From NCBI GenBank assembly GCA_015179045.1, contig WHUZ01000018.1, forward strand, positions 310,001 through 374,000: a stretch of DNA of 64,000 bases, given 5' to 3'. The stretch is from Kalaharituber pfeilii (lineage: Eukaryota; Ascomycota; Pezizomycetes; Pezizales; Pezizaceae). The notes under the pieces were generated by a model. It ran no database searches. It was not told the DNA's origin and was given only the letters and a program-made list of their open reading frames with translations. Positions 1 through 64,000 of this stretch are shown here, piece after piece (the first letter of the stretch is position 1; every line of letters begins with the position of its first letter). A program made the translations under genes and the position numbers.

Positions 1-149
1 GTAAATCTGGTTGCACTACCCGCACAAATCCCAAGGAAGCGACAACGCGCAAAAACCTGTTTGTCCCAACAGCAACGTGAAAATTTTTTCAGCAAACCAA
101 CCGCACGCACACAAATTCAGATCACGTAATCACCGCCCCTCTCGACTGT

Positions 150-300
150 ACTTACCAACCCCTCCCACTCATCGCCAGCCCTCTCTTCCTTCCCTCCTCT
201 TCCTCTCCTCAACCGCGCAACCCACCACCACAAGGCCTTCAGGCCTTCTTTTTCTGAAGGATCTCAGCACCTCAAACTGAGATCTCCTTTCTGCATTTCT
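150..300 (+). promoter_or_regulatory. CT-rich tract, possible promoter of the hairpin transcript
   Basis: A pyrimidine-rich stretch (repeated CTCTC, CCTCC and TTCC words) runs from about 170 to 215 and again near 280-305. CT-rich tracts just upstream of transcription starts are common in filamentous ascomycetes. It lies before the hairpin array and has the right orientation for a + strand transcript. There is no TATA box to anchor a start, so this is inference. Confidence 0.25.
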
Positions 301-360
301 TTCCCATCAACTTCGTCTACTCTATTACAAGAGGGTCCATAGAAAGATTGTGATCCAGTA

Positions 361-397
361 CGGTCGGCACCGGCTGGGGGTCCCAGGGTGCCGACCG
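361..397 (+). repeat. Strong 11-bp hairpin at the head of the array
   Basis: Arms 361-371 and 387-397 are perfectly complementary over 11 bp (GGTCGGCACC facing GGTGCCGACC). The 15-base loop contains GTCCCA and can fold further, CTGGG (374-378) against CCCAG (382-386). It is the longest stem in this part of the window. Sharing GTCCCA with the array downstream suggests it may be its first or capping member, but it could be an independent structure or a terminator-like element. Confidence 0.55.
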
Positions 398-3300
398 GAC
401 TGTTCTTGTGTATGTATGATGTCACAATCAATTCAGACAGGTGGGTTTAGGCTCTTTCTTTGCCAGCAGTACATAGCGGGGCCTTCAAAGATTTGAGGTC
501 AAAGGCTGACTGTGCAAAGTCCTGTATAGCTGCGCAAGCGGTCAGTTCTATGCTCCAAGATCTCAGTTGTTGCAAAAGCAATCGAATACTACGTTTACTA
601 CGCCGTCATCCCATCATACGAACAAGTCAATGTACTCAAAATCTTACAGCCAAACAAAGCAATGGGTTCCTTAGAAGGCCGAAAGCGAGTTCATAAGGTC
701 TGTCCCACCTTATCAATGAGCCGGACGCCGTGAATAGGGCTTTCTTGCTATTTTGTAAGTTTATGTACTGCCTGATATAGCAAGTGGAAGGGCTTATTAA
801 TGACAGATGATTCTTCTCGACCAGATTCACTGACTTCATGGTAGGATTTACGTACAAAGGTCAAAAAACGAAGATGAAGTCCATTTCCAGAACCGAAGGC
901 TGATTTATGAGGGACTGTTCCACCCTTATGGAGAAAGCTGGAAGTGACGGAGTGGATGTCGTCTTCCGTTACCAATTCCTCTGAAGATTGCTGCGATCAG
1001 CACACAAACAGATCTCGAAGACCCCAAGTTTAAACCCGATGAGCCAATTCACAAGGACTGTCCCACCTTGCGATGAAAGCTAGTCAGCGCGTACAAGGTC
1101 ACATTGTTATTCCAGGCCACTATGTTATCATAACAATATCATGAGCAGAGAAAGGAAAGAAAATATCAAGTCCATTTCAGAACCGAAAGCTGATTCAGAA
1201 GGGTCTGTCCCACCCGTATGAAGAAAGCTGGAGGGGACGGCGTGGACGGTACTTACGTTACGCAATTTGTCTAAAGAATGTTACGATCAGCACAGGCATG
1301 AATTCGAATGCCTATAGTTGAACACAACAACACCATGAGCCAATTTACAAGGCCTGTCCCACCTTGTGGAGAAAGCTGGGTGTGTTATGTTGGTTATCCT
1401 GGCCACTATGCTGTCATAACACAATAACATGAGCAGGAAATAAGTATCATATCAAATCCATTCCAGAACCGAAAGCTGATTCAATAGGGTCTGTCCCACC
1501 CTTGCGAAGAAAGCTGGAGGGAACAGGTGGACTGTATGTTACGTTACCCAATACATCTGAAGACTGCTCCGATCTGCACAAAGAAATCGAAGGCCTAAAG
1601 TTCAAACGCAATCAGCCAATTTACAAGGACTGTCCAACCTTGTGAAAGAAAGTTGAGGGTGTTCAGAGTTTGCGTCGTTATTCTATGCCACTTTGTGATT
1701 ACAGCAATATCATGAACAGAGAAAGGAAAAACAAGTCCCTTCCTCATTCGAAGGCCAATTCGCAAGGGCTGTCCCACCTTGTGGAGAAAGCCGGAGGTGA
1801 GTGAGTGGGCTGCGCCATGCGTTTATTGTTCTGGTAAGTACTCTACATGCAGATTCTCTCTTGTCACTAGGGAAATAGAAACTGATTGTATTGGAACAGT
1901 GTAACCAACAGCTGAAGAGTAATGCTCTCCGAATCCAAACGTGTATTCTGAGCGAAAGGCTCTTGAGACTAGGTCATCATAATTCATTCTATCTCCACTT
2001 CTATTTTATTCCCTATAACGAATCGACTTGACCAGTACACATCCAGGACGGTCATAACTTCATTTGATCGCCAAAAAAAGGCCCCTTCCTGAGACAAAGG
2101 CAAGCTCACAGGTCTGTCCCACCTCGTGGGTGAGCTGGAGTTGATGGTTTTGTTGGTTTTTTACCTGGATGAGGCTTTCAATGAGGAACATGTCTCACCT
2201 TTCTGGTCGGAAAAAGTTATTCAGGGATATATCAATTCATTCCTTCTGCGGCAAGGATCGCAGCGCAAAGACTACGATTTGAGTCGTTAACGTTAACCCA
2301 CTATGTTCTACTCCACATTTTCTTCCTGAGCCAAAGGCCGTTGATGAGCATTGTCACCCCCTCAGCAATAACCTGGAGGTGATGACAGATGAACTACTTT
2401 ATGCTGCGGCAAAGTCTACACGAGATGTAGCTCGCATTCAATTACTACGATTCGAGTCTTTTCAACAACAATGTTCTATTGCACATTCCTCCTGAGCTGA
2501 AGGCCGTTCGCAAGCATTGCCCCACCCTGGAAGTGATGACAGATGATATCCGCTTTCCTCCGCTTTACAATTCCATGAAGGAGCGGCAAATATTTAGAAG
2601 CGGTGGTTTCTTCGACCGACGACTACGGCTTTATCATTCCCTTTTCTGAAATGAACCATACTCAATGGACTGTCCCACCAGAGAGCTTGGGGATTAGAAG
2701 GATTGGAGAGTGATTAATATCTCGACAGTCGCGAAAGGACGCATTCGTTCCGCTATAGATTTACACGACTACGAACTTTTTTTCCTTTTCCAGAGGAACC
2801 TTGTTCTTGATGGACTGTCCCACCAGAAAGTTCCAGGTCTCCAATGGATTGGAAGGAGTTCTCACTTTGAAAGGTAGTGAAGGACACATTCGGTTGCCTT
2901 TTCCCTTCAACTTCACATCTAAAAAAGAAACGAAAAAAAAAACAAAAAACCGCGTTCGCATACAGTGTTTTTCAACTTCTGGAGGAGCGAAATGACGCTA
3001 GCTGTACTAGTTATTACATTGAAAAGACGTTGGGTTCTGTTCATTTCCTGAAAAGTTTTGTTCTCGATGGACTGTCCCACCGGAGAGATCAAAGCTTGAC
3101 GGATTGAACGGTGTCCCATCTGCAAAGTTCAGAAATTCGATGGAACGAATCAGATGAGGTTGACTTCGCAACAATATGAAAAACTTACTATTCAGCTTGC
3201 TTCTCGGTTTTCCAAAGTCTTTGTTTTGTGAGACTGTCCCAACTCACAGATATTTCAAGACATTGTTACCGAATGGTCTCTAAAAATTATGTTCAACCTC

Positions 3301-3839
3301 TCTACTTCTTAATTACGCAATCCTCATTGATAATCTCCCTCATTTCAATGATGACACCCGAGATCGATGTCGTTGTCCCAGCTTTCTCAATTAAGTCTGT
3401 CCCACTTACTTGGGGAAGGAGCGAGTCTTTCTTGGTCTGAGAATCTTTGCTTCTTGCAGCTAAGTTGAGGCTATCATCGAGTGTTCCGTCCCAACACTTG
3501 GTGGAAGGCTTCAAGGGGTGAAAGCAGTTGGTGTTTCTTTGCCGATGTTGTTATTTATTGCTATTCTTTATGAGTTGAGTGTACGAGGGAACGGTAGCTT
3601 GTGAGTAGATCGTCCCAACTACTCACTCGTTGCCTGTACCAAGTCTCTGGCTCAAAAAAATCTCTTTTTGCAAAGGAACTACACATTTGTTCTTTTCATT
3701 GGCTTCGGTAAGAACCTACTTCACATATAATACATATCTAGAGACAGGCAGCTCACATGACAATATAGTATATTCATCACAAGGAACAAGGAATTAACAA
3801 ATTCTAAGCCTCTGATAGTCCCAACCAGCGGCTTGGTTA

Positions 3840-4500
3840 TAAGTCTCCTCCACTTGTCATTGCTCCCTGGGGTGAGAGAGCTGGGGGGCGATACCTCCAC
3901 CGCTCCCCACGAAAGTGCGAGTGTGAGAAGCCTAGGGGTTTTGCTTTCGGTTTTTCTAGATCGGCTGCCATCAAGAGAATATTTGTAAGATATGGAGAGC
4001 CAGCGCCGATTCTTTACAAACACTTCATTCAGGATGAGGCGGGGAGGAATTCCGACATTCCTCTCCAACAAGCCTCATCCTCCAATGAGTGAACGACAAC
4101 AACAAAAAGGAGTAGGGGGGGAGGAAAAGAGAAGGGGGGAGGAAATGAGAAGGGGGGGGGGGTTGAAACGTGGGTTGGAAACGAGGGGCGTGGGGACAGG
4201 AGGGGAAAAGACCTCCGCCCACAAGGACGGGCACAAAGTCGGGTTTTGCTTTTCTTTTGTTTTCTTTTCTTATTTCTTTCCTTCCACTTTCTATCTTACA
4301 TTTTTCTTCTTTCTGCTTCCATTGTATTCTTCCTTTAACCCCTCGTGGGGGGGTCGGACAAGCTCCGAGCTCCCTTTTTTCGAACACAGCTTTACTAACA
4401 CCTCGGAACCCGGAGCTTGCTTTCCCTTATACCAAACTTGCAGGCTCCGGATTCATGCATCCTGAAAGTGGGGGGTTGGGGGGGGGGTATGTTTAAATGC
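3840..4500. other. Purine-rich then pyrimidine-rich spacer, no gene
   Basis: Positions 4090-4215 are rich in GGGGA and AAAGGAG purine runs, and 4240-4335 is a T/C-rich tract like a fungal promoter. Open frames across this part are low-complexity (poly-Pro/Ser on the - strand, poly-Gly/Arg on the + strand) and look like chance products of base composition. Confidence 0.5.
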
Positions 4501-4666
4501 CTGGGCCTATTCAGCCCAGGGTGGGGGAGTCGGGGGGAAGCTCCGGGCTTATGAAGCCTGGAGGGGGTGGAGGGGGGAGGGGGAGGGGAGGGGGAGGGGG
4601 AGGGGGGGTGGCTCCGGGCTCCAGGGAGTCCGGAGTGGGGGGTGGCGCCAGACTCCAGGGAGTCTG
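4500..4666. repeat. Four GC-rich palindromes separated by G-tracts
   Basis: Hairpins are 4500-4506/4514-4520 (CCTGGGC/GCCCAGG), 4541-4550/4554-4563 (10 bp with one G-T), 4612-4621/4626-4635 (10 bp, one G-T) and 4649-4655/4660-4666 (CAGACTC/GAGTCTG). The last two share the loop CAGG. Three stems carry related CTCC or ACTCC arms, so they are probably copies of one unit with stem-preserving changes. G-runs lie between and around them. Confidence 0.65.
4561..4611 (+). repeat. G-tract run with G-quadruplex potential
   Basis: About 50 bases of GGGG to GGGGGGG runs separated by single A or T bases, more than enough for several intramolecular G-quadruplexes. It sits between two of the palindromes. 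It could be a simple minisatellite expanded by slippage. Confidence 0.6.
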
Positions 4667-4689
4667 AATAGTCATGTCCCCGGGAAAGT

Positions 4690-5230
4690 CTTGGAGGGTA
4701 GTGTAGGAAGGTGAGAGGAGTGGGTTCGAGTATTCTTTTATAAAGGTGAGATTTCCCAATATATCCCGGTCTGACTATCAAGTACTAATTCTTTTACCTC
4801 TCTTCTCGAAAGAGGAGAGAGGGATAGGGGGAGGGATATGAGGAAAATGAGATAAGTTGTCCCCTCCGACGTCTAGTGTGCTGACGATATTTGATTTAGT
4901 ACATTCGGGTTTCTTTTTCCTTTGTTATTTTATATTCCATTTTCCTTTTTATTTTTCGCCCTTTTGCGCATATCGGACTGATTGTGTGGTACTCTTTTTC
5001 CTTTAACTATAGTCTTTTTCCCGAATCCTCGGGTTTTGGCTGGTAGTAAGGTTTTAATGAGGCCAGGGGCTGTATTTGGTATTACGGGTGAAGCATGTAA
5101 TAGTTAATTGTAAATAATGAAATTTTGTTGCTGTGAGTCAATATATGACATTCTTTGGTGACATCAGTGCTCAGTCTATGGTGCTTGAGTCTTCATGTGT
5201 GACAGATATGTTATGATACTTTACAGTACT
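4690..5230. other. AT-rich intergenic sequence
   Basis: No coding frame, RNA gene or identifiable repeat seen. T-rich tracts near 4900-4960 resemble fungal promoter DNA but no gene follows. Confidence 0.4.
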
Positions 5231-7800
5231 TGGCTCCGCGAGCAAGTTATATCTAGTATTTATTTCTACCCTACCCCGCCTATGGTAGTCTTGCGAACGC
5301 GGTTATTGTGCTGAAAATACTTTATCAGAATTGCTGATAATTTTAGAGCATTTATAACTGAATTAAATTGTCTTTGTATAAAACACAAAGCTTAATTTCC
5401 CTTTCATGTGACGTACCCGCCTGCCAGCTTGAAAATGGCATATACCGGTTTACACGGTAGGAGGTTTGATGGATTGTTCTGCGCGGGCTGGAGGAGGGGG
5501 CTAGTCAATCGCAAGCATGTTGGGGCGGGTGAGTAGGCCCGGAGACAGGTACAGAGATTCATTTCTTTGTTCAGTTTGTGGAAAATCCTTTACCCTGAAT
5601 TCACTCCACGACTGTGGCTACCGGAAGGTATTTGAACATCCTTTGCGTTTTTGTGATTTAACTCTACCTCACCGATGGTAATCTTGCAAACCGTGTTCTG
5701 TGACTATGCTGCGCTGAATCAAAATACAAATTTTCGCATGAGATTTGCGGAAGTTTCTTCGATTGATGAGTGGAATAGACTCTGAGCATATGAAAAAAAA
5801 AAAATGTGTGTAGGTTTTATGTGAGAGTAAAGGTCGACCTGGCTTCTGAGTGGGATATCAACTTTTTATTTGGTGGAGGTTACTGAAGTGGTTTTATGCG
5901 GGGGAAGGTAGGGGGGAAGTGGGGCGGCATGTATATTGAGTAAGGGACAAAGGAAGTTTGGAGAAAAAAGTAAGTGGTTACCCTCAATCCACTTCACGGC
6001 AATTAGATATTAGCAAGGTATTTGGCCATAATTTTTTTTATCCTGCCCCACGGGTACCTATACAGATCTTGCACGCAAACGGAACATTGCGTTGAATGGG
6101 GATGGGAAACGTTTGTACGAGAAGCTCCGGTAATATTTAGAAATATAGATGAGTAGAATATGTTGCGGTTATAAGAAAAAAAACATTTCCAGCTTTTATA
6201 TGATATACTGATCTACCTGTCGGTTGTATACCTATCGATTTGCACTTGATGGAGGTTTGCTGAATTGATTTACACGGGGGCGGGGAAGGAGGGGATGAAT
6301 GTTGCGACGGGTGAGGAGGATCGAAGGGAAGAAGGTTATAGAAATTTGTTTTTCAATGACTAATATATATTTCTTCTGAGGTCTTGTGTGCGTTTTTTGC
6401 AAAATCCATTACCCATTACCCTGAAATCAGTCCACAGCGACTACTGGGAGGCATTCACATAAGTAGTCCGGCAAATGCGTCGATGTGGTATGCGGAATTG
6501 AGATGAGGGCTTTTGTAACTGATTTGGCGGTAATTTTGGAGTAATAATGGGTAGAATATATATATATATTAAAATGACATGTTTGTATATTTTATGCGAT
6601 GCGCCGACTGGCTTGTCAGTGCTAGATACTGTTTCATTCCGTGGGAGATTTGATCCTTGATAGGTTGATTCACGATGGGAAAGACGGGAAGGGTGGAGGT
6701 GGGAATGAGGGATAGGAATTGCAGTTTTTTTGGGGGGAAACCCATTACCCTGAAGTCGCCCAAGGTAACTACCAGCTAGGAAGATATTTGGTCATATATT
6801 TTTTTATTTATTTATTTTTCGTTATACTTTTTACCCTACCTCACCACCGAAGCAGCCTTGCAATTGCGTCGCTGTGCTGTGTAGTGCTGAGTCAAGATCG
6901 ATCAAAAGGCTTTGTATAAAAGTTGACGATGATTTTGAGATATAGATGATTTAGCTAGCACATTTGCATGCTTGATATGATGTGCTAACCGACGTGGTAC
7001 TGGTATTGGCAGTGATATTTTCGTAGAGAAAATTTTAATTGATTTGATCGATTGATTTACGCGAATAGGGGGGTCTATTGGTATACGCGGATGGGGGAAG
7101 GGGATGAACATTGAAGAAGCTGAGCAGACGTGGGAAAGATGGGATAGAAATCTATTTTTGTGAGGTTGGATATGGGTATACACCGTGTGTTGACTATTTA
7201 AACCTCGCCATAGCGAATAGGGCGGCACGCGAGTAATGATATATTTAAAAAAAAAAAAAAAAAAAACCTTTAGGGAGTGTACGGATGGGACGGTTTAAGT
7301 CGTTACCCTGAATCTAGATCACGGCGACTACAAGATATTTGGTCACATCTGCTTTTATAAACCCTGCAATATAGTGCAAACGTGTACTGTGCTACATTGG
7401 ATTGAGATGAAAAAGAGTTAGTTATTTTTTTCGAGGTTGGAACGAGGGATAAGGTGTTTCGATCCCAGGCATGGTCAGGAATATTTAAGCAGTTTCCCTG
7501 AATAGGTTCATGGAGACTATCGAAGGTCCCTTTTTGTCGTTTTTTTACTTTTTAACCCTACCTGCCACCTAAGTAGCGTTGCAAACGGCTGCGATGAATC
7601 AACTTGAGACACATTAGTAGAATATTTGCCGAATTGATGGTTTGAATGAAAGTCTTATCCTATGAAAAAAGTTTGATATCTAATTTTATGTGAGTAAAGC
7701 AATTTGTTTTCCAGGGCCGGATATTGGTTTTGGGAAAATTCAAGTGTTTACCCTGAATTTCCCCATGGCGACTACAATAAAGATCTTTGATCACTTTTTT
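5230..7800. repeat. Degenerate tandem repeat, unit about 200-550 bp
   Basis: A TTACCCTGAAT block followed by a CGACTAC-type word recurs at about 5591, 5979, 6418, 6746, 7302, 7492 and 7749. A second block (ACCCTACCTCACC, then CTTGCAAACG) recurs near 5267, 5664, 6047, 6830 and 7555 in the same relative order. Between them, TTTTATGTGATGT and GGAGGTTTGATGGATTG words repeat. Copies are strongly diverged and variably shortened; one is interrupted by a family-1 tail. Partial units appear again near 8800-9020. No ORF is conserved across units, so this is non-coding satellite-like DNA or a decayed element cluster. Confidence 0.6.
7203..7266 (+). mobile_element. Family-1 non-LTR 3' end (hairpin plus oligo-A)
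   Basis: Contains the signature hairpin arms CTCGC and GCGAG around GGGCGGCAC, then TAATGATAT and oligo(A). It splits the degenerate tandem repeat. No clear target-site duplication was found, so its 5' limit is unknown. Confidence 0.7.
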
Positions 7801-9300
7801 GCAGATGAACAGTAGGGGGGCAATGTGGCGGGTAAGACATGGTAGAGGATGTGAAGGAAGGAGCGCTGAGGCAGGAGATGAAGGTGAAGTAACGGCTCCT
7901 GCGGAAAGGAAGAGGAGAAGGATGTGTAAAGAGCGGAGTTAGGGATAGGGGGTTGGGTTCGCTAGATGGGGCGCGGAGACGTTGGAGAGGGGCTCAGAGC
8001 CTTGGTCTGGCAGATTGGACGAGAATGCAAATAGCAATAATGTACTTATGGCCTTGGGAAACGGAGCTATATATAATGGTAATGAGTAAAATGTCTCTGT
8101 CCAGCGACATGTTTGGACTGGATATAATTAGGGATAGAGGAAGCTAGCTATATATCTAAAACGATCGCCAATTTACTAGAACGTACAACCCGTGTCCTCA
8201 CTCATGTCCACTTGGGTAATCCACCACACGGCCAGACCACCTACTCCAATACTTGGGTATCTACTTCAGTATCCTTCTTAACTATCGCGTGACTGCACAA
8301 CAATAACATCCTCAGGATGATTGTCTGCACTGCCATCGCTCTCCTGAATGTTATGACATCCCAGTGCTTTGCTCCGCCAGTGCAGAATGATAACATCCTG
8401 GGTGTTATTGTAGGCAATATCATCACGCTCTTGGATAGCTTGGCGTTTAGCTAACTCTGCTCCACCCAGCATTCAGGCTACAGCCCTATCTTTACGTAAT
8501 ACACTACATACTCAACGACATCCTTTGCTGCCCCGGCTCTACCAGCACGAAACCTTACAAGTGCACTTATATTCGTTTCCAAAGGGCAAAAAGGAAAAAA
8601 TAATCTACAGCACCAAGGATTCCCACGTGGTCACCCACCGTAGTACTAACTTGGCGATCTGAAGCTTAGATATGGCAGAGCGGACGGGATGCCTCGTTTT
8701 CTTCAGTCTATGGCCGTAGATGCCTACCTTTACTGTTGCTGCATTATATGAAGATGGGAATTTTGAACATTTGACGAGTTTTTTATATGTCGTATAAATA
8801 CAGAAAATGTGTATATCTTTTATGTGATGTAGCGACCGGCTTATCAGTAGTGTATCACAAGTCAATCGGTGGAGGGAGGCTTGATCGATTGTGTTGTCTC
8901 CTGTCAAAGATGTTCGAATTTTATATGATATACCAGCCTGGTCGGCTCGCTGAACGTTACTGCATATCCTGTTTCGCTCAATGCCGCTTTGATCAAGCGA
9001 CTTACGCAGGGAGGCTTAACGGAGGGGTTACCCCATAAAATGAGTATTGGGGCAGTTTTTACAAGAGCCTAAACTCAGAGATAATAAGGTACAGAAACTG
9101 ATTTTGTGGAGGATGGATATAGGCGTAGGGTTGCAGGGTGCGCAGTTACCTTGTACGATTGTGTGACACTCGTTGCCTGCATCCACTCACTTTGGGGCGA
9201 CTGTATACTTCAATAAGAAGTTTCAATCCAATGATCGTGATTGGTTGAGTTTTGTGGGGACGGTAGTGCCGTCAATTAGTATTCTTTAGAATTATCTATA
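7800..9300. other. Intergenic sequence with partial tandem-repeat units
   Basis: Open frames are short and without recognisable motifs. Around 8800-9020 words from the upstream tandem repeat (TTTTATGTGATGTAGCGACCG, AGGCTTGATCGATTG) reappear. AACATCCT words recur at 8300-8410 around small dyads. Nothing else supportable. Confidence 0.4.
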
Positions 9301-10470
9301 TTTTTCCCTGATCAGTCTTCGTCGCTAGTACAATGGAAAACTCCCTGATGCATCGATCTCTGGGGCGCTACCCTCCTTCCCCCGACACAATTTTTTCGTT
9401 TATTACTCTTATGCCTCTTTGGGCTATGGCTAGGCGTGGCTGGTAGGGATGAAGAAATATAGCTACCAGCTACAGACCTGCAAGTATCCCCCACCAACTT
9501 ACCTCCGCTTTGCTCCACCGCCCTCTCCTTGCGTATGTCCCTGCATCTCCCAGCCCCTTCTGCGCACGCAACCCCTCTGTCACAGCTTCTACGAACTCCT
9601 GGATTTTGGATTCAGTGGCAACCCCCTCTTAAGCTCTTCTCACAACGGGGGCTTCGGGATACATCGCAGGTCCTTCAATCCAATGTGCTGCTGTCTCTTC
9701 CGCTTCTGCGTATACAGTAGCCTACAATCGCTCTCCTTTCTTTTTCTAATATTCTTTCAATCAGCAGGTATGTTAGGTCACCCTCCATCTCTTCCCACTG
9801 CACTGCTCTATAAACAGTGCTGAATATACTGTCTTCTCTCCCTCCTGTTCTTTCCATTTTTTCCTCAGTCTATGTCCCGAGCTCTTATGTGGCAGGCACT
9901 GTTCGGTCTGTCTTCTAGCTCCCTTCTACCACGCTATCTCCTTTGACCCAAGCGACCTTCAGCAAATTGTGCCAACACGTCCACGAAATGACCCCCTTAC
10001 CCTGAAATCGCCTACATGAGACCTCGCGACTTCCACGAAGGTTAAAAACCAACTTCCCGGTTTGCGTAACTTATACAAAGTTAGAGAGTAAGTTATGTAT
10101 GTATGTATGTAAGTTTGCATGTATATATTTATGTACATAATGTGTGTGACATCCTTCCCAAAGGTGGTTGAGGTTAACTTATAAGTTATGGAGAAGGGGG
10201 TTATTGGCGGGTCTGAAAGCCTCGACATGGGAGGAGCTCAGAAGATGGCCGGCACAGTAAGACGGGGAACAGGTAGCCTCATGCAGTTCGTGGAAAAGTG
10301 ACAGGCACCGCACTGAGGGGCGGGGAGGCATAGTTCGCACAGCGGAGAAGGGGACGCGAAGAAAAGGATGAAGGCGCAGGCTGATGGGAGAGAGTAGTGT
10401 AGGGAATATGCAAGTAGTTCCCAATCCTTCATAATCTGCAGGGGACTACCAAGAGGATATCAAAACTCAT
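9300..10470. other. Intergenic sequence, no supported gene
   Basis: A 124-codon frame at 9449-9823 (+) is Cys/Pro/Ser/Leu-rich with no domain, and its composition follows the CT-rich DNA. A short TATG microsatellite lies at about 10095-10115. Neither looks functional. Confidence 0.35.
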
Positions 10471-10523
10471 GATCGTCATAGCCCACAGGGCGGCACACGA
10501 GTAATGATATAAAAAAAGAAAAA
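10471..10523 (+). mobile_element. Family-1 3' tail remnant
   Basis: Shows TAGCCCACAGGGCGGCAC, the 3' arm ACGAG and TAATGATAT followed by A-rich sequence. The 5' arm reads ATCGT, so four of five stem positions still pair. No clear flanking duplication. Confidence 0.65.
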
Positions 10524-10606
10524 TATCCTGTGAGATGTATTTTAACTACCCAGCTACATATGAGTAAAGAGTATGTAGGTAATATCCTTCCCAGAGTGGG
10601 AAGGGG

Positions 10607-10655
10607 ATATAAATTCCTGCCATAGGCTTGTGGCCTGTATGCGGGGTTACTTGGC

Positions 10656-10693
<38 letters not shown>

Positions 10694-10701
10694 GAAAAAA
10701 A
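10607..10701 (+). mobile_element. Family-2 minimal retro-insertion
   Basis: Direct repeats TGGGAAGGGG at 10597-10606 and 10702-10711 bracket a 95-bp insert. It consists of CCTGC, a GC-rich spacer, GCGGGG, a TTAC word and a run of about 30 A, the family-2 3' end. It is one of the longest A-runs in the window, so perhaps a young insertion. Confidence 0.75.
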
Positions 10702-11490
10702 TGGGAAGGGGGGTTCATTTCAATAGACTGCGATAGACTGGGTGATGGGAAATGGAACATCCCTGTTTCCGATCCTGACGGTAGAATTTTTATGGGAAGG
10801 CCGCGGAGTTGGTTATTCTTCTTTTCATATATTAGGCGAAGCATAGGTTTCTCCGCCCAATCTTCATCATGATCGCCATTATAGAAAATCCCCATGGGTT
10901 TCATATCCGGTGTCCGTTTCTCACATTTGTCGAGGAGAATTGAAAGGGCATGGGGATGAAGGGTGTTGGAAAACTTTGAAATGTATTTTGTGCGGTGGGT
11001 AAGCTGGGCAAATGGGGGTGTATATTATGACTTGATTGTTCTTTTTTTGTTCTTTCTGCTCCCTGAGGCGTCCCATAGGAAGGTAGCTCTACGGAGTTCA
11101 ATAAAGAGCTTCTGGACGTTTGGTGGTGCAGGGTGGATAACGATTCAAAGATTACACAAAATTTAACAGAGTTCGTGAGGACATATAGGGACAGTGAGAT
11201 TTAAATGGCCATGCAAACCACATCAAATTTGTTTCAATATCCACACATCTTTTTTTCTTTTTTTGTGTCAACTTGTCATACTGTCTTAACTATGCACGAT
11301 TCAAAGTTCAAGCTCGTCCTCATCTACCTACCTACTGTACATAAACGTTGCAGTATGTCAATTCCGTGCTAAATCGTTATGTGGAATTTACCTCTTGTTG
11401 GTATACCCTGGCTTCACATGTGCTGAACTATCATCTCTGGATGAAAATGTTTATATAGGAATTTTCGACATGCCAAGGAACAGATAACAA
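10702..11490. other. Intergenic spacer before tRNA-Arg
   Basis: Only short unconserved frames. Just upstream of the tRNA gene is AT-rich DNA. No other feature seen. Confidence 0.35.
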
Positions 11491-11491
11491 G

Positions 11492-11583
11492 GCCCTGCTG
11501 GCGCAATTGGCAGCGCGCAAGACTTCTATACTTCTTCAGAGAAGGTTATCTTGAGGTTGCGGGTTCGAATCCCGCGTGGGGTG
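11492..11583 (+). tRNA. tRNA-Arg (UCU anticodon) with intron
   Basis: Acceptor arm GCCCTGC pairs with GTGGGGT (11576-11582), allowing G-U. The D arm is GCGC-loop-GCGC, the anticodon stem CAAGA/TCTTG and the T arm GCGGG-TTCGAAT-CCCGC. The anticodon loop reads CTTCTA, giving anticodon TCT. An intron of about 19 nt follows position 37, the canonical eukaryotic nuclear location. A and B box sequences are intact, so it should be transcribed by RNA polymerase III. Confidence 0.93.
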
Positions 11584-13200
11584 CAACTATGCTTTGCTTT
11601 TGCTGTACCTTCCTTCAATTTGCAAGAAAGATCGATATGGTGATGTTAATTTTTTTTTTCCCCCATTTAAATCAATGGGTGCCTTCCCCTAAGGATTTAT
11701 GTGAAAATCAAAACCAAATTTTACCAGGGTACAGTTCCACCGCAAGCAGGGGGTAGCTTCTCTAAGCACTTGGATGTGAGTAAATAATAAATCTAGAAAA
11801 CTTTTTGGTATGCAGACATTTACACCTTAAATGCAGAAATTATGAGCCAGCGAACAAGCTGTCAATCTCACCACAAAAGACAACATGAGCTCTCAAGCAC
11901 CAAGAGAGAGCATTAGGTCTTGAGAAACAGCAGTCAATTTCTGCCGGCAAGCACTAGGTAGCTGTTAGGTATCAATATAGCTAAAAAGTGAGGAGACTGA
12001 ACTCTCCAGGTGAAATTTTTTTGCTGGAGGATAAGAACGCATTACTGGATATTACATATGCAAGCAAGAATAAGTACAAACACGCGAGTAATGATATAAA
12101 AAAAAAAAAGATGCACATGTGCATTTAAATATCCTCTATATGGTATAGTTATTATAAACTATGCTACCTCAGCAGTAGTGTACTCCAACTAACTGCTTTT
12201 GTGATTTATTGTTTATTGTTTATTCAAGTGAGTCTTTTGAAAGAGGGGTACCCCCCGCCCTCTTTCAAAAAATTGTTTCGAACGCTCTACCAAACAATAA
12301 ACCAGGGATACGGACCCCGGATTTAGTTCAAACCCAGGGTTTGAATTTCACATATATCCTTAGGGGAAGGCACCTTACTCGCATGCCCCGCCCTAGGGGC
12401 TACGGCGAAATTAAATACATAGGAGATAAAGAAATAACTAAGATTGGAATTTGGACCCGTCTCGATATGGTGTGTCATAGCGAATTTAGTTTTCTTTGAG
12501 CTTCTAACTCACCAGCTTTTGAGCGCCTCTCTAGAACATCATGGTATGGGAAAAATCTTATATTCCGCTCGCATATTCGTATATTAAATCCTAGTAAAAA
12601 TTAATCTTGATCCAATGTACATAGTCAACCCTTTTTAATTGCGTTTCAAACTCACTAAGCCGTATTCCGTACTTCGAAACTTTAGACGTGTTGTGGTCAA
12701 TTGAATTACGCTAGGAGTACCCATCCAAGTTCAGTTTCTGTCACTGGTGAGGTTATAGTGGCGCCATAGCTAGAAGTAAAGATGGAATCGTTCTCTGGTA
12801 TGCTGACTTACTTCCGTCACCTCTTCGACGTTGTCCCCCAACCCGCCTAAGGCTAGTCGCCCACGGAATTCACTAATGGAGTGTTTCACCTAGAAACCGC
12901 CCATCACCGGGAAACCGCCCAAATTTACAGGACGACGGATAAAGCTCCTGTGAATGAGAATGGCCCTCAGGAGGGCTCAAATTAAAGCCAGAGCATGAGA
13001 GAATATAGTAAATTATTTTTTGCAAATTCTTTTTGCCAACTGATTACCATATGAGTGGTGACATATTCTGGTATATATCCAGCCCTTATGTTAAATATGC
13101 TTTGAGTCACCATGTGTGGAAGAGCTTACCTGAAATCTTATGTTCTGAATATATACTCTACAGCCTATGCTGAAGAGGTGTAGCAAGTTTGGTTGTGACT
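11584..13200. other. Intergenic region with two small family-1 scraps
   Basis: At 12081-12109 (+) only the distal CACGCGAGTAATGATAT plus oligo(A) remains. At 12377-12430 (-) there is a tail without its oligo-T: GCATGCCCCGCCCTAGGGGC and flanking bases. The 96-codon frame 12209-12499 crosses the second scrap and is not a gene. The rest holds nothing recognisable. Confidence 0.5.
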
Positions 13201-13220
13201 ACCCTAATGCCCACAGAGTA

Positions 13221-14070
13221 CTGTGTTTCATCACATCTCGACGCATACCACAATTCGACGCACTTTCCCACCAAAACTAGCCACGCAGAAGAGGGTGTAC
13301 CTCAACCACTAGAGCAGAATTTTGTAAGCGCTATTTAGAGACACTAAATAAATACTTGTTCTTCATGTTTAGCACCTCTGCCTGCTCAAAGCAAGCATTC
13401 TCAAGGAATTATGGCACCGCAAAATTTGTAACAATGTCTTGGCATCTATTTGTATGGGATTCTCATACAATATTTCAGCGGACTGAACATACTATTCTTT
13501 GTTAGCACTATCACACCAATGGCAATTGTCTTGTAATCAAAGGGCCCCCCCTAGTTGTAGATTGATTCACTTGATTTTATTCAGTCCATTTTAATATACC
13601 GTATTGCATAGTTGGCATGCTGATATATATTTTCAGGTGCTCTTCCGATACTATTCATATGCAATATTTCTATGGGAATGAAAATATTTTGAACAGCTCA
13701 ACAATTACTTCAAGGATTATGTTGATGCCATTCATGTATATCTCCATAGTGATAGGTTATCCAAATGAAATGTTTAAATATTTTTATTGAATTAATTGCA
13801 GGTGCAGTGGGTAGATTTCCATATCTGCAATTTTACCGCAAAAATATGTGCCAAGACTTATGTGAAAATGTGCAGAGATATAATTCATTCATAACTACCT
13901 ATTTTTAAAAGTAGAGATGCAGGATCTGAAGAATGATGCTTGCTTTAAGCGTCCTGAAAGGCGCATGGAAAAGTAGGTTCTGTCCGTGGGGATATATAGG
14001 TTCTCATTCCCTCAGTTTGGTGGGAAAGTGCGTCGAATTGTGGTGTGCGTCGAGATGTGGTGAAACACAT
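13221..14070. mobile_element. Tc1/mariner-like MITE, 850 bp, with TIRs of about 55 bp
   Basis: Terminal inverted repeats at 13221-13275 and about 14016-14070 match with only a few differences. The shared inner blocks include CACATCTCGACGCA and CGACGCACTTTCCCACCA. Each end abuts TA (13219-13220 and 14071-14072), the Tc1/mariner target duplication. The interior has no transposase frame, so it is a non-autonomous element. TIR identity is still high, so it is not very old. Confidence 0.82.
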
Positions 14071-14626
14071 TACCAATGTCATACTCTAGTGAACATTTTG
14101 CCTATTCGGTAAAGGTAATACTGGGTGTTTATGCACAGAAGAAGATGAATAGGGACTATCTAAAACCATGAAATAGCAATATATGTATAGGAAGATATTT
14201 TCAGGATAGCTTACAGCCTTGGATTCTGATTTGGGCACATGAGTACTATAGTATATATGCATAAAAGCCCAATTACTCAACATTGTAACGGATCTGGTAA
14301 ACGCAGAGAGTTACCGTCCGCCAGGTCAAAAAGACACTTGACTAGCGACGCTCCCTAGTCCTCTGCGTAGCTCATATAGCACTCATTACCACCATCGGCT
14401 CGCATAAGCTCGCATATGCGCATTTCGAATGCGCGCGTGCATCCACCGTACCGCCCCCGCTACGGGTTGCGGTGGACCCGTAACATAATGTATAGGAGTA
14501 CTTAATTATATTGGTATAGCATCTGTATTGGCAGATTCTGAAGCTGATAAATTGAAGGTAGGTGCTATAGACCGCAGGTAATGCTTACTAGTGGGCACAT
14601 GAGTAATTATCTTCCTAGGTTATAAA

Positions 14627-14746
14627 GGAGGGGGGGGGGCATTTAGTCTAATTTGTTTAGTTATCCTTTTAGCTAGTAGCTACGGTATCGCCATAGCCCT
14701 TAGGGCGGCACGCGATTAATGATATTAAAAAAAAAAAAAAAAAAAA
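14627..14746 (+). mobile_element. Family-1 insertion, ATCGC/GCGAT subtype
   Basis: The 14-bp direct repeat TCCTAGGTTATAAA lies at 14613-14626 and 14747-14760. The 120-bp insert ends in TAATGATATT and about 20 A. Its terminal stem is ATCGC...GCGAT rather than CTCGC...GCGAG, both sides having changed together. Confidence 0.85.
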
Positions 14747-14933
14747 TCCTAGGTTATAAATAATTTAAGTTGATCGAAAAGATTATATTATTATAGTTAC
14801 AGCCTTCCTGTTACCCAATAAGATAAATGCGCAGCTTCATACCTATGGACATGATGAATATAAAATTTGACAGAAGAAGTAACTGTCAAAAGTTTGGCAA
14901 AAAGTTCGGGAAAAAAAAATATAATTAAGCTGC

Positions 14934-15038
14934 GGCCCTAACCCGGATTTGAACCGGGGACCTCTCCCATTTTGCCTCTCAGAGGCAGGATTCTTCAGGT
15001 AACCCGAAGGGAGAATCATACCACTAGACCATCAGGGC
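14934..15038 (-). tRNA. tRNA-Pro (CGG anticodon) with intron
   Basis: On the - strand the acceptor GCCCTGA pairs with TTAGGGC, the D arm carries TGGTCTAGTGGTATGA and the T arm reads CCCGG-TTCAAAT-CCGGG. The anticodon stem CTCCC/GGGAG encloses TTCGGG, giving anticodon CGG. An intron of about 33 nt follows position 37 and has its own dyad (GCCTC/GAGGC). Body and internal promoters look intact. A LINE fragment lies 170 bp beyond its 5' end. Confidence 0.92.
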
Positions 15039-15206
15039 AGGTGATGATTGATGGTTTAAGGAACCTGTTAGCGCGGTCGCTATGGATTTCTTTTTTTTTT
15101 TTTCTGGATGTTTTTCTTTTTGTTCCGAGCCACCTGGCACCATGGCAGGGCAGGCCGCTGTTGCCAGCTTATCATATCAAGCGCGACTCAGTAACCAAGT
15201 ACTATC

Positions 15207-15729
15207 AAGACGAGGTCGTCACCGAGGCAGGAATTCGACAAATGTCAAGATTTTGGAGAGCCACCGAGAGAAACAGACTGGAGCTAACATACAGGCCACT
15301 GGCGAGACTTGGACGACGGGTATCGACGCTGGCAGGTCTGCTAGGGGGTAAGTCCCTGAGAAAGTGGCAGTTCGGGATCGGTAAAGCAGACAGCCCTGAG
15401 TGCCGGTGGTGTGGGGAGGAGGGGGAAACCACCACACACGTACTCACCAGATGCAGGACATGGAAGCGGAAGTGGCCAGGGGGAATGGCGGACTTGATAA
15501 GGCCACCGAAGGACAAGGACAAGGACCCCCTACTGGAGTTGCTTGATTGGGTCGAAGAATGTTGGAACTTTCATTGGGATTTCATCTCTGACTCAAGCGT
15601 TATGCCTTCTCGTTTATATTTTCATTAAAGGACTTTAAGTTTAGTGTTATTTGTTTATATTTAATGTAACTAAACCTCGCCATAGCCCATAGGGCGGCAT
15701 GCGAGTAATAATATTATTAAAAAAAAAAA
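15207..15729 (+). mobile_element. 5'-truncated family-1 LINE with C-terminal zinc-binding coding end
   Basis: Bracketed by AACCAAGTACTATC at 15193-15206 and 15730-15743 (14 bp). The + frame up to 15628 encodes the LINE C-terminus: a Leu/Arg-rich segment, then SPECRWCGEEGETTTHVLTR (a C-x2-C-x9-H-x4-C finger of Tad1-type elements), CRTWKRKW and the terminal DPLLELLDWVEE block. The 3' UTR ends in hairpin CTCGC/GCGAG, GAGTAATAATATT and oligo(A). The frame is still open, so the insertion is fairly recent. Confidence 0.88.
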
Positions 15730-15959
15730 AACCAAGTACTATCTATAGTTCCTTCTTTTAAGCCTATCCCCAACATAGGCTAGTCTGGATGAACAAATGC
15801 CTACGGGGGGGTATGTAACCAGACTATTGAACAAGGGGCGATGGCCAAATCTGGTTCGATACTAGTGGCCATGAAACGGCTTGCCCATTATTCCAAAAAC
15901 AGGAAATGCAGCATGTTTCGGAAGCTGTCAGACGGAGACAATGAATCCAACTGGCCATG

Positions 15960-16110
15960 ATCTGCATTGGACTGAAACCGCCTGGACCGGTCCAAGACGG
16001 TATTCTCAGTGGCCTGGACCAGCCTGGACTGGTCTGGTTGGCCTGATTCATGTAGGCCAACCAGGCCAGTCCAGGCTAACCAGGCCAGTCCAGGCTAACC
16101 AGGCCGGTTC
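15960..16110. repeat. GGCCTGG-rich palindromic repeat with 24-bp arms
   Basis: Arms 16021-16044 and 16054-16077 are complementary at 23 of 24 positions around a 9-base loop. Adjacent CCAGGCCAGTCCAGGCTAA units repeat in tandem to about 16105. Related GGCCTGG words recur at 16543-16632 and 48180-48270. The element flanked by the first two clusters could be a decayed inverted-repeat transposon. Confidence 0.6.
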
Positions 16111-16207
16111 AAGCCAATTAAATGAATTACTCCACAACTATCCAGGTGAATTGAGGCCAGTGTTTACTAGATTGTTTGAGTATTTAAATGAGTAGAATCT
16201 ATCTCCC

Positions 16208-16285
16208 ATATTTTCATGTACTTAAACCTCGCCATAGCCCATAGGGCGGCACGCGCGAGTAATGATATCAAAAAAAAAAAAAAAA
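16208..16285 (+). mobile_element. Family-1 minimal insertion
   Basis: Short direct repeats ATCTCCC at 16201-16207 and 16286-16292. The insert ends CTCGC...GCGAG, TAATGATAT and oligo(A). An extra CG duplicates part of the 3' arm (GCGCGAG). Confidence 0.7.
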
Positions 16286-16542
16286 ATCTCCCGTCTATCT
16301 AGAATTTTAAACAGCAGGGATCTACGACTTTCGTCAAGTATGTATCACACTTTATATTCAAGTATATATACTAAGAAATATTTTAGAGATGATGGACCTT
16401 CCAGATAATACAACAGACGGAACTCAATTCTTCGATGATGATACCTAATACGCAACTGTCAATTACTAATAGTGGAAATATCCAGGACTATTAAAATCTA
16501 ATTCACCTGGGTTAAATTCTAAAATCGCTTGAATTTACGTAA

Positions 16543-16632
16543 ATGGCCTGGTTGGCCTGGACCGGCCTGATTGGCCTGATTGTTTCAGCCCGGCTGGGCC
16601 GGTCCAGGAGGCCCTCATGGCCTGGCCTGTTC
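16543..16632. repeat. Second GGCCTGG/GGCCTGATT cluster
   Basis: GGCCTGGTTGGCCTGG and GGCCTGATT words repeat, then CCCGGCTGGGCCGG and GGCCTGGCC. Same word set as the palindromic cluster at 15960-16110 in opposite order, suggesting the two are ends of one decayed element of about 0.7 kb interrupted by the family-1 insertion. Confidence 0.45.
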
Positions 16633-16844
16633 GATTCATTGGGCGGATAGTTCTCAGTGTTTCATGTTCATTTTTCGAATACATATATGACAGATTGCGC
16701 TCGCCCGGTCGGGTTTGTTCTCCCGTTATAAGTTAAGGAAAATTATTTGGCAATAAGCACGCGCAAAATTAAACACAAACAACTTGCAAAAGCAGAATTA
16801 ATACCCAAAAGTCAAATATAGCATTCGGATCAAACATTTAAGAA

Positions 16845-17459
16845 ATGGTCGACGGAGTTTTCAAAAAACCCCATGGTAACGCAGCGGCTGGCTCCAATAT
16901 ACGAAGTAGGAAGCGCAGGTCCCTTCCGTTCTATGTTTATAAAGACCCTGCTGATAATGAGCTTGAAATCAGCTTACCAATTCTCCACTCTCAGTCTGTT
17001 GCTTTCACGAACATCAAGCTAACCCCCGCTACCCGTCCTAGTCCCAGCACTAGCCTGGGAGGAGTCACCTCCCAGACTTACAAACGCAAGCAAGCCTCAA
17101 GGGCTTCCGCACATCCAACACGGGGAATATCTAAATCAAGGCCTATGAGCCCTCGAGGGTGCAGCTCCTCCGCAAGCAATCGTCAGGCGAAAGGACGTTT
17201 CTCCAAACCCAACTTTTCCACCCTTGCCACTGCTTCTCGAGCGCAGACCGGATATACACGTCGCCCCCTGGCAGACCTTTCTTTATACGAGGTAAACCTT
17301 AGGGCTTTAGATCCAAGGGGAAGATCATATAGGGAAGGCTACCAGGTTTGTCCGAGTCCAAGGATTGTAGGAGGTGAGAGGGACCTTGTGCACGATGAAA
17401 ATGATATATTTGTGTCACAGACCTCGGAAAATAGGGACGATATCCGGCGGAGAATGTAG
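16845..17459 (+). CDS. Orphan basic, Ser/Arg-rich protein, 204 aa
   Basis: An uninterrupted frame of 205 codons starting at an ATG with A at -3 (AAGAAATGG), preceded by AT-rich DNA. The N-terminal third contains SRKRRSLPFYVYKDPADNE and a hydrophobic/acidic stretch. The middle (about 60-130) is Ser/Arg/Thr-rich and probably disordered; RRPLADLSLYEVN at about 140 loosely resembles the RxxL core of a destruction box. No transmembrane segment or signal peptide. I do not recognise the family. Length, sensible composition and start context argue for a real gene; neighbouring DNA is transposon debris. A small cell-cycle or nuclear regulator is a guess only. Confidence 0.6.
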   Translation: MVDGVFKKPHGNAAAGSNIRSRKRRSLPFYVYKDPADNELEISLPILHSQSVAFTNIKLTPATRPSPSTSLGGVTSQTYKRKQASRASAHPTRGISKSRPMSPRGCSSSASNRQAKGRFSKPNFSTLATASRAQTGYTRRPLADLSLYEVNLRALDPRGRSYREGYQVCPSPRIVGGERDLVHDENDIFVSQTSENRDDIRRRM

Positions 17460-18700
17460 AATTAGCTCTGAGGTGGAGACAGAAGGTCCAGAGTAGGAGG
17501 TCACCGAAGAGGGACATCTCAACGTTATAAATTCACAAAGAGTGGAGTTGAGAGTGTTGAAGCAGCAGAAAGAAAGGTTCGTTAGACCAATGGGAAGCAG
17601 GACACAAGGACAAGCCTAGAGGCAGGATCGTCAGCGAGGGCTCGAATTTCAACTGTCCTGGAATCATCAATTGTTTTTGTCAGTTGGACTACGACTCGAT
17701 CTGACAAAACAAAGTATGTAGAGCTAGACCACTGCATCATAACGAATGGACCTCTATTGTTTCCTTATTCTTAAATTGAACGTATTCCATTGCATAGGCT
17801 TGTGCGCAAGCGGTTCTTAAATCTCGTAAGGCAGTCATTACTATATATGTACGGTGTATCATTACGATCTACATTAGAGATGCTTTTCCGTGAAGCAAAT
17901 TTATGAGCGCCCAATAACTCTTACATAAACTATGCACTCTAACCATATATTATAATGTATCTGCCACATCCGCGCTACCAACCATTTTCTTTGAGTACTT
18001 CCAACATAACCGCTCCCATTGGGAACTCCTCGATCACATCCAGGCCTTCTGGCACCTCCGGCACCTTCAGCATCCTCCCCAGAGACTCTTTCCGACCGTC
18101 TTTCCTTCTTCTACTACTTCCCTTCTTACCCTTCCTCCTCCCTTTATGGTGCTCTTGGGGTTCCCGCCACTGGGTGGCATATCCCCATCGCCCATATATA
18201 CCGGGCTACTATGGGGAAGACGGGCCCGGCACCGGCCCCCTGGCACGATAATATCCCCAAGCCAATGTTTCGTTGCACTAATTTGACGTCGGATCTGGTC
18301 GAAAGAAAGTCGTACGGAGCAAATGCCACCCGGGATGATGATGTTATACATCGCGATGATGGAGGATTTGGAAAGTTCTAATACAGTTGGAGGGTGATGA
18401 TCAGTACTCTCAAGGTATGATAAAAAGGGGAAATCGGCGATTGGACTTCTGTGGTAACTCTCGCCGCTGTCTGAGTACTCCTTGCATAATTATGTATCAG
18501 ATATTGCCTTCATCCATCCCATACGCTCTCAGCATCAATCGTACGATGGAAAGCCCTGAGCAGAGAGTCCATAGCATGACTGTCCAGACTATACGCCACT
18601 GACTGCCATAATGTTCGGCCCGGGCCCGTGACTACAAGAAAGGGAAGTCTCATCGCTAACATAGTGAGCTTTCCCCGGGTTAGACTCGCTTCCGCACCCA
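17460..18700. other. Intergenic sequence, no supported gene
   Basis: Overlapping frames at 17955-18380 are Pro/Ser/Leu-rich products of CT-rich DNA, with no motif and no agreement between frames. Nothing else seen. Confidence 0.35.
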
Positions 18701-18704
18701 CTTC

Positions 18705-18775
18705 ACAATTTTTTTTTTTTATTTTTTTATTTTATTTCACGTAACCCCGCTTGCAGCTGTTCGCCATGGCAGGGT
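18705..18775 (-). mobile_element. Family-2 minimal insertion
   Basis: Reading the - strand: CCCTGCCATGGCGAACAGC, GCGGGGT, TACGTGA, then A/T-rich tail (oligo-T on +). ACCCACT occurs at both edges (18696-18702 and 18776-18782), a probable target duplication. Confidence 0.7.
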
Positions 18776-18789
18776 ACCCACTCCATACT

Positions 18790-19540
18790 GATATCTATAT
18801 ACATGGCATGTTGTCAATGGTGATTTAGGACCTGGGATTAAAAGTGTGACCACGATTACAATTCTATAATATTTACTATTTCTAAGTCCAAACTCCCCGC
18901 TTGAGACCAAATGAGGGCAAAGTTGCCCGGCATTCTGAGTGCAACACGTAGGTTCTGCAGGCGACACTTAAAAATACACCATGAATATGCGTATGCATGG
19001 ATTATAACTGAAAACGGTGGCAAAAATACACGTGGCCATGTTGCCCCCAGCTTAACTGGATGAAATATTTCGAGAGTACTGTATTTCGTCGATGCTGATT
19101 TAAACATGTCAGATAAAGTATCTCTAGCCTTTATCTATCCGTCATTTATTGATTTCCGAATCCTTGCCAGGGTCAGGGGGGGTCCGGGGATCTGGCACGC
19201 AAGGCATACTAACAGGCATAGGCACAGCCTTAGTTACAGCCGCTTGTGGGGTGTGCTGCAAGTCAAAAAGCTGCATGTACAACATCAGCACTGCCACATA
19301 CAGCATTCAGCACATGCCGGTGGTACAAGCTCTGCAACTTCTTTCCAAAGGACTTCCGACACGTATGTATCATAGGTTTCTTCAGCCCCACACGCCCTGA
19401 ATGTTCACTGCACCGAGATCTGCACCGTCTTACTCTTTTGAACAAGTTAACTGCTGGTTGTAGCACTAGGAGAACGCGTCATGCGGAGTGCATAAGTACC
19501 CAAAGATCTGCACGCAGGGAATAAGCTACACACCCCAGTG
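18790..19540. other. Intergenic sequence
   Basis: Several overlapping short frames (60-92 codons) without motifs. Nothing supportable. Confidence 0.3.
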
Positions 19541-19546
19541 TATACA

Positions 19547-19979
19547 CTCGGGGGTAGGGGTAAGTCTCCAGAAGCCCAAAAAAATTAGTTGCGAGGATAG
19601 AGTTGACCTATTGGTTATGTAATACTTGTTATTCTACACCCATTTTCGCTAGTTTCCACAGAGTAACACGCTTTAATTCTTTGATTTTCAACCAAACTTA
19701 CAGAACTCCATTTCCCAGTCGCAGCCTCGAATCACCTGCTGAAGCCTGCATACAGTACCCAGGAAGAGTGGGATAAAATAACAAAATAACAGCTCCTGTC
19801 ATTAGTTAGAAGTGCGCCAGATCAGCTTTGAGATGTTATGGCTGTTGGGTGGTAATTATGCAACAATTGATTGACTTGTATGCAGTTAAAATCACGTGTA
19901 TCATATTTTTGTGTGTAAAACCCATACCGGTACAATTTACGCATGCATAGCGCTTCTGAGTATTTCCCCTACCCCTGAG
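19547..19979. mobile_element. MITE with CTCGGGGGTAGGGG inverted ends, copy 1
   Basis: The left end reads CTCGGGGGTAGGGGTAAG; the right end in reverse complement reads CTCAGGGGTAGGGGAAAT, and AGAAGC follows within each. The interior matches the element at 38144-38748 in opposite orientation, but lacks about 170 bp of it. The right end abuts TA (19980-19981); the left flank carries TATA just outside. Non-coding. Confidence 0.75.
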
Positions 19980-20330
19980 TACATTATCAGACCGTTACCG
20001 TATAAAGTTGATCAATTTACAAAAAAAATAATACGGAAGATGAAAAACAACGAACAGGAACTTAATAATGTTATAAGAGGTATTCATGTGCTCAATTCAT
20101 GTCCAAACATTGGAGGTACACGACATGCATCTGTATACGTACCAAATTTGTGTACGAGGCTGTAACTTTTGGCATTCACACAGCCTTACAAAACTTTACA
20201 TATCATGTTCCACAATTACATCATAGCTGAATTTTCTAAATATGTAATTTTGCAAAGGTACGAAACCAGAGTACAATTTGTCATTTCCTACACAAGACAC
20301 ATGCACTAACTACCAAAACCATATATATAT

Positions 20331-21136
20331 AGTGAGCGGCACGAGCTAGCTCGAGCCGAGCTGGAGGGTGAGCTCGAGCCAGCTCGTGAGTAAGTGAGCT
20401 CGGCTCGAGCTGGCTCGAGCTGGCGTGGCATTGTTACGGAGTCTACGATGATGTAGCTAAAGTGAGGGTGTAACTTAGGACAACGCTTGAAGCTTGACCA
20501 TCTCTCGAAGGCAGAAGGTCCTCCTTATGTAGCCAGCTCCCCGCGCATGCCCTCTGTCTGTTCTATTGCTTATGCTATCTATGCTTAACAATCGATATCA
20601 ATGCTTAACAATCAATAACAATGCTTAACAATCAATAACAATGCCTGAGGCTGTGCACAACAAGCCTACGCGTACTCTTGCCACTCAGTGGCGTAACTCA
20701 CTCAACCATGTGCTCCGCTTGTGATACGCTTCTGTGACCCGACCTGTCAATTGTATTGCCCTGCTGTAGCTATCGGTTGATCAGGCCGAATGGTCACTAG
20801 CAGCCTTACGGGTCAACTCAGGTGGATATCCCCAGCATCTCTGGGTAGGCCCGTGACAGGCATGAGCTCGAGCCTGGATTGATTATATACATAATATTGA
20901 CAAACTAAACTAAACTAAGCTAAATTTTCATCTTTCTCACTACTATCAGCTAAATTGTGCATTTCGAAGTTGTTGGTAGGTCAGAATGAGCTCCAAGTCT
21001 CTAATTATTACTATAGTAGGTATTTACAGTTTATGAAACCTTGCACTGGCTAAGCATTTTAGCGAGCTGTCAAGAAAAACACAAGCATGATCTTGGCTCG
21101 TTTGAGCTCGAGCTGGCTCGGCTCGTGCCGCTCACT
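20331..21136. mobile_element. hAT-like non-autonomous element with a solo LTR inside
   Basis: Inverted ends AGTGAGCGGCACGAGC (20331-20346) and GCTCGTGCCGCTCACT (21121-21136). ATATATAT flanks both sides (20323-20330, 21137-21144), compatible with an 8-bp hAT duplication although the low complexity makes this uncertain. Subterminal GAGCTCGAGC words repeat in both orientations, as transposase-binding sites often do. No transposase frame. Confidence 0.7.
20432..20858 (+). mobile_element. Solo LTR, 427 bp
   Basis: Begins TGTTACGG, ends GTGACA and is flanked by GGCAT on both sides (20427-20431, 20859-20863), a 5-bp target duplication. It shares blocks with the solo LTR at 51883-52342: the start, TCTACGATGATGTAG, TAACTTAGGACAACGCTTG, CTATCGGTTGATCAGGCCGAA and GGTGGATATCCCC. 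A 20-bp unit (ATGCTTAACAATCAATAACA) is repeated three times at 20580-20640. Probably formed by LTR-LTR recombination. Confidence 0.85.
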
Positions 21137-21254
21137 ATATATATACCATAGAGGTAATGGAGAATAACAGCCAGTCCAAACATAGTAAAAAGCGACAGGA
21201 ACAATAATTAACTGGTATAACATAGAATAAGTACAACAATGTGAAAAAGCAACT

Positions 21255-21308
21255 AAACCTTTTTTTGTTTTAATATCATTACTCGCATGTCGCCCTATGG
21301 GCTATGAG
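21255..21308 (-). mobile_element. Family-1 minimal insertion, 54 bp
   Basis: GCAACT at 21249-21254 and 21309-21314 brackets oligo-T, ATATCATTACTCGC and the GCCCTATGGGC hairpin core. Only the 3' hairpin and tail are present. It lies just downstream of HNH pseudogene copy A. Confidence 0.6.
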
Positions 21309-21399
21309 GCAACTGGGCGGAAGTACAAAAAAAGTTTACGAAAAAGGAAAAGGAAGAAAAAGGAAAAGGAAGAAAAGATGAAGAAAGAAAGGGGTAGAT

Positions 21400-23160
21400 C
21401 AATATGAAGCATATTCCGATACAACATGAGAGAGAATAACATGCACGTATGAGGGCTTGAATATCGGTACTTCCATGGTAGGAAAAGCAGCCAATGTGGT
21501 CCCTGTCCCTCATAATATCATCAATATAAATATATTCTGCCATCCCGCTTAGATGTAGGATTTCCGCAACGGCAGCGTGGGCCTCGAGCAGAAAGCGACT
21601 TGGTTGGGGATTTGGGGGATCATAAGCAGGCATGTGACAACCTATTTTCAGGGAGTGCTGAGATTCAAACGGAACGAAATAGTCGATAGAGCTTGATCTT
21701 GTAAACATTATCGTCGCCCTAGCAATATTAGCGCATTAAACTTGACAAATAAATTTGCGGTCTATTCATACGGTTGGGCAGAGTGCCAATTTAAATGAGC
21801 CAAAGCACGTATGCAAAGTAGCGCACTTTGTCATTGCGTTATATGGTTCGTTGATGTCCCCAGTGGAAAAGTTTAACCGCTGCCTAAGGCTAGGAAAACA
21901 TCGAAAGATTTTCATCCCATCTTGTAGCGGCCACTTGTGTCTATGAAATGTTCAATGTCGACTAGGTTCATAGAACTGATGGCTATGCAAGATAGGCAAG
22001 CAGGAGGATAGCAGTTGTAGATTATCCCGAGAGGAGAAGATGGCAGCACACTGAGGGCTGTCTATATGGTTAGGACAATACCAACAATGAGGTCGAGATA
22101 ACGAAGCCTCCCGCGGGTAAGGAGCACGGACCGGACCCGCTAGTAGAAATGTTGAGGTGGGTAGAGAGATGACGGGCGAGTGCGTGTAGATTTTTGGATT
22201 TGATTTTGACTTGGTCATTTTATTCTTTTCATTATTGTCCCTTTGTACGTAATCTCGTTGTAGCCTATAGGCTGTGTACGAGTAATGATATAATAGTTCA
22301 GGTAGGCGTTCAACAGAGGTGGAGGAGAAGAATGTGAGCGAGCGGCTGAACGGTGGCTCAGGGCACTAATGGATGGAAATGAATAGGTCAGGAGGACAGT
22401 GGCGTTTGAACTTGTGCGTGTGCGTAGCCAACGGAGTGTATATTAGGCAGCTTCCACAAGCATATCAGGAATGCCTCCCTCTCGATAACCTAGAATGGCA
22501 GCATACGGGTAGTGGACGATTAATGAACAAATCGAGAACAAGCAGTGACTTCAACTGACGCTTAACGGCAAGATAGAAATCAGCCTTTCTTTCAGGGAAA
22601 CTTCCGAGGACAAACGGAAGAATGTGAGCTGCTTCCGTAACTTCAGTCTTCTGCTCATCGTGCCTACCATGTTGGAAATCAACACTTTGATTGACGTCGT
22701 AATAGCCTGTGATGGCACATTTGTTTCCATCTCTACGTAGGCAGGTAGCCTTAAGGCAGTCTTGCGTGTTGCGTGTTGCAGATTCTATCTTTGGCCAGAT
22801 TCCTTGTACATCTTCCTCGGCTGCCCATATGGTGATGGTATTGGAACAGGTCTCTTTCCACGCACTTTCACTGCATCATTTGATAAGGAATTGTCACTTC
22901 ACTGCGAAAACAGTTACCACACCGAATGATATCCACAACAGCAAAAGGGTGGACTTACTTGGGTGAAGTAGTGACATTAGCAGGTAGTTGGTGAATTTCC
23001 AGGTTATCGGAGCATCCGATAATCTCATGGGCAATGTATACCCTACCATTCCGTGGAAGGCATTTCATTAAGGCCTTCAGAATAATGATGGTATGGTCAG
23101 TGGCTTGACCAGGCTGGCAGTTGGCCAGCCGTTCCTTGGCTTGGCTGACCAGGTGCACAT
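21400..23160 (-). pseudogene. HNH_2-type nuclease-like gene, copy A, broken by a LINE
   Basis: Reading the - strand: an N-terminal exon (23158 to 22958) contains LKALMKCLPRNGRVYIAHEI and ends at a GTAAGT donor (22958-22953). Next come CLRRDGNKCAITGYYDV (about 22690-22745) and TEAAHILPF (about 22610-22650), the Cys-pair/His half of an HNH domain. After a LINE insertion follow NAMTKCATLHTCFGSFKLAL, a 53-nt intron (21771-21719, GTATGA...TAG) and the C-terminal PSRFLLEAHAAVAEILHLSG block. This order matches fungal HNH_2 proteins (PF13391-like). Further stops and frame changes lie around the insertion. Copy B is at 30800-31540. Confidence 0.75.
22052..22299 (+). mobile_element. Family-1 LINE 3' fragment inside HNH copy A
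   Basis: The + frame gives the LINE C-terminal block DPLVEMLRWVER followed by stop; the 3' UTR ends with stem CTCGT...ACGAG around AGCCTATAGGCT, then TAATGATAT without a long A-run. ATGGCAGCA occurs at its left edge (about 22040) and again near 22496. It is absent from the matching place in copy B. Confidence 0.7.
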
Positions 23161-23868
23161 AACCCGTGGCTTTGAAAAAGCTGAGGATAAAGGTGATTCC
23201 ATAGTATTGAGTCGGCGCAGAGTGTGGGGCGGTTTTGAACGACAGGCAGGGTAGACGAGGCTGAACTTGGAACGAGGACGTCAGGAGCCTCCTGATGTAG
23301 TCTCATCTTCTGATGGACGACCCGTATTCTCGTAGTCTCAGGTGGAGTAAATCTAGCAGCTAGGGGCTTGGCGTGAGAACACACGGTTGGATACAAATTC
23401 CGGCTTAGTAGGCATGGCTCCCTTACTACTAGTAGTGCAGCACGGTATCTTGGCACTTCAGAATCTTCTTGAATAGGCTCCAAGAAGTAGTTTTCAAGTT
23501 GTGGCAAATAGTCATCCCAAGGCTATTTTTTCCCTTATTGTTGGAATTGCGCAGGTACCTAACGGCTGATCATGACGAGGTTTTCTGAAAGGCGGAGCCC
23601 CAATATGCATGTGGCATGGCGAAGCAGGGGCGCGGAAGCCAAGGCAGACACAATTATGCCGTGGCGAAGCTCGCGTAAGGATGCACAAACCAACTGTACT
23701 CCTGGTTCTACCCCAGCTGCCATTATAGTCTGATCGGCATATAAGTCGAGGTGCGGGCCTCAGGCCAGAACGGAAACACACGAATAGGCCTTCATTATAT
23801 CACCAGGTCCATACGAAACTTCATACACGACTTCAATTCCCTTACTTTTATTCTAAGCTCCAAACAAC
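23161..23868. other. Region upstream of HNH copy A, uncertain coding remnant
   Basis: A 136-codon - strand frame (23507-23097) overlaps the start of the HNH exon in another frame, and its last part runs antiparallel to a plausible continuation of that exon. It may hold the original 5' exon, frame-shifted, but no motif confirms it. Confidence 0.25.
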
Positions 23869-24200
23869 ATGCCACGTACCCCGCCAGCGGATTCTGACAC
23901 CCACCGCCGCCAACGTAGAGCAACTATCCACTACCCTGACAAGCTACTACTAGGGGCGCAGCGACCACTACCAGCCCCTGAGCCTGCGTCTTCAAAGGGA
24001 CCGATTGCGCTGAAGCAGCACACGAGTAACGATACCCCCCCCCAAAAAAAAAAAAAAAAAAAGATGATACACCATCATCACCCAGTGGCTCTGAGCCTAT
24101 TGAGAAAAAAAGTGAAGACTCAACACACGTTCTACAGCTACTTGGAATTTTGCTTTACGTGACTAACATACCGACTCGGAAAAGGGTGGGCAGGGGAAGA
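23869..24200 (+). pseudogene. Possible 5' exon of an unknown gene, split by a family-1 tail
   Basis: An ATG opens a hydrophilic frame (MPRTPPADSDTHRRQRR...). It runs into a family-1 tail (24013-24063, CACGAGTAACGATA plus oligo-C and oligo-A). Beyond it, DDTPSSPSGSEPIEKKSED continues with similar composition. No family recognised; the frame could be chance. Confidence 0.3.
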
Positions 24201-24610
24201 AGCTGGCGGAAAGGTGGGGGGGAATGAGAGTTCTACAAGCTATCTACCGTACCACTTGATGCTTAGTTCGAGAGCCCCCGACACTGGGCCAATCTCAGTC
24301 GACACTGGGTCAACCTCAGTCTGGACACCACGATTTGGGCGGGATCACGACGACACTCTGTTGGAACGCCACGGCACTCTTCCGCCTGTCCGCAACATTT
24401 GCTGGAGTGACTCGCATGCTCTTGATGAGGGGTATGTCTACAAGCTTTCTTCAAACTCTTAGAAATGGCATGATGGACATCATTAAGTCCAGAACTCCGA
24501 GCTGCATCCGAAATTCGGGCCGGAAACCTTTAAGTCTGTTTCCTAGTCCATTAGTAATGTTGTAGTTTTTCAAGTTATTGGTAATGATTGAGTGTGACAT
24601 TCGCAGACCT

Positions 24611-24674
24611 GTTTTTTTTTTCTTTTTCTTTTTTTATATATCATTAATCGCGTGCCACCCTGTGGGCTATGGCG
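24611..24674 (-). mobile_element. Family-1 tail, ATCGC/GCGAT subtype, at the 5' end of paralogue 1
   Basis: Oligo-T, then ATATCATTAATCGC, the GCCACCCTGTGGGC core and GGCGAT: the paired-change subtype. AGACCTG and AGACGTG at the edges (24605-24611, 24675-24681) may be a diverged target duplication. It sits directly upstream of the first coding sequence of paralogue 1 and may have displaced its start or promoter. Confidence 0.65.
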
Positions 24675-24681
24675 ATAGACG

Positions 24682-25101
24682 TGGGGGTAGCTCGAACTGA
24701 TCGCCTCCTATATAGTACGGAACTCCACGATATTTTTCGACCACTAGTCTCGTGCCCATCACCATCACTACCACTACCACGACGACCATCGCCATCGCCA
24801 CCACCGGGATCACTAGGATGGGAATATTCACCACCGCTACAACTACTACCACGACGACTATCGCCATCGTCACCACCGGAATCACTAGCTGTGGGATATT
24901 ATTCGCCTCCTGTCTCGTATGAAGCATCGCCACCACCACAGCCACCACCACTACTACCACTACAATACCGTCATTATTTTGGTCCATCAGAGACGTTCCT
25001 TGACAGTCCTGTATTGCCCGTAAGCGTGACAACGGCTCAGACATCAGAGAAAGGAGCCGAATACGAGGATCTTCCGGAAACTTGGCGGTTGGTTGCATCA
25101 G
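24682..25101 (+). CDS. Candidate first exon of paralogue 1 (Ser/Pro-rich N-terminus)
   Basis: The frame is open from the family-1 tail and encodes a Pro/Ser/Arg-rich low-complexity stretch, then TSEKGAEYEDLPETWRLVAS. A donor GTGTGT at 25102 and acceptor TCTAG at 25189 give an 88-nt phase-1 intron that joins in frame to the main exon. Paralogue 2 has the same phase at the same place, and its exon ends with ASERGGEYGHLLADW, aligning with the block here. No ATG is left outside the transposon tail, so the true start is unknown. Confidence 0.55.
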
Positions 25102-25189
25102 GTGTGTTGCCCCTATGAAGGACGGGTCAAGTTGATGCATCAGGAAACTTAATTATGGCGGCATCTGATCCCAAAATGTTCAATTCTAG

Positions 25190-27396
25190 GTAGGATTCGG
25201 CGAAAAGAACGGTACTTCATTACTTTTGACACCACGTGGAGCATGCCCTCCGTTTACGCGCAATGTCCAGACCTTTCCAACATCCTTGTTATTGTTCACA
25301 ATTCAGTTAATAGCTTTGAAGCCGTACCTGTTAGCAAACACATGGCCAATAGATGGGGAAACGTTGGGCTGCATATGCTTGAACTGCTACAAGAAGGATG
25401 CTCCTCCTTTCACCCACAATCCAGCCAAAATCCAACATCCTTGATCAAATCATATTCCATTGACGCAAACGGTGACCTTTTTTGTGTTCTGAGGAAGAAC
25501 AGCATCTTGAATGGCCGCGACTTGACCTTCAATATATATGCTGACACCGAAGAGATTTTGGAAAGTGCTTGCAATTCCATTGCATGGGCAATTGGGGCAT
25601 TGAGGCCGCAGTCGGATAAGACGCAACTATCACAGGTAAATCATGTGAGGATGCGGATATTGGTAGACCACCCGATTGGTTCGCCTCAGAAATTATCAGC
25701 GATTTCTATAGCAGCGTCCCCTGAAGAATGGTACAAGCGCACCTATCGTAACTGGATCTGTCCGGGGAATTCTCCATTGCTATCTTTCGACGAAGGGGAG
25801 GATTTTGAGTTGAGGGGATACAGGGACTTGTCTCTGCAGGACAAACAAGATAGTCCGTGCACTTGTTGGAAAAAGTTATTCGGGGCGATTGTGGTTATGG
25901 AGAGTAAGCCAGATGTTTTCAAGGAGTGTCGATATCCGTTTGGGAGCTCAAACATAAGTGACAGCTTACCCGGGCTGTTGGTTGACTACGAGGTGTTGCT
26001 ACACCTGTCTGCTGTCACGCATGAGGTTTTATGTGCAGATGGTATAGTCCTCATTGGCTTTGAGACGGCCTTAATCCCACTAACACCATTGGAAAATCAA
26101 CCATCTGACGTGATCCGCTGGCACTTCATTACCACGCCTGGAGAACAAGTCACTTACGATCTATTGGATGTCCCCAATCAACTGATGGTTCAGGATAGCA
26201 GCATGTTCCACAATACTAAAGCGCTGGTGGGATGGACAACCCATGCAAGGATGCTCGTCGGGTCATCCCTGATTGATGTGCATATTAGTGGTGCAAGGCG
26301 GGCACAACAACCGAAGTTGCATGTTAAATCCATGAAATCGATACGACCACAGGTGGCATGCAATGTAAGCATCATGCCGGTGATTTCCTTTACCTTAAAT
26401 CCGAGGCGAGAAAGAGTGCATACCTCGCTACCATGCGAAGTTGCCTTCAATGCAGCATCAAATCTGTGCGGTATCCTCAACCAAGCTTCAAAAATGCACT
26501 TCATTCTGTGTGATACTGAGAGTGGTCATGCATGGTTGGTCCCTGCCCTGAACTACCTAATATTTGCAGTTTCGTGTTATCTGAAAGAGAACAATTTTGA
26601 ATCGCCATATCCCTGCTATACCCCCACAAGCGCACTCGATGATCCAGTAAAACTTCAACAAGAGATTCAGCAAATCTTAGGTGAGTACAAGTCATTTAAG
26701 AAAGGGAGTTTGGAGATGCTTGTCGAAGACATCGTTCAAGAGATATGGCAGCGCACTGCATCTGCAAAGAAACAGCTTGCAGAGTGGGTAAATTCAAGGT
26801 CACTTGAACGGAACGATACCTGTCTCTATGGAATGGAGTTATACAATGTGATATTTGATGGTGAGCTCCAGTTGAAAGAGGTGGACCTTAAGAGCTATCC
26901 TTCAATTGTGGCTTGGCGAGCACTTACTCGGGAATGCTTTGTCTTCTTTGCGCAGGATGTTGGGGACTTGATCCAGGCAGTCGATGGCAGAAATTGTCCA
27001 TCCTGCCAGACTTTATCAACCATAGCCAAAGGTGTGTTACACTGTAGGGTTCCTGATCTGAACAATCTCAGAAGCCGACGTTCCTCCACATCCTGGACTA
27101 CAGAGATATGTCAATACACCCTGGCTGAGGACGTGAAGTGGCATATTACTGGAGACCCGTTCAGGCCCTGTGATTTACCCATCTGTTATGGCGCAACCAA
27201 AGTTCAAAGGCTTATTGTTGGTAAGGAAACCAATAATTGTCTTGATAATAACCAACAAGTACGGTCTCCAATTCCGTATCTTGGTGGAGTCCGTTTTGGG
27301 TGTCCCTTGCAAGTGGAACAAGGAACTAGCTCTGTGAACCTAAATGGACAGCAAACGGTAAGTCCTCCCGCGAAACGTGATAAAGGGTATCTATAG
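25190..27396 (+). CDS. Large uncharacterised ascomycete protein, paralogue 1 (main exon)
   Basis: The frame is open from the acceptor at 25190; the first in-frame ATG is 25243, but upstream residues RYFITFDTTWSMP are conserved in paralogue 2 and belong to the protein. About 735 residues. Conserved blocks: the FDTTW start, TCWKKLFGAIVVMES (about 210), LPGLLVDYEVLLHLSAVTHE (about 245), DGIVLIGFETALIPLTPLEN with DVIRWHFITTPGEQ (about 270-310), KALVGWTTHARMLVG, LNQASKMHFILCD and PYLGGVRFG near the end. This matches a widespread ascomycete family known to me only as hypothetical proteins, with TTWD, FETxLIPL...WHF and VGW signatures. No signal peptide or membrane segment. Cys-x2-Cys at NCPSCQ (about 600) is present in both copies. 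Function unknown. Confidence 0.85.
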
Positions 27397-27420
27397 TTCC
27401 AGAGCTAATAAAAGTGGGCA

Positions 27421-27639
27421 TTGGCACAGCCCATGTTAAGGCGGCAACTGGAAAGGTGGCGATTGGAATGGAGGTTACGACGAGATGGTCCCTCTTTGAT
27501 GGATGCTTCACCTAGGGAAGCCGTATACACCGCATACATAGCCTCGGCACCCGACACTCGAGGTCCGCACGCTCAGATCACCGCGTCCAGTACGAATAGC
27601 CAAATTTCGGCGATACAACGAGAGCCAACTGTGCAGTAG
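27421..27639 (+). CDS. Candidate last exon of paralogue 1
   Basis: The frame contains EWRLRRDGPSLMD and later APDTRGPHAQ before a stop. Paralogue 2 has EWKLVRDGLPLID and PPETGGPDAQ at the same distance, ending at the homologous stop. A donor GTAAGT (27360) lies inside the end of the main frame where paralogue 2 has GTGCGT. The exact acceptor could not be fixed. It may alternatively be a decayed tail in both. Confidence 0.4.
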   Translation: MAQPMLRRQLERWRLEWRLRRDGPSLMDASPREAVYTAYIASAPDTRGPHAQITASSTNSQISAIQREPTVQ

Positions 27640-27674
27640 GAATTTGGGTATTGCTATTACGACATTACCATTGA

Positions 27675-27736
27675 TTTTTTTTTTTTTTTTTTTTTTTATT
27701 TATTTCATTACTCGCGTGCCGCCCTATGGGCTATGG
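27675..27736 (-). mobile_element. Family-1 minimal insertion, 62 bp
   Basis: ATTACCATTGA at 27664-27674 and 27737-27747 brackets oligo-T and the hairpin region only. It is absent from the homologous 3' flank of paralogue 2, so it inserted after the duplication. The 5' arm of the outer stem has been lost. Confidence 0.88.
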
Positions 27737-27857
27737 ATTACCATTGAGGGTAGTATACATCCTTTCTCGTTTTTGACTATTTTAGTTTTGAGCGCAACGT
27801 TATATTGTATCTAGTCAATTTGCTGTTGCTACTTCATACTTTTCAACTTAGCAGGGA

Positions 27858-27946
27858 GCAAGCCTGCCTCCGGGCTTTGAGGGTTTAGACCCAGGGGCCC
27901 TGCCATGGCGAACAGCTGCACGCGGGGTCACGTGAAAGGGAAAAAA
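27858..27946 (+). mobile_element. Family-2 minimal insertion, 89 bp
   Basis: AACTTAGCAGGGA at 27845-27857 and 27947-27959 flanks an insert carrying GGGCTTTGAGGG, CCCTGCCATGGCG, GCGGGGTCACGTGA and a short A-run. It is also absent next to paralogue 2. Confidence 0.88.
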
Positions 27947-28117
27947 AACTTAGCAGGGACAATGCATTTTTGTATGCTTTTCCCGTTCTTCATATCTTGC
28001 TCCATTAGTTCGAGGATGATGGAAATTATGGTTATGAATCAGTTATATTCTATGACATGCTCTCACGTTCATGGTGCTGGGGAAAGAGTTTCTGTACGCG
28101 CCTTCATTATATCGATC

Positions 28118-28166
28118 TTTTTTTTTTTTTTTATCATTACTCGCGTGCCGCCCTAGGGGCTATTAG
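28118..28166 (-). mobile_element. Family-1 tail
   Basis: Oligo-T (28118-28132), ATCATTACTCGC and GCCGCCCTAGGGGC. No clear flanking duplication; the 5' side is cut in the hairpin loop region. Confidence 0.65.
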
Positions 28167-28610
28167 CAATATAAGGAGTGTTTGTTCATCACCATAAACC
28201 TAATCGCCAATAAAATGTAGGAGGTGGTATGTAGCGCTTGCAGGTTTTCCAGGCATCTGATAATGTCGATAGGGGATTTTGTTACTCTACTGTTGCTTGG
28301 AAAGCACCTGATAAAGGACTTCACATTGATAAAGTATGGTCAATGCCGTGGCCCCACCGGTATTATATTTACCCATCCCTAGCTTTGGATGACTTGCAAC
28401 TGCGCCGTAGAAACAACAAGTTCCTCCAGATAATCTGCGACAATTGAGATTCGAAGGAGGCGATGAAGTCAATTCCATATAGCATGGAGTGGGCCTTTAA
28501 CTGTATTGAACGCGACTCTGGAGAGACAAATGTGGAGAAAGAATCTCGGTACGAAGACATTGAACCGGAATATAGTCAAGATGACAGAGAGAACACTTCC
28601 CGTACTGGGT

Positions 28611-28969
28611 TTTTTTTCTTTTTTTTTTTGTTTATATCATTACTCGCATGCCGCCGTGTGGGCTATGACGAGGTTTAGTTACAGAAAGAAAAGAAAAGAG
28701 AAGAGTCAGAGTCTTAAAGGAAAAAGCTTGAGTCTTAGTTACATTCAAAATTCGATACACAGAAATAAAACCAGTATAATGAAATCCGATCTCATTGTTC
28801 GATCCATTCCAGATTATCAAGCACAACATACTTGGCGCCTTTGTCTTGGAGTTGATGTTGTTGCAGAGTCCTTTGATCAACACTATGTAATGATTCATTT
28901 TGATAATCCAGGCCCAATTTTGCTCTTGTTTTTCTCTCCCCCCTCAGGGCCTCTATGACACTTGTTCCT
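28611..28969 (-). mobile_element. Family-1 LINE 3' fragment
   Basis: Oligo-T, ATATCATTACTCGC and hairpin at 28614-28675, with degraded LINE 3' sequence to the right: the - frame ends with LDNLEWIEQ, the family's DxLEWxx terminal block. Another family-1 element has inserted immediately to its right (28982-29203). Confidence 0.65.
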
Positions 28970-28981
28970 GTCCCTTTAACG

Positions 28982-29203
28982 AATGCAGGGGACAGTTTGG
29001 TGGAATTATTGGAATGGGCAGGCCGAGAGTAGAGACGGTGTCTCACACGTTATCCTTACCTTCTGACATTCATTCCTTTGACATTTCAAGTTATTTCATT
29101 TCAAGTTATCTTATCTCAAGTTATCTCACATATGTAACTAAACATCGCCATAGCCCATAGGGTGGCACGCGATTAATGATATATAAAAGGAAAAAAAAAA
29201 AAA
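28982..29203 (+). mobile_element. Family-1 insertion, ATCGC/GCGAT subtype
   Basis: GTCCCTTTAACG (28970-28981) and GTCCCTTCAACG (29204-29215) flank it. The + frame opens with DSLVELLEWAGRE and stop, then a 3' UTR with three TTTCAAGTTAT-like repeats, stem ATCGC/GCGAT, TAATGATAT and A-rich tail. Confidence 0.85.
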
Positions 29204-29215
29204 GTCCCTTCAACG

Positions 29216-29737
29216 CAGATATTACGAACGACACCATAGCAAAGTTGAACTATCTAAAAATTTCGCAATAACGCACAAGTATATAAAATCTAGGCTGTGC
29301 TGGTCGTCACTTTGCCTCCTGCTATCAACCAATAGTGACTCAACAGTTCGGCCTACTGCACGCCGCGATTTGATCTGGGCTACGGTGTTAGTTTTTTACG
29401 GCCTTGCCAGAGTCACAGCAAATGTACCGACTCTAAGCTTAACCATTTTGGGTAACTTTCTTGCTGACTAAAATGTTGTTTCTACCTAATTTATATTAAT
29501 AGCATTTAAGCCGGCTAGGGGTCTTCCATACCAAAATTCACTGGTCGTTTATAGTTTTATAAATTTTCTGCAAAAATTATAAACGCATCATAGATAGATT
29601 ATTTAGTCAATCCTCTTCATATCTATGAGCAGGTTGACATGCTTACGATTTTTTGTTGTGGCAGCAATTAGTGTTAAAGTTTAGGATCGCAATGTGTTGA
29701 TCAAAGGAGTCCGCACCCACATGACCTGTATACTGGT
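29216..29737. other. AT-rich intergenic spacer
   Basis: No frame, RNA gene or repeat recognised. Confidence 0.35.
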
Positions 29738-29750
29738 ACTACATATGTAA

Positions 29751-29807
29751 TTTTTTTTTTTTTTTTTATATCATTACTCGCGTGCCGCCCTAGGGGCTAT
29801 GGCGAGG
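29751..29807 (-). mobile_element. Family-1 minimal insertion, 57 bp
   Basis: ACTACATATGTAA(T) at 29738-29751 and 29808-29821 bracket nothing but oligo-T and the complete terminal hairpin (CTCGC/GCGAG). One of the cleanest hairpin-only insertions in the window. Confidence 0.9.
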
Positions 29808-29889
29808 ACTACATATGTAATGGTAGGTACACTACAGGTTTGTGCTTGCAAAAATTGAAAGTGTACAAAGCTCTGATCAATGGAGGAAA

Positions 29890-30150
29890 TACAACCGAAC
29901 AATAACAAGAGCTACAAACCCCCCTTCTCTCCACCCATTTCATCAGCTCCACCAGAGAGTCCGGTTCGCCCTCCTTGCCCGTCGGGGGTTCCTAATCGCC
30001 TCTGGTTACCCTGTCCACCTTTCCCTCCACACTGCGCATCTAGTCCAAATGCGTGTTATCTCCGCTTCCAGTCCACACCACCGGCAATCAGGCCCATCCG
30101 CCTTACCTTTCCTGAACCTCCAGGCCCTCAGGTGCACAGTGCTAGTCTTT
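29890..30150 (-). mobile_element. Older family-1 LINE coding fragment
   Basis: The - strand encodes ADGPDCRWCGLEAEITRIWT followed by RCAVWRERW, matching the C-terminal finger of intact copies. Stops and lack of an adjacent tail mark it as old. Confidence 0.6.
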
Positions 30151-30574
30151 CAAACAACTATCATAATCCTACCGGCCTTCGGCAAATCACGCGTTGCATG
30201 TACACCACTAGATGTACAGGCGCCGAATCCTTTGTGTTCGCAGTACATACTTGGCCCAAGGCAACCTACAATATTCGGTAGGGTGTTCTTGGCCACTCAT
30301 ATGCATGCTCTGGCCCCTGCACTGCACTTTTCGGATTGAGATCTTACAGGTGACACCCGCTCTGGCGGTCGTGCTGCCGGTTCTCGAAATGTTTCGATAT
30401 CTCTAGTACGTCTAATAAACTTCCCAGCGCTCCATACCACAGAAGTAAACGAGGAAGAATAACAATTGAAGCAAATAGTCTAAACAGAGGCCAAAGCAAC
30501 AGAAACAATCACTGACTGGTTCAACTTACAGGGAACAGTATAGAATATAAAAAGTGCAACTTGAGAGTATAATA

Positions 30575-30723
30575 TTGGTAGAGATGCTTGGGGAGTGGGG
30601 AGACCCCTTTCTTTAATTCTAGTTTTATCTACTCTTCCCAGTTTTCGAGTCTGCATTCATTTATCACCATCTATGTATTTAAGACATCGCCATAGCCCGT
30701 AGGGCGGCCAGCGATTAATGACA

Positions 30724-30750
<27 letters not shown>
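30575..30750 (+). mobile_element. Family-1 insertion, ATCGC/GCGAT subtype
   Basis: AGAGTATAATA at 30564-30574 and 30751-30761. The 176-bp insert ends ATCGC...GCGAT, TAATGACATT and about 27 A. It inserted in the 3' flank of HNH copy B. Confidence 0.87.
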
Positions 30751-30754
<4 letters not shown>

Positions 30755-30799
30755 TATAATAAAACAGAAAAAGAAAAAAAAGGAAAGAGGAAAAAGAAA

Positions 30800-31540
30800 T
30801 GGGCGGATCAATACGAGACATTCCGATACAACGTGAAAAAGCATGCTACCAGATAAGCATGAGGCGCTGAATGTCAGTACTTCCATCATGGGCTAAGCAG
30901 CCAATGCGGTCTCTGTCCCGCATAATGTCATCAATATACTCTGCCATCCCGCTTATATGTAGGATTTCCGCGACTGCGGCATGGGCCTCGAGCAGAAAGC
31001 GGCTTGGTAGGGGAATGGAGGGATCATTGGCAGTAAATGTGACAACCCTATTTTCAGGAAGTTGTCGGATCCAAAGGGAAGGAAATTGTCGATAGGTCTT
31101 GATCCTATAGACGTTATCGTCGTCCTAGAAACGTTAGCAGCTTAGACTTGGCAAATACAGTTGGGATCTATTCATACAGTTGGGCAGAGGGCAAGTTTAA
31201 ACGAGCCAAAGTACGCATGCAAACTAGCACACATTGTGATGGCGTTATATGGTCCGTTCAATTTTGCGGTGGAGAAGTTCAACCGCTGCCTGAGGCTAGG
31301 AAAACATCGATAGATTGCATCCCAAATTGTAGCGGCAATATGGGTCTATAAAACAATCAGTAATAATACTAGGTTTATGGAACTAATGGCTATGCAGGAT
31401 GGCAAGCAGGAGGATAGCAATTGTAGTTTCTACCGAGAGATGACGGCAGTACTCGGGTAATAGACGAGTAATGAACGGGTAATGAGCAAATCAACAAGCA
31501 GTAACTTTAGTTGACGATTAACGTCAAGATAGAAACCCAC
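30800..31540 (-). pseudogene. HNH_2-type nuclease-like gene, copy B, truncated by an LTR element
   Basis: On the - strand: NAITMCASLHAYFGSFKLAL (about 31190-31260), a 53-nt intron (31177-31125, GTATGA...CTAAC...TAG), DDNVYRIKTYRQF, PSRFLLEAHAAVAEILHISG, EYIDDIMRDRDRIGC and a stop. Intron position, length and frame match copy A. In the LEAHAAVAEILH core the copies differ mostly at silent third positions, so both evolved under protein-level constraint before dying. The gene ends at 31540, where the 5' LTR begins; the HNH Cys/His half is missing. Confidence 0.75.
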
Positions 31541-31784
31541 TGTGGGGACGCTGACATAATGAGGATGTGCGCATAAGAGAGGGAAGCTTGGCATGCGGTG
31601 GCACGTGATGGGATGTATGGGTTATATATTTGTATGGTTACGGAGCGTTAGCTAGTAATCATCAATCAATCAAGCAATCTTCTCTCGCACCTGCTCGCAC
31701 TATCAGTTGTACGTTCGTTCCGCCAGCTCTCACTCTCCCGGTCTCTCACAGGCGGTAGTGATCTATACTATCTGTCCTCTTACA
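31541..31784 (+). repeat. 5' LTR
   Basis: TGTGGGGACG...CTTACA. It contains a TATATATTTG word near 31625 that could serve as the promoter, and a CAATCAATCAAG stretch. It abuts HNH pseudogene copy B. Confidence 0.92.
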
Positions 31785-31785
31785 T

Positions 31786-31802
31786 TGGTCCCTTCGACCG
31801 GA
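31786..31802 (+). promoter_or_regulatory. Candidate primer binding site
   Basis: Two bases after the LTR, TGGTCCCTTCGACCGG begins with TGG, complementary to a tRNA 3' CCA end. The matching tRNA was not identified. Confidence 0.4.
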
Positions 31803-31889
31803 GAGCTGTGGCTGTAGAACGACTGCAACTTGATACCGCAATCGCAATCGCATCATGACTTTGATTTAGACCTTAGGTCGCAATCCGCG

Positions 31890-32790
31890 CAAATTGGGTA
31901 TATCGCAAAATACTCGCAACGCACACGCACTCGCACTCGCACTGGCACTGGCATAGGCACACGCATCTGGCATCTCGCACACGCAAACAGCACACACGCA
32001 AAAAGCACCTGCGCAAAAAGCACCTGCGCACTCGCATATACGCACTTAGACATACCGCACCACGCACACCGCACCTGCAAGACCTCAACTCACTCCGGAG
32101 GTGGGAGAGGCATTAGACCCTGAAAAACGCCACACGAGATAGCACAAAAAGCATAGAATAGTATCGAAGCAAGTATTCCTTTTGTCAGCACTATTTATCA
32201 GCGTGATTTATCAGCGTGATTAGGAATATCATACAGCACCGCAACAAAAATTAGTCACGATTTGTTAGTAATGGAGCGAACATTGATGGCGGAGGTTCTG
32301 AGTGGACGCTTTGACGTTGTGTTGACTTTAGTGGTCGCTACCATTCTCAGCCACTTTGCCACATTTCCTAATTTGGTAGTCATTACCGTTCTTGGCCTGT
32401 GTGTGCGGATCAGGTGATAGAAGATCAGATGATAGAAGATCAGATGATAGAAGATCAGGTGGAGGCAATGGTAGGCTTGGTGTCGAATATGTTGAATATG
32501 CTGAGTCTGCGAAAGATATAAGGAAGCCAGGAAGGACGCATCGAGAGAGGGAGGCACGCATACCTTCATCGGCACGCACATCCGCACGCACATCTTCCTC
32601 CGCACCGCACAATCAGCACAATCGCACCTCGCAACCGCACCCTCCGCTCGCACCGCTCTCTGCTTCATCTCTTGCTTGTAACCGCACCCGCACTCGCACA
32701 GGCACTCGCACCCGCACACGCACTTGCACACGCACCTTACCTTGCACACGCACCTTTCCTCGCAACCACATCTCGCACCGCATCTGTACC
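31890..32790 (+). repeat. CGCAC-repeat leader of the LTR element
   Basis: Two clusters (about 31910-32075 and 32560-32775) consist of degenerate CGCACTCGCA and GCACACGCA units. They give Arg/Thr/His-rich frames on both strands that are unlikely to be protein. The second cluster directly precedes the preferred gag start. A role in packaging or as an untranslated leader is possible but unproven. Confidence 0.5.
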
Positions 32791-32820
32791 TGTTCAGCAC
32801 TCTCCGAATCGAAAGCAACC

Positions 32821-35052
32821 ATGCCAGAAGGAAGTGTCGCCGCATCCGGATCTTCTTCATCCGCTGGTTCTTCATCTGCTGGTTCGACTGCCGGTGTTTC
32901 CACGAGTACCTCAGCATCTGTGCCTATCTCATCCCTCTGTTATTTCCCACTACCGCATCAACCAGGTGCACCAAATTTTGAGGGGAAGGACATATCACGA
33001 TTTATTGCTATATGGGAAGATTTGACAGCAGGGTGGGAGGACGAGAAACGAATTAGAAAACTCCCCTTCTATTGTGATGAGGATACGGGCACTCATGTTA
33101 AACAAATCATTAACTTCAAGACTGTGACAACATGGGATACATTCAAAAAGGAACTGCTGGAAGAGTTTAAGGATTATGACGAAGAGCAACGAAGGAATAC
33201 CGAGGCTTACCTGCGTTCCATGATTCGCACTATTCGGAACATGTCGGACCCTACTCCCATTCAAATGAGATCCTTTATTTTCAACTTTTCGGAAAGGTCA
33301 GAGTATTTAGTCAGCACTGGGGCTATTAGTGAACATACCCGAGTTCTTCTTTTCCTTCAGGCGTTCACAGAAAAGGTAGGCGACATGCTGTGCAAGGAAT
33401 GCTCGATTGAGTTGGAGAAACCGTCGACGACACGAACGATTTGGGCGGACCTGAAGAAGGAGGCGTTAAAAATATGCACCAAACAAAACCTGCAAATGTG
33501 GAGGTTACCAAAGGTTATCCAAATGGTTGATAAAGACATGGATGTGAAGGAAGCAACGCCGTTTAAGCCAATAGCAGAGAAGCCATCTCCGAATCCCGAG
33601 CCTCCAGCATCGAAGGGAAAAGTTGACGTAGACGAACTCGCCGACATGATGAAGGAGCTGAAGTTGTATCATATCGAAATGCAGCGGACGCGACAAAATC
33701 AGCAAGGACCATCGAGACCATACTATTCACCCAATCAATATGGCAACCGAGAATATCCACCAAGTGCAAACCGTGTCAACATTAGGGGGTGCTATTGGGA
33801 CGGTGGACCGCATGGTAGGGACTCTTGTGAAGGATTAAGGAAGGCAATTGAAAGAGGAGATGTACATCGACGTGGTCCAGTGCTGTATCTAGGGCAGGAG
33901 GGGGTAGGGGACCCAGTGCGTGTACCTATCCCAGTTGAGGTTGATGGAAAGATTGAATGGCAGCAGGACTGGGTGGCTGCGCAACTAAGGAAGAAGGAGT
34001 CGGAGATGCCTAAAGCGAATTGTATTACCATCGAGGACTGTTTGCCCAAATCAGCATCAGAGTTCATCAACGGCGAGCCAGTTGTATACGTCGCAACGGA
34101 GGAATCGAGATTAGAAGCAGAGGTAGAGGAGAAGAGGGGGCGGCGACTAGACGATGATGGCGACAGAACGAGGAAACGGCAGAAGAGTGGTTCAACAATC
34201 CGAGTGATGCGGCGACCCGCTGGCATGGATAAAGGTAAAGAAAAAGATACTGTCATACAGGACGTAGGACCAAGCAGTGCTGGACCAAACAAGGAAGTAA
34301 CAAAGCGGCAGAAGCAAGAGAAGCTATGGACCTCGCTTCGAGAATCAGCAAACCTCCTTGAGTTAAGCAACAAGGTCCTCGACTCACCAATTCCGGGATT
34401 AACAGTGCGCGAGGTCTTATCGCTATCTCCGGATCTCATTCAGCAATGGTTCGGTATCAAGAGGGTTCCACCGCTTAACAAGGATAAAGATGGGAAGGAG
34501 GGGGTTGATGCGCATATTAACGCACTGCGGTGGTCAGAAGCTCTGCGGAATCTGTATGCATGCGCATCACCACGTTGCAAGGGCCGGATCGAGGGACAGA
34601 CGTTTGATATGTTGATCGATTGTGGAGCTGAGCTGTGTCTAATGTCGAGGTCAGTATACGAAGAGTTGGACAACTTACCTATAGATCTCGAAGCGGAATG
34701 GACGGTGGGGTCGGCAAATTCGCAGCGGTCGATGATATATGGTATATGCCACGATGTGCCGGTTAACGTGGGAGGGATTGTCGCCAGCTGCAATTTCTTC
34801 GTCATGGAGGGTCTTTCGCAGGACGTCATCTTGGGGAGACCGTGGGAACGAAAGGTACGCGCGAAGCATGACAATCGAGATGACGGAAGCTGTTACACGA
34901 CCATATATGATGCCGACGGAAACTCTGCAACGTTCTGCTCCGTGCCCCCAAATCACAGCCGCAACCGCAGCAGAGCAAGGCTACCAAGGCAACCAGGATT
35001 AGGATCGGGATCAGGTTCGGGAATGGTATCGGGAAAAGGACCGCGTCAGTAG
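32821..35052 (+). CDS. Gag-protease polyprotein of the LTR element
   Basis: The frame is open from 32392, but 32821 (CAACCATGCCAG) is the likely start since upstream codons come from CGCAC repeats. Residues 1-45 are Ser/Gly/Ala-rich. A gag/capsid-like domain follows (FEGKDISRFIAIWEDLTAGW to about 220), then a charged linker and a degenerate knuckle (CYWDGGPHGRDSC), in which Asp replaces the usual second Cys. The C-terminal third holds the aspartic protease: MLIDCGAELCLMS (DCG instead of DTG or DSG), then DVILGRPW as its partner strand. The frame stops soon after the protease. About 743 residues. Confidence 0.88.
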   Translation: MPEGSVAASGSSSSAGSSSAGSTAGVSTSTSASVPISSLCYFPLPHQPGAPNFEGKDISRFIAIWEDLTAGWEDEKRIRKLPFYCDEDTGTHVKQIINFKTVTTWDTFKKELLEEFKDYDEEQRRNTEAYLRSMIRTIRNMSDPTPIQMRSFIFNFSERSEYLVSTGAISEHTRVLLFLQAFTEKVGDMLCKECSIELEKPSTTRTIWADLKKEALKICTKQNLQMWRLPKVIQMVDKDMDVKEATPFKPIAEKPSPNPEPPASKGKVDVDELADMMKELKLYHIEMQRTRQNQQGPSRPYYSPNQYGNREYPPSANRVNIRGCYWDGGPHGRDSCEGLRKAIERGDVHRRGPVLYLGQEGVGDPVRVPIPVEVDGKIEWQQDWVAAQLRKKESEMPKANCITIEDCLPKSASEFINGEPVVYVATEESRLEAEVEEKRGRRLDDDGDRTRKRQKSGSTIRVMRRPAGMDKGKEKDTVIQDVGPSSAGPNKEVTKRQKQEKLWTSLRESANLLELSNKVLDSPIPGLTVREVLSLSPDLIQQWFGIKRVPPLNKDKDGKEGVDAHINALRWSEALRNLYACASPRCKGRIEGQTFDMLIDCGAELCLMSRSVYEELDNLPIDLEAEWTVGSANSQRSMIYGICHDVPVNVGGIVASCNFFVMEGLSQDVILGRPWERKVRAKHDNRDDGSCYTTIYDADGNSATFCSVPPNHSRNRSRARLPRQPGLGSGSGSGMVSGKGPRQ

Positions 35053-35190
35053 TGGGCCCGGGAACAGCTGACGTCGCATTGATCCGGGGGATAGAAAGGC
35101 ATAGGGATGACTGGGGGGAAATATACGGGTTAGCATTCGAGGGTAGCAAGGCAAGAGTGATATGCATGGGAGGTAGGAGGGGTCAATAAC

Positions 35191-36483
35191 GTGGAAGGGG
35201 TTAATGAAGGTATGCCTGAAGAGCTCCGCAAGGTTGCACGATACCTGGTTACCATGGAAAGGCCTCCCGAGATGACAGACAAGCAATTCCATTCGTTCTG
35301 GAGATTCGCACTCCACTTCCTGGTAGCAGAGGGTAAGCTGTTCCGCCGTTCGCGAATTAACATGCCGCCGAAGAGGGTCGTCTGGGGGAACGAGAAGCTC
35401 GAGATAATCCGACAACTGCATGACGAAAGCGGGCACCGTGGCATCAAGGGCACCTATGACAAGATTGCACTGCGGTATTGGTGGAAGGGTCTTTATCGAG
35501 ATGTCGAGCAGTACGTCAGGAGTTGCGAACCGTGCCAGAAGAGAGCGCCAGGAAGGGTTACCGAAGAGCTGCATCCCACATTGTATAGCGCACTATGGAG
35601 GAAGGTTGGTCTCGACGTGGTGCATATGCCAAAGGACGAGGGGTTCAGCTATTTCGTAGCTATGCGGGATGATTTCTCCGGATGGGTGGAAGCGAAGCCA
35701 CTGCGCAAGGCGAACTCCAGGGCCATCGCAACATTTATTTATGAGTGGATATCTCGATTCGGCGTTCCCGGAAGGATAGTATGCGACAACGGGCCGGAAA
35801 ACCAAGCTCTCACGCAGGAGTTAATGGCCAGGTATGGTATCCAGAACGTCAGGATTGCCACATATCACCCGCAGTCGAATGGTCTCGTGGAACGTGGACA
35901 CCAGCAGATCGTAGATGCGCTCGCAAAGCTCGGAGGGAATAAGGGAAACAAGTGGGTAAAGCGACTTCCGGCAGTTCTCTGGGCGGATCGTGTCACCACT
36001 CGCGCATCGACCGGATTTCCGCCATATAAGCTCGTGTTTGGCCAGGATTGTGTGCTCCCAGTGGAAATATCCGCCGCATCGTGGGCCATGGTGGAGTGGG
36101 AGAAGGTGCAATCGAGGGAACAATTGCTTGCAGCGAGGGCACGGCAGCTCGAGAGGCGAGAGGAGGATCTCAAAGCGGCAGCAGAGCACCTGAAGACAAG
36201 CCGGATGGACAATAAGCGATACTTCGATGCCAACCGCAGGAAGCGAGCCGGAGGGGAAGAGCTGCAAATAGGTGATATGGTCCTGGTATACAATAGCCAG
36301 CTTGACAAGCAGTGGTCCAGGAAGCTCGATAACCGGTGGATGGGGCCCTATATCATCAGGGATATCAAGAGGGATAGGGGCACGTATTTGCTTGCAGAGC
36401 TCGATGGTACACCCATGGATAGCATCATTGCCGGTGACCGCATCAAGAGGTTCTTTCCGCGCCGGGGGGGTAGACCGCGATGA
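35191..36483 (+). CDS. Integrase of the LTR element
   Basis: The HHCC zinc-binding domain has HDESGHRGIKGTYDKI and CEPCQK. The catalytic core shows D in GLDVVHM, D in CDNGPEN and E in HPQSNGLVERGH, the D,D35E triad of Ty3/Gypsy integrases. The C-terminal part has a charged helical segment, then GDMVLVYNSQLDKQWSRKL and RWMGPYII, typical of the GPY/F module. The upstream residues (EGMPEELRKVARYLV) normally join RNase H to integrase, showing the deletion ended close by. No stop interrupts it. It lacks an obvious way to be translated except as a separate cistron or by reinitiation. Confidence 0.92.
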   Translation: MEGVNEGMPEELRKVARYLVTMERPPEMTDKQFHSFWRFALHFLVAEGKLFRRSRINMPPKRVVWGNEKLEIIRQLHDESGHRGIKGTYDKIALRYWWKGLYRDVEQYVRSCEPCQKRAPGRVTEELHPTLYSALWRKVGLDVVHMPKDEGFSYFVAMRDDFSGWVEAKPLRKANSRAIATFIYEWISRFGVPGRIVCDNGPENQALTQELMARYGIQNVRIATYHPQSNGLVERGHQQIVDALAKLGGNKGNKWVKRLPAVLWADRVTTRASTGFPPYKLVFGQDCVLPVEISAASWAMVEWEKVQSREQLLAARARQLERREEDLKAAAEHLKTSRMDNKRYFDANRRKRAGGEELQIGDMVLVYNSQLDKQWSRKLDNRWMGPYIIRDIKRDRGTYLLAELDGTPMDSIIAGDRIKRFFPRRGGRPR

Positions 36484-37159
36484 GGACGATTCGGGGGAGG
36501 AGGAGGAGGAGTGAGCAGAAGTTGAGAGAAGGGGGGCCGAGCATTGGAAGAGCGGTAGGTATAGAATTTCCTTTGATTTCTTCGCTTTCATCTGTTTGTT
36601 TGCTGCTTGACTTGCTTGGTTCATCTGTCTGTTTGTTTGATTTGTTCGCTTCGCTTGGTATGTCGCGAGGGGGCCGCTTTTTTTGGAAGGGGGGTCGGAA
36701 TGGTGGTAAATGCGGTCAATTTCCTTGCAGTTCTTGGCATTTCTTTGTGTGTCGTCATTGTTCCTTGGTTTATACGTTGAATGCGATCGGGGCGGGAGAG
36801 GGTAAACGGTTGGTTCTGCGGATTTTGTGGATTTCATCGACTTCGTCATGTTTTTGTGCTTTTCCTATGCTTCTATGGTTTTGTTAGCTCTTTGTTCCGG
36901 AGGTCATTGGGGGAAGGATTACAGGGATACAACGCTTCTGACGTCAACCGGGGGTATACGCAGCGATGTGAGGTGGTGCTCTATTTTTGCTGATTTCATT
37001 GATTTTTGCATGTCTTCTCATTATTCCGCACATTTTGCACGATTTGTCTTGTCTTGATTCTCTTTCCTGGTCGTTAAGGTGGAGGTTTGAGGGAGTGGTG
37101 CGGGGTGTTGCAGCATTGTGTGTCGCGATGGGGCCGCTCCTATGGGAAGGGGGGTCGGA
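36484..37159 (+). other. 3' untranslated region of the LTR element with duplicated polypurine tracts
   Basis: GGAAGGGGGGTCGG occurs twice: at about 36686-36700, and at 37146-37159 directly before the 3' LTR where a polypurine tract belongs. GGGGCCGCT precedes both. T-rich, G-containing DNA lies between. The first copy could be a second plus-strand priming site or an LTR-end relic. Confidence 0.55.
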
Positions 37160-37403
37160 TGTGGGGACGCTGACATAATGAGGATGTGCGCATAAGAGAG
37201 GGAAGCTTGGCATGCGGTGGCACGTGATGGGATGTATGGGTTATATATTTGTATGGTTACGGAGCGTTAGCTAGAAATCATCAATCAATCAAGCAATCTT
37301 CTCTCGCACCCGCTCGCACTATCAGTTGTACGTTCGTTCCGCCAGCTCTCACTCTCCCGGTCTCTCACAGGCGGTAGTGATCTATACTATCTGTCCTCTT
37401 ACA
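37160..37403 (+). repeat. 3' LTR
   Basis: Same 244 bp as the 5' LTR; two substitutions seen (T/A after GCTAG and T/C in CGCACCYGCTCG). The right flank does not continue the HNH pseudogene. Confidence 0.92.
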
Positions 37404-37705
37404 GTGCTATTATAGATGGCGTTCGCAGTTGTCACCAAGGCGTTTTCTGAAAGGGTGTGAACAGTACTATTCTAGATACAACAAGGGTAAGTACAAGTGA
37501 AAGTTCTTTTTCTTTACTCCAAAGCATATCCCTGCAAGGCCCGCGAGACAACTCTAGAGCAGTTTATTAAAAGGTCTCTTTATTACTATATCATAAGGAA
37601 TGATCTCTTAAGGCATCGCTGAGTCGTTCTGCCCTGCGCCACATGGTGGATACTTTGAGAGCTCGAGAATTGCTCTCATTAATCCTCGATCGAGTGGAAC
37701 ATGCG

Positions 37706-37771
37706 CCCTGCCATGGGGAACAGCTGCCCGCGGGATCACGTGACAAAAAAAAAAAAAAAAAAAAAAAAAAA
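37706..37771 (+). mobile_element. Family-2 minimal insertion, 66 bp
   Basis: GAGTGGAACATGCG at 37692-37705 and 37772-37785 brackets CCCTGCCATGGGGAACAGC, CGCGGGATCACGTGA and a 28-base A-run. Confidence 0.9.
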
Positions 37772-37934
37772 GAGTGGAACATGCGTACCTTAAATCTGCA
37801 GGCACATAGGCAATCGCAAGTGAAATTTGCCCTTTCTCAAACGCTGAACCGCACTAGCTATATTAGGCTCACTGTACTTGTGTACAGCGGAAAGTTTGGA
37901 AAAACAGGGGATCCTTGACGGTTGCATAGACAAG

Positions 37935-38120
37935 GGTTGCGAGCGGTCTGTACTCACAATGGTGACAGTAAAGAGCCTCGACACTGTAGCAGAGGTACGG
38001 GATGCAGTAATAGAGGAGTGGAATAGGTTGGGAGCAGAGACTTTGGATCGCTATGTGGAAAGCATGCCAGATAGGATAGCTGCTGTAATTGCTGTTAATG
38101 GAGGCCATACTCGGTATTGA
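37935..38120 (+). pseudogene. Tc1-type transposase, C-terminal fragment
   Basis: Ends with VKSLDTVAEVRDAVIEEWNR, then LDRYVESMPDRIAAVIAVNG and GHTRY-stop. This is the characteristic tail of Tc1/Pogo-type transposases after the catalytic DDE core, which is absent here along with the DNA-binding domain. Confidence 0.85.
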
Positions 38121-38143
38121 AGGATCATGTATTTTTTCAAGTA

Positions 38144-38748
38144 CTCGGGGGTAGGGGAAAATACTCAGAAGCGCTATGCATGCATAATGTGCGCCAGCTG
38201 ACCGGGGGTCAAACGTGAAGTAGGTTGACTTTTTGTCGAAAAGTCTTCAGAACAATTGTATGGGTTTTGCACACAAAAATACGACACACGTAATTTTAAC
38301 TGCATACAAGTCAATAAATTGTTGAATAATTATCACCCAACAGCCATAACAGCAAAGCTAATCTGGCGCACTTCTAACTAATGATAAGACCTGTTCTTTT
38401 GTTATTTTATCTCACTCTTCCTGAGGTTTTCCACCTTGTTTGTGCATTCATCGCGTACAATAATAATTCTGACATGCTGAACTTGAGTAGTTTCTCGATT
38501 GTGAATTTCATGACTGAACTTTTCATTTTGATATGTATGCAGGCTTCAGCACGTGATCCGAGGCTGTGACTGAGAAATGGAGTTCTGTAAGTTGGTTGAA
38601 AAACAAAGAATTAAAACCTGTTACTCTGTGAAGCGTGTAAAAATACGTGTAGAATAACAAGTATTACATAACCAACAGGTCAACTCTATCCTAGCAACTA
38701 TCCCTGTCACATTGTATGCGCTTCTGAAGACTTACCCTTACCCCCGAG
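38144..38748. mobile_element. MITE with CTCGGGGGTAGGGG ends, copy 2, nested in the Tc1 remnant
   Basis: Ends CTCGGGGGTAGGGGAAA and, in reverse complement, CTCGGGGGTAAGGGTAAG, each flanked by TA within GTAC. The interior aligns with the inverted copy at 19547-19979 and is about 170 bp longer. It contains no open frame of note. Confidence 0.8.
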
Positions 38749-39029
38749 TACATATGTAGCTCTTTCTCACTTTTTGCTGATTTTGTTGTACTATTCCTCC
38801 TTTGTACCCTGTCTATGCATCCCCTGTTTTTCCAAACTTTCCGCTGTACACAAGTATTAGGCTAAGCCGTAACCTTGCAACATGCATGTATGTTTCGAGG
38901 AAGAAGCCGTGAAGTATCACGCCGTCTTGGGAAGAAGCCAAGGTTACCGCAGCAAGGCTGATTCGTAGCGTCTACATTTCATGGGAGTTAGCAAATCAAC
39001 TTCACTTTACTCCTTGTGCAGGCTGACCT

Positions 39030-39098
39030 CTGTCCTGCCATGGCGAACATCTGTGAGCGGGTTACGTGTTTTTTTTTTCCTTCAAAGAAAGAAGGCTG
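39030..39098 (+). mobile_element. Degenerate family-2 insertion
   Basis: TCCTGCCATGGCGAACATC, GCGGGTTACGTG and a T-run instead of A. GGCTGACCTCTGTC and GGCTGAGGTCTGTC on the two sides look like an imperfect target duplication. Confidence 0.55.
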
Positions 39099-39209
39099 AG
39101 GTCTGTCTGCGCGAACACAGCAATCATATTCTGATAGGTGTATAAGTTCAAGGGCCGCGGTCGCCGTACACAATGGACCACGGCTTCCGGAACGGGAACA
39201 TATGAGGAC

Positions 39210-39267
39210 TTTTTTTTTTTTTTTTTTTTATTTCATTACTCGCATACCGCCTTGTAGGCTACGGCGA
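39210..39267 (-). mobile_element. Family-1 minimal insertion, 58 bp
   Basis: GAACATATGAGGAC at 39196-39209 and 39268-39281 bracket oligo-T, ATTTCATTACTCGC and the hairpin ending CTCGC. Confidence 0.9.
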
Positions 39268-39751
39268 GAACATATGAGGACAGTCAGCTTTCGATAAATC
39301 GCAAGTCTCATACGAATCTTGGAGTACGACAGCTATTTCAGTTATATATATTCTATTTCTAAGCCGAATAATGTCATCGGAGTCCTATAAGGATACAGAT
39401 CGGTTGCGTGAGCGGAGTGACTCGTATGGTAGTAACGCGTATGTTTACCAGCCTTTTTCGAACTCTAAGTGACGCCATTGTTGCCATTGTGATGCTTCTG
39501 AAACCCGACCTGCACTCGAATTCGAGTTGGAAACCTTCCTGAAGTCTCTGAGACTACCACATACAGAGCGACTATTTTCAAGTTGTTTAGACAGCTTGAG
39601 TGCTATATATCTGCGCAGATCCGTGAATAGTGAGTGTACAGCTAAAACTGATGAGCTGTCAATAGGCCTAGGGGGACCCCGCTCCAAGACTGGCTTCAAA
39701 GCTATGATCGAAGCAGTATCCCATTTTCGGAAGTACTTGTCGCGGGAGATT

Positions 39752-39813
39752 GCCCTGCCATGGCGAACAGCTACAAGCGGGGTCACGTGAAAGGAAAAAA
39801 AAAAAAAAAAAAA
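39752..39813 (+). mobile_element. Family-2 minimal insertion next to exon 1 of paralogue 2
   Basis: GTCGCGGGAGATT at 39739-39751 and 39814-39826 bracket 62 bp of CCCTGCCATGGCG, GCGGGGTCACGTGA and oligo(A). It interrupts the putative 5' coding region of paralogue 2; no such insertion is seen in paralogue 1. Confidence 0.9.
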
Positions 39814-39964
39814 GTCGCGGGAGATTTGGCACCACGAGCGGGAAGTGTGGCGACAGGAGTGGGAAGCGTGATGCCACCAGCGTCAGAGAGAGGAGGCGAG
39901 TACGGGCATCTTCTGGCAGATTGGAAACCGCAGTTGTCTGGATCAGCGGCATTACCCGATGAAG
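39814..39964 (+). CDS. Candidate first exon (3' part) of paralogue 2
   Basis: The frame gives ASERGGEYGHLLADW near its end, aligning with TSEKGAEYEDLPETW in paralogue 1. A donor GTGGGT (39965) and acceptor TTGCAG (40035) define a 71-nt phase-1 intron joining in frame to the main exon. The 5' side is separated from any start codon by a family-2 insertion, so transcription or initiation may be affected. Confidence 0.5.
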
Positions 39965-40035
39965 GTGGGTTTCAAGTTGATTCAGGGAGAGGATACTTGA
40001 TCACGCAGCAGCTGATCCAACATGTTGAATTGCAG

Positions 40036-42275
40036 GCGGGATTCCCCGTATTGCTAATCAATACTTCACTACGTTTCGCACGACATGGGATATGCCCCCA
40101 GTTTACGAGCTCTGTTCAGACCTTTCCAAAGTCCTTGTTCTTACTACCAATTTGTATGGTAGCTTTGAGGTAGTGACTGCCGGAGTGCACATGGCCACTA
40201 GCTGGGAAAACGTTGGATCACACATGCTCGAACTGCTCCAAGAAGGATGCTCCTCCTTTCACTCCCTATTCAACATAGATTTTGATGCAACTGGTGGCCC
40301 AAAGCAGGTATCTGTGACTAAATTATTTTCCATTGATAGCGATTGTGATCTCCAAATTCACCTTTCTATTCTGAGAATGAACAGCAATCGCCACGGACTA
40401 ACCTTCAATATACTTGCTAACAACCAAACTATTCTGAGAAGCGTTTGCAACTCCATTGCGTGGGCCATTGGGGCGTTGAGGCTACCATGGCCGGATATGG
40501 AGCAATCAGCTAGGGTCAAGTTTGTGAAGTCGCGGGTACAGCTACAACATTCGGTGTATTCGGCTCAAAAATTATCAGCGATACCTGTATCAGCCTCATT
40601 TGACGGAGAGCGTATGTGGGTACGAGGTAACAACAATCGATCGCCAGGGGAGCCTCCCTTGCTATCGTTTGACGAAAAGAAGGATGCATGGGAATCTCAA
40701 GCGATACAAGACGGTCCCTTCACTTGTTGGAAGGAGTTATTCAGTACGATTGTGGTTATGGAGCGTGAGCCAGACGTTTTCGAACGGTATCCTTCTGGAA
40801 GCTCAGCAGTACGTGACAGCTTACCGGGACTTTTGGTTGACTATGAGGTATTGCTACACCTATCGGCAGTCACACATGAGGTTCTATATGAGGATAGTAT
40901 AGTCCTTATGGGCTTTGAGACAGCCTTAATCCCCCTGACACCACTGGAGAACCAACGATCTGGCGTGGTCCGCTGGCACTTTATTAGCACCCCCGGGGAA
41001 CAAATAACCTACGATCTATTGGATGTGCCTAATCGGCTGATAGCTCAGGAAAGTAACTTGTTCAACAATACTAAAGCGCTGGTGGGATGGACAAACCACG
41101 CAAGGATGCTTCTTGGCTCATGCGTAATGGGTGCTGTTAGGTTGCAAATTAGTAGCGCAAGGCAAGTACAGCAACCAAAGTTGCGTCTCAAATCCCTGAA
41201 ACCTTTACGACCGCAAGTAGCACTCAATGTAGGCATCATGCCGGTGTTCTCCTTTACCCTAAATCCGAAGCGAGAAACCGTTCAGGCACTGCTGCCCTGC
41301 CAAATTGCGTTCAACCCAGCCTCAAATCTTTCTGGCATCCTCAATCAAGCTTCGAAAATGCATTTCATTCTGGTTGACCCTGACGGTGGCCACGGTAAGG
41401 CATGGATGGTTCCTGCCCTGAACTATCTTATTTTTGCAGTTGCATGCTACTTAAAAGAAAATAATTATACGCCACCATATCCTTGCTATACCCCTACAAC
41501 TGCTCTCAGTGATCCAGAAGCCCTACAGCAAGAGATTCAGGAACTCCTAGGTCAACGTATTTCATTCAAGAGGGGAACATCGGAAATGCTGCTGGAAGAT
41601 ATCATTCAGGAAATATGGCAACGCACCGCCTCAGCAAAGAAACGCATTGCAAAGTGGATAAGCCAAAGCGTAATTGCACAGGACACAGCTTCCTTCTATG
41701 GGATGGAGTTGTACAATGTGATATGTGATGGTGAACTCCAGTTGAAAAGGCTTAGCCTTGACGACTATCCTTCAATCGCAGCTTGGAGAGCACTTTGTTG
41801 GGAATTGTGCATCTTCTTTGCCCCAGGCATCGGTGACCTGATCCAGGTGATTGATGCTGGAAATTGTCCACCATGCCAGGATTTATCAGGCATAGCCAAA
41901 GGTGTCTTGCACTGTAGGATTCCTGATCTGGTGAAGCTGGCTAGCCGGCATTTTTCTACGCAATGGACTGCAAAGGTACATGAATACACCTTGACTGATG
42001 GTGTGACATGGCGTATCAGTGGGAATCCATTCAAAAGTTGCGATCGAGACACCTGTTACGGTGTAGGTAAGCTGCAAAAAGTGTATCTTGAGAATAAAGG
42101 CTTCAAGTGTGCCAATAAGCACGAGGGAGGGCAATGTGGATCTGAGGTTCCGCGTTTTGGTGGTGTCCGTTTTGGTTTCCCTTTGCAAGTATCTGCAAAG
42201 TCAAAGAAACAGCCAAAGGTGCGTCCTCCTTTGAAACCATCTAAAGGGGCATATATGGTTCTACGACTGATCTAA
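40036..42275 (+). CDS. Large uncharacterised ascomycete protein, paralogue 2 (main exon)
   Basis: Open from the acceptor; the first ATG is 40092, preceded in frame by conserved QYFTTFRTTWDMP. About 745 residues, colinear with paralogue 1: TCWKELFSTIVVMER, LPGLLVDYEVLLHLSAVTHE, DSIVLMGFETALIPLTPLEN with VVRWHFISTPGEQ, KALVGWTNHARMLLG, LNQASKMHFILVD, a Cys-x2-Cys (NCPPCQ) and PRFGGVRFG. The strongest conservation lies in the GFETALIPL-WHF and helical DIIQEIWQRTASAKK regions. Both frames are intact over 2.2 kb, so at least one copy was recently functional. No enzymatic motif recognised. Confidence 0.85.
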
Positions 42276-42281
42276 GTGAAC

Positions 42282-42491
42282 TATCAAGCAGGGTGGATTA
42301 ATGCGGCAACTGGAGAAAATCCGTCGGAATGGAAGTTAGTACGAGATGGTCTCCCGTTGATAGATACTTTGATTATGGGAACCACAGCCTCGCCACCCGA
42401 AACTGGAGGACCAGATGCCCAGGCCATCGCAATCGCATGCGGTATGCACAGCTCAGCTCCAATAATGCAAGCAGGGCCAAATACGCAGTAG
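42282..42491 (+). CDS. Candidate last exon of paralogue 2
   Basis: The frame contains EWKLVRDGLPLID and PPETGGPDAQ and stops at the site homologous to paralogue 1. A GTGCGT at 42219 could be the donor, corresponding to GTAAGT in paralogue 1. The acceptor is uncertain. Confidence 0.4.
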   Translation, partial: YQAGWINAATGENPSEWKLVRDGLPLIDTLIMGTTASPPETGGPDAQAIAIACGMHSSAPIMQAGPNTQ

Positions 42492-42848
42492 GAATTTTGG
42501 TGGTGCCATATTGTCATTGAGACTAGTATGAACGTATTATGTCTTGTTTTGAAAACTTTTCTTTGAAAGCAAATTATACTATGTAGTCAATTTCAAATAT
42601 TTTGAGATTGGCGAGCGTTACGCGATCATGCATGGCTGTACGACCTTCTGCTTCTTCATATCTTGTTTCCCTTAGTTTGAGTATGGATGGAAATTTTGAT
42701 CATGGGTAAATCATATTCTAGGTTATCCCAAGTGCACAATGTTCACCCGCACGTGTGTACCTGAATGATGTGTTGCTTAGCTTCCTAGCATCGCACGCTT
42801 AGAAATGGAACGAGCAGAGATATAGTGCGAGGGCGTAGATGTCAGTTC
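42492..42848. other. 3' flank of paralogue 2, duplicated
   Basis: Diverged but alignable with 27640-28040 downstream of paralogue 1 (for example CTTCATATCTTG and TAGTTTGAGTATGGATGGAAATT-like words), showing that the duplication included at least about 250 bp of 3' flank. Confidence 0.5.
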
Positions 42849-42853
42849 TAATG

Positions 42854-42889
<36 letters not shown>
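42849..42889 (+). mobile_element. Ten-base family-1 tail plus oligo-A
   Basis: Only TAATGATATT and about 31 A remain. Left flank GATGTCAGTTC and right flank GATAGTTCAG are loosely similar. Possibly the most extreme truncation in the window, or a chance A-tract. Confidence 0.4.
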
Positions 42890-42891
<2 letters not shown>

Positions 42892-42944
42892 TAGTTCAGA
42901 GCACCGTGGATCACGAGTGGGGACAGCATTAGGGCTCATGGGAA

Positions 42945-45110
42945 AAGCCTAAATGGGGGGCAGGGCGGCGATAGAAGCCCCGCCGGACGAGAGGAGCCAA
43001 TTTCCAGGTCTCTTATTTTGCGTTCTCTCGGTGCGCCATGTGCGTATACACTCCATGCCCACGCCCTCCAGGTGGCGATATTCCTGGCGACGCTCGTGTA
43101 TAACTGTCTCTATTTCATGGGGTGTAATTTGGTGAGCCTCACGGCTGTCGCCCACGCCGCTTTCCCCAGTCTGAGTCTTCTCCGGTGGTGTCCTCATATC
43201 TCAATTCCCAGTCCACATGTAGTCCGACGAGCCTGTAAGTTGGGCCTTTAAACCCGACTAGAAGAGTTTCTGACTTCTCCGGGTCTATCTGGTACCCCTC
43301 TTCCGCCGCGTCTCTTGCCAGGGCTGCCCTTCGAGTGAAGTTTCTTTCCGCCGCCTTTTCTGCCACTGGGGCTATCCCCACCAGGAACAGCACCGGAGAC
43401 AGTGGGGAGCCCTGTGGGGTCCCGTCCGTCATTAGGCTCTCTGCTCGTTTTTCGCCATCCCATATTAGGTTGAATACCCTGCCATGGCCAAGTGCTACAA
43501 GCGGGGTTATGTGATTAAAAAAAAAAAAAAAAAAAAAAATATCAGGTTGAATCTGCTGGGTCTCAGGAACGAGTCCACAAAAGCTACTAGGTTGTGATTT
43601 GTCCGCCCGAGGCGCTCCACCACCCTCCGCCTCCTGACGAAGTTAAATGCCGATTTGATGTCGTCACCCACTAGTGCTACCCATTCTCCATCCTGGAGTC
43701 TCTTATCCACTTCCTTCAGCGTCTGTCTCTGGAGGTCTTCCGCGCCTCTATGAGGTCTCCCTCCCATCTGAGTGTCATGGAAGAGGGGGTCCTGCCGTTG
43801 TACCAGGTCCGCAACCACCTTCTGCAACCAGCTCCTTCCTGATGTACGCTGCTATGCGCCCCATCCCCGAGGGCGAGTGTATCGTCGCGAACGCTGGGTG
43901 GAACGTAGTTTCTCCCCCTGGTGCTCTCCATGCCTCCCCGATGAATATAATGTCTATCTTCCGGTCTGCCGCCTTCTGCAGTGCTATGTCCGTCCCCACT
44001 ACTGCCCTGCCCACATTCTGGTAGGCGATTCTCAACATGCCGCCCCCTTCATCCCTAGTGCCCTGCGGGGACGTACTTGTTGTTCTTCGGTCTTCTTCGG
44101 GATCCAGTTCTCCTTCTGTAGTGGCCTCCCGCACATTGGATGGTGATCATTCGTCATTTTGCAGCATGGACATGTCTGTTTCCATCCCCCATTCAGGTTT
44201 ACCACCTCCTCCACCTCCTTTCTCCTCGGGGAGCTCTTCAGCCACTCCGGGAGGTTTCGTTGTCTCGGAACCCACTGGATCACCTGGCCCACCTGGAAGT
44301 GCACACAGTAGCCCTCGGAGTCCGTGTATCGGTAGCGTCGTGCTTTGTCCGAATTCTCCTTTCCAATGTCTGCTCTCAGAAAGCATTTTACTCTCCCTCC
44401 CCGAAACTTCAATCCGTCTCTTAGCACGTCTACTACGTTGTCCGTCACAAATACTGAGATCGCCGGGTTGCCATTTCTAGGGGGGCACCTGCTTGGCGGT
44501 CAGCCTCCTGGCCCCTCTCGGGCCCACTGTCCCCAAGTTCTCTTCTTTCAAATCCCTCCCCACCCGTGTCGAAGACTCCGTCGCTCCCACGTCGAAGGTC
44601 ACTACCTCCACCATTCTCTTGTCCCAGTCTGCCCTCGCCGACGAGCCGGCCTTACGCACTGCATCCTGTAGGGCGTCCAATGATCTCGGGCCCTGCTTAC
44701 TCTCTGTGTCCGCCATCAACAGTATTCTCTCGTGCGGGAACTCCCTGTCCAGTATTATCCTTCTTATCTGATATGGTGCATCCTTGCCAAGGTGCCGGTT
44801 CGCCCCGATTTTGAAAACTTCCAGTGCCTTGTGGGCCTCCTTCGGGTCGGTGCATCTCTCCTGCCAGTTTGGGGATCCGTGTAAGCGTGCCTGCCACAGG
44901 TCCTTCGTCCTCCATGGGTTTATCGGCTCCTCTCTCCTCTTCTGGCTCCGAGCCCGTACGTCAACCACCTGCTCGCCCCCCGGTCCAGATGCCACTCCTG
45001 CGTATGTCTTCGTCCTGTCCGGGCCCCTTGCGCACCTCTGCCTCCCTTCCGTCACTTCCCTAAGGGGACGCACTGGCAGCCACGCTGATATGGGTGAAAG
45101 GGGAGTAGCA
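42945..45110 (-). pseudogene. LINE with ORF1, partial endonuclease and partial reverse transcriptase
   Basis: On the - strand: an ORF1/gag-like frame (45073-44477, basic, Arg-rich), then a Cys/His motif (CPCCKMTNDHHPMC) near 44200. An APE-type endonuclease start follows (RIAYQNVGRAVVGTDIALQK, IIFIGEAW, about 44030-43870). The endonuclease breaks off and the frame resumes in reverse transcriptase: QMGGRPHRGAEDL, motif A-like VALVGDDIKSAFN, motif B-like TDGTPQGSPLSPVLF, then a motif D-like EEGYQIDPEKSETLLVGF. The catalytic YxDD and the endonuclease C-half are missing. A family-2 copy also splits it. It cannot be autonomous. Confidence 0.8.
43476..43539 (+). mobile_element. Family-2 minimal insertion inside the LINE
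   Basis: TATTAGGTTGAAT (43463-43475) and TATCAGGTTGAAT (43540-43552) bracket CCCTGCCATGGCC, GCGGGGTTATGTGA and oligo(A). It separates reverse-transcriptase motifs A and B of the host LINE, so it is younger. Confidence 0.88.
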
Positions 45111-45144
45111 CATAGGAACGAAGGGGCGGGGCAGCAGGATCACC

Positions 45145-45700
45145 AGTGTTTTTTTTTTGTTTTTTTTTTAATATCATTACTTGCGTGCTGCCCTGTGGGC
45201 TATGGCGAGGTTAGGTACATAGGGAATAAATGAGGAAATACGCAAATCTGAGTAATCTCGGCCTCCCCGAGAGGAAATTGTCCCTCGAATGTATGGAAAT
45301 AAGTAACAGAAAATGAGAAACTCAAAAGGAGAGTGTCCCCCAGTATCGCCATCACGTCCCCGCCCATGTCAGCACGTCCACCAACAGGTTCCCCCCTTCG
45401 CCTTCTTTTTGGGTGGTGCTTTCGCCTCCGCCTGACCTCCTGGCCACTTCCTTTTCCCTACCCTGCATCTCTCCCAAACATGTGTTGCCGTTTCTTCTTC
45501 TCCGCATCAGCGGCACTCCGGGCTCTCTGCCTTTTTTATCTTGTATTTCCAGGAGTTGAGGCCTTTTCCGCCCAGCATGCCCCCCAAGGTGCCCGCCAGG
45601 CTTCCCAGGCGCTGGAAGGATCATCAGTCCAAACTCTCTTTCACTTTTATTCAGGCTTTATCTCTTCATCGCGGGGGGCAGAAGGGGACGGGGTTTTATA
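45145..45700 (-). mobile_element. Family-1 LINE 3' fragment
   Basis: Oligo-T, AATATCATTACTTGC and hairpin at 45149-45213; to the right the - frame ends with LLVDVLTWAGT, the family terminal block, preceded by a degraded finger. It abuts the 5' end of the LINE at 42945-45110. Confidence 0.7.
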
Positions 45701-45732
45701 GTTTTTCTTCACTTATCTCATATGTTCCTAAT

Positions 45733-45777
45733 ACCTCGCCATAGCCCACAGGGTGGCACGCGAGTAAAAAAAAAAAA
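45733..45777 (+). mobile_element. Family-1 tail
   Basis: CCTCGCCATAGCCCACAGGG, GCACGCGAGTA then oligo(A); the TGATAT part is lost before the A-run. Target duplication not clear. Confidence 0.65.
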
Positions 45778-45917
45778 GGCTTAAATACACGGTCCGGTTG
45801 GCATGTACAAAGATCATCATCTACACACGTCTTCTTCCATTTGCGTAACCCAACACTTCAGAAATCATATTGTTTATTCATTCCTACTGCTTTCCCATGT
45901 ATACAATTCCTGATGAC

Positions 45918-46052
45918 CCTGAGATGGGTAGGGAGATGACATTTTTTTGCCTAGAATTTTTATCTTTTGATTTTCTCCCTTGTTATTATTTCCTTTGTAT
46001 TTAATCTCGTCATAGCCAAGAGGCGGTATACGAGTACTAAAAAACAAAAATA
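45918..46052 (+). mobile_element. Family-1 insertion, CTCGT/ACGAG subtype
   Basis: TCCTGATGAC at 45908-45917 and 46053-46062. The stem reads CTCGT...ACGAG, a paired change from CTCGC...GCGAG. The tail is A-rich with one C. Confidence 0.82.
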
Positions 46053-46062
46053 TCCTGATGAC

Positions 46063-47184
46063 TTCCCAGCAGAGGGCTTAGCGATAAAGCCGTGTTTCCC
46101 TACGCGCTCATAGCATACAGGGCCTGAACCAGTCGTATGAGAGGTGGGGGAACATACGAGTGAGCGCTTTTAGACCCTCTATTCAGATCAGGTTCCGGAC
46201 TGGTTGACCGTTCGCGATCAGTTCGAAAGAATGGCCAGCCAGCCCCGGCCCGCAAGGCCAATCGGAAGATACAGTATATGCTCCAACTTCGGCTAAAGGC
46301 ATTATAATAGATCATGCCAGCTCGTGTAATCACCAGCTTTACTTATCGATACCGCATTACATAGGTGTAATCGTACTTACTTACTTACCCGGACCACCTG
46401 CATAAGTGTCCATATTGGCCAGGTTCGAGCATGCATGCTTGCAAGTCTTCCGGCCCGACCCACTAGATAAGTACTGCACTTATGTAGCATACAAGTAGCT
46501 AGCATGAGACTATAGCGTAGCTGTATTGACCCACTCATTACTTGCTTTGTCAGCTCCACTAACCCACACGACCAATGGACCATCGTGAGACCAGACCATC
46601 GTAGTGGCCACATTCGGCACCGACATACGTATAACGTACCCGTAGTTTATTACTATCTACTATATATTTTTCAAATCACGTGCTTTGTGTACCAAACGCA
46701 ACCCGCCGGCTTGAGGAAATGAATATGTAGCATCTGTAAATTGGATGCAGCTCTCGCCTAGGTCTCGCAGCCGTACAGCCGCACGACATGTCTCACTGTA
46801 CACGTCTTCATGCGTAGGCTGTGTGCTCAGGGTGATACAGTGTTGACGCTATAGTACCTGTATATACGAATATGTATTTCGTAAGCTCGAGTTCATTTTC
46901 CACAGGGGAATACATGATCACGTTAACAAATATGCCGCCTGATTATGACATCTTCTCATCCCCTCAGCCTCGTTTAAACCCCTGCCATAGCAGACACGAA
47001 GGAAGGGGGAAAGAGTACCGGAAATTATTTGGCTTTGATGGTGCCTACAATACAACCCTGGCCCATATAAACAAACTCTAACAAACATGAACTTATACAG
47101 AGAAGACACAAAAAACACAAAAGCATTCCTTCTCATCCTCCCTGTAGGTGTCTATTTCCAGCGGCCTCATCTTTAAAAGCCCCT
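46063..47184. other. Intergenic sequence
   Basis: Short frames only; none has a recognisable motif. No RNA gene or repeat seen. Confidence 0.35.
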
Positions 47185-47197
47185 AAACCTGTTCTAG

Positions 47198-47605
47198 CAT
47201 ATGTCATATAGGCCACTACGCAGACTAGGCAATAGGGTCGCAACGCTAGCTGGCATCCTTGGAGGCAAGGGCCTCCGGCGATGGAAATTCAAGGTCGGCA
47301 CAGCTGACAGCCCGGAATGCCGGTGGTGCGGCGAGGCTGAAGAAACGACCCTTCACATATTGTCTCAATGTAGAGTCTGGAAGCAGAGATGCCCAAGGGG
47401 TGAGGATGGATTGTGCAGACCCTTGGGTGACCAAGATGAAGGGGAGGGCCTTCGGGGAGTGATAGGAATTTTGGAATGGGCGAGGGGTTAGCCCCGGGGG
47501 ATTTACTTCTATTGTTCCGTACTTGTACTTTGTTTTGATGTAACTAGACCTCGCCATAGCCCATAGGGCGGCACGCGAGTATTGATATAAAAAAAAAAAA
47601 AAAAA
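47198..47605 (+). mobile_element. 5'-truncated family-1 LINE, coding end intact
   Basis: AAACCTGTTCTAG at 47185-47197 and 47606-47618. The + frame to 47491 shows SPECRWCGEAEETTLHILSQ, CRVWKQRC and GVIGILEWARG-stop. The 3' UTR ends CTCGC/GCGAG, TATTGATAT and oligo(A). Confidence 0.9.
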
Positions 47606-47854
47606 AAACCTGTTCTAGGCTTCCGGGGAATATACCGACGCAAGGCTTTGAAGAGCTTGGCTGTGGTAGGAAATAGTTCACGAGATGGACTAGTGTAGAC
47701 TCACGTTAGGAAGGCATGGGAGTTCCTTGAGTGCTTACAACAGTTATAATGTGGAAAGAAAGTCAATCTGATTGCCTTATATTCTATCTAGATTCTTCTA
47801 AGTAGATTCCAGTTTAGGTCTCTAAATCTAAGGTCTCATTCAGCCAGTGTTCCC

Positions 47855-48164
47855 GTGCAGATGGTGCGGCGAAGAAGAGACAGCGATTCATGTCTGGGAG
47901 AGGTGCAGGGTTTGGAGACGGGGGACCGGGGGGGGGGGGGGGCAGAGACAAGAACACCGAGACGGAAGGAAGGCGAGGACCCACTTGTGGCATTGTTGGC
48001 TTGGGCAAGGACATGAGTTTCTCTTGAGAATTTTACTTTCCTAATTTACTTACTTTTCCAATTGTTACTTTTCCAATTATTTCCTATGTATCTAACCACG
48101 CCATTGCCCACAGGGGCGGCAAGCGAGTAATGATATTTAAAAAAAAAAAAACAAAGAGAAAAAG
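47855..48164 (+). mobile_element. 5'-truncated family-1 LINE
   Basis: GCCAGTGTTCCC at 47843-47854 and 48165-48176. It starts within the finger (CRWCGEEETAIHVWERCRVW) and ends with hairpin, TAATGATATT and A-rich tail. A run of about 15 G lies at 47926-47942. Confidence 0.9.
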
Positions 48165-48176
48165 GCCAGTGTTCCC

Positions 48177-48940
48177 AACAGGCCGGCCAGGCAAGGCCAA
48201 GGGGACAGCCTGGACCGTAAAAATTTAGGCCTGGGCCTGGAATGAACTTTCAGGCCGGTCAGCCTAGGCCAGACCCTGAAAAACGCTCAGAACCTGAGTC
48301 TACATCTGACTAACTTATATATGATTAGAAATTAACCAATTATAGCTGAAATAGAAAATGCTTGAAACAAATAGTGCAGATCTATTTCCAATAACTCCGA
48401 AACATACTCATACAGGAACGAAGAAAGGTTATTGTGTAACTCTAGTTATTAATAAAAGATAATTACAAAGAAACTGCTAGCTATAGTTAGTAACCAAGAT
48501 TGCTAATCTTAGTAGTTATTTATATTATTGCCGACAAAGATCTATCATCCTAGCTCACTGGTAGGTGTTAGCGAGACAATCAGGTAGTAGCACTTAGATA
48601 ATGATACCTTTGATAATACAGTAAAGACAAATAATAATGAGATAGGTTACTCCTATAACAGTACTTCTCTTCTTAGAGCACATGTCCCGAGTGGCTATTA
48701 GCTATCACTTTAATCTCTTAAGAATATAAGCCTTACAGCTTAGTATCATTAAGCTTCTCACCTTGACTTAGCAGTATGTTCTGTCATGATCCAATTCAAC
48801 ATGATATCTATATTGTCCAGACTAATTGTATCCTTATATCACATTGGTTTTTCATTTTTGAACTTGCTTCATGGCCTTAGAAGGTATAGGTAAGGGGTAC
48901 TTAGCTTTTATTTGAAGATATACCTGCTACCACCAGAGTT
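48177..48940. other. GGCC-word patch then AT-rich spacer
   Basis: 48180-48270 repeats GGCCGG/GGCCAG/GGCCTGG words like those at 15.9-16.6 kb. The rest is AT-rich, with no frame or recognisable element. Confidence 0.4.
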
Positions 48941-49135
48941 GGTCTCTTTTTTTTCTTTTTTTTTCTTTTTTTTTCTAAATATCATTAATCGCGTGCCGCC
49001 TTAAGGGCTGGCGATGTTTAATTACATGTAACGAAAGGGAAAGAACAAAGAAATTTGCCTATCGTCCAGCCCAGTCGAAGATAAAGGAAGAGCAGAAATT
49101 CGAAGGAATCCGCCTATTGTCCATCCCAGTCCAAT
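48941..49135 (-). mobile_element. Family-1 LINE 3' end, ATCGC/GCGAT subtype
   Basis: Oligo-T with C interruptions, ATATCATTAATCGC and GCCGCCTTAAGGGC at 48950-49015, then 3' UTR sequence to the right. The younger + strand copy at 49146-49587 lies just inside its right part. Confidence 0.65.
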
Positions 49136-49145
49136 ATGTTCATCA

Positions 49146-49587
49146 GGAACAGACTGGATCTCAACTACAAACCACTACAATGACTGGGACAAAGAGTCTC
49201 GACATTGGCGGGCATACTAGGGGATAAAGGCCTAAGATGATGGAGATACGAAATAGGCAAAACAGACAGCCCGGAGTGCCGGTGGCGCGGCGAAGAGGAG
49301 GAGACCACCCCCCACGTACTAGCCCGGTGCAAGGTTTGGAAGAAGAAATGGTCCGGAGGGGAGGCGGACCTGCTCAGACCCCGAAAAGCGACCAAAAGGA
49401 CAAAGACTCATTGGTAGACATTCTAGAATGGGCGGGACGATAGATGGAGACGGAATACCTTAGCCTAATTCTCTTTACCTTTATTTTGCTTTCCTTTTCT
49501 CCTTTCTCCTTATTTCCCAATACATGTATTTAATCTCGCCGTAGCCCATAGGGCGGCATGTGAGTACTGATATTAAAAAAAAAAAAA
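49146..49587 (+). mobile_element. 5'-truncated family-1 LINE nested in another
   Basis: ATGTTCATCA at 49136-49145 and 49588-49597. The coding end shows SPECRWRGEEEETTPHVLAR (first finger Cys pair partly lost) and SLVDILEWAGR-stop. The stem is CTCGC/GTGAG with a G-U pair. Confidence 0.88.
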
Positions 49588-49597
49588 ATGTTCATCA

Positions 49598-50680
49598 ATG
49601 CATCCTTTTCTTTTTTGTCATCGTTCGGATAGAGTTGGCTCGGTAAATATTATGACAGCACTCTTAACTTTGACAATTACTGGAAGAGCTGAATCACCAA
49701 AGCCAGAAAACTTTTGAGAGCTCTCTCTAATCTAGGGAACTCATAGGAGAGACTAAGCCCTACCTTATAGCAGAGGATATACACTGGCATAGTGAGAGCA
49801 GTAGCTCTAGTATAGAGTTCCAAGATTGATTGGAGAGGCTAAAGGAAATGGAGAGAGAAGTTTGAAAGGCTTCAGTATTAGACCTTTCATAAATATATCA
49901 AGGTAGTTTAGGAAGTGGCAAGAAAGATTGAGGCAATTGCAGGTATCAAAAGTGTGGCTTTAATCCTTTATCAGAGTCAGGCGAAGTATGCTCTAAGGTC
50001 AATAAGGGACTCCACAGGAGCAGGAGACCTATGGCCTAAGAGCTTCAGAGAGATGCAGGCCACGAAACCAGACTAGAATTAGAGTAAAAAAGGCCGAGGC
50101 TGAAGAGATTTTGGATTAAACTGAATGGAGGGTATGAGTAAAGAAGATAGTTTTGAATCAGTAGTAGAGTGAATTGCCAGTAGGCTTGAAGTTGACAAGG
50201 AGAAGAAAGTGTCCTAAAGACGTGATGTTTAATGACTGAGGGCAGAAATTGAGGTCATTGACCACTAACTAGACAAGAAGGATGCCTCTACCAAGTGAAA
50301 AAAGGCTATCAACAAGGCCAAGAGCGATTTAGTAACTGTTTTTATAGATAGCAGTTGCAATTAAGAAGGAAGAGTGGAAGACAATGGTGCTAGAAACAGG
50401 TAGTAGCAGGTGAGTCAGCAAGGTTCCAGTAGAGCTACTTCTGCTATCGCTATCACCGTCTATGCCTTCTGCTATAGCACTCAATCAGCCTACCCAAAAT
50501 GTCAGAACTACGAGCAAAGTGGGCCTTCCAAAGGACTGTAAGTAAGCATTCCTTGCAATGCTGATGTCTGCATAGAAGTTTTATTGTAAATAACACAGGT
50601 ATTGTTATTTCTATTCCAATTACCAATAATAGGTTTGGAGTGAGGATATCATGAGGAGTTGAGTTCTGCCAGAATAGTGG
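49598..50680. other. Old degraded sequence, no supported gene
   Basis: AG-rich DNA with stop codons in all frames over about 1 kb; it may be a decayed element but no motif survives. Confidence 0.35.
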
Positions 50681-50700
50681 TGCAATGCGATGTCGATGTC

Positions 50701-50893
50701 TTTTTTTTTTTTTTTTTTTTAATATCATTACTCGCGTGCCGCCCTGGGGGCTATGGCGAGATTAGTTACATGAGATTAGATACATATAAAGGTAGAAGAA
50801 AAGGAATAAGAAAAGATCCTGTGTGTCTCCTATGCCCCTGCCCACTCCAAGATGTCTCTTAGTGGGTCTGTGTCCTTGCTCTTCGGAGGAGTG
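50701..50893 (-). mobile_element. Family-1 insertion in a GATGTC repeat
   Basis: GATGTCGATGTC at 50689-50700 and 50894-50905 flank a 193-bp insert: oligo-T, AATATCATTACTCGC, hairpin and short 3' coding/UTR part. Confidence 0.87.
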
Positions 50894-50911
50894 GATGTCG
50901 ATGTCGTGATG

Positions 50912-50945
<34 letters not shown>

Positions 50946-51343
50946 CTAGTACTCGCATGCCGCCCTATGGGCTATGGCGAGGTTAGGTACAAAGGAGGTA
51001 AGCAAATAAAGTTGAGACCTCCACCTCTTTTGCTCCTCCTGTTCCCCCTGCTCTGCGAGCGAAGATGGATAACTAAGGAAATAAATTTAAAGCTGCTCGA
51101 AAGAAACTGTTCATCGCCCCGCCCACTCCAACAACACAACCAACGGGTCTCGGCTGTCCTCCTTCGCCTTCAAGGGTTCAATCACTGCCTCCTTACCCCC
51201 AAGCCACCACAGCTTCCACTGTCCAGACTCTGCACTTTTTCCAGATGTGTTCTGCTGTCTCTTCCCCTTCCCCGCACCACCGGCATTCTGGGCTCTCTGC
51301 CTTGCCTGTCCTGAACTTCCAGGCCCTGATGCCTCTCCCCCCC
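50912..51343 (-). mobile_element. Second family-1 insertion in the same GATGTC repeat
   Basis: GTCGTGATG at 50903-50911 and 51344-51352 flank 432 bp. The - frame contains a finger region and RDPLVVLLEWAGR-stop; the oligo-T is over 30 bases. It lies 18 bp from the previous insertion, in the same orientation. Confidence 0.87.
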
Positions 51344-51352
51344 GTCGTGATG

Positions 51353-51673
51353 CGATGTCAATGTCATGATGCGATGCAATAGAGTGATGCGGTTTGCTAG
51401 AGCAAGCGAAATGATACATGGCTATACTCACCTCTGTTGGACAGTTCCAATTTTGGCGGGCGGAAACTCACAATTTAGTTTCGCACGAAATGACCTTAGC
51501 GAAATGTAGAAATCGTTTGGTTGCTGAAGTTTCTACTTGAACTCTCGTGGTCAACCAAACAGGGCCTTAATCCAGTGTGCGAATTTACATCCATTTAAAT
51601 CCTTGGCTCCCTCACGTTACACCGAGTCTGGGCACGAGAACAACGTTACACTCTTTACGATTCTGGTGTCTAG
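51353..51673. other. Short intergenic spacer
   Basis: Starts with the rest of the GATGCGATG simple repeat (to about 51400); otherwise nothing recognised. Confidence 0.35.
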
Positions 51674-51681
51674 TGTCAAAC

Positions 51682-51748
51682 CCCCTTTTTTTTTTTTGTT
51701 TTTTAAAGTCACATGACCCCGCTCGCAGCTGTTCGCCATGGCAGGGCA
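51682..51748 (-). mobile_element. Family-2 minimal insertion, 67 bp
   Basis: TGTCAAAC at 51674-51681 and 51749-51756. On the - strand CCCTGCCATGGCGAACAGC, GCGGGGTCATGTGA and A-rich tail. Confidence 0.82.
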
Positions 51749-51882
51749 TGTCAAACACCCTATCTTGGATCTACTCCCAGTTCACCTTAGCTCTTCAGTC
51801 TCTAGATCTGTTGCTGCAGCGGTTTGTACAGCACCTACCTTACTGCACGCAATCACACGATGTTTGTGAACTGGGCTGTGGC

Positions 51883-52342
51883 TGTTACGGTTTCTACGAT
51901 GATGTAGTAAATATGAGGGTGTAACTTAGGACAACGCTTGGTGCTTGACCTTCGACAGGGCAGCTCTAGCTGGCCCTTCTTATAGTCAATCCGGCGTGCC
52001 TTCCTTCTATTGTCTCTCTATGCTATGATATCACGATGCTCTATCTATAGGCATCCCTCAGCCACTGCCTCGCCTCATCTAGAGGTCCATCCGGTGGCTC
52101 TGCTCCTGGAGGTCCGTTCAGTGGCTCTGCTCCTGGAGGTCCATTCGGTGGCTTTGCTCCTAGAGGTCCGTCCGGTGGCTGTCGCTACGCTCTGACCATG
52201 CCGGCATTCCTTGTGATACACATCCGTGCCCGACCCATGTTTCATTGCCAGACTGCAGCTATCGGTTGATCAGGCCGAATTGTCGCTAGTAGCTTTACAG
52301 GCCAATGTGGGTGGATATCCCCTTCGCGGGTAGACCCTGACA
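51883..52342 (+). mobile_element. Solo LTR, 460 bp
   Basis: Starts TGTTACGG, ends CCTGACA, and GTGGC flanks both sides (51878-51882, 52343-52347). Same family as 20432-20858. Positions 52083-52190 hold about four copies of a 27-bp unit (GGTCCRTYCGGTGGCTCTGC...), which the other copy lacks. Confidence 0.87.
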
Positions 52343-52347
52343 GTGGC

Positions 52348-53628
52348 CTGCATACCAGCAAATCGTATTGTTATGCTTTTATGAGATTACGAGTGCTAGT
52401 AATACTTAAGTATGATTAGTTTTGACTTTTGGTGAACACATCAATGTCGGCAATGCTACTTCAGATCCAATCAGAGCTGCAGTACACTCTAACAGGCAAC
52501 GTGGTAGACTTCATAATCATCGAAATCGGTATCAATGTGCTCAAACTTCCCCGTCATTTTTTTTTTTTTGGGCAGGGTGAACTTCCCCTTCATAGGACAC
52601 GATGAATTTCGTACATTAACCTTAATCCGTTACAATTGTCAAAGGCATTGCACCAAGGACATCCCGTTCAAAGTTGCTATTTTTAGTTAAGACATGCAGC
52701 CTTGGTTGCACAACAAGGCTTGAGCTACAACTGTAGTGTGGATGGCGCATGGCTGGCTCGCCACTTAACCATTGTTGAAGCTCAAGTTCCCAATTTTACT
52801 TTTCTTCCACCGTGTAACCACGACGGTTACTGCAGCCCTAACATCGATTACCTTTGGCTTGTTCTAAGCTAACTGCTACGTACAGATGACATCGATACAT
52901 TCTGCCAAGGCAGTGAAACTTCGTTCTTTGTGTTGCTTGGGTATGGCATGTGCAAGTGGAAAGAGCCGACTTAGTGCATAAAATTGCTAGAACACCAAAT
53001 CTTGATCGAGTGCCTAAAATTTCTCTCGCCATGACTTTTCATATTCTCGTCAGGGCACTTCAGCATCGTCGTCATTACTATCAAGGGTAAATCACCGAGG
53101 CTCTGCAGAACTAGTCTCTAGCCACATAGCTCCTCTGCTCTTAGCTCAGTCAGCGTACCTTCTATTTTCAAACCTCGTCCACTCTGACTCGACACTTTCC
53201 ACTTAAACATGCCATACCCAAGTAACTCAAAGATTGTGCGTTCTTGAACATACCAAAGTAAGGTGAGTACTTCGCTAAGGATAACACGCATCAACCATCA
53301 TAGCACTGTGCCCCGTATGCTTGTTTATCGGTCTGGGTCCACGTGAGCTGAAAGGCTAGCGAAAGCCTCGAGATAGGCGTCAATTAGTATGGCGTGCACG
53401 GGCTTCTGCGGGATGTGTGTTTACTAGGTTTTCCGTGCGGCCGTATATCAATGTGACGTGCTCTAAAAGTATCTACCGCATAATCTGGCGAGCAAGACCC
53501 CCAGTCGGACTTTCCGGGTTAAGCCGAATTCTGATCTCTTCTATCCCCTATTTCACCTAGGAAGTGTCTCTCTTGCCTCCATATACATAGAATTAGCAAC
53601 CTTACGCAAAGCTTCCCCTTTACTGACG
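52348..53628. other. Intergenic sequence with an inverted repeat
   Basis: No supported gene. Contains an inverted pair: 52922-52975 and about 53185-53238 match over some 50 bp in reverse complement (CTTGGGTATGGCATGT and AAGTGGAAAG blocks), enclosing about 210 bp. It may be a small MITE or a hairpin transcript. Confidence 0.45.
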
Positions 53629-54044
53629 GTGGTCTTGCTCACCAGATTATGCGGGATCATGAGATCAAGATGTTCAACTGGCTATACCTGTGTAACAGCC
53701 GGACCAAGAAATATCCCTATACCTCTGCTGTCAGGCAACCCCACCTGCACCACTTCCGATTCGGCAAGTTTCTCCCGTTGGCTACTACTCCCCCTCTGGT
53801 GCTTGTGCTCGTTCCCAACTTCTGGATCCGCTTACCAATGTTGGATGAAGGGTACACCTGGATTTAATTTTAGTGACACTTATGCACCTGACATTGCTGC
53901 GCAGTGGTACCCAGTAGCCGAGAAACATGCACACATGTACTCGAGTACAATGAGTTTACCGCACAATTGGGCATCTGCCGAAGACTTGAAGAGACAAAAC
54001 ACATCGCTCTGCAAAAACTTATAAATCTACTGTACTTTCTTCCC

Positions 54045-54191
54045 GGCAACTCCTCCTTATTCTCACCAACCTCCATATTCATTCGCTTCCTTCATCCGCT
54101 ACACGTGGACCCAACTTTCGCTTTCGAGCTTTATTCTCAAATTTTAATTCTACCTTCGCTGACGTATAACATCAGACGCTAAAAAAAAAAA
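54045..54191 (+). promoter_or_regulatory. CT-rich promoter and leader of the secreted-protein gene
   Basis: Pyrimidine-rich words (CTTCCTTC, CTCCTTATTCTC, TTCTCACC) precede the start, and an A-run (54181-54191) leads directly to the ATG, a favourable leader in fungi. No TATA box. Confidence 0.4.
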
Positions 54192-55113
54192 ATGAAATTC
54201 ACGCTCTCGTTCGCCCTCACCACTATCCTCGCTGGAACAGCACTGGCCGGTAGAGATAAGCCAAAGCCGACGAAGTGCGAGCCTACAACCGTGACTTCTA
54301 TCTCTACTGTCACGGTGACTGTTACACCAACAACTACATCTGCCACCTCATGTGAGACTCCCACGGCATCTGCTACATACGTAGGCCAGATAGAGGTACT
54401 TGTGTCCTACAGCCCTATGTTCTGCTCGAAGCCGATTTCTGACGTTTGCTACAGCCTCCTGCCTGGCCAACCAGTGGTCCTGAGTACGAGGGCCTTGTCT
54501 TCGGCTCGGGATGGGGCCACATCGCATGCGAGCAATACTGCTCGTCATCTTGCGGCCCTGGAACCCCGACTTGCGATCCCAGCTGCTCTAACAAAGGTAA
54601 GCAAAACATCTCATGACACCGCAATCTCCATGTACATAAGTTGACGAGCTCCCGTCAGGTACCTGCGGCTTCTCCAACAAAACCAACCTCTACATTGGCG
54701 GCCACTCTGGCCAAGACCCGCAAAACCCGGGATACACCATTGAGGCCAAAGCACCCGCCACCAGCTTCTCCATCCCACTTATATTCCTTACCTCTGGCGA
54801 AACCGACTTTGTTGACGGCTACCCATACATCAACTTCGAGGTCCGTTCATGGGATAAGTTTGGTAACCAACGGCCCACTCAGAACTTTGTGATTCCGCGC
54901 CCACCAAGCACGTGGTATCACACTGATATTAGACTCGACTTGCTGAACTTGGGGATCGTGGATGTGGGCAAGATTGAGTTCTTGCCGTTCCAGGAGGGAA
55001 GCATTGGGGGTCCCGGGCAGGGACCTGACGGAAGGATCTTGGCGAATGTGAAGATTGATGGAGATGGATATGGTGGGCCAATCCCATATCAGGTTTTCAC
55101 TCCCCTATGCTAG
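54192..55113 (+). CDS. Secreted Cys-containing protein with Thr-rich N-terminal linker, 3 exons
   Basis: Model: exons 54192-54380, 54455-54596, 54659-55113; introns of 74 and 62 nt (GTAGGC...TACAG and GTAAGC...GTCAG), all in frame, 261 residues. MKFTLSFALTTILAGTALA is a clear signal peptide. Residues 20-63 are Lys/Pro then Thr/Ser/Val-rich, like an O-glycosylated linker. A Cys-rich segment follows (GWGHIACEQYCSSSCGPG, CDPSCSNKGTCGFS), then a folded-looking domain with NFVIPRPPSTWYHTDIRLDL and YGGPIPYQVFTPLC at the end. I do not recognise the family; an extracellular or effector-like role is inference. The first donor is non-consensus, so exon 1/2 is the weaker junction. Confidence 0.75.
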
Positions 55114-55698
55114 GGTAATGCGATAACGGATTAAATTGTATGCATATGGGCGGCGCCGAGTGAGGTTACCAGGAAGCAGTGAAGGGATTTGATGGTAATT
55201 TAACTGTGAGCAATATGTTCGAAAATGTTAGAACGTTGGAATGTGGAATTGGCGAAGCATATCCTAATAGGACTGGATTAAAAGTTAGATTAAAGAACTA
55301 GGATGGCAAGGGTTTATGTGTGATGACATATTAATGGGGCTTCATGACTTAACTTGGAATGGTTTTTTTGCAATTCTGTTTGTACGAAGGTACTGGTCTA
55401 ACGCCGCAACATAGACACCCGTCCACGTAGTGCAGATGCATAATACTGTAATATCAATTGAACCTAGCACTAGCTCTCACATTGGATTGCGAAATAAGTA
55501 AACCGTGAGTAAAGTTTCATGTTTGTGCACAAAGAAAACCACGTGTATGTTACCCCGAACTGGTGTGATCCATACCATGCGCGTGCTCAATTCTATCCCA
55601 AAGATAAATGCTGCAATAAATGCTGCAAGGATTTCGCGAATTGCTAAATAGAGCTTAATTAAGTGGTTATCAGCTTTGTGTCATGTAACCGTTACATA
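55114..55698. other. 3' flank of the secreted-protein gene
   Basis: No frame or repeat recognised. Confidence 0.35.
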
Positions 55699-55709
55699 AG
55701 GTAACCATA

Positions 55710-55923
55710 GGGGGGAGAGGTGGAGAGATATAGGGGAGCCTCCCTGATGCAGAAACCAGAAGAACCGTCCGGAAGTTTCTGGAATGAGGTTTTAGAAGGG
55801 GGTGGAACGGGGATGTGTATCCTTTGTTAAGCCTGTCTTCGGGCTTTGAGGGCTTGCCCAGGGACCCTGCCACGGCTTGGCGCTGCAAGCGGGGTTACGT
55901 GATTTAAAAAAAAAAAAAAAATG
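55710..55923 (+). mobile_element. Longest family-2 insertion, 214 bp
   Basis: AGGTAACCATA at 55699-55709 and 55924-55934. Besides the 3' end (CCCTGC...GCGGGGTTACGTGA and oligo-A) it keeps upstream sequence with TCTTCGGGCTTTGAGGGC, shared with the copy at 27858. No definite protein motif, so whether family 2 is a LINE or a SINE remains open. Confidence 0.82.
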
Positions 55924-55934
55924 AGGTAACCATA

Positions 55935-57370
55935 CCTCAAAGCTCTTATTGGCTGATTTGGTTAGCTACGTGAAACAGCCGATTTTCGTTACCTGAAATT
56001 ACGTTGATCATGTAGCCAAATCGTAGTCTGGTTGGCACGACCCCCGACCGGAGGGAGGCCAAATCGTTGCGTTATCATACCACGCGGAACTTTGGGTAAC
56101 GACAAGGATATGCAGCCTGTTGTTAGCTAACTACAGAGATATGATTGGTCTCTTACCAAATCAGCAACTTTTAGACAACGGTGCATATGCATAAGCGGTC
56201 TTAAATTTACCACTTCATGAGCATACCCAATTTACACATGAAAGCTCTTCAGTTTCGACCCTTATAAAGCCATCTACAGTAAGGACTCATATTTATCTGA
56301 ATCTTATTCTAAGTCAAGTAGCATAGACATAGCATGAGTCTTAATGGCGGTCATGACCATCTGTTTCGATTTTGACCTTCTCACAGATGCAGGGCATGTT
56401 GACGTTGCAGATGTGGGGGAAATCAGCTACCATCCACTCATTTCGGCTTAGTTGATTGGCATGGGTTACCTAACGCAACGTACCGGTAACTTGACGCAAA
56501 GCTGATAACCACTAAAATATTGCGACTTCCAATTTCTTACAAAATAGCCAGGTTCAGATCTTAGTTCCCGCTCAACGGTAGAGTACTTAGGCAGCCAATA
56601 CGGATGACTTCTCGTCGCCCAGATTCCCATACCCAGTCGCCTAGTCCGTGATTCCGCCGCAACACAACACACACGCTAAACTCTCAAAATATTTGTCAGC
56701 AATTTCTAACTTCAGCCTCACCACTATCTGCATTACTATTTCGCCAGCATGTACATTATCACCAACACATTTAGCTGTCACCAGCTATCCACACTCTCAC
56801 TAATACTCTTTATAGTCTTCTGCTAGTATCTACAATGCTTGAACAAATAAAACGGCTTCCATTGTTGTTGCTTCTTTTGTAGACTAAATAGTATTAAAAA
56901 GGTGGATAATAAAGCGACTTGAAGTTCCTCATCTAGATCCATAGTAAGTGGTGTATAATAGAGAAAACATAGCTCAATTTATGTAGATCTATATGCAACA
57001 ATTTTTGGTGTTGCGGTTTGATGCTTTTTTATTCTCATTGTCTAATGTATTTCTTACTAGTGCGATATCTGGGAGCGTGTTCCGAGAATCTAGGAATATG
57101 GGCAGATGGTGGGGGGAGGGGTGCGTCGAGATTCTAAAATCTGGAAGGGGTTTGAAAAATTTTCTGGGAGAGCGAGCGCTGATAAGCGTTTGGGAATGGG
57201 CGGCTCAAGGTTGAGTGGCTCATCGCTCAAAGGGGCAAATCCTAGCTCCGATCGGGAAGGTGTTAATAAAAAGAGGGGGAAAAATATATTTGAAAACTTC
57301 CTAAATAAATATAGGAAGGGTTTTGGGTATTCGATAATTTATGTTCGCTATCTCGATTTCACATTACATT
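55935..57370. other. AT-rich intergenic sequence
   Basis: Short frames without motifs. The last part may be promoter DNA of the following gene. Confidence 0.35.
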
Positions 57371-57600
57371 CATTTTGACGTTTGTTCGTGCAGATTTTGG
57401 TTCATTCATTCAGAGATCAGCGCGTGTCCCCTCACTTGTTTCGCCACGTGCACATCGTTCGTTATCTGCATATAAGAAGTCGTCCACCCCATTGAATTAC
57501 TCAAAGTTGTCAAGAAGTTGGTTTTCCACATCCGACCGACCACGATCGATATCACATTCACGTCGCTTCGCAGATACAGATTCCAAAAATTCCGCCACCA

Positions 57601-58426
57601 TGGGACTCAAAGTAGACAAGCGCTGGGAAGGGCTTATTCATTTGCCTGTCTCAATACTTTTGTTGATCTTTGCTACCGGTCTCACGGGGCTCTGCGCCTG
57701 GCAAATTACGGCGGCTCGAGCATATCACGACCGCCAGCGCTCGAGATATGGTGACTACAATTATCGCGATGAGGAACAGTACTACAATTCTATGTACTAC
57801 TACGATTATGATACTGTGCCGGTACTACCGTAAGTGTATCCAGAGCATTAATATATTCCCGTCTTCCAGATTGCCGAGATATTTAGGGCTTTTGGGCATC
57901 ACTCAAGAGCTGGTCGCAAGGCACTGCAGCTAACATTTCAGCAAACAGAGCGCTTCTAGTATCATTTGCCCCCATCACCATCGCCCATGCAATCATCGAC
58001 ATCGCATTATATCTCACTTCGAAGCTGCAACCTGTCTACGTGATCAGCATGTCCAGCGTTATGCTCGCTTTCTGGGTGGGCTTGACCATTACGGCGGGCC
58101 TTTTTCTTGCGTTCATTCACGTTGCGGTCTGCTTTGTTCTTATGTTGGCGCCCCCCACCCTGCGCTCCGTCCCCTTGTCCCCCCTTAAGCTTCTTAGGCC
58201 CGGAGATTGTTTATCTAGATATGTGCTAATACTTCCGGAACACAGGATCCTCTACATCGTGTCTATCATCCTCTCTTCACTTACACACAAGCGCATTAAG
58301 AAGCAAAAGAAGGCTGCAGAAATTACGTGCAAATGTTGCCATCTCTGCAAAAATTGTGGGGAGAAGTTGTCGGCTTCTGCTTTTACCACGTATTTGGAGG
58401 TTGGTACTGAAGGCAAAGAAGCGTAG
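57601..58426 (+). CDS. Small multi-pass membrane protein with C-terminal Cys cluster
   Basis: Start chosen at 57601 because of the ideal context GCCACCATGG; the frame is open upstream to 57375 but that part is Ser-rich and unlike the rest. Exon 1 ends at 57829 before GTAAGT; a CTAAC branch point and an acceptor at 57948 give a 119-nt intron that joins in frame. Membrane segments: VSILLLIFATGLTGLCAW, LLVSFAPITIAHAIIDIALY, VMLAFWVGLTITAGLFLAFI and a further hydrophobic part near ILYIVSIILSSL. Between segments 1 and 2 is a Tyr-rich loop (RYGDYNYRDEEQYYNSMYYY). The tail carries CKCCHLCKNCGEK. The MARVEL-like four-helix layout is suggestive only. A further intron in the second half cannot be excluded. 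Confidence 0.6.
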
Positions 58427-58517
58427 CTAGTCTGACAACACCTCAGCCTGCGGTGCAATCGGCTGAGCAAGTGGGGTCTGTTCAATCATGTCGAATAGGA
58501 AACTTTGTGTCAATTTC

Positions 58518-58518
<1 letters not shown>

Positions 58519-58552
<34 letters not shown>
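58519..58552 (+). repeat. (ATG)n microsatellite
   Basis: About eleven GAT/ATG triplets in a row, 95 bp after the membrane-protein stop. Confidence 0.9.
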
Positions 58553-58554
<2 letters not shown>

Positions 58555-58599
58555 CAGAAGTTCTTGTATGCGATTAAGGGGGTTCTGGATTCGATTTCA

Positions 58600-60015
58600 A
58601 ATATTTGTAGTGGCTATGATCTATGTGTATTTAATCCTACTACAATCATAGTTATAGTGCTGCCATAATAGTACGATATGTGGATAATACTAAAAGTTAA
58701 ACATAATAGGGGTAATGAAATAAAAATTCCTCAGGGAAAGGAACAATTTTTTAAAATTAAACCCTCTCGGAAATCTGGAACTTCGCCGACTCCACTCGAC
58801 TCTATATACACAAAAGCAAATCACAAGTGTAGCCATAGGATTCTGCTATTTCCTGGCATAAAATGTGGCAGAATTCAGGAATATGCAAATTTGTTAGCAG
58901 GCTTGGCGTTCTTGACTAGCTGAAATCTTTTTTCTGCTTTTGGTGAGATCAGAGCTTTGCTTATTGTTACGTTTGGAAAAAGCAGAGCCGAAAGGATTGA
59001 AATTGTTTACATTTCAATATCCTTGATTATTTGTATTCAATTTATGGTAATAGCAGTTGCAGTAGATTTTGATAACACCAAGAACACTAGCATCTGTAAG
59101 GTCTACTCTACATGGGGGCCTGAAGGCTCCTAACAGCGACATCAACGTCAATTTCCGCAATCTCCCAACCTAGGACAACTCACAAAGATTGAACTCACGT
59201 GCCCCTTGGCACCACCTACTCAATCGGGGTGTCAGTTTTCAGCTCAACAGTCAGTACATCTCTAGATTCCTTGCTGTTGGTGTATGGTTACCATCTTGCA
59301 GTATCTATCCGTAGCCATCAATAACGGTAAGCCGGCATTCTTCTCCCCCGAGACTTAATCAATTTCATGTCAACCTTTGTGGTTTGAGGACAAACCTTTG
59401 ATTTATTTTAGATGTCGACGGCAGATACCGAAAACTCTACTTCCACATACAGTAGGGGTTGTCGACGATTAATTGAGAATAGTTACCACACTTCACTATA
59501 CCTTACTATACTTGACTGAGGCGCTTTTAGTGCCTTGGGCCCCTCGTGGTGGCGCAACTTACCAACATAAGTTCTTTTACCAGACAAAATCGACTGGTAA
59601 ATGGCTGTTCTGGTAAGTAGAGCTCAGTAAGTAACCTCCTTTGCTGCATACACCCGCATTATTTCGCACCATATGCAGCACCCGTGTATTCACTTCCCCC
59701 GTCACGTCAAACTTACAGTGCGGATCTACAAACACAAATAACACACATCTATCCTATTCATATTTGTCTCTTCATCACACATCAATTTTCTTCAAATTTG
59801 AATTGGAGTCTGAATCTGAATTAAGAATCATATAGCTTTTACGTCGCTCCTAAGCACCTGATGTATTACAGCTCGTTGACTTAGAGGGCACGTAAAGTTG
59901 ACATGCGTATGTATGCAACGATGTGTAGGGACATAAATTTCGCCGGGGTAAAAGGGGTATCTCACGACACCTGCCTAGTTTGGCTGGCGTATTTTCCCTG
60001 GTAACTTCTGGTAAC

Positions 60016-60017
<2 letters not shown>
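58600..60017. other. Intergenic sequence
   Basis: An 81-codon frame at 58678-58923 is Lys-rich with no motif; its support is weak. Nothing else recognised. Confidence 0.35.

Positions 60018-60018
<1 letters not shown>

Positions 60019-60050
<32 letters not shown>
60019..60050 (+). repeat. A-tract of about 32 bases
   Basis: Uninterrupted A-run after TGGTAACCAT. It resembles a retro-insertion tail, but no family-1 or family-2 3' end or flanking duplication precedes it. Confidence 0.6.
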
Positions 60051-60053
<3 letters not shown>

Positions 60054-60059
60054 TCATGC

Positions 60060-61115
60060 CGGACTCTAAGTTCTACAAACGTGGTTGTATGTACTTGAAA
60101 AGTATTATACAACCTCTCGAGTGAGGAGAATTCAAAGGTGCTCAACTAAGCTACTTATGCAGATGGGAACTTCGATTCGAAGGCGGAAGAGGAATTAGAA
60201 AGCTCGAAGAGCTTTGCATCTCAATTTATACTCTGTTGCTTATGCTAAACAAGTATACCAAGTTTTGTGACTATTGGACTAATATGCACAAAGTTACTGT
60301 CATGTCAAGAGTACATTTTTGCTTACTCAGTTTGAATCCAGTATTGAGCTTTATTTCATGAGAAAGAAGTATAGCGACTCCGTAAAACTATATAATAGAA
60401 ATACATGCATAGGGAAATGTTTTCTGAATGACTCGTAGCGCTGACAAAGGATTGGGGCAGTTGAGCACTGCAGGGTATACATATGTGTAAAAGCCTAACT
60501 TCCTGACATGGCACATAGATGTGCATGCCAATATGACTATATGAGTCCACAGAGGTTCAGAAATATATCCTGAAAGCTTGGTGATAGTATCACTGGTATC
60601 GCAACCTCTCGATGAGGTGCCAATGGCCGACTGCTAAGGAGCCTCACATATGCAATATGCGTATAATGTGCATGCAACATGTGACAGCAGAAAATGCATC
60701 GCCGTCGTGAAGGTGATGTGAGCTGTTAAGTTTCTATTTCGCCCGGCACAGGTTAATTCTTTGTGCTTACCACCTCTATTACAGATACTACTGACATATG
60801 GATTTCTATGGTGACGAAGGTCCAAACCAGAGAATTATCTCACATCGTTGCACAAACTGAGTCTTAGCTAGTAAACCCATTTCCAATGCCATGTATCTCA
60901 TAGGTATGAGTGTTATAAGTGTAATATGTACAATTCACCGCTTACAATACATACTGTGTACGCATTCACTGGTGTGGTGGTCACAGTGGCCCTAGGGCCC
61001 TATAAGATCTAACGATGGAGTCATGAATATCCTATATAGGCTCGCAGGCAATATTGCCACACTGCTAAGATATGTTTCTGAACCTCGATAGACTCATATT
61101 GCCATACACTTCTAT
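60060..61115. other. Intergenic sequence
   Basis: No coding or RNA feature recognised. Confidence 0.35.
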
Positions 61116-61119
61116 GGAG

Positions 61120-61303
61120 GCAGTGGCTGAGGGATATCCATAGATAGAACATCATGATATATAGCAAGTTAGACAAGAGATGGAAGGCACGCAGGATTGA
61201 CTATAAGAAGGGCCAGCAAGAGCTGCCCTCTCGAAAATCAAACGCCAAGGGTTGTCCTAAGTTACACTCTCATATTTACTACATCATCGTAGAAACCGTA
61301 ACA
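61120..61303 (-). mobile_element. Partial LTR of the TGTTACGG family
   Basis: On the - strand it starts TGTTACGG (61303), continues TTTCTACGATGATGTAG and GTAACTTAGGACAAC, and stops after the GCCACTGCCTC word, about 184 bp of the 460-bp LTR at 51883. Truncated, no target duplication. Confidence 0.75.
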
Positions 61304-61399
61304 CAGGGTCTCTTCGCTGATATGCTCCTGGAAGTGCAACGCCACCTGATAGTACCAAGCTACCGCCAGTGCACTTGATCTGGGAGCAGGAACTACTTC

Positions 61400-62080
61400 A
61401 ACTCTTAGCTAAGGTCATGGAACATCCAAAATGGGATGTGATGGAATTTGGAAGGAACATACGGATAGAACTGAGCCCCCATCTCAGTACCAGCAACGTG
61501 CAAGCCGAGAATCTCGTGACGGAGAAGGTATTCGCCGTCGGCAAGTCCCAGTAGGATGGTGACCATCCATGTAACACCAAGGGGTTTTTTTTTTGTTTTT
61601 TTTTTTGAGTCACGTAACCCTGCATACAGGCTACCAGCCTATGGCAGGGACTGGCACCAAGGGTTGCGAGCTTATCAGAAGCTCGAGGAATTGGGATCCC
61701 ATCCTATTTGATCGATTATAACCTGTTAAGGTGTTTAGTAACGAGATATTGACTTTACTCGACACATTGTTAACCATACCCAAACAGCTCCGCTGTTTCT
61801 CTTGAAGTCCGCACAGTTTGGTGTGCACTTGGCGATGTAAGTCATGACTGGACCAGAGTGGGAGGATCCTCCCCATTGATCCCAAACGAATTTGACCTGA
61901 GAGCCTGCCTTTACTGGAATCATGCTGCGGTCGGGTTATTACCCCCGAGATTGCAAGTGATATCGACCAGATCTTGCTTCCAGCCATGACACAAAGCCCT
62001 ACTTTCGACAGGGTCGCCTGCAAGGATGACGCTATTTGTTTTCGAGATATTATCCGGATTCCGTGGCCACGAGGTGCACC
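61400..62080 (-). pseudogene. AA9 lytic polysaccharide monooxygenase, broken
   Basis: On the - strand, blocks of an AA9 (former GH61) enzyme: DITCNLGGNNPTAA, IPVKAGSQVKFVWDQWGGSS, HSGPVMTYIAKCTPNC, an IDQIGWDPNSSSF block after a probable intron, then [20 protein letters not shown] and [14 protein letters not shown]. Active AA9 enzymes use copper at an N-terminal His brace to cleave cellulose oxidatively. Lesions: a 1-nt frame change between PTAA and IPVKAG, stops after NSSSF, a second frame change before WMVTI, and a family-2 insertion. The N-terminal His region (about 62050-62080) is poorly preserved. It cannot make an enzyme. Confidence 0.8.
61584..61654 (-). mobile_element. Family-2 insertion inside the AA9 pseudogene
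   Basis: CACCAAGGG at 61575-61583 and 61655-61663. On the - strand CCCTGCC, GGCTGGTAGCC, GCAGGG, TTACGTGA and A-rich tail. Its terminal stem CCCTGC/GCAGGG pairs fully where most copies have a U-G pair. Confidence 0.87.
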
Positions 62081-62089
62081 TACGCTTGC

Positions 62090-63300
62090 CGTTACGGGTC
62101 CAGATCTATCACAAATCTGGGCAGCTCAGTATTCTGCTTTTGTCAGTTCGGTTCTCCCCATGCAGCTTATAAAATCTATTTTGATACCCTGGAGAGTGAG
62201 CAAGCATATCATGAGACTACAAGCATATCCCTAGCAGAACGGCTGCCAGGGGACGGGGACGGAACAGAGGATTGTCCTCAGCCCCACAGAACAAACTGCT
62301 ATTGCCTCATGATTCGAGAAGATATATATAGGTCTGAATCTAGTACCAATTGCAAGGACTGATGGTTTGACGTCTCTCAAAAGAGGCAGCGATCACTGCC
62401 TTCCTTTCCATTCATGAATGTAAGCCTTTCTGGGGGCGACTAGTTAAGTCTTTTTGGTTGTAGCTTACAAATATACTAGAGAGAAGAGATAATATTTAAT
62501 TGTCTGATATAAGGTTTAATTGTACGCGAAACTGGTTGCTTGTTTGAAAGGAGGTTGCACCATGTGTTGAGTATTAGCTAAACAACCTGCAGTTTGGGCG
62601 TTCTCGAGTGGCGCGAGGAATGCCCTTGGCCCCGAGGTGGGTAGCGAGCTGGGTTGTACTGTAACATCCATCGGTATACATTTTAGGCTTGAAAAGTTTC
62701 TCCGCGAGTATACGTATGCTTTTCATTTCATCCAGAAGGATGTTTTGATTTTTGGCCGGTCAAGGATTCACATTATAATTAATTTGCAATATAATATATA
62801 TGCAATTTTATTTGCTATGCCCTTCCACTTCCGACTCCGGGATCCGGCGCTTAATGTGCACGTGCGCTTCGGACATCGTAATACCGAAAGTGAGATAATC
62901 GCAGAAGCGTACCTAAAAACGAATGGCGGCCCTGATTAATGTAAATGAGGCTGAAGTCGTCATGGAAGCCGAAAAGGATCATCACTGTTATGCAGTGGGC
63001 ATGCCTGTGCCAGGTCATTAGACACTAATCGCCGGTACCAGTCTCTAACCACACTGGACAATTGTACAAGACTTTGGAATTGCTCTCGTGCCTGCTGTAT
63101 TGAATATTCGAATGTGGTAGAGGGTCAGGCACGAGAACTCTTTGCAATTAATACCCGACAGCCTCGCAAGCACTAGTCATTAAATAGTACGGCTGAGCCA
63201 AGGCAGAGGCCGAAAATAATAGTCTGGGCACGAGAACAATTAAGTAGGTTGTCCCAAAGGTGCACATGCCAACCTTAACTCCTGTTGGTAGGACTTCATG
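62090..63300. other. Intergenic sequence
   Basis: Frames at 62036-62362 (+) oppose the AA9 5' side and have no motif. A 100-codon frame at 62637-62939 is unrecognised. Nothing else supportable. Confidence 0.35.
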
Positions 63301-63307
63301 AAATTCT

Positions 63308-63405
63308 TAAGGTTGGTGGTGAGGAGGGGGTGAGGAGGGGGAGTGAGGAGAGAGGGAGTGGTGGTGGGGGGTGAGGAGGAGTGGGGGAGCGGGGGAGCGG
63401 GAGCT
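63308..63405 (+). repeat. G-rich minisatellite
   Basis: GGTGAGGAGGGGG-type units and GGGGGAGC repeats, with enough G-runs for G-quadruplex formation. Confidence 0.55.
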
Positions 63406-63409
63406 CGGA

Positions 63410-64000
63410 AAGTATGGGACTCGGAGTAGGAGAGTAGTGGTATTGAGGGCCTCACGGTCGGAAGGCCAGTCACTACTAGATCTTGCAAGCCGAACACAGA
63501 GTCCCGAATCGCCGAATACACTTCTCCCGAGTAGTCTCAGCTAAAGAGTCACGCAGTCTCGGCACCCATGACACATACGCTAGAGCTGCCGTTGAATACT
63601 ATTTAAAAAATTCCAACAAGAAGTTGATCCTCTACATGTGAAAATCATATCCTTCAGTGACCACATTTTTGGGTAAGTCAATTTATTGACCGCGAGCAGC
63701 CCGCGCGGACAGACTGGAGAAATCCCACTATGATCTAAATAGAAGAAGAAGCAGGGACTATTGGTCTAAAGGTGATGAACAGTGCACCGTTAGTTTCCTC
63801 GATACTGACTAGCATAACGTTCTAAGAACCTTGAGCAGCGGGACTGATGAGAATTTAGTACTGCAGCTGGTCATGGTTCACGGCACACTACCACAGGAAT
63901 TCACAGTCCGTTAATAACCACAACTTAATAAGGGCCCCGCATACAGGCTAGCAGGCTTACAGCTGGATTGAAAATTGAAGTTCGACATCCACGTTAGATA
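63410..64000. other. Window end, no gene seen
   Basis: Near 63935-63965 CCCCGCATACAGGCTAGCAGG resembles a truncated - strand family-2 end without its tail. Confidence 0.3.

Follow-up and report, generated by a model that had tools for sequence, protein, structure and literature searches.

A candidate + strand RNA array in the desert truffle Kalaharituber pfeilii with covarying rods and a nearly constant GUCCCA loop

The desert truffle Kalaharituber pfeilii carries a candidate RNA array of ~3.5 kb in + sense, located at ~340-3860 of the window, by which we mean the whole 64-kb stretch of DNA analysed. There is strong support for a single-stranded structure in which the loop is nearly constant and the stems compensate. 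We consider it moderately probable that the locus is a gene for a + strand long non-coding RNA (lncRNA) that presents its GUCCCA loops multivalently to one RNA-binding protein. The covariation is supplied by diverged units inside one locus, and the structural claim therefore stands without any relative's genome. Long eukaryotic RNAs supported by covariation are few, and many structure claims for lncRNAs are made without it.

Results

A strand-specific loop core at a single locus

The sequence CTGTCCCA occurs 12 times in the window, always on the + strand and between 700 and 3404 (2.05 expected; largest of 100 shuffles, 5). Its core, GTCCCA, is found 19 times on the + strand and 0 times on the - strand of positions 1-4200, and five times on each strand in the remaining window. 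Within 441-3880 it is the most frequent 6-mer (17 copies; reverse complement 0; 0.6 expected from shuffles, largest 5), and the last A of GUCCCA is invariant in all 17 aligned units.

The array DNA matched only itself in the 78-Mb genome (up to E = 10), and the same holds for both flanking foldbacks; a second, reverse match of the 5' one is its own palindrome falling on itself. Ten of the 11 genomic copies of GGNCTGTCCCACC lie inside the array, and the sole copy outside gave no comparable rod on folding. Genome-wide, CTGTCCCACC shows no enrichment (163 copies, vs 217 of the reversed control), and dispersed targets with exactly this sequence are therefore not apparent. The pattern TGTCCCAN{125,150}TGTCCCA gave 30 matches, five of them at the array locus, vs 25 in controls, and model R1, applied to 15 of the 25 off-locus matches, found nothing better than E = 4.1. 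In IMG/VR, four contigs had one AAGGNCTGTCCCACCTT apiece; their examined stretches held at most two copies of CTGTCCCA each and no array. When R1 was run over 30 loci, eight matches up to E = 10 were obtained, the best four being these IMG/VR contigs and the others having E values of at least 1.4. No Rfam family reached its gathering score in the array, the only such matches in the window being 5S rRNA and tRNA elsewhere; over positions 1-4300, Rfam gave five weak matches, all below threshold (best E = 0.34). The longest ATG frame in 441-3850 encodes 67 aa, which is below the shuffle mean of 84.

Rods and their arrangement

The folded units and associated features are given below. The outer limits of the rods are soft, as folding used 48-nt flanks.

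342..434, + strand, 5'-most very stable foldback, single copy; includes the GTCCCA site at 380; 24 pairs around the loop when forced open; CCCA paired in the unconstrained fold
658..749, + strand, rod; loop T-CTGTCCCA; stem ATAAGG/CCTTAT
840..1692, + strand, two-rod unit in ordinary tandem duplicates (61-87% alike, spaced 276-296 bp); recent portion of the array
867..970, + strand, rod; variant loop A-CTGTTCCA; stem TTTATGAGGG/CCCTTATGGA; internal loop GA opposite GAA
1020..1100, + strand, rod; loop A-CTGTCCCA; stem CAAGG/CCTTG
1164..1251, + strand, rod; loop T-CTGTCCCA; internal loops GA opposite GAA and GAA opposite GGA
1310..1403, + strand, rod; loop C-CTGTCCCA; stem TTTACAAGG/CCTTGTGGA
1444..1542, + strand, rod; loop T-CTGTCCCA
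1582..1684, + strand, rod; variant loop A-CTGTCCAA; stem TTTACAAGG/CCTTGTGAA
1734..1811, + strand, rod; loop G-CTGTCCCA; stem TTCGCAAGG/CCTTGTGGA
2071..2168, + strand, rod; loop T-CTGTCCCA
2305..2394, + strand, degenerate rod formed only when the loop is held open; variant loop TTGTCACC; stem TGAG/CTCA
2633..2714, + strand, rod; loop A-CTGTCCCA; TGG/CCA, AA opposite GA, CTC/GAG
2773..2861, + strand, rod; loop A-CTGTCCCA; TGG/CCA, GA opposite GA, CTT/AAG
3025..3121, + strand, rod; loop A-CTGTCCCA; TGG/CCG, GA opposite GA, TCTC/GAGA, AAGTTTTG/CAAAGCTT
3199..3277, + strand, rod; 10-nt loop ACTGTCCCAA; stem TTTGTGAG/CTCACAGA
3382..3418, + strand, short hairpin; loop T-CTGTCCCA; TAAG/CTTA, then TTTCTCAA/TTGGGGAA
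3439..3537, + strand, rod; loop TCCGTCCCA; stem TCATCGAGTGT/ACACTTGGTGG
3567..3658, + strand, rod; 10-nt loop ATCGTCCCAA; stem GTGAGTAG/CTACTCAC
3779..3857, + strand, rod; loop ATAGTCCCAAC; CTG/CAG and CTAAGCC/GGCTTGG
4021..4091, + strand, foldback just 3' of the array, single copy; z -5.7 for the tile at 3961

At 16 of the 19 GTCCCA sites, taken without selection, at least 19 pairs enclose the loop, and each of these sites tips a rod; the sites at 63, 3113 and 3375 form none (5, 0 and 0 enclosing pairs, respectively). Three further rods have a variant core, namely GTTCCA at 915 (36 pairs), GTCCAA at 1630 (32) and GTCACC at 2351 (26), the last being absent from the unconstrained fold. Together they account for the number of about 19 hairpins given by an earlier, sequence-only reading of this DNA. 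A degenerate copy at 2517 has just 10 enclosing pairs. Most rods are 80-100 nt long; about 27 pairs enclose the loop, and the internal loops are small. The earlier reading had also noted a frequent spacing of 135-160 bp, and indeed 11 of 18 core-to-core distances, the degenerate copy included, fall within 135-165. Its array start at 57 has to be moved: the unit at 57-80 has a 4-bp stem and forms no rod, and the first strong foldback lies at 342-434. The 3' limit perhaps reaches as far as 4091, where the foldback at 4021..4091 may possibly be a 3' end structure belonging to the array.

Stems covary between units

Across all 19 unselected GTCCCA sites, a site's own arms formed 22.2 enclosing pairs vs 13.3 for swapped arms (p = 2e-5, the floor of 50,000 permutations), and the folding energies at the same sites were -24.4 and -17.0 kcal/mol, respectively. 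This bears out the proposal that the loop is kept while the arms change and stay complementary. Ten chosen diverged units yielded 27.9 pairs with their own and 14.4 with swapped arms (p = 5e-5); gapped flank similarity persists in 4 of the 45 pairs among them. Part of the array consists of tandem duplicates, and the covariation argument is therefore based on those units whose flanks show no detectable similarity. In three seven-unit subsets of this kind (26.7-27.7 pairs observed vs 11.4-14.6), the true pairing was the sole arrangement of 5,040 to reach the observed pairs or energy. The contrast with tandem duplication drawn by the earlier reading was only partly right: covariation persists in units without detectable flank similarity, but a two-rod unit is repeated in tandem over ~840-1692, and there is also mutual likeness among units 2670, 2815 and 3072 (63-75% over 56 nt). 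The number of enclosing pairs is by itself a loose threshold because 19% of random places reach 20; the decisive test is that of own vs swapped arms.

The arm covariation score was reached by 0 of 500 shuffles. Of the alignment cells, 75% were paired, vs 34-60% after sliding. Further pair types were not exceptionally numerous, as 125 and 74 of 500 shuffles reached their count. With RNAalifold, the 17-unit alignment yielded no consensus fold, whilst a nine-unit one yielded 11 pairs, three with double changes. A model built on the first nine units recovered five of eight held-out units (E 0.0007 to 0.89), unit 2815 only across model positions 10-22, and found nothing else in the 64-kb window up to E = 10; a sequence-only model recovered two of the eight. 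When positions 1-4300 were searched with filters off, the nine-unit model missed held-out units 3610 and 3816 and ranked one place on the - strand (E = 0.37) above unit 3486 (E = 0.57), which was also held out. Blind scanning for the centres of rods gave 33 peaks, 12 of them at most 6 nt from a core (7% or ~2.4 expected) and 21 elsewhere. The MFE z-scores of 120-nt tiles were mostly unremarkable and did not single out the rods.

Internal loops and strand

Tandem G.A is enriched in internal loops of 2x2 or larger: 17 of 41 such loops have G.A on each side, compared with 48 of 674 loops from random places (Fisher p = 7e-9). For the ten units only, the figure is 8 of 19 (p = 4e-5).

Among 128 stem cells from 16 units, we counted 12 G.U and 2 A.C (binomial p = 0.0065), in agreement with the several G-U pairs in + sense noted earlier. 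Since G.U exceeds A.C, + strand RNA is favoured. Folding energy at the 19 unselected sites decides the strand weakly, the plus strand being lower in 12 of 19 (p = 0.06). The - strand of 17 chosen units folds into rods too (10-33 enclosing pairs), as would any complement.

Discussion

A multivalent loop-binding RNA as the preferred reading

The stems differ while the letters at the rod tips are nearly constant, and the tips therefore probably represent many copies of one protein docking site. From the DNA, we infer that the array is transcribed, acts as RNA rather than DNA, has a protein partner and serves titration or scaffolding. The earlier proposal of a structured RNA with loop binding sites, or of single-stranded DNA, is thus strongly supported as to structure and favoured as to + sense RNA, whereas transcription and the binding-site role belong to what we infer here.

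The + strand transcript would fold into a string of ~19 rods, mostly 80-100 nt long, joined by linkers and broken by purine internal loops, often tandem G.A. Each rod tip would expose a nearly identical apical loop of 9-10 nt with the core GUCCCA, which may serve as a sequence-specific docking site for a single RNA-binding protein. Through its repetition, the RNA could act as a multivalent decoy or scaffold, so that the protein would be titrated, or gathered in a body or at a locus. The array may have grown by tandem duplication of rods, whose arms would afterwards have drifted under compensation with loop and rod shape retained. If transcribed, it would provide a natural array of multivalent loops whose binding code could be read, lead directly to a new fungal RNA-binding protein, and illustrate clearly how lncRNAs evolve via rod duplication in which only shape and loop are kept.

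Alternative readings

Known loop-binding proteins often act on mRNA, and the rods could belong to the UTR or an intron of a protein-coding transcript and act there in cis, e.g. on its localisation or stability. We regard this as unlikely. Introns of such size are unusual in ascomycetes, and among 17 chosen frames from ~20 kb upstream and the window, those above the curated Pfam cut-off were only upstream RNase H pieces and a retrotransposon protease/integrase at 32-36 kb. At ~17 kb upstream, an AIG1-like Pfam match is below its cut-off, and two predicted proteins at 25 and 40 kb are without a Pfam domain.

Quite unlikely, too, is a cluster of milRNA-like precursors, in which Dicer would cut arm-derived small RNAs from a polycistronic transcript with the common loop as processing signal. 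The length of most rods is about that of pre-miRNA hairpins, the enclosing pairs and small internal loops fit, and the arms vary between rods. However, miRNA families keep the arm and let the loop drift, and the array does the reverse. Furthermore, the array DNA has no other genomic match up to E = 10, though 20-nt targets could escape such a search, and the only Rfam miRNA match, mir-26, scored 17.3 bits, far under the gathering score of 57.

It is improbable that the loops base-pair with another RNA (rRNA, snRNA or mRNA) instead of a protein. A constant loop of 6-8 nt has the size of a seed, and 18S rRNA contains a GGGAYAG stretch that could pair with CUGUCCC. The final A of GUCCCA, kept in 17 of 17 units, would nevertheless face an A in that stretch. 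A pattern search for the stretch gave 0 matches in the K. pfeilii assembly and so says little on pairing with rRNA or snRNA. An internal partner, TGGGAC, is absent from 1-4200, by which self-kissing loops are rejected as well.

We likewise hold it improbable that the array is a decaying relic of a once-functional RNA, or a one-lineage curiosity without present function. Copies 61, 2517, 3113 and 3375 have lost loop or stem, as decay would predict, but both are retained in units that have diverged past detectable flank similarity.

Very improbable are single-stranded DNA hairpins acting as recombination or replication sites. Integron attC arrays share covarying arms and regular spacing with the present array, but here the loops are constant and not the arm ends. 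The only integrase among the 17 frames is that of the retrotransposon at 35 kb, and no recombinase or Rep was found among them. The excess of G.U fits RNA better, though G.T in DNA leaves the same trace. We know of no single-stranded DNA system for a eukaryotic locus of such form.

Comparison with known RNAs

According to the sections of PMC4719309 on these RNAs, the Drosophila lncRNA roX1 measures 3.7 kb, and roX1 and roX2 carry an 8-nt motif repeated in stem-loops. The array is similar in having a short motif repeated in predicted stem-loops on a kb scale. In contrast, roXboxes pair with inverted roXboxes and form clusters of three to six (same sections, PMC4719309), whereas the array has ~19 copies, its motif is an apical loop with stems free to change, and no complement is present (no TGGGAC in 1-4200). 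The bacterial small RNAs CsrB and CsrC sequester an RNA-binding protein through CAGGA(U/A/C)G repeats in predicted hairpin loops, as described in part of PMC7652899. Like CsrB, the array has repeated hairpins that share one loop motif while the stems vary. Its core is GUCCCA, however, and not the GGA of CsrB loops, and its rods are long, whereas CsrA ligands selected in vitro mostly have at most four contiguous pairs (PMC7652899, in the portion on these RNAs). The array is best read as resembling roX or CsrB in logic and as a member of neither. To our knowledge, there is no CsrA in fungi.

The Drosophila nuclear lncRNA hsr-omega, a further case of a long repeat array in a non-coding RNA, gathers hnRNPs into nuclear speckles by its tandem array. 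Its 280-bp tandem repeats extend over ~5-15 kb (hsr-omega passages of PMC9865238), whereas several units of the truffle array are without detectable similarity outside the hairpin. In fungi, the lncRNAs meiRNA and telomerase RNA are said to scaffold or attract proteins; in the main text of the review in question, "hairpin" and "stem-loop" occur 0 times, and its passages on these RNAs do not describe a constant-loop hairpin array (PMC8113380). Literature searches gave no fitting hairpin array among the matches listed (best 20 of 6,453; 30 of 435; 10 of 25); K. pfeilii is named in nine papers. Tentatively, the truffle locus may represent an undescribed kind of fungal lncRNA: a single-copy gene of ~3.5 kb made largely of ~19 rods with G.A-rich joints and one GUCCCA loop, in which evolution would have retained the loop and the rod shape alone. 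Such an RNA might correspond, in a eukaryote and with long rods, to the CsrB-type protein decoys, or might scaffold a nuclear body, with its own loop-binding protein.

Classes rejected

Chance is ruled out by the shuffles and the swapped arms. Double-stranded DNA binding sites are rejected, in line with the earlier argument against sites for a DNA-binding dimer, as the arms vary and the loop is nearly constant. A dispersed transposon or MITE family does not agree with an array and two flanking foldbacks that match only themselves, nor a coding repeat with ATG frames of no more than 67 aa. SECIS-like elements were dismissed because a UGA/GA core is not constant across the listed units, and kink-turns because no G.A loop has the defining 3-nt asymmetry. 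By counts in 441-3880, a Pumilio (PUF) array (UGUANAUA 0, 0.4 expected) and a box H/ACA snoRNA cluster (ANANNA 85 vs 77 expected, ACA 68 vs 62) were rejected, as was a box C/D snoRNA cluster, with RTGATGA present three times (0.5 expected; at 2379, 2533 and 3348) for ~18 units. In the same interval, CTGA occurs 19 times vs 12.7 expected (largest 21).

Predicted hairpin rods and their loop

The array (~340-3860 of the window, + strand) is a string of predicted hairpin rods, numbered here by the window position of the loop core. In most units the loop was N-CUGUCCCA, 9 nt long; it was 10 nt in units 3234 and 3610. The loop core GUCCCA was altered in rods 915, 1630 and 2351. Within 1-4200, the GTCCCA core occurred 19 times on the + strand and never on the - strand, and CTGTCCCA was found 12 times in the window (2.05 expected), always on the + strand and within 700-3404.

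When the loop was held open, 17 units gave a mean of 26.8 enclosing pairs, and 1500 randomly chosen places a mean of 10.9 (Mann-Whitney p = 1.4e-9); these units had been picked as hairpins, and sites 3111 (28 pairs) and 3373 (0) were excluded. In an unselected test of all 19 GTCCCA sites, the native flanks ("own arms") formed 22.2 pairs and flanks exchanged among units ("swapped arms") 13.3, with p = 2e-5, the minimum obtainable from 50,000 permutations. At least 19 enclosing pairs were present at 16 of the 19 sites, the exceptions being 63 (5 pairs), 3113 (0) and 3375 (0). With the three altered-core rods the total is 19, in agreement with the approximately 19 hairpins counted in the sequence-only reading.

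Many units carried small purine loops beneath the apical stem (GA|GA, GA|GAA, GAA|GGA, AA|GA). GA stood on both sides in 17 of 41 loops of at least 2x2 (18 units); randomly placed sites put through the same folding gave 48 of 674. Good stacking is a property of tandem G.A pairs, which also interrupt long perfect helices; thanks to such loops the rods may escape handling as double-stranded RNA.

Covariation and kinship of the units

The main worry for the covariation case is kinship among paralogous units. A two-rod unit is plainly tandem-duplicated in one section of the array, and further units group into small families. The higher-order repeat at 840-1692 holds three copies of the two-rod unit at spacings of 276-296 bp; a linker dyad, TGTTATCATAACA, lies at ~1123, with a weaker version at ~1410.

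We therefore consider sets of less related units. A ten-unit set with one member per apparent family (700, 915, 1354, 2114, 2815, 3234, 3397, 3486, 3610, 3816) had a mean ungapped identity of 28% in the 45-nt flanks (largest 44%). With own arms these units formed 27.9 enclosing pairs at -27.1 kcal/mol, compared with 14.4 pairs at -17.3 kcal/mol for swapped arms (p = 5e-5). Because 4 of the 45 pairs of units were still alike in gapped comparison, above the 99% level of shuffles, the largest subsets without alike pairs were used (seven units each). In the three tested of those found, only the true arm arrangement of 5,040 reached the observed pairs or energy. Common ancestry of the flanks is unlikely to account for this result, which makes the covariation case firmer. 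The claim that the stems vary yet stay complementary was thus borne out. Its contrast with ordinary tandem duplication holds for the seven-unit subsets, which lack detectable flank similarity, and fails for the duplicated two-rod part.

In a 16-unit alignment, both-sided changes occurred at all seven apical-stem pairs, which 12 of 500 shuffles matched. Both-sided change was seen in 25 cells vs 10.7 in shuffles (0/500 reached this), and 75% of cells were paired vs 34-60% in slid registers. The count of further pair types was unexceptional (reached by 74/500 shuffles).

Strand and model searches

Counted over 16 units, stem positions one to eight comprised 99 Watson-Crick, 12 G.U, 2 A.C and 15 other combinations. 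Since A.C in the + sense equals G.U in the opposite strand, this asymmetry (p = 0.0065, related units counted apart) favours RNA of + sense; G-U pairs were also noted in the earlier reading. The fold energy agreed in direction, at -27.3 (+) vs -21.0 (-) kcal/mol for 17 chosen units, but less clearly for the 19 unselected sites, at -24.4 vs -21.4, with + lower in 12 of 19 (p = 0.06).

A covariance model of the first nine units recovered five of eight held-out units with no other match in the 64 kb, missing 3486, 3610 and 3816; a version without base pairs recovered two of eight and, at E = 7.4, one chance place. When 1-4300 was searched unfiltered, the nine-unit model gave 3486 at E = 0.57, ranked under a - strand place at E = 0.37.

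Genome searches covered the 78-Mb, 360-contig assembly. Ten of the 11 occurrences of GGNCTGTCCCACC lay inside the array, and CTGTCCCACC showed no genome-wide excess (163 vs 217 for the reversed control). TGTCCCA pairs at array-like distance gave 30 matches, five of them from the array locus, vs 25 in controls. Array DNA matched only itself in the genome up to E = 10, in a search whose first screening step can miss matches.

Putative function

No Rfam family reached threshold over 1-4300, and the longest ATG frame in 441-3850 (67 aa) was under the shuffle mean of 84. A PUF binding array was rejected, PUF sites being absent, as was a C/D and H/ACA snoRNA cluster, whose boxes were not found per unit.

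A near-invariant loop on freely changing stems is the expected look of selection for loop recognition, and ~19 loop copies on one predicted RNA would provide avidity. The array is read as a probable multivalent docking RNA, decoy or scaffold. Of the structured RNA with repeated loop sites proposed earlier, the structure is supported by the covarying stems and the + sense is favoured; loop docking is inferred. CsrB is described as a decoy for CsrA (PMC7652899), which the array's putative decoy role would resemble; roX RNAs are described as a scaffold with roXbox stem-loops, the number of which tracks activity (PMC4719309), as in its putative scaffold role. The array differs from both, the GGA loops of CsrB and the roXbox pairing having been looked for in it and not found; it is not assigned to either class.

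Surroundings of the array

Features annotated in the window
8602-8721, - strand, 5S rRNA gene
11492-11584, + strand, tRNA gene, perhaps intron-containing
25243-27396, BDZ91DRAFT_725212, 717-aa frame, 100% match to a protein of the desert truffle Kalaharituber pfeilii (Pezizales)
40092-42275, BDZ91DRAFT_725235, 709/709 aligned residues identical to the frame

As impressions from one sequence, a pyrimidine-rich stretch at ~165-215 could be promoter-like, and the 3' end could lie at a foldback spanning 4021-4091. The foldback is single-copy, directly follows the array and reaches ~-45 kcal/mol jointly with its neighbour 3982-4020; downstream, G-rich tracts extend to ~4660 and the GC skew switches. 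ACTACG occurs six times in 441-3880 (range 586-2773; reverse complement 0), four of them in second-half linkers (2271-2773).

In 17 frames scanned around the array, the curated Pfam matches fell in upstream RNase H pieces and in a Ty3-like retrotransposon at 32-36 kb, made up of frames for aspartyl protease, H2C2 zinc finger and integrase core (32392-36480). BDZ91DRAFT_725212 and BDZ91DRAFT_725235 are predicted proteins without a Pfam domain and are paralogues (59% identical). No other of the 7994 candidates scored reached E = 1e-3, so both are perhaps lineage-specific.
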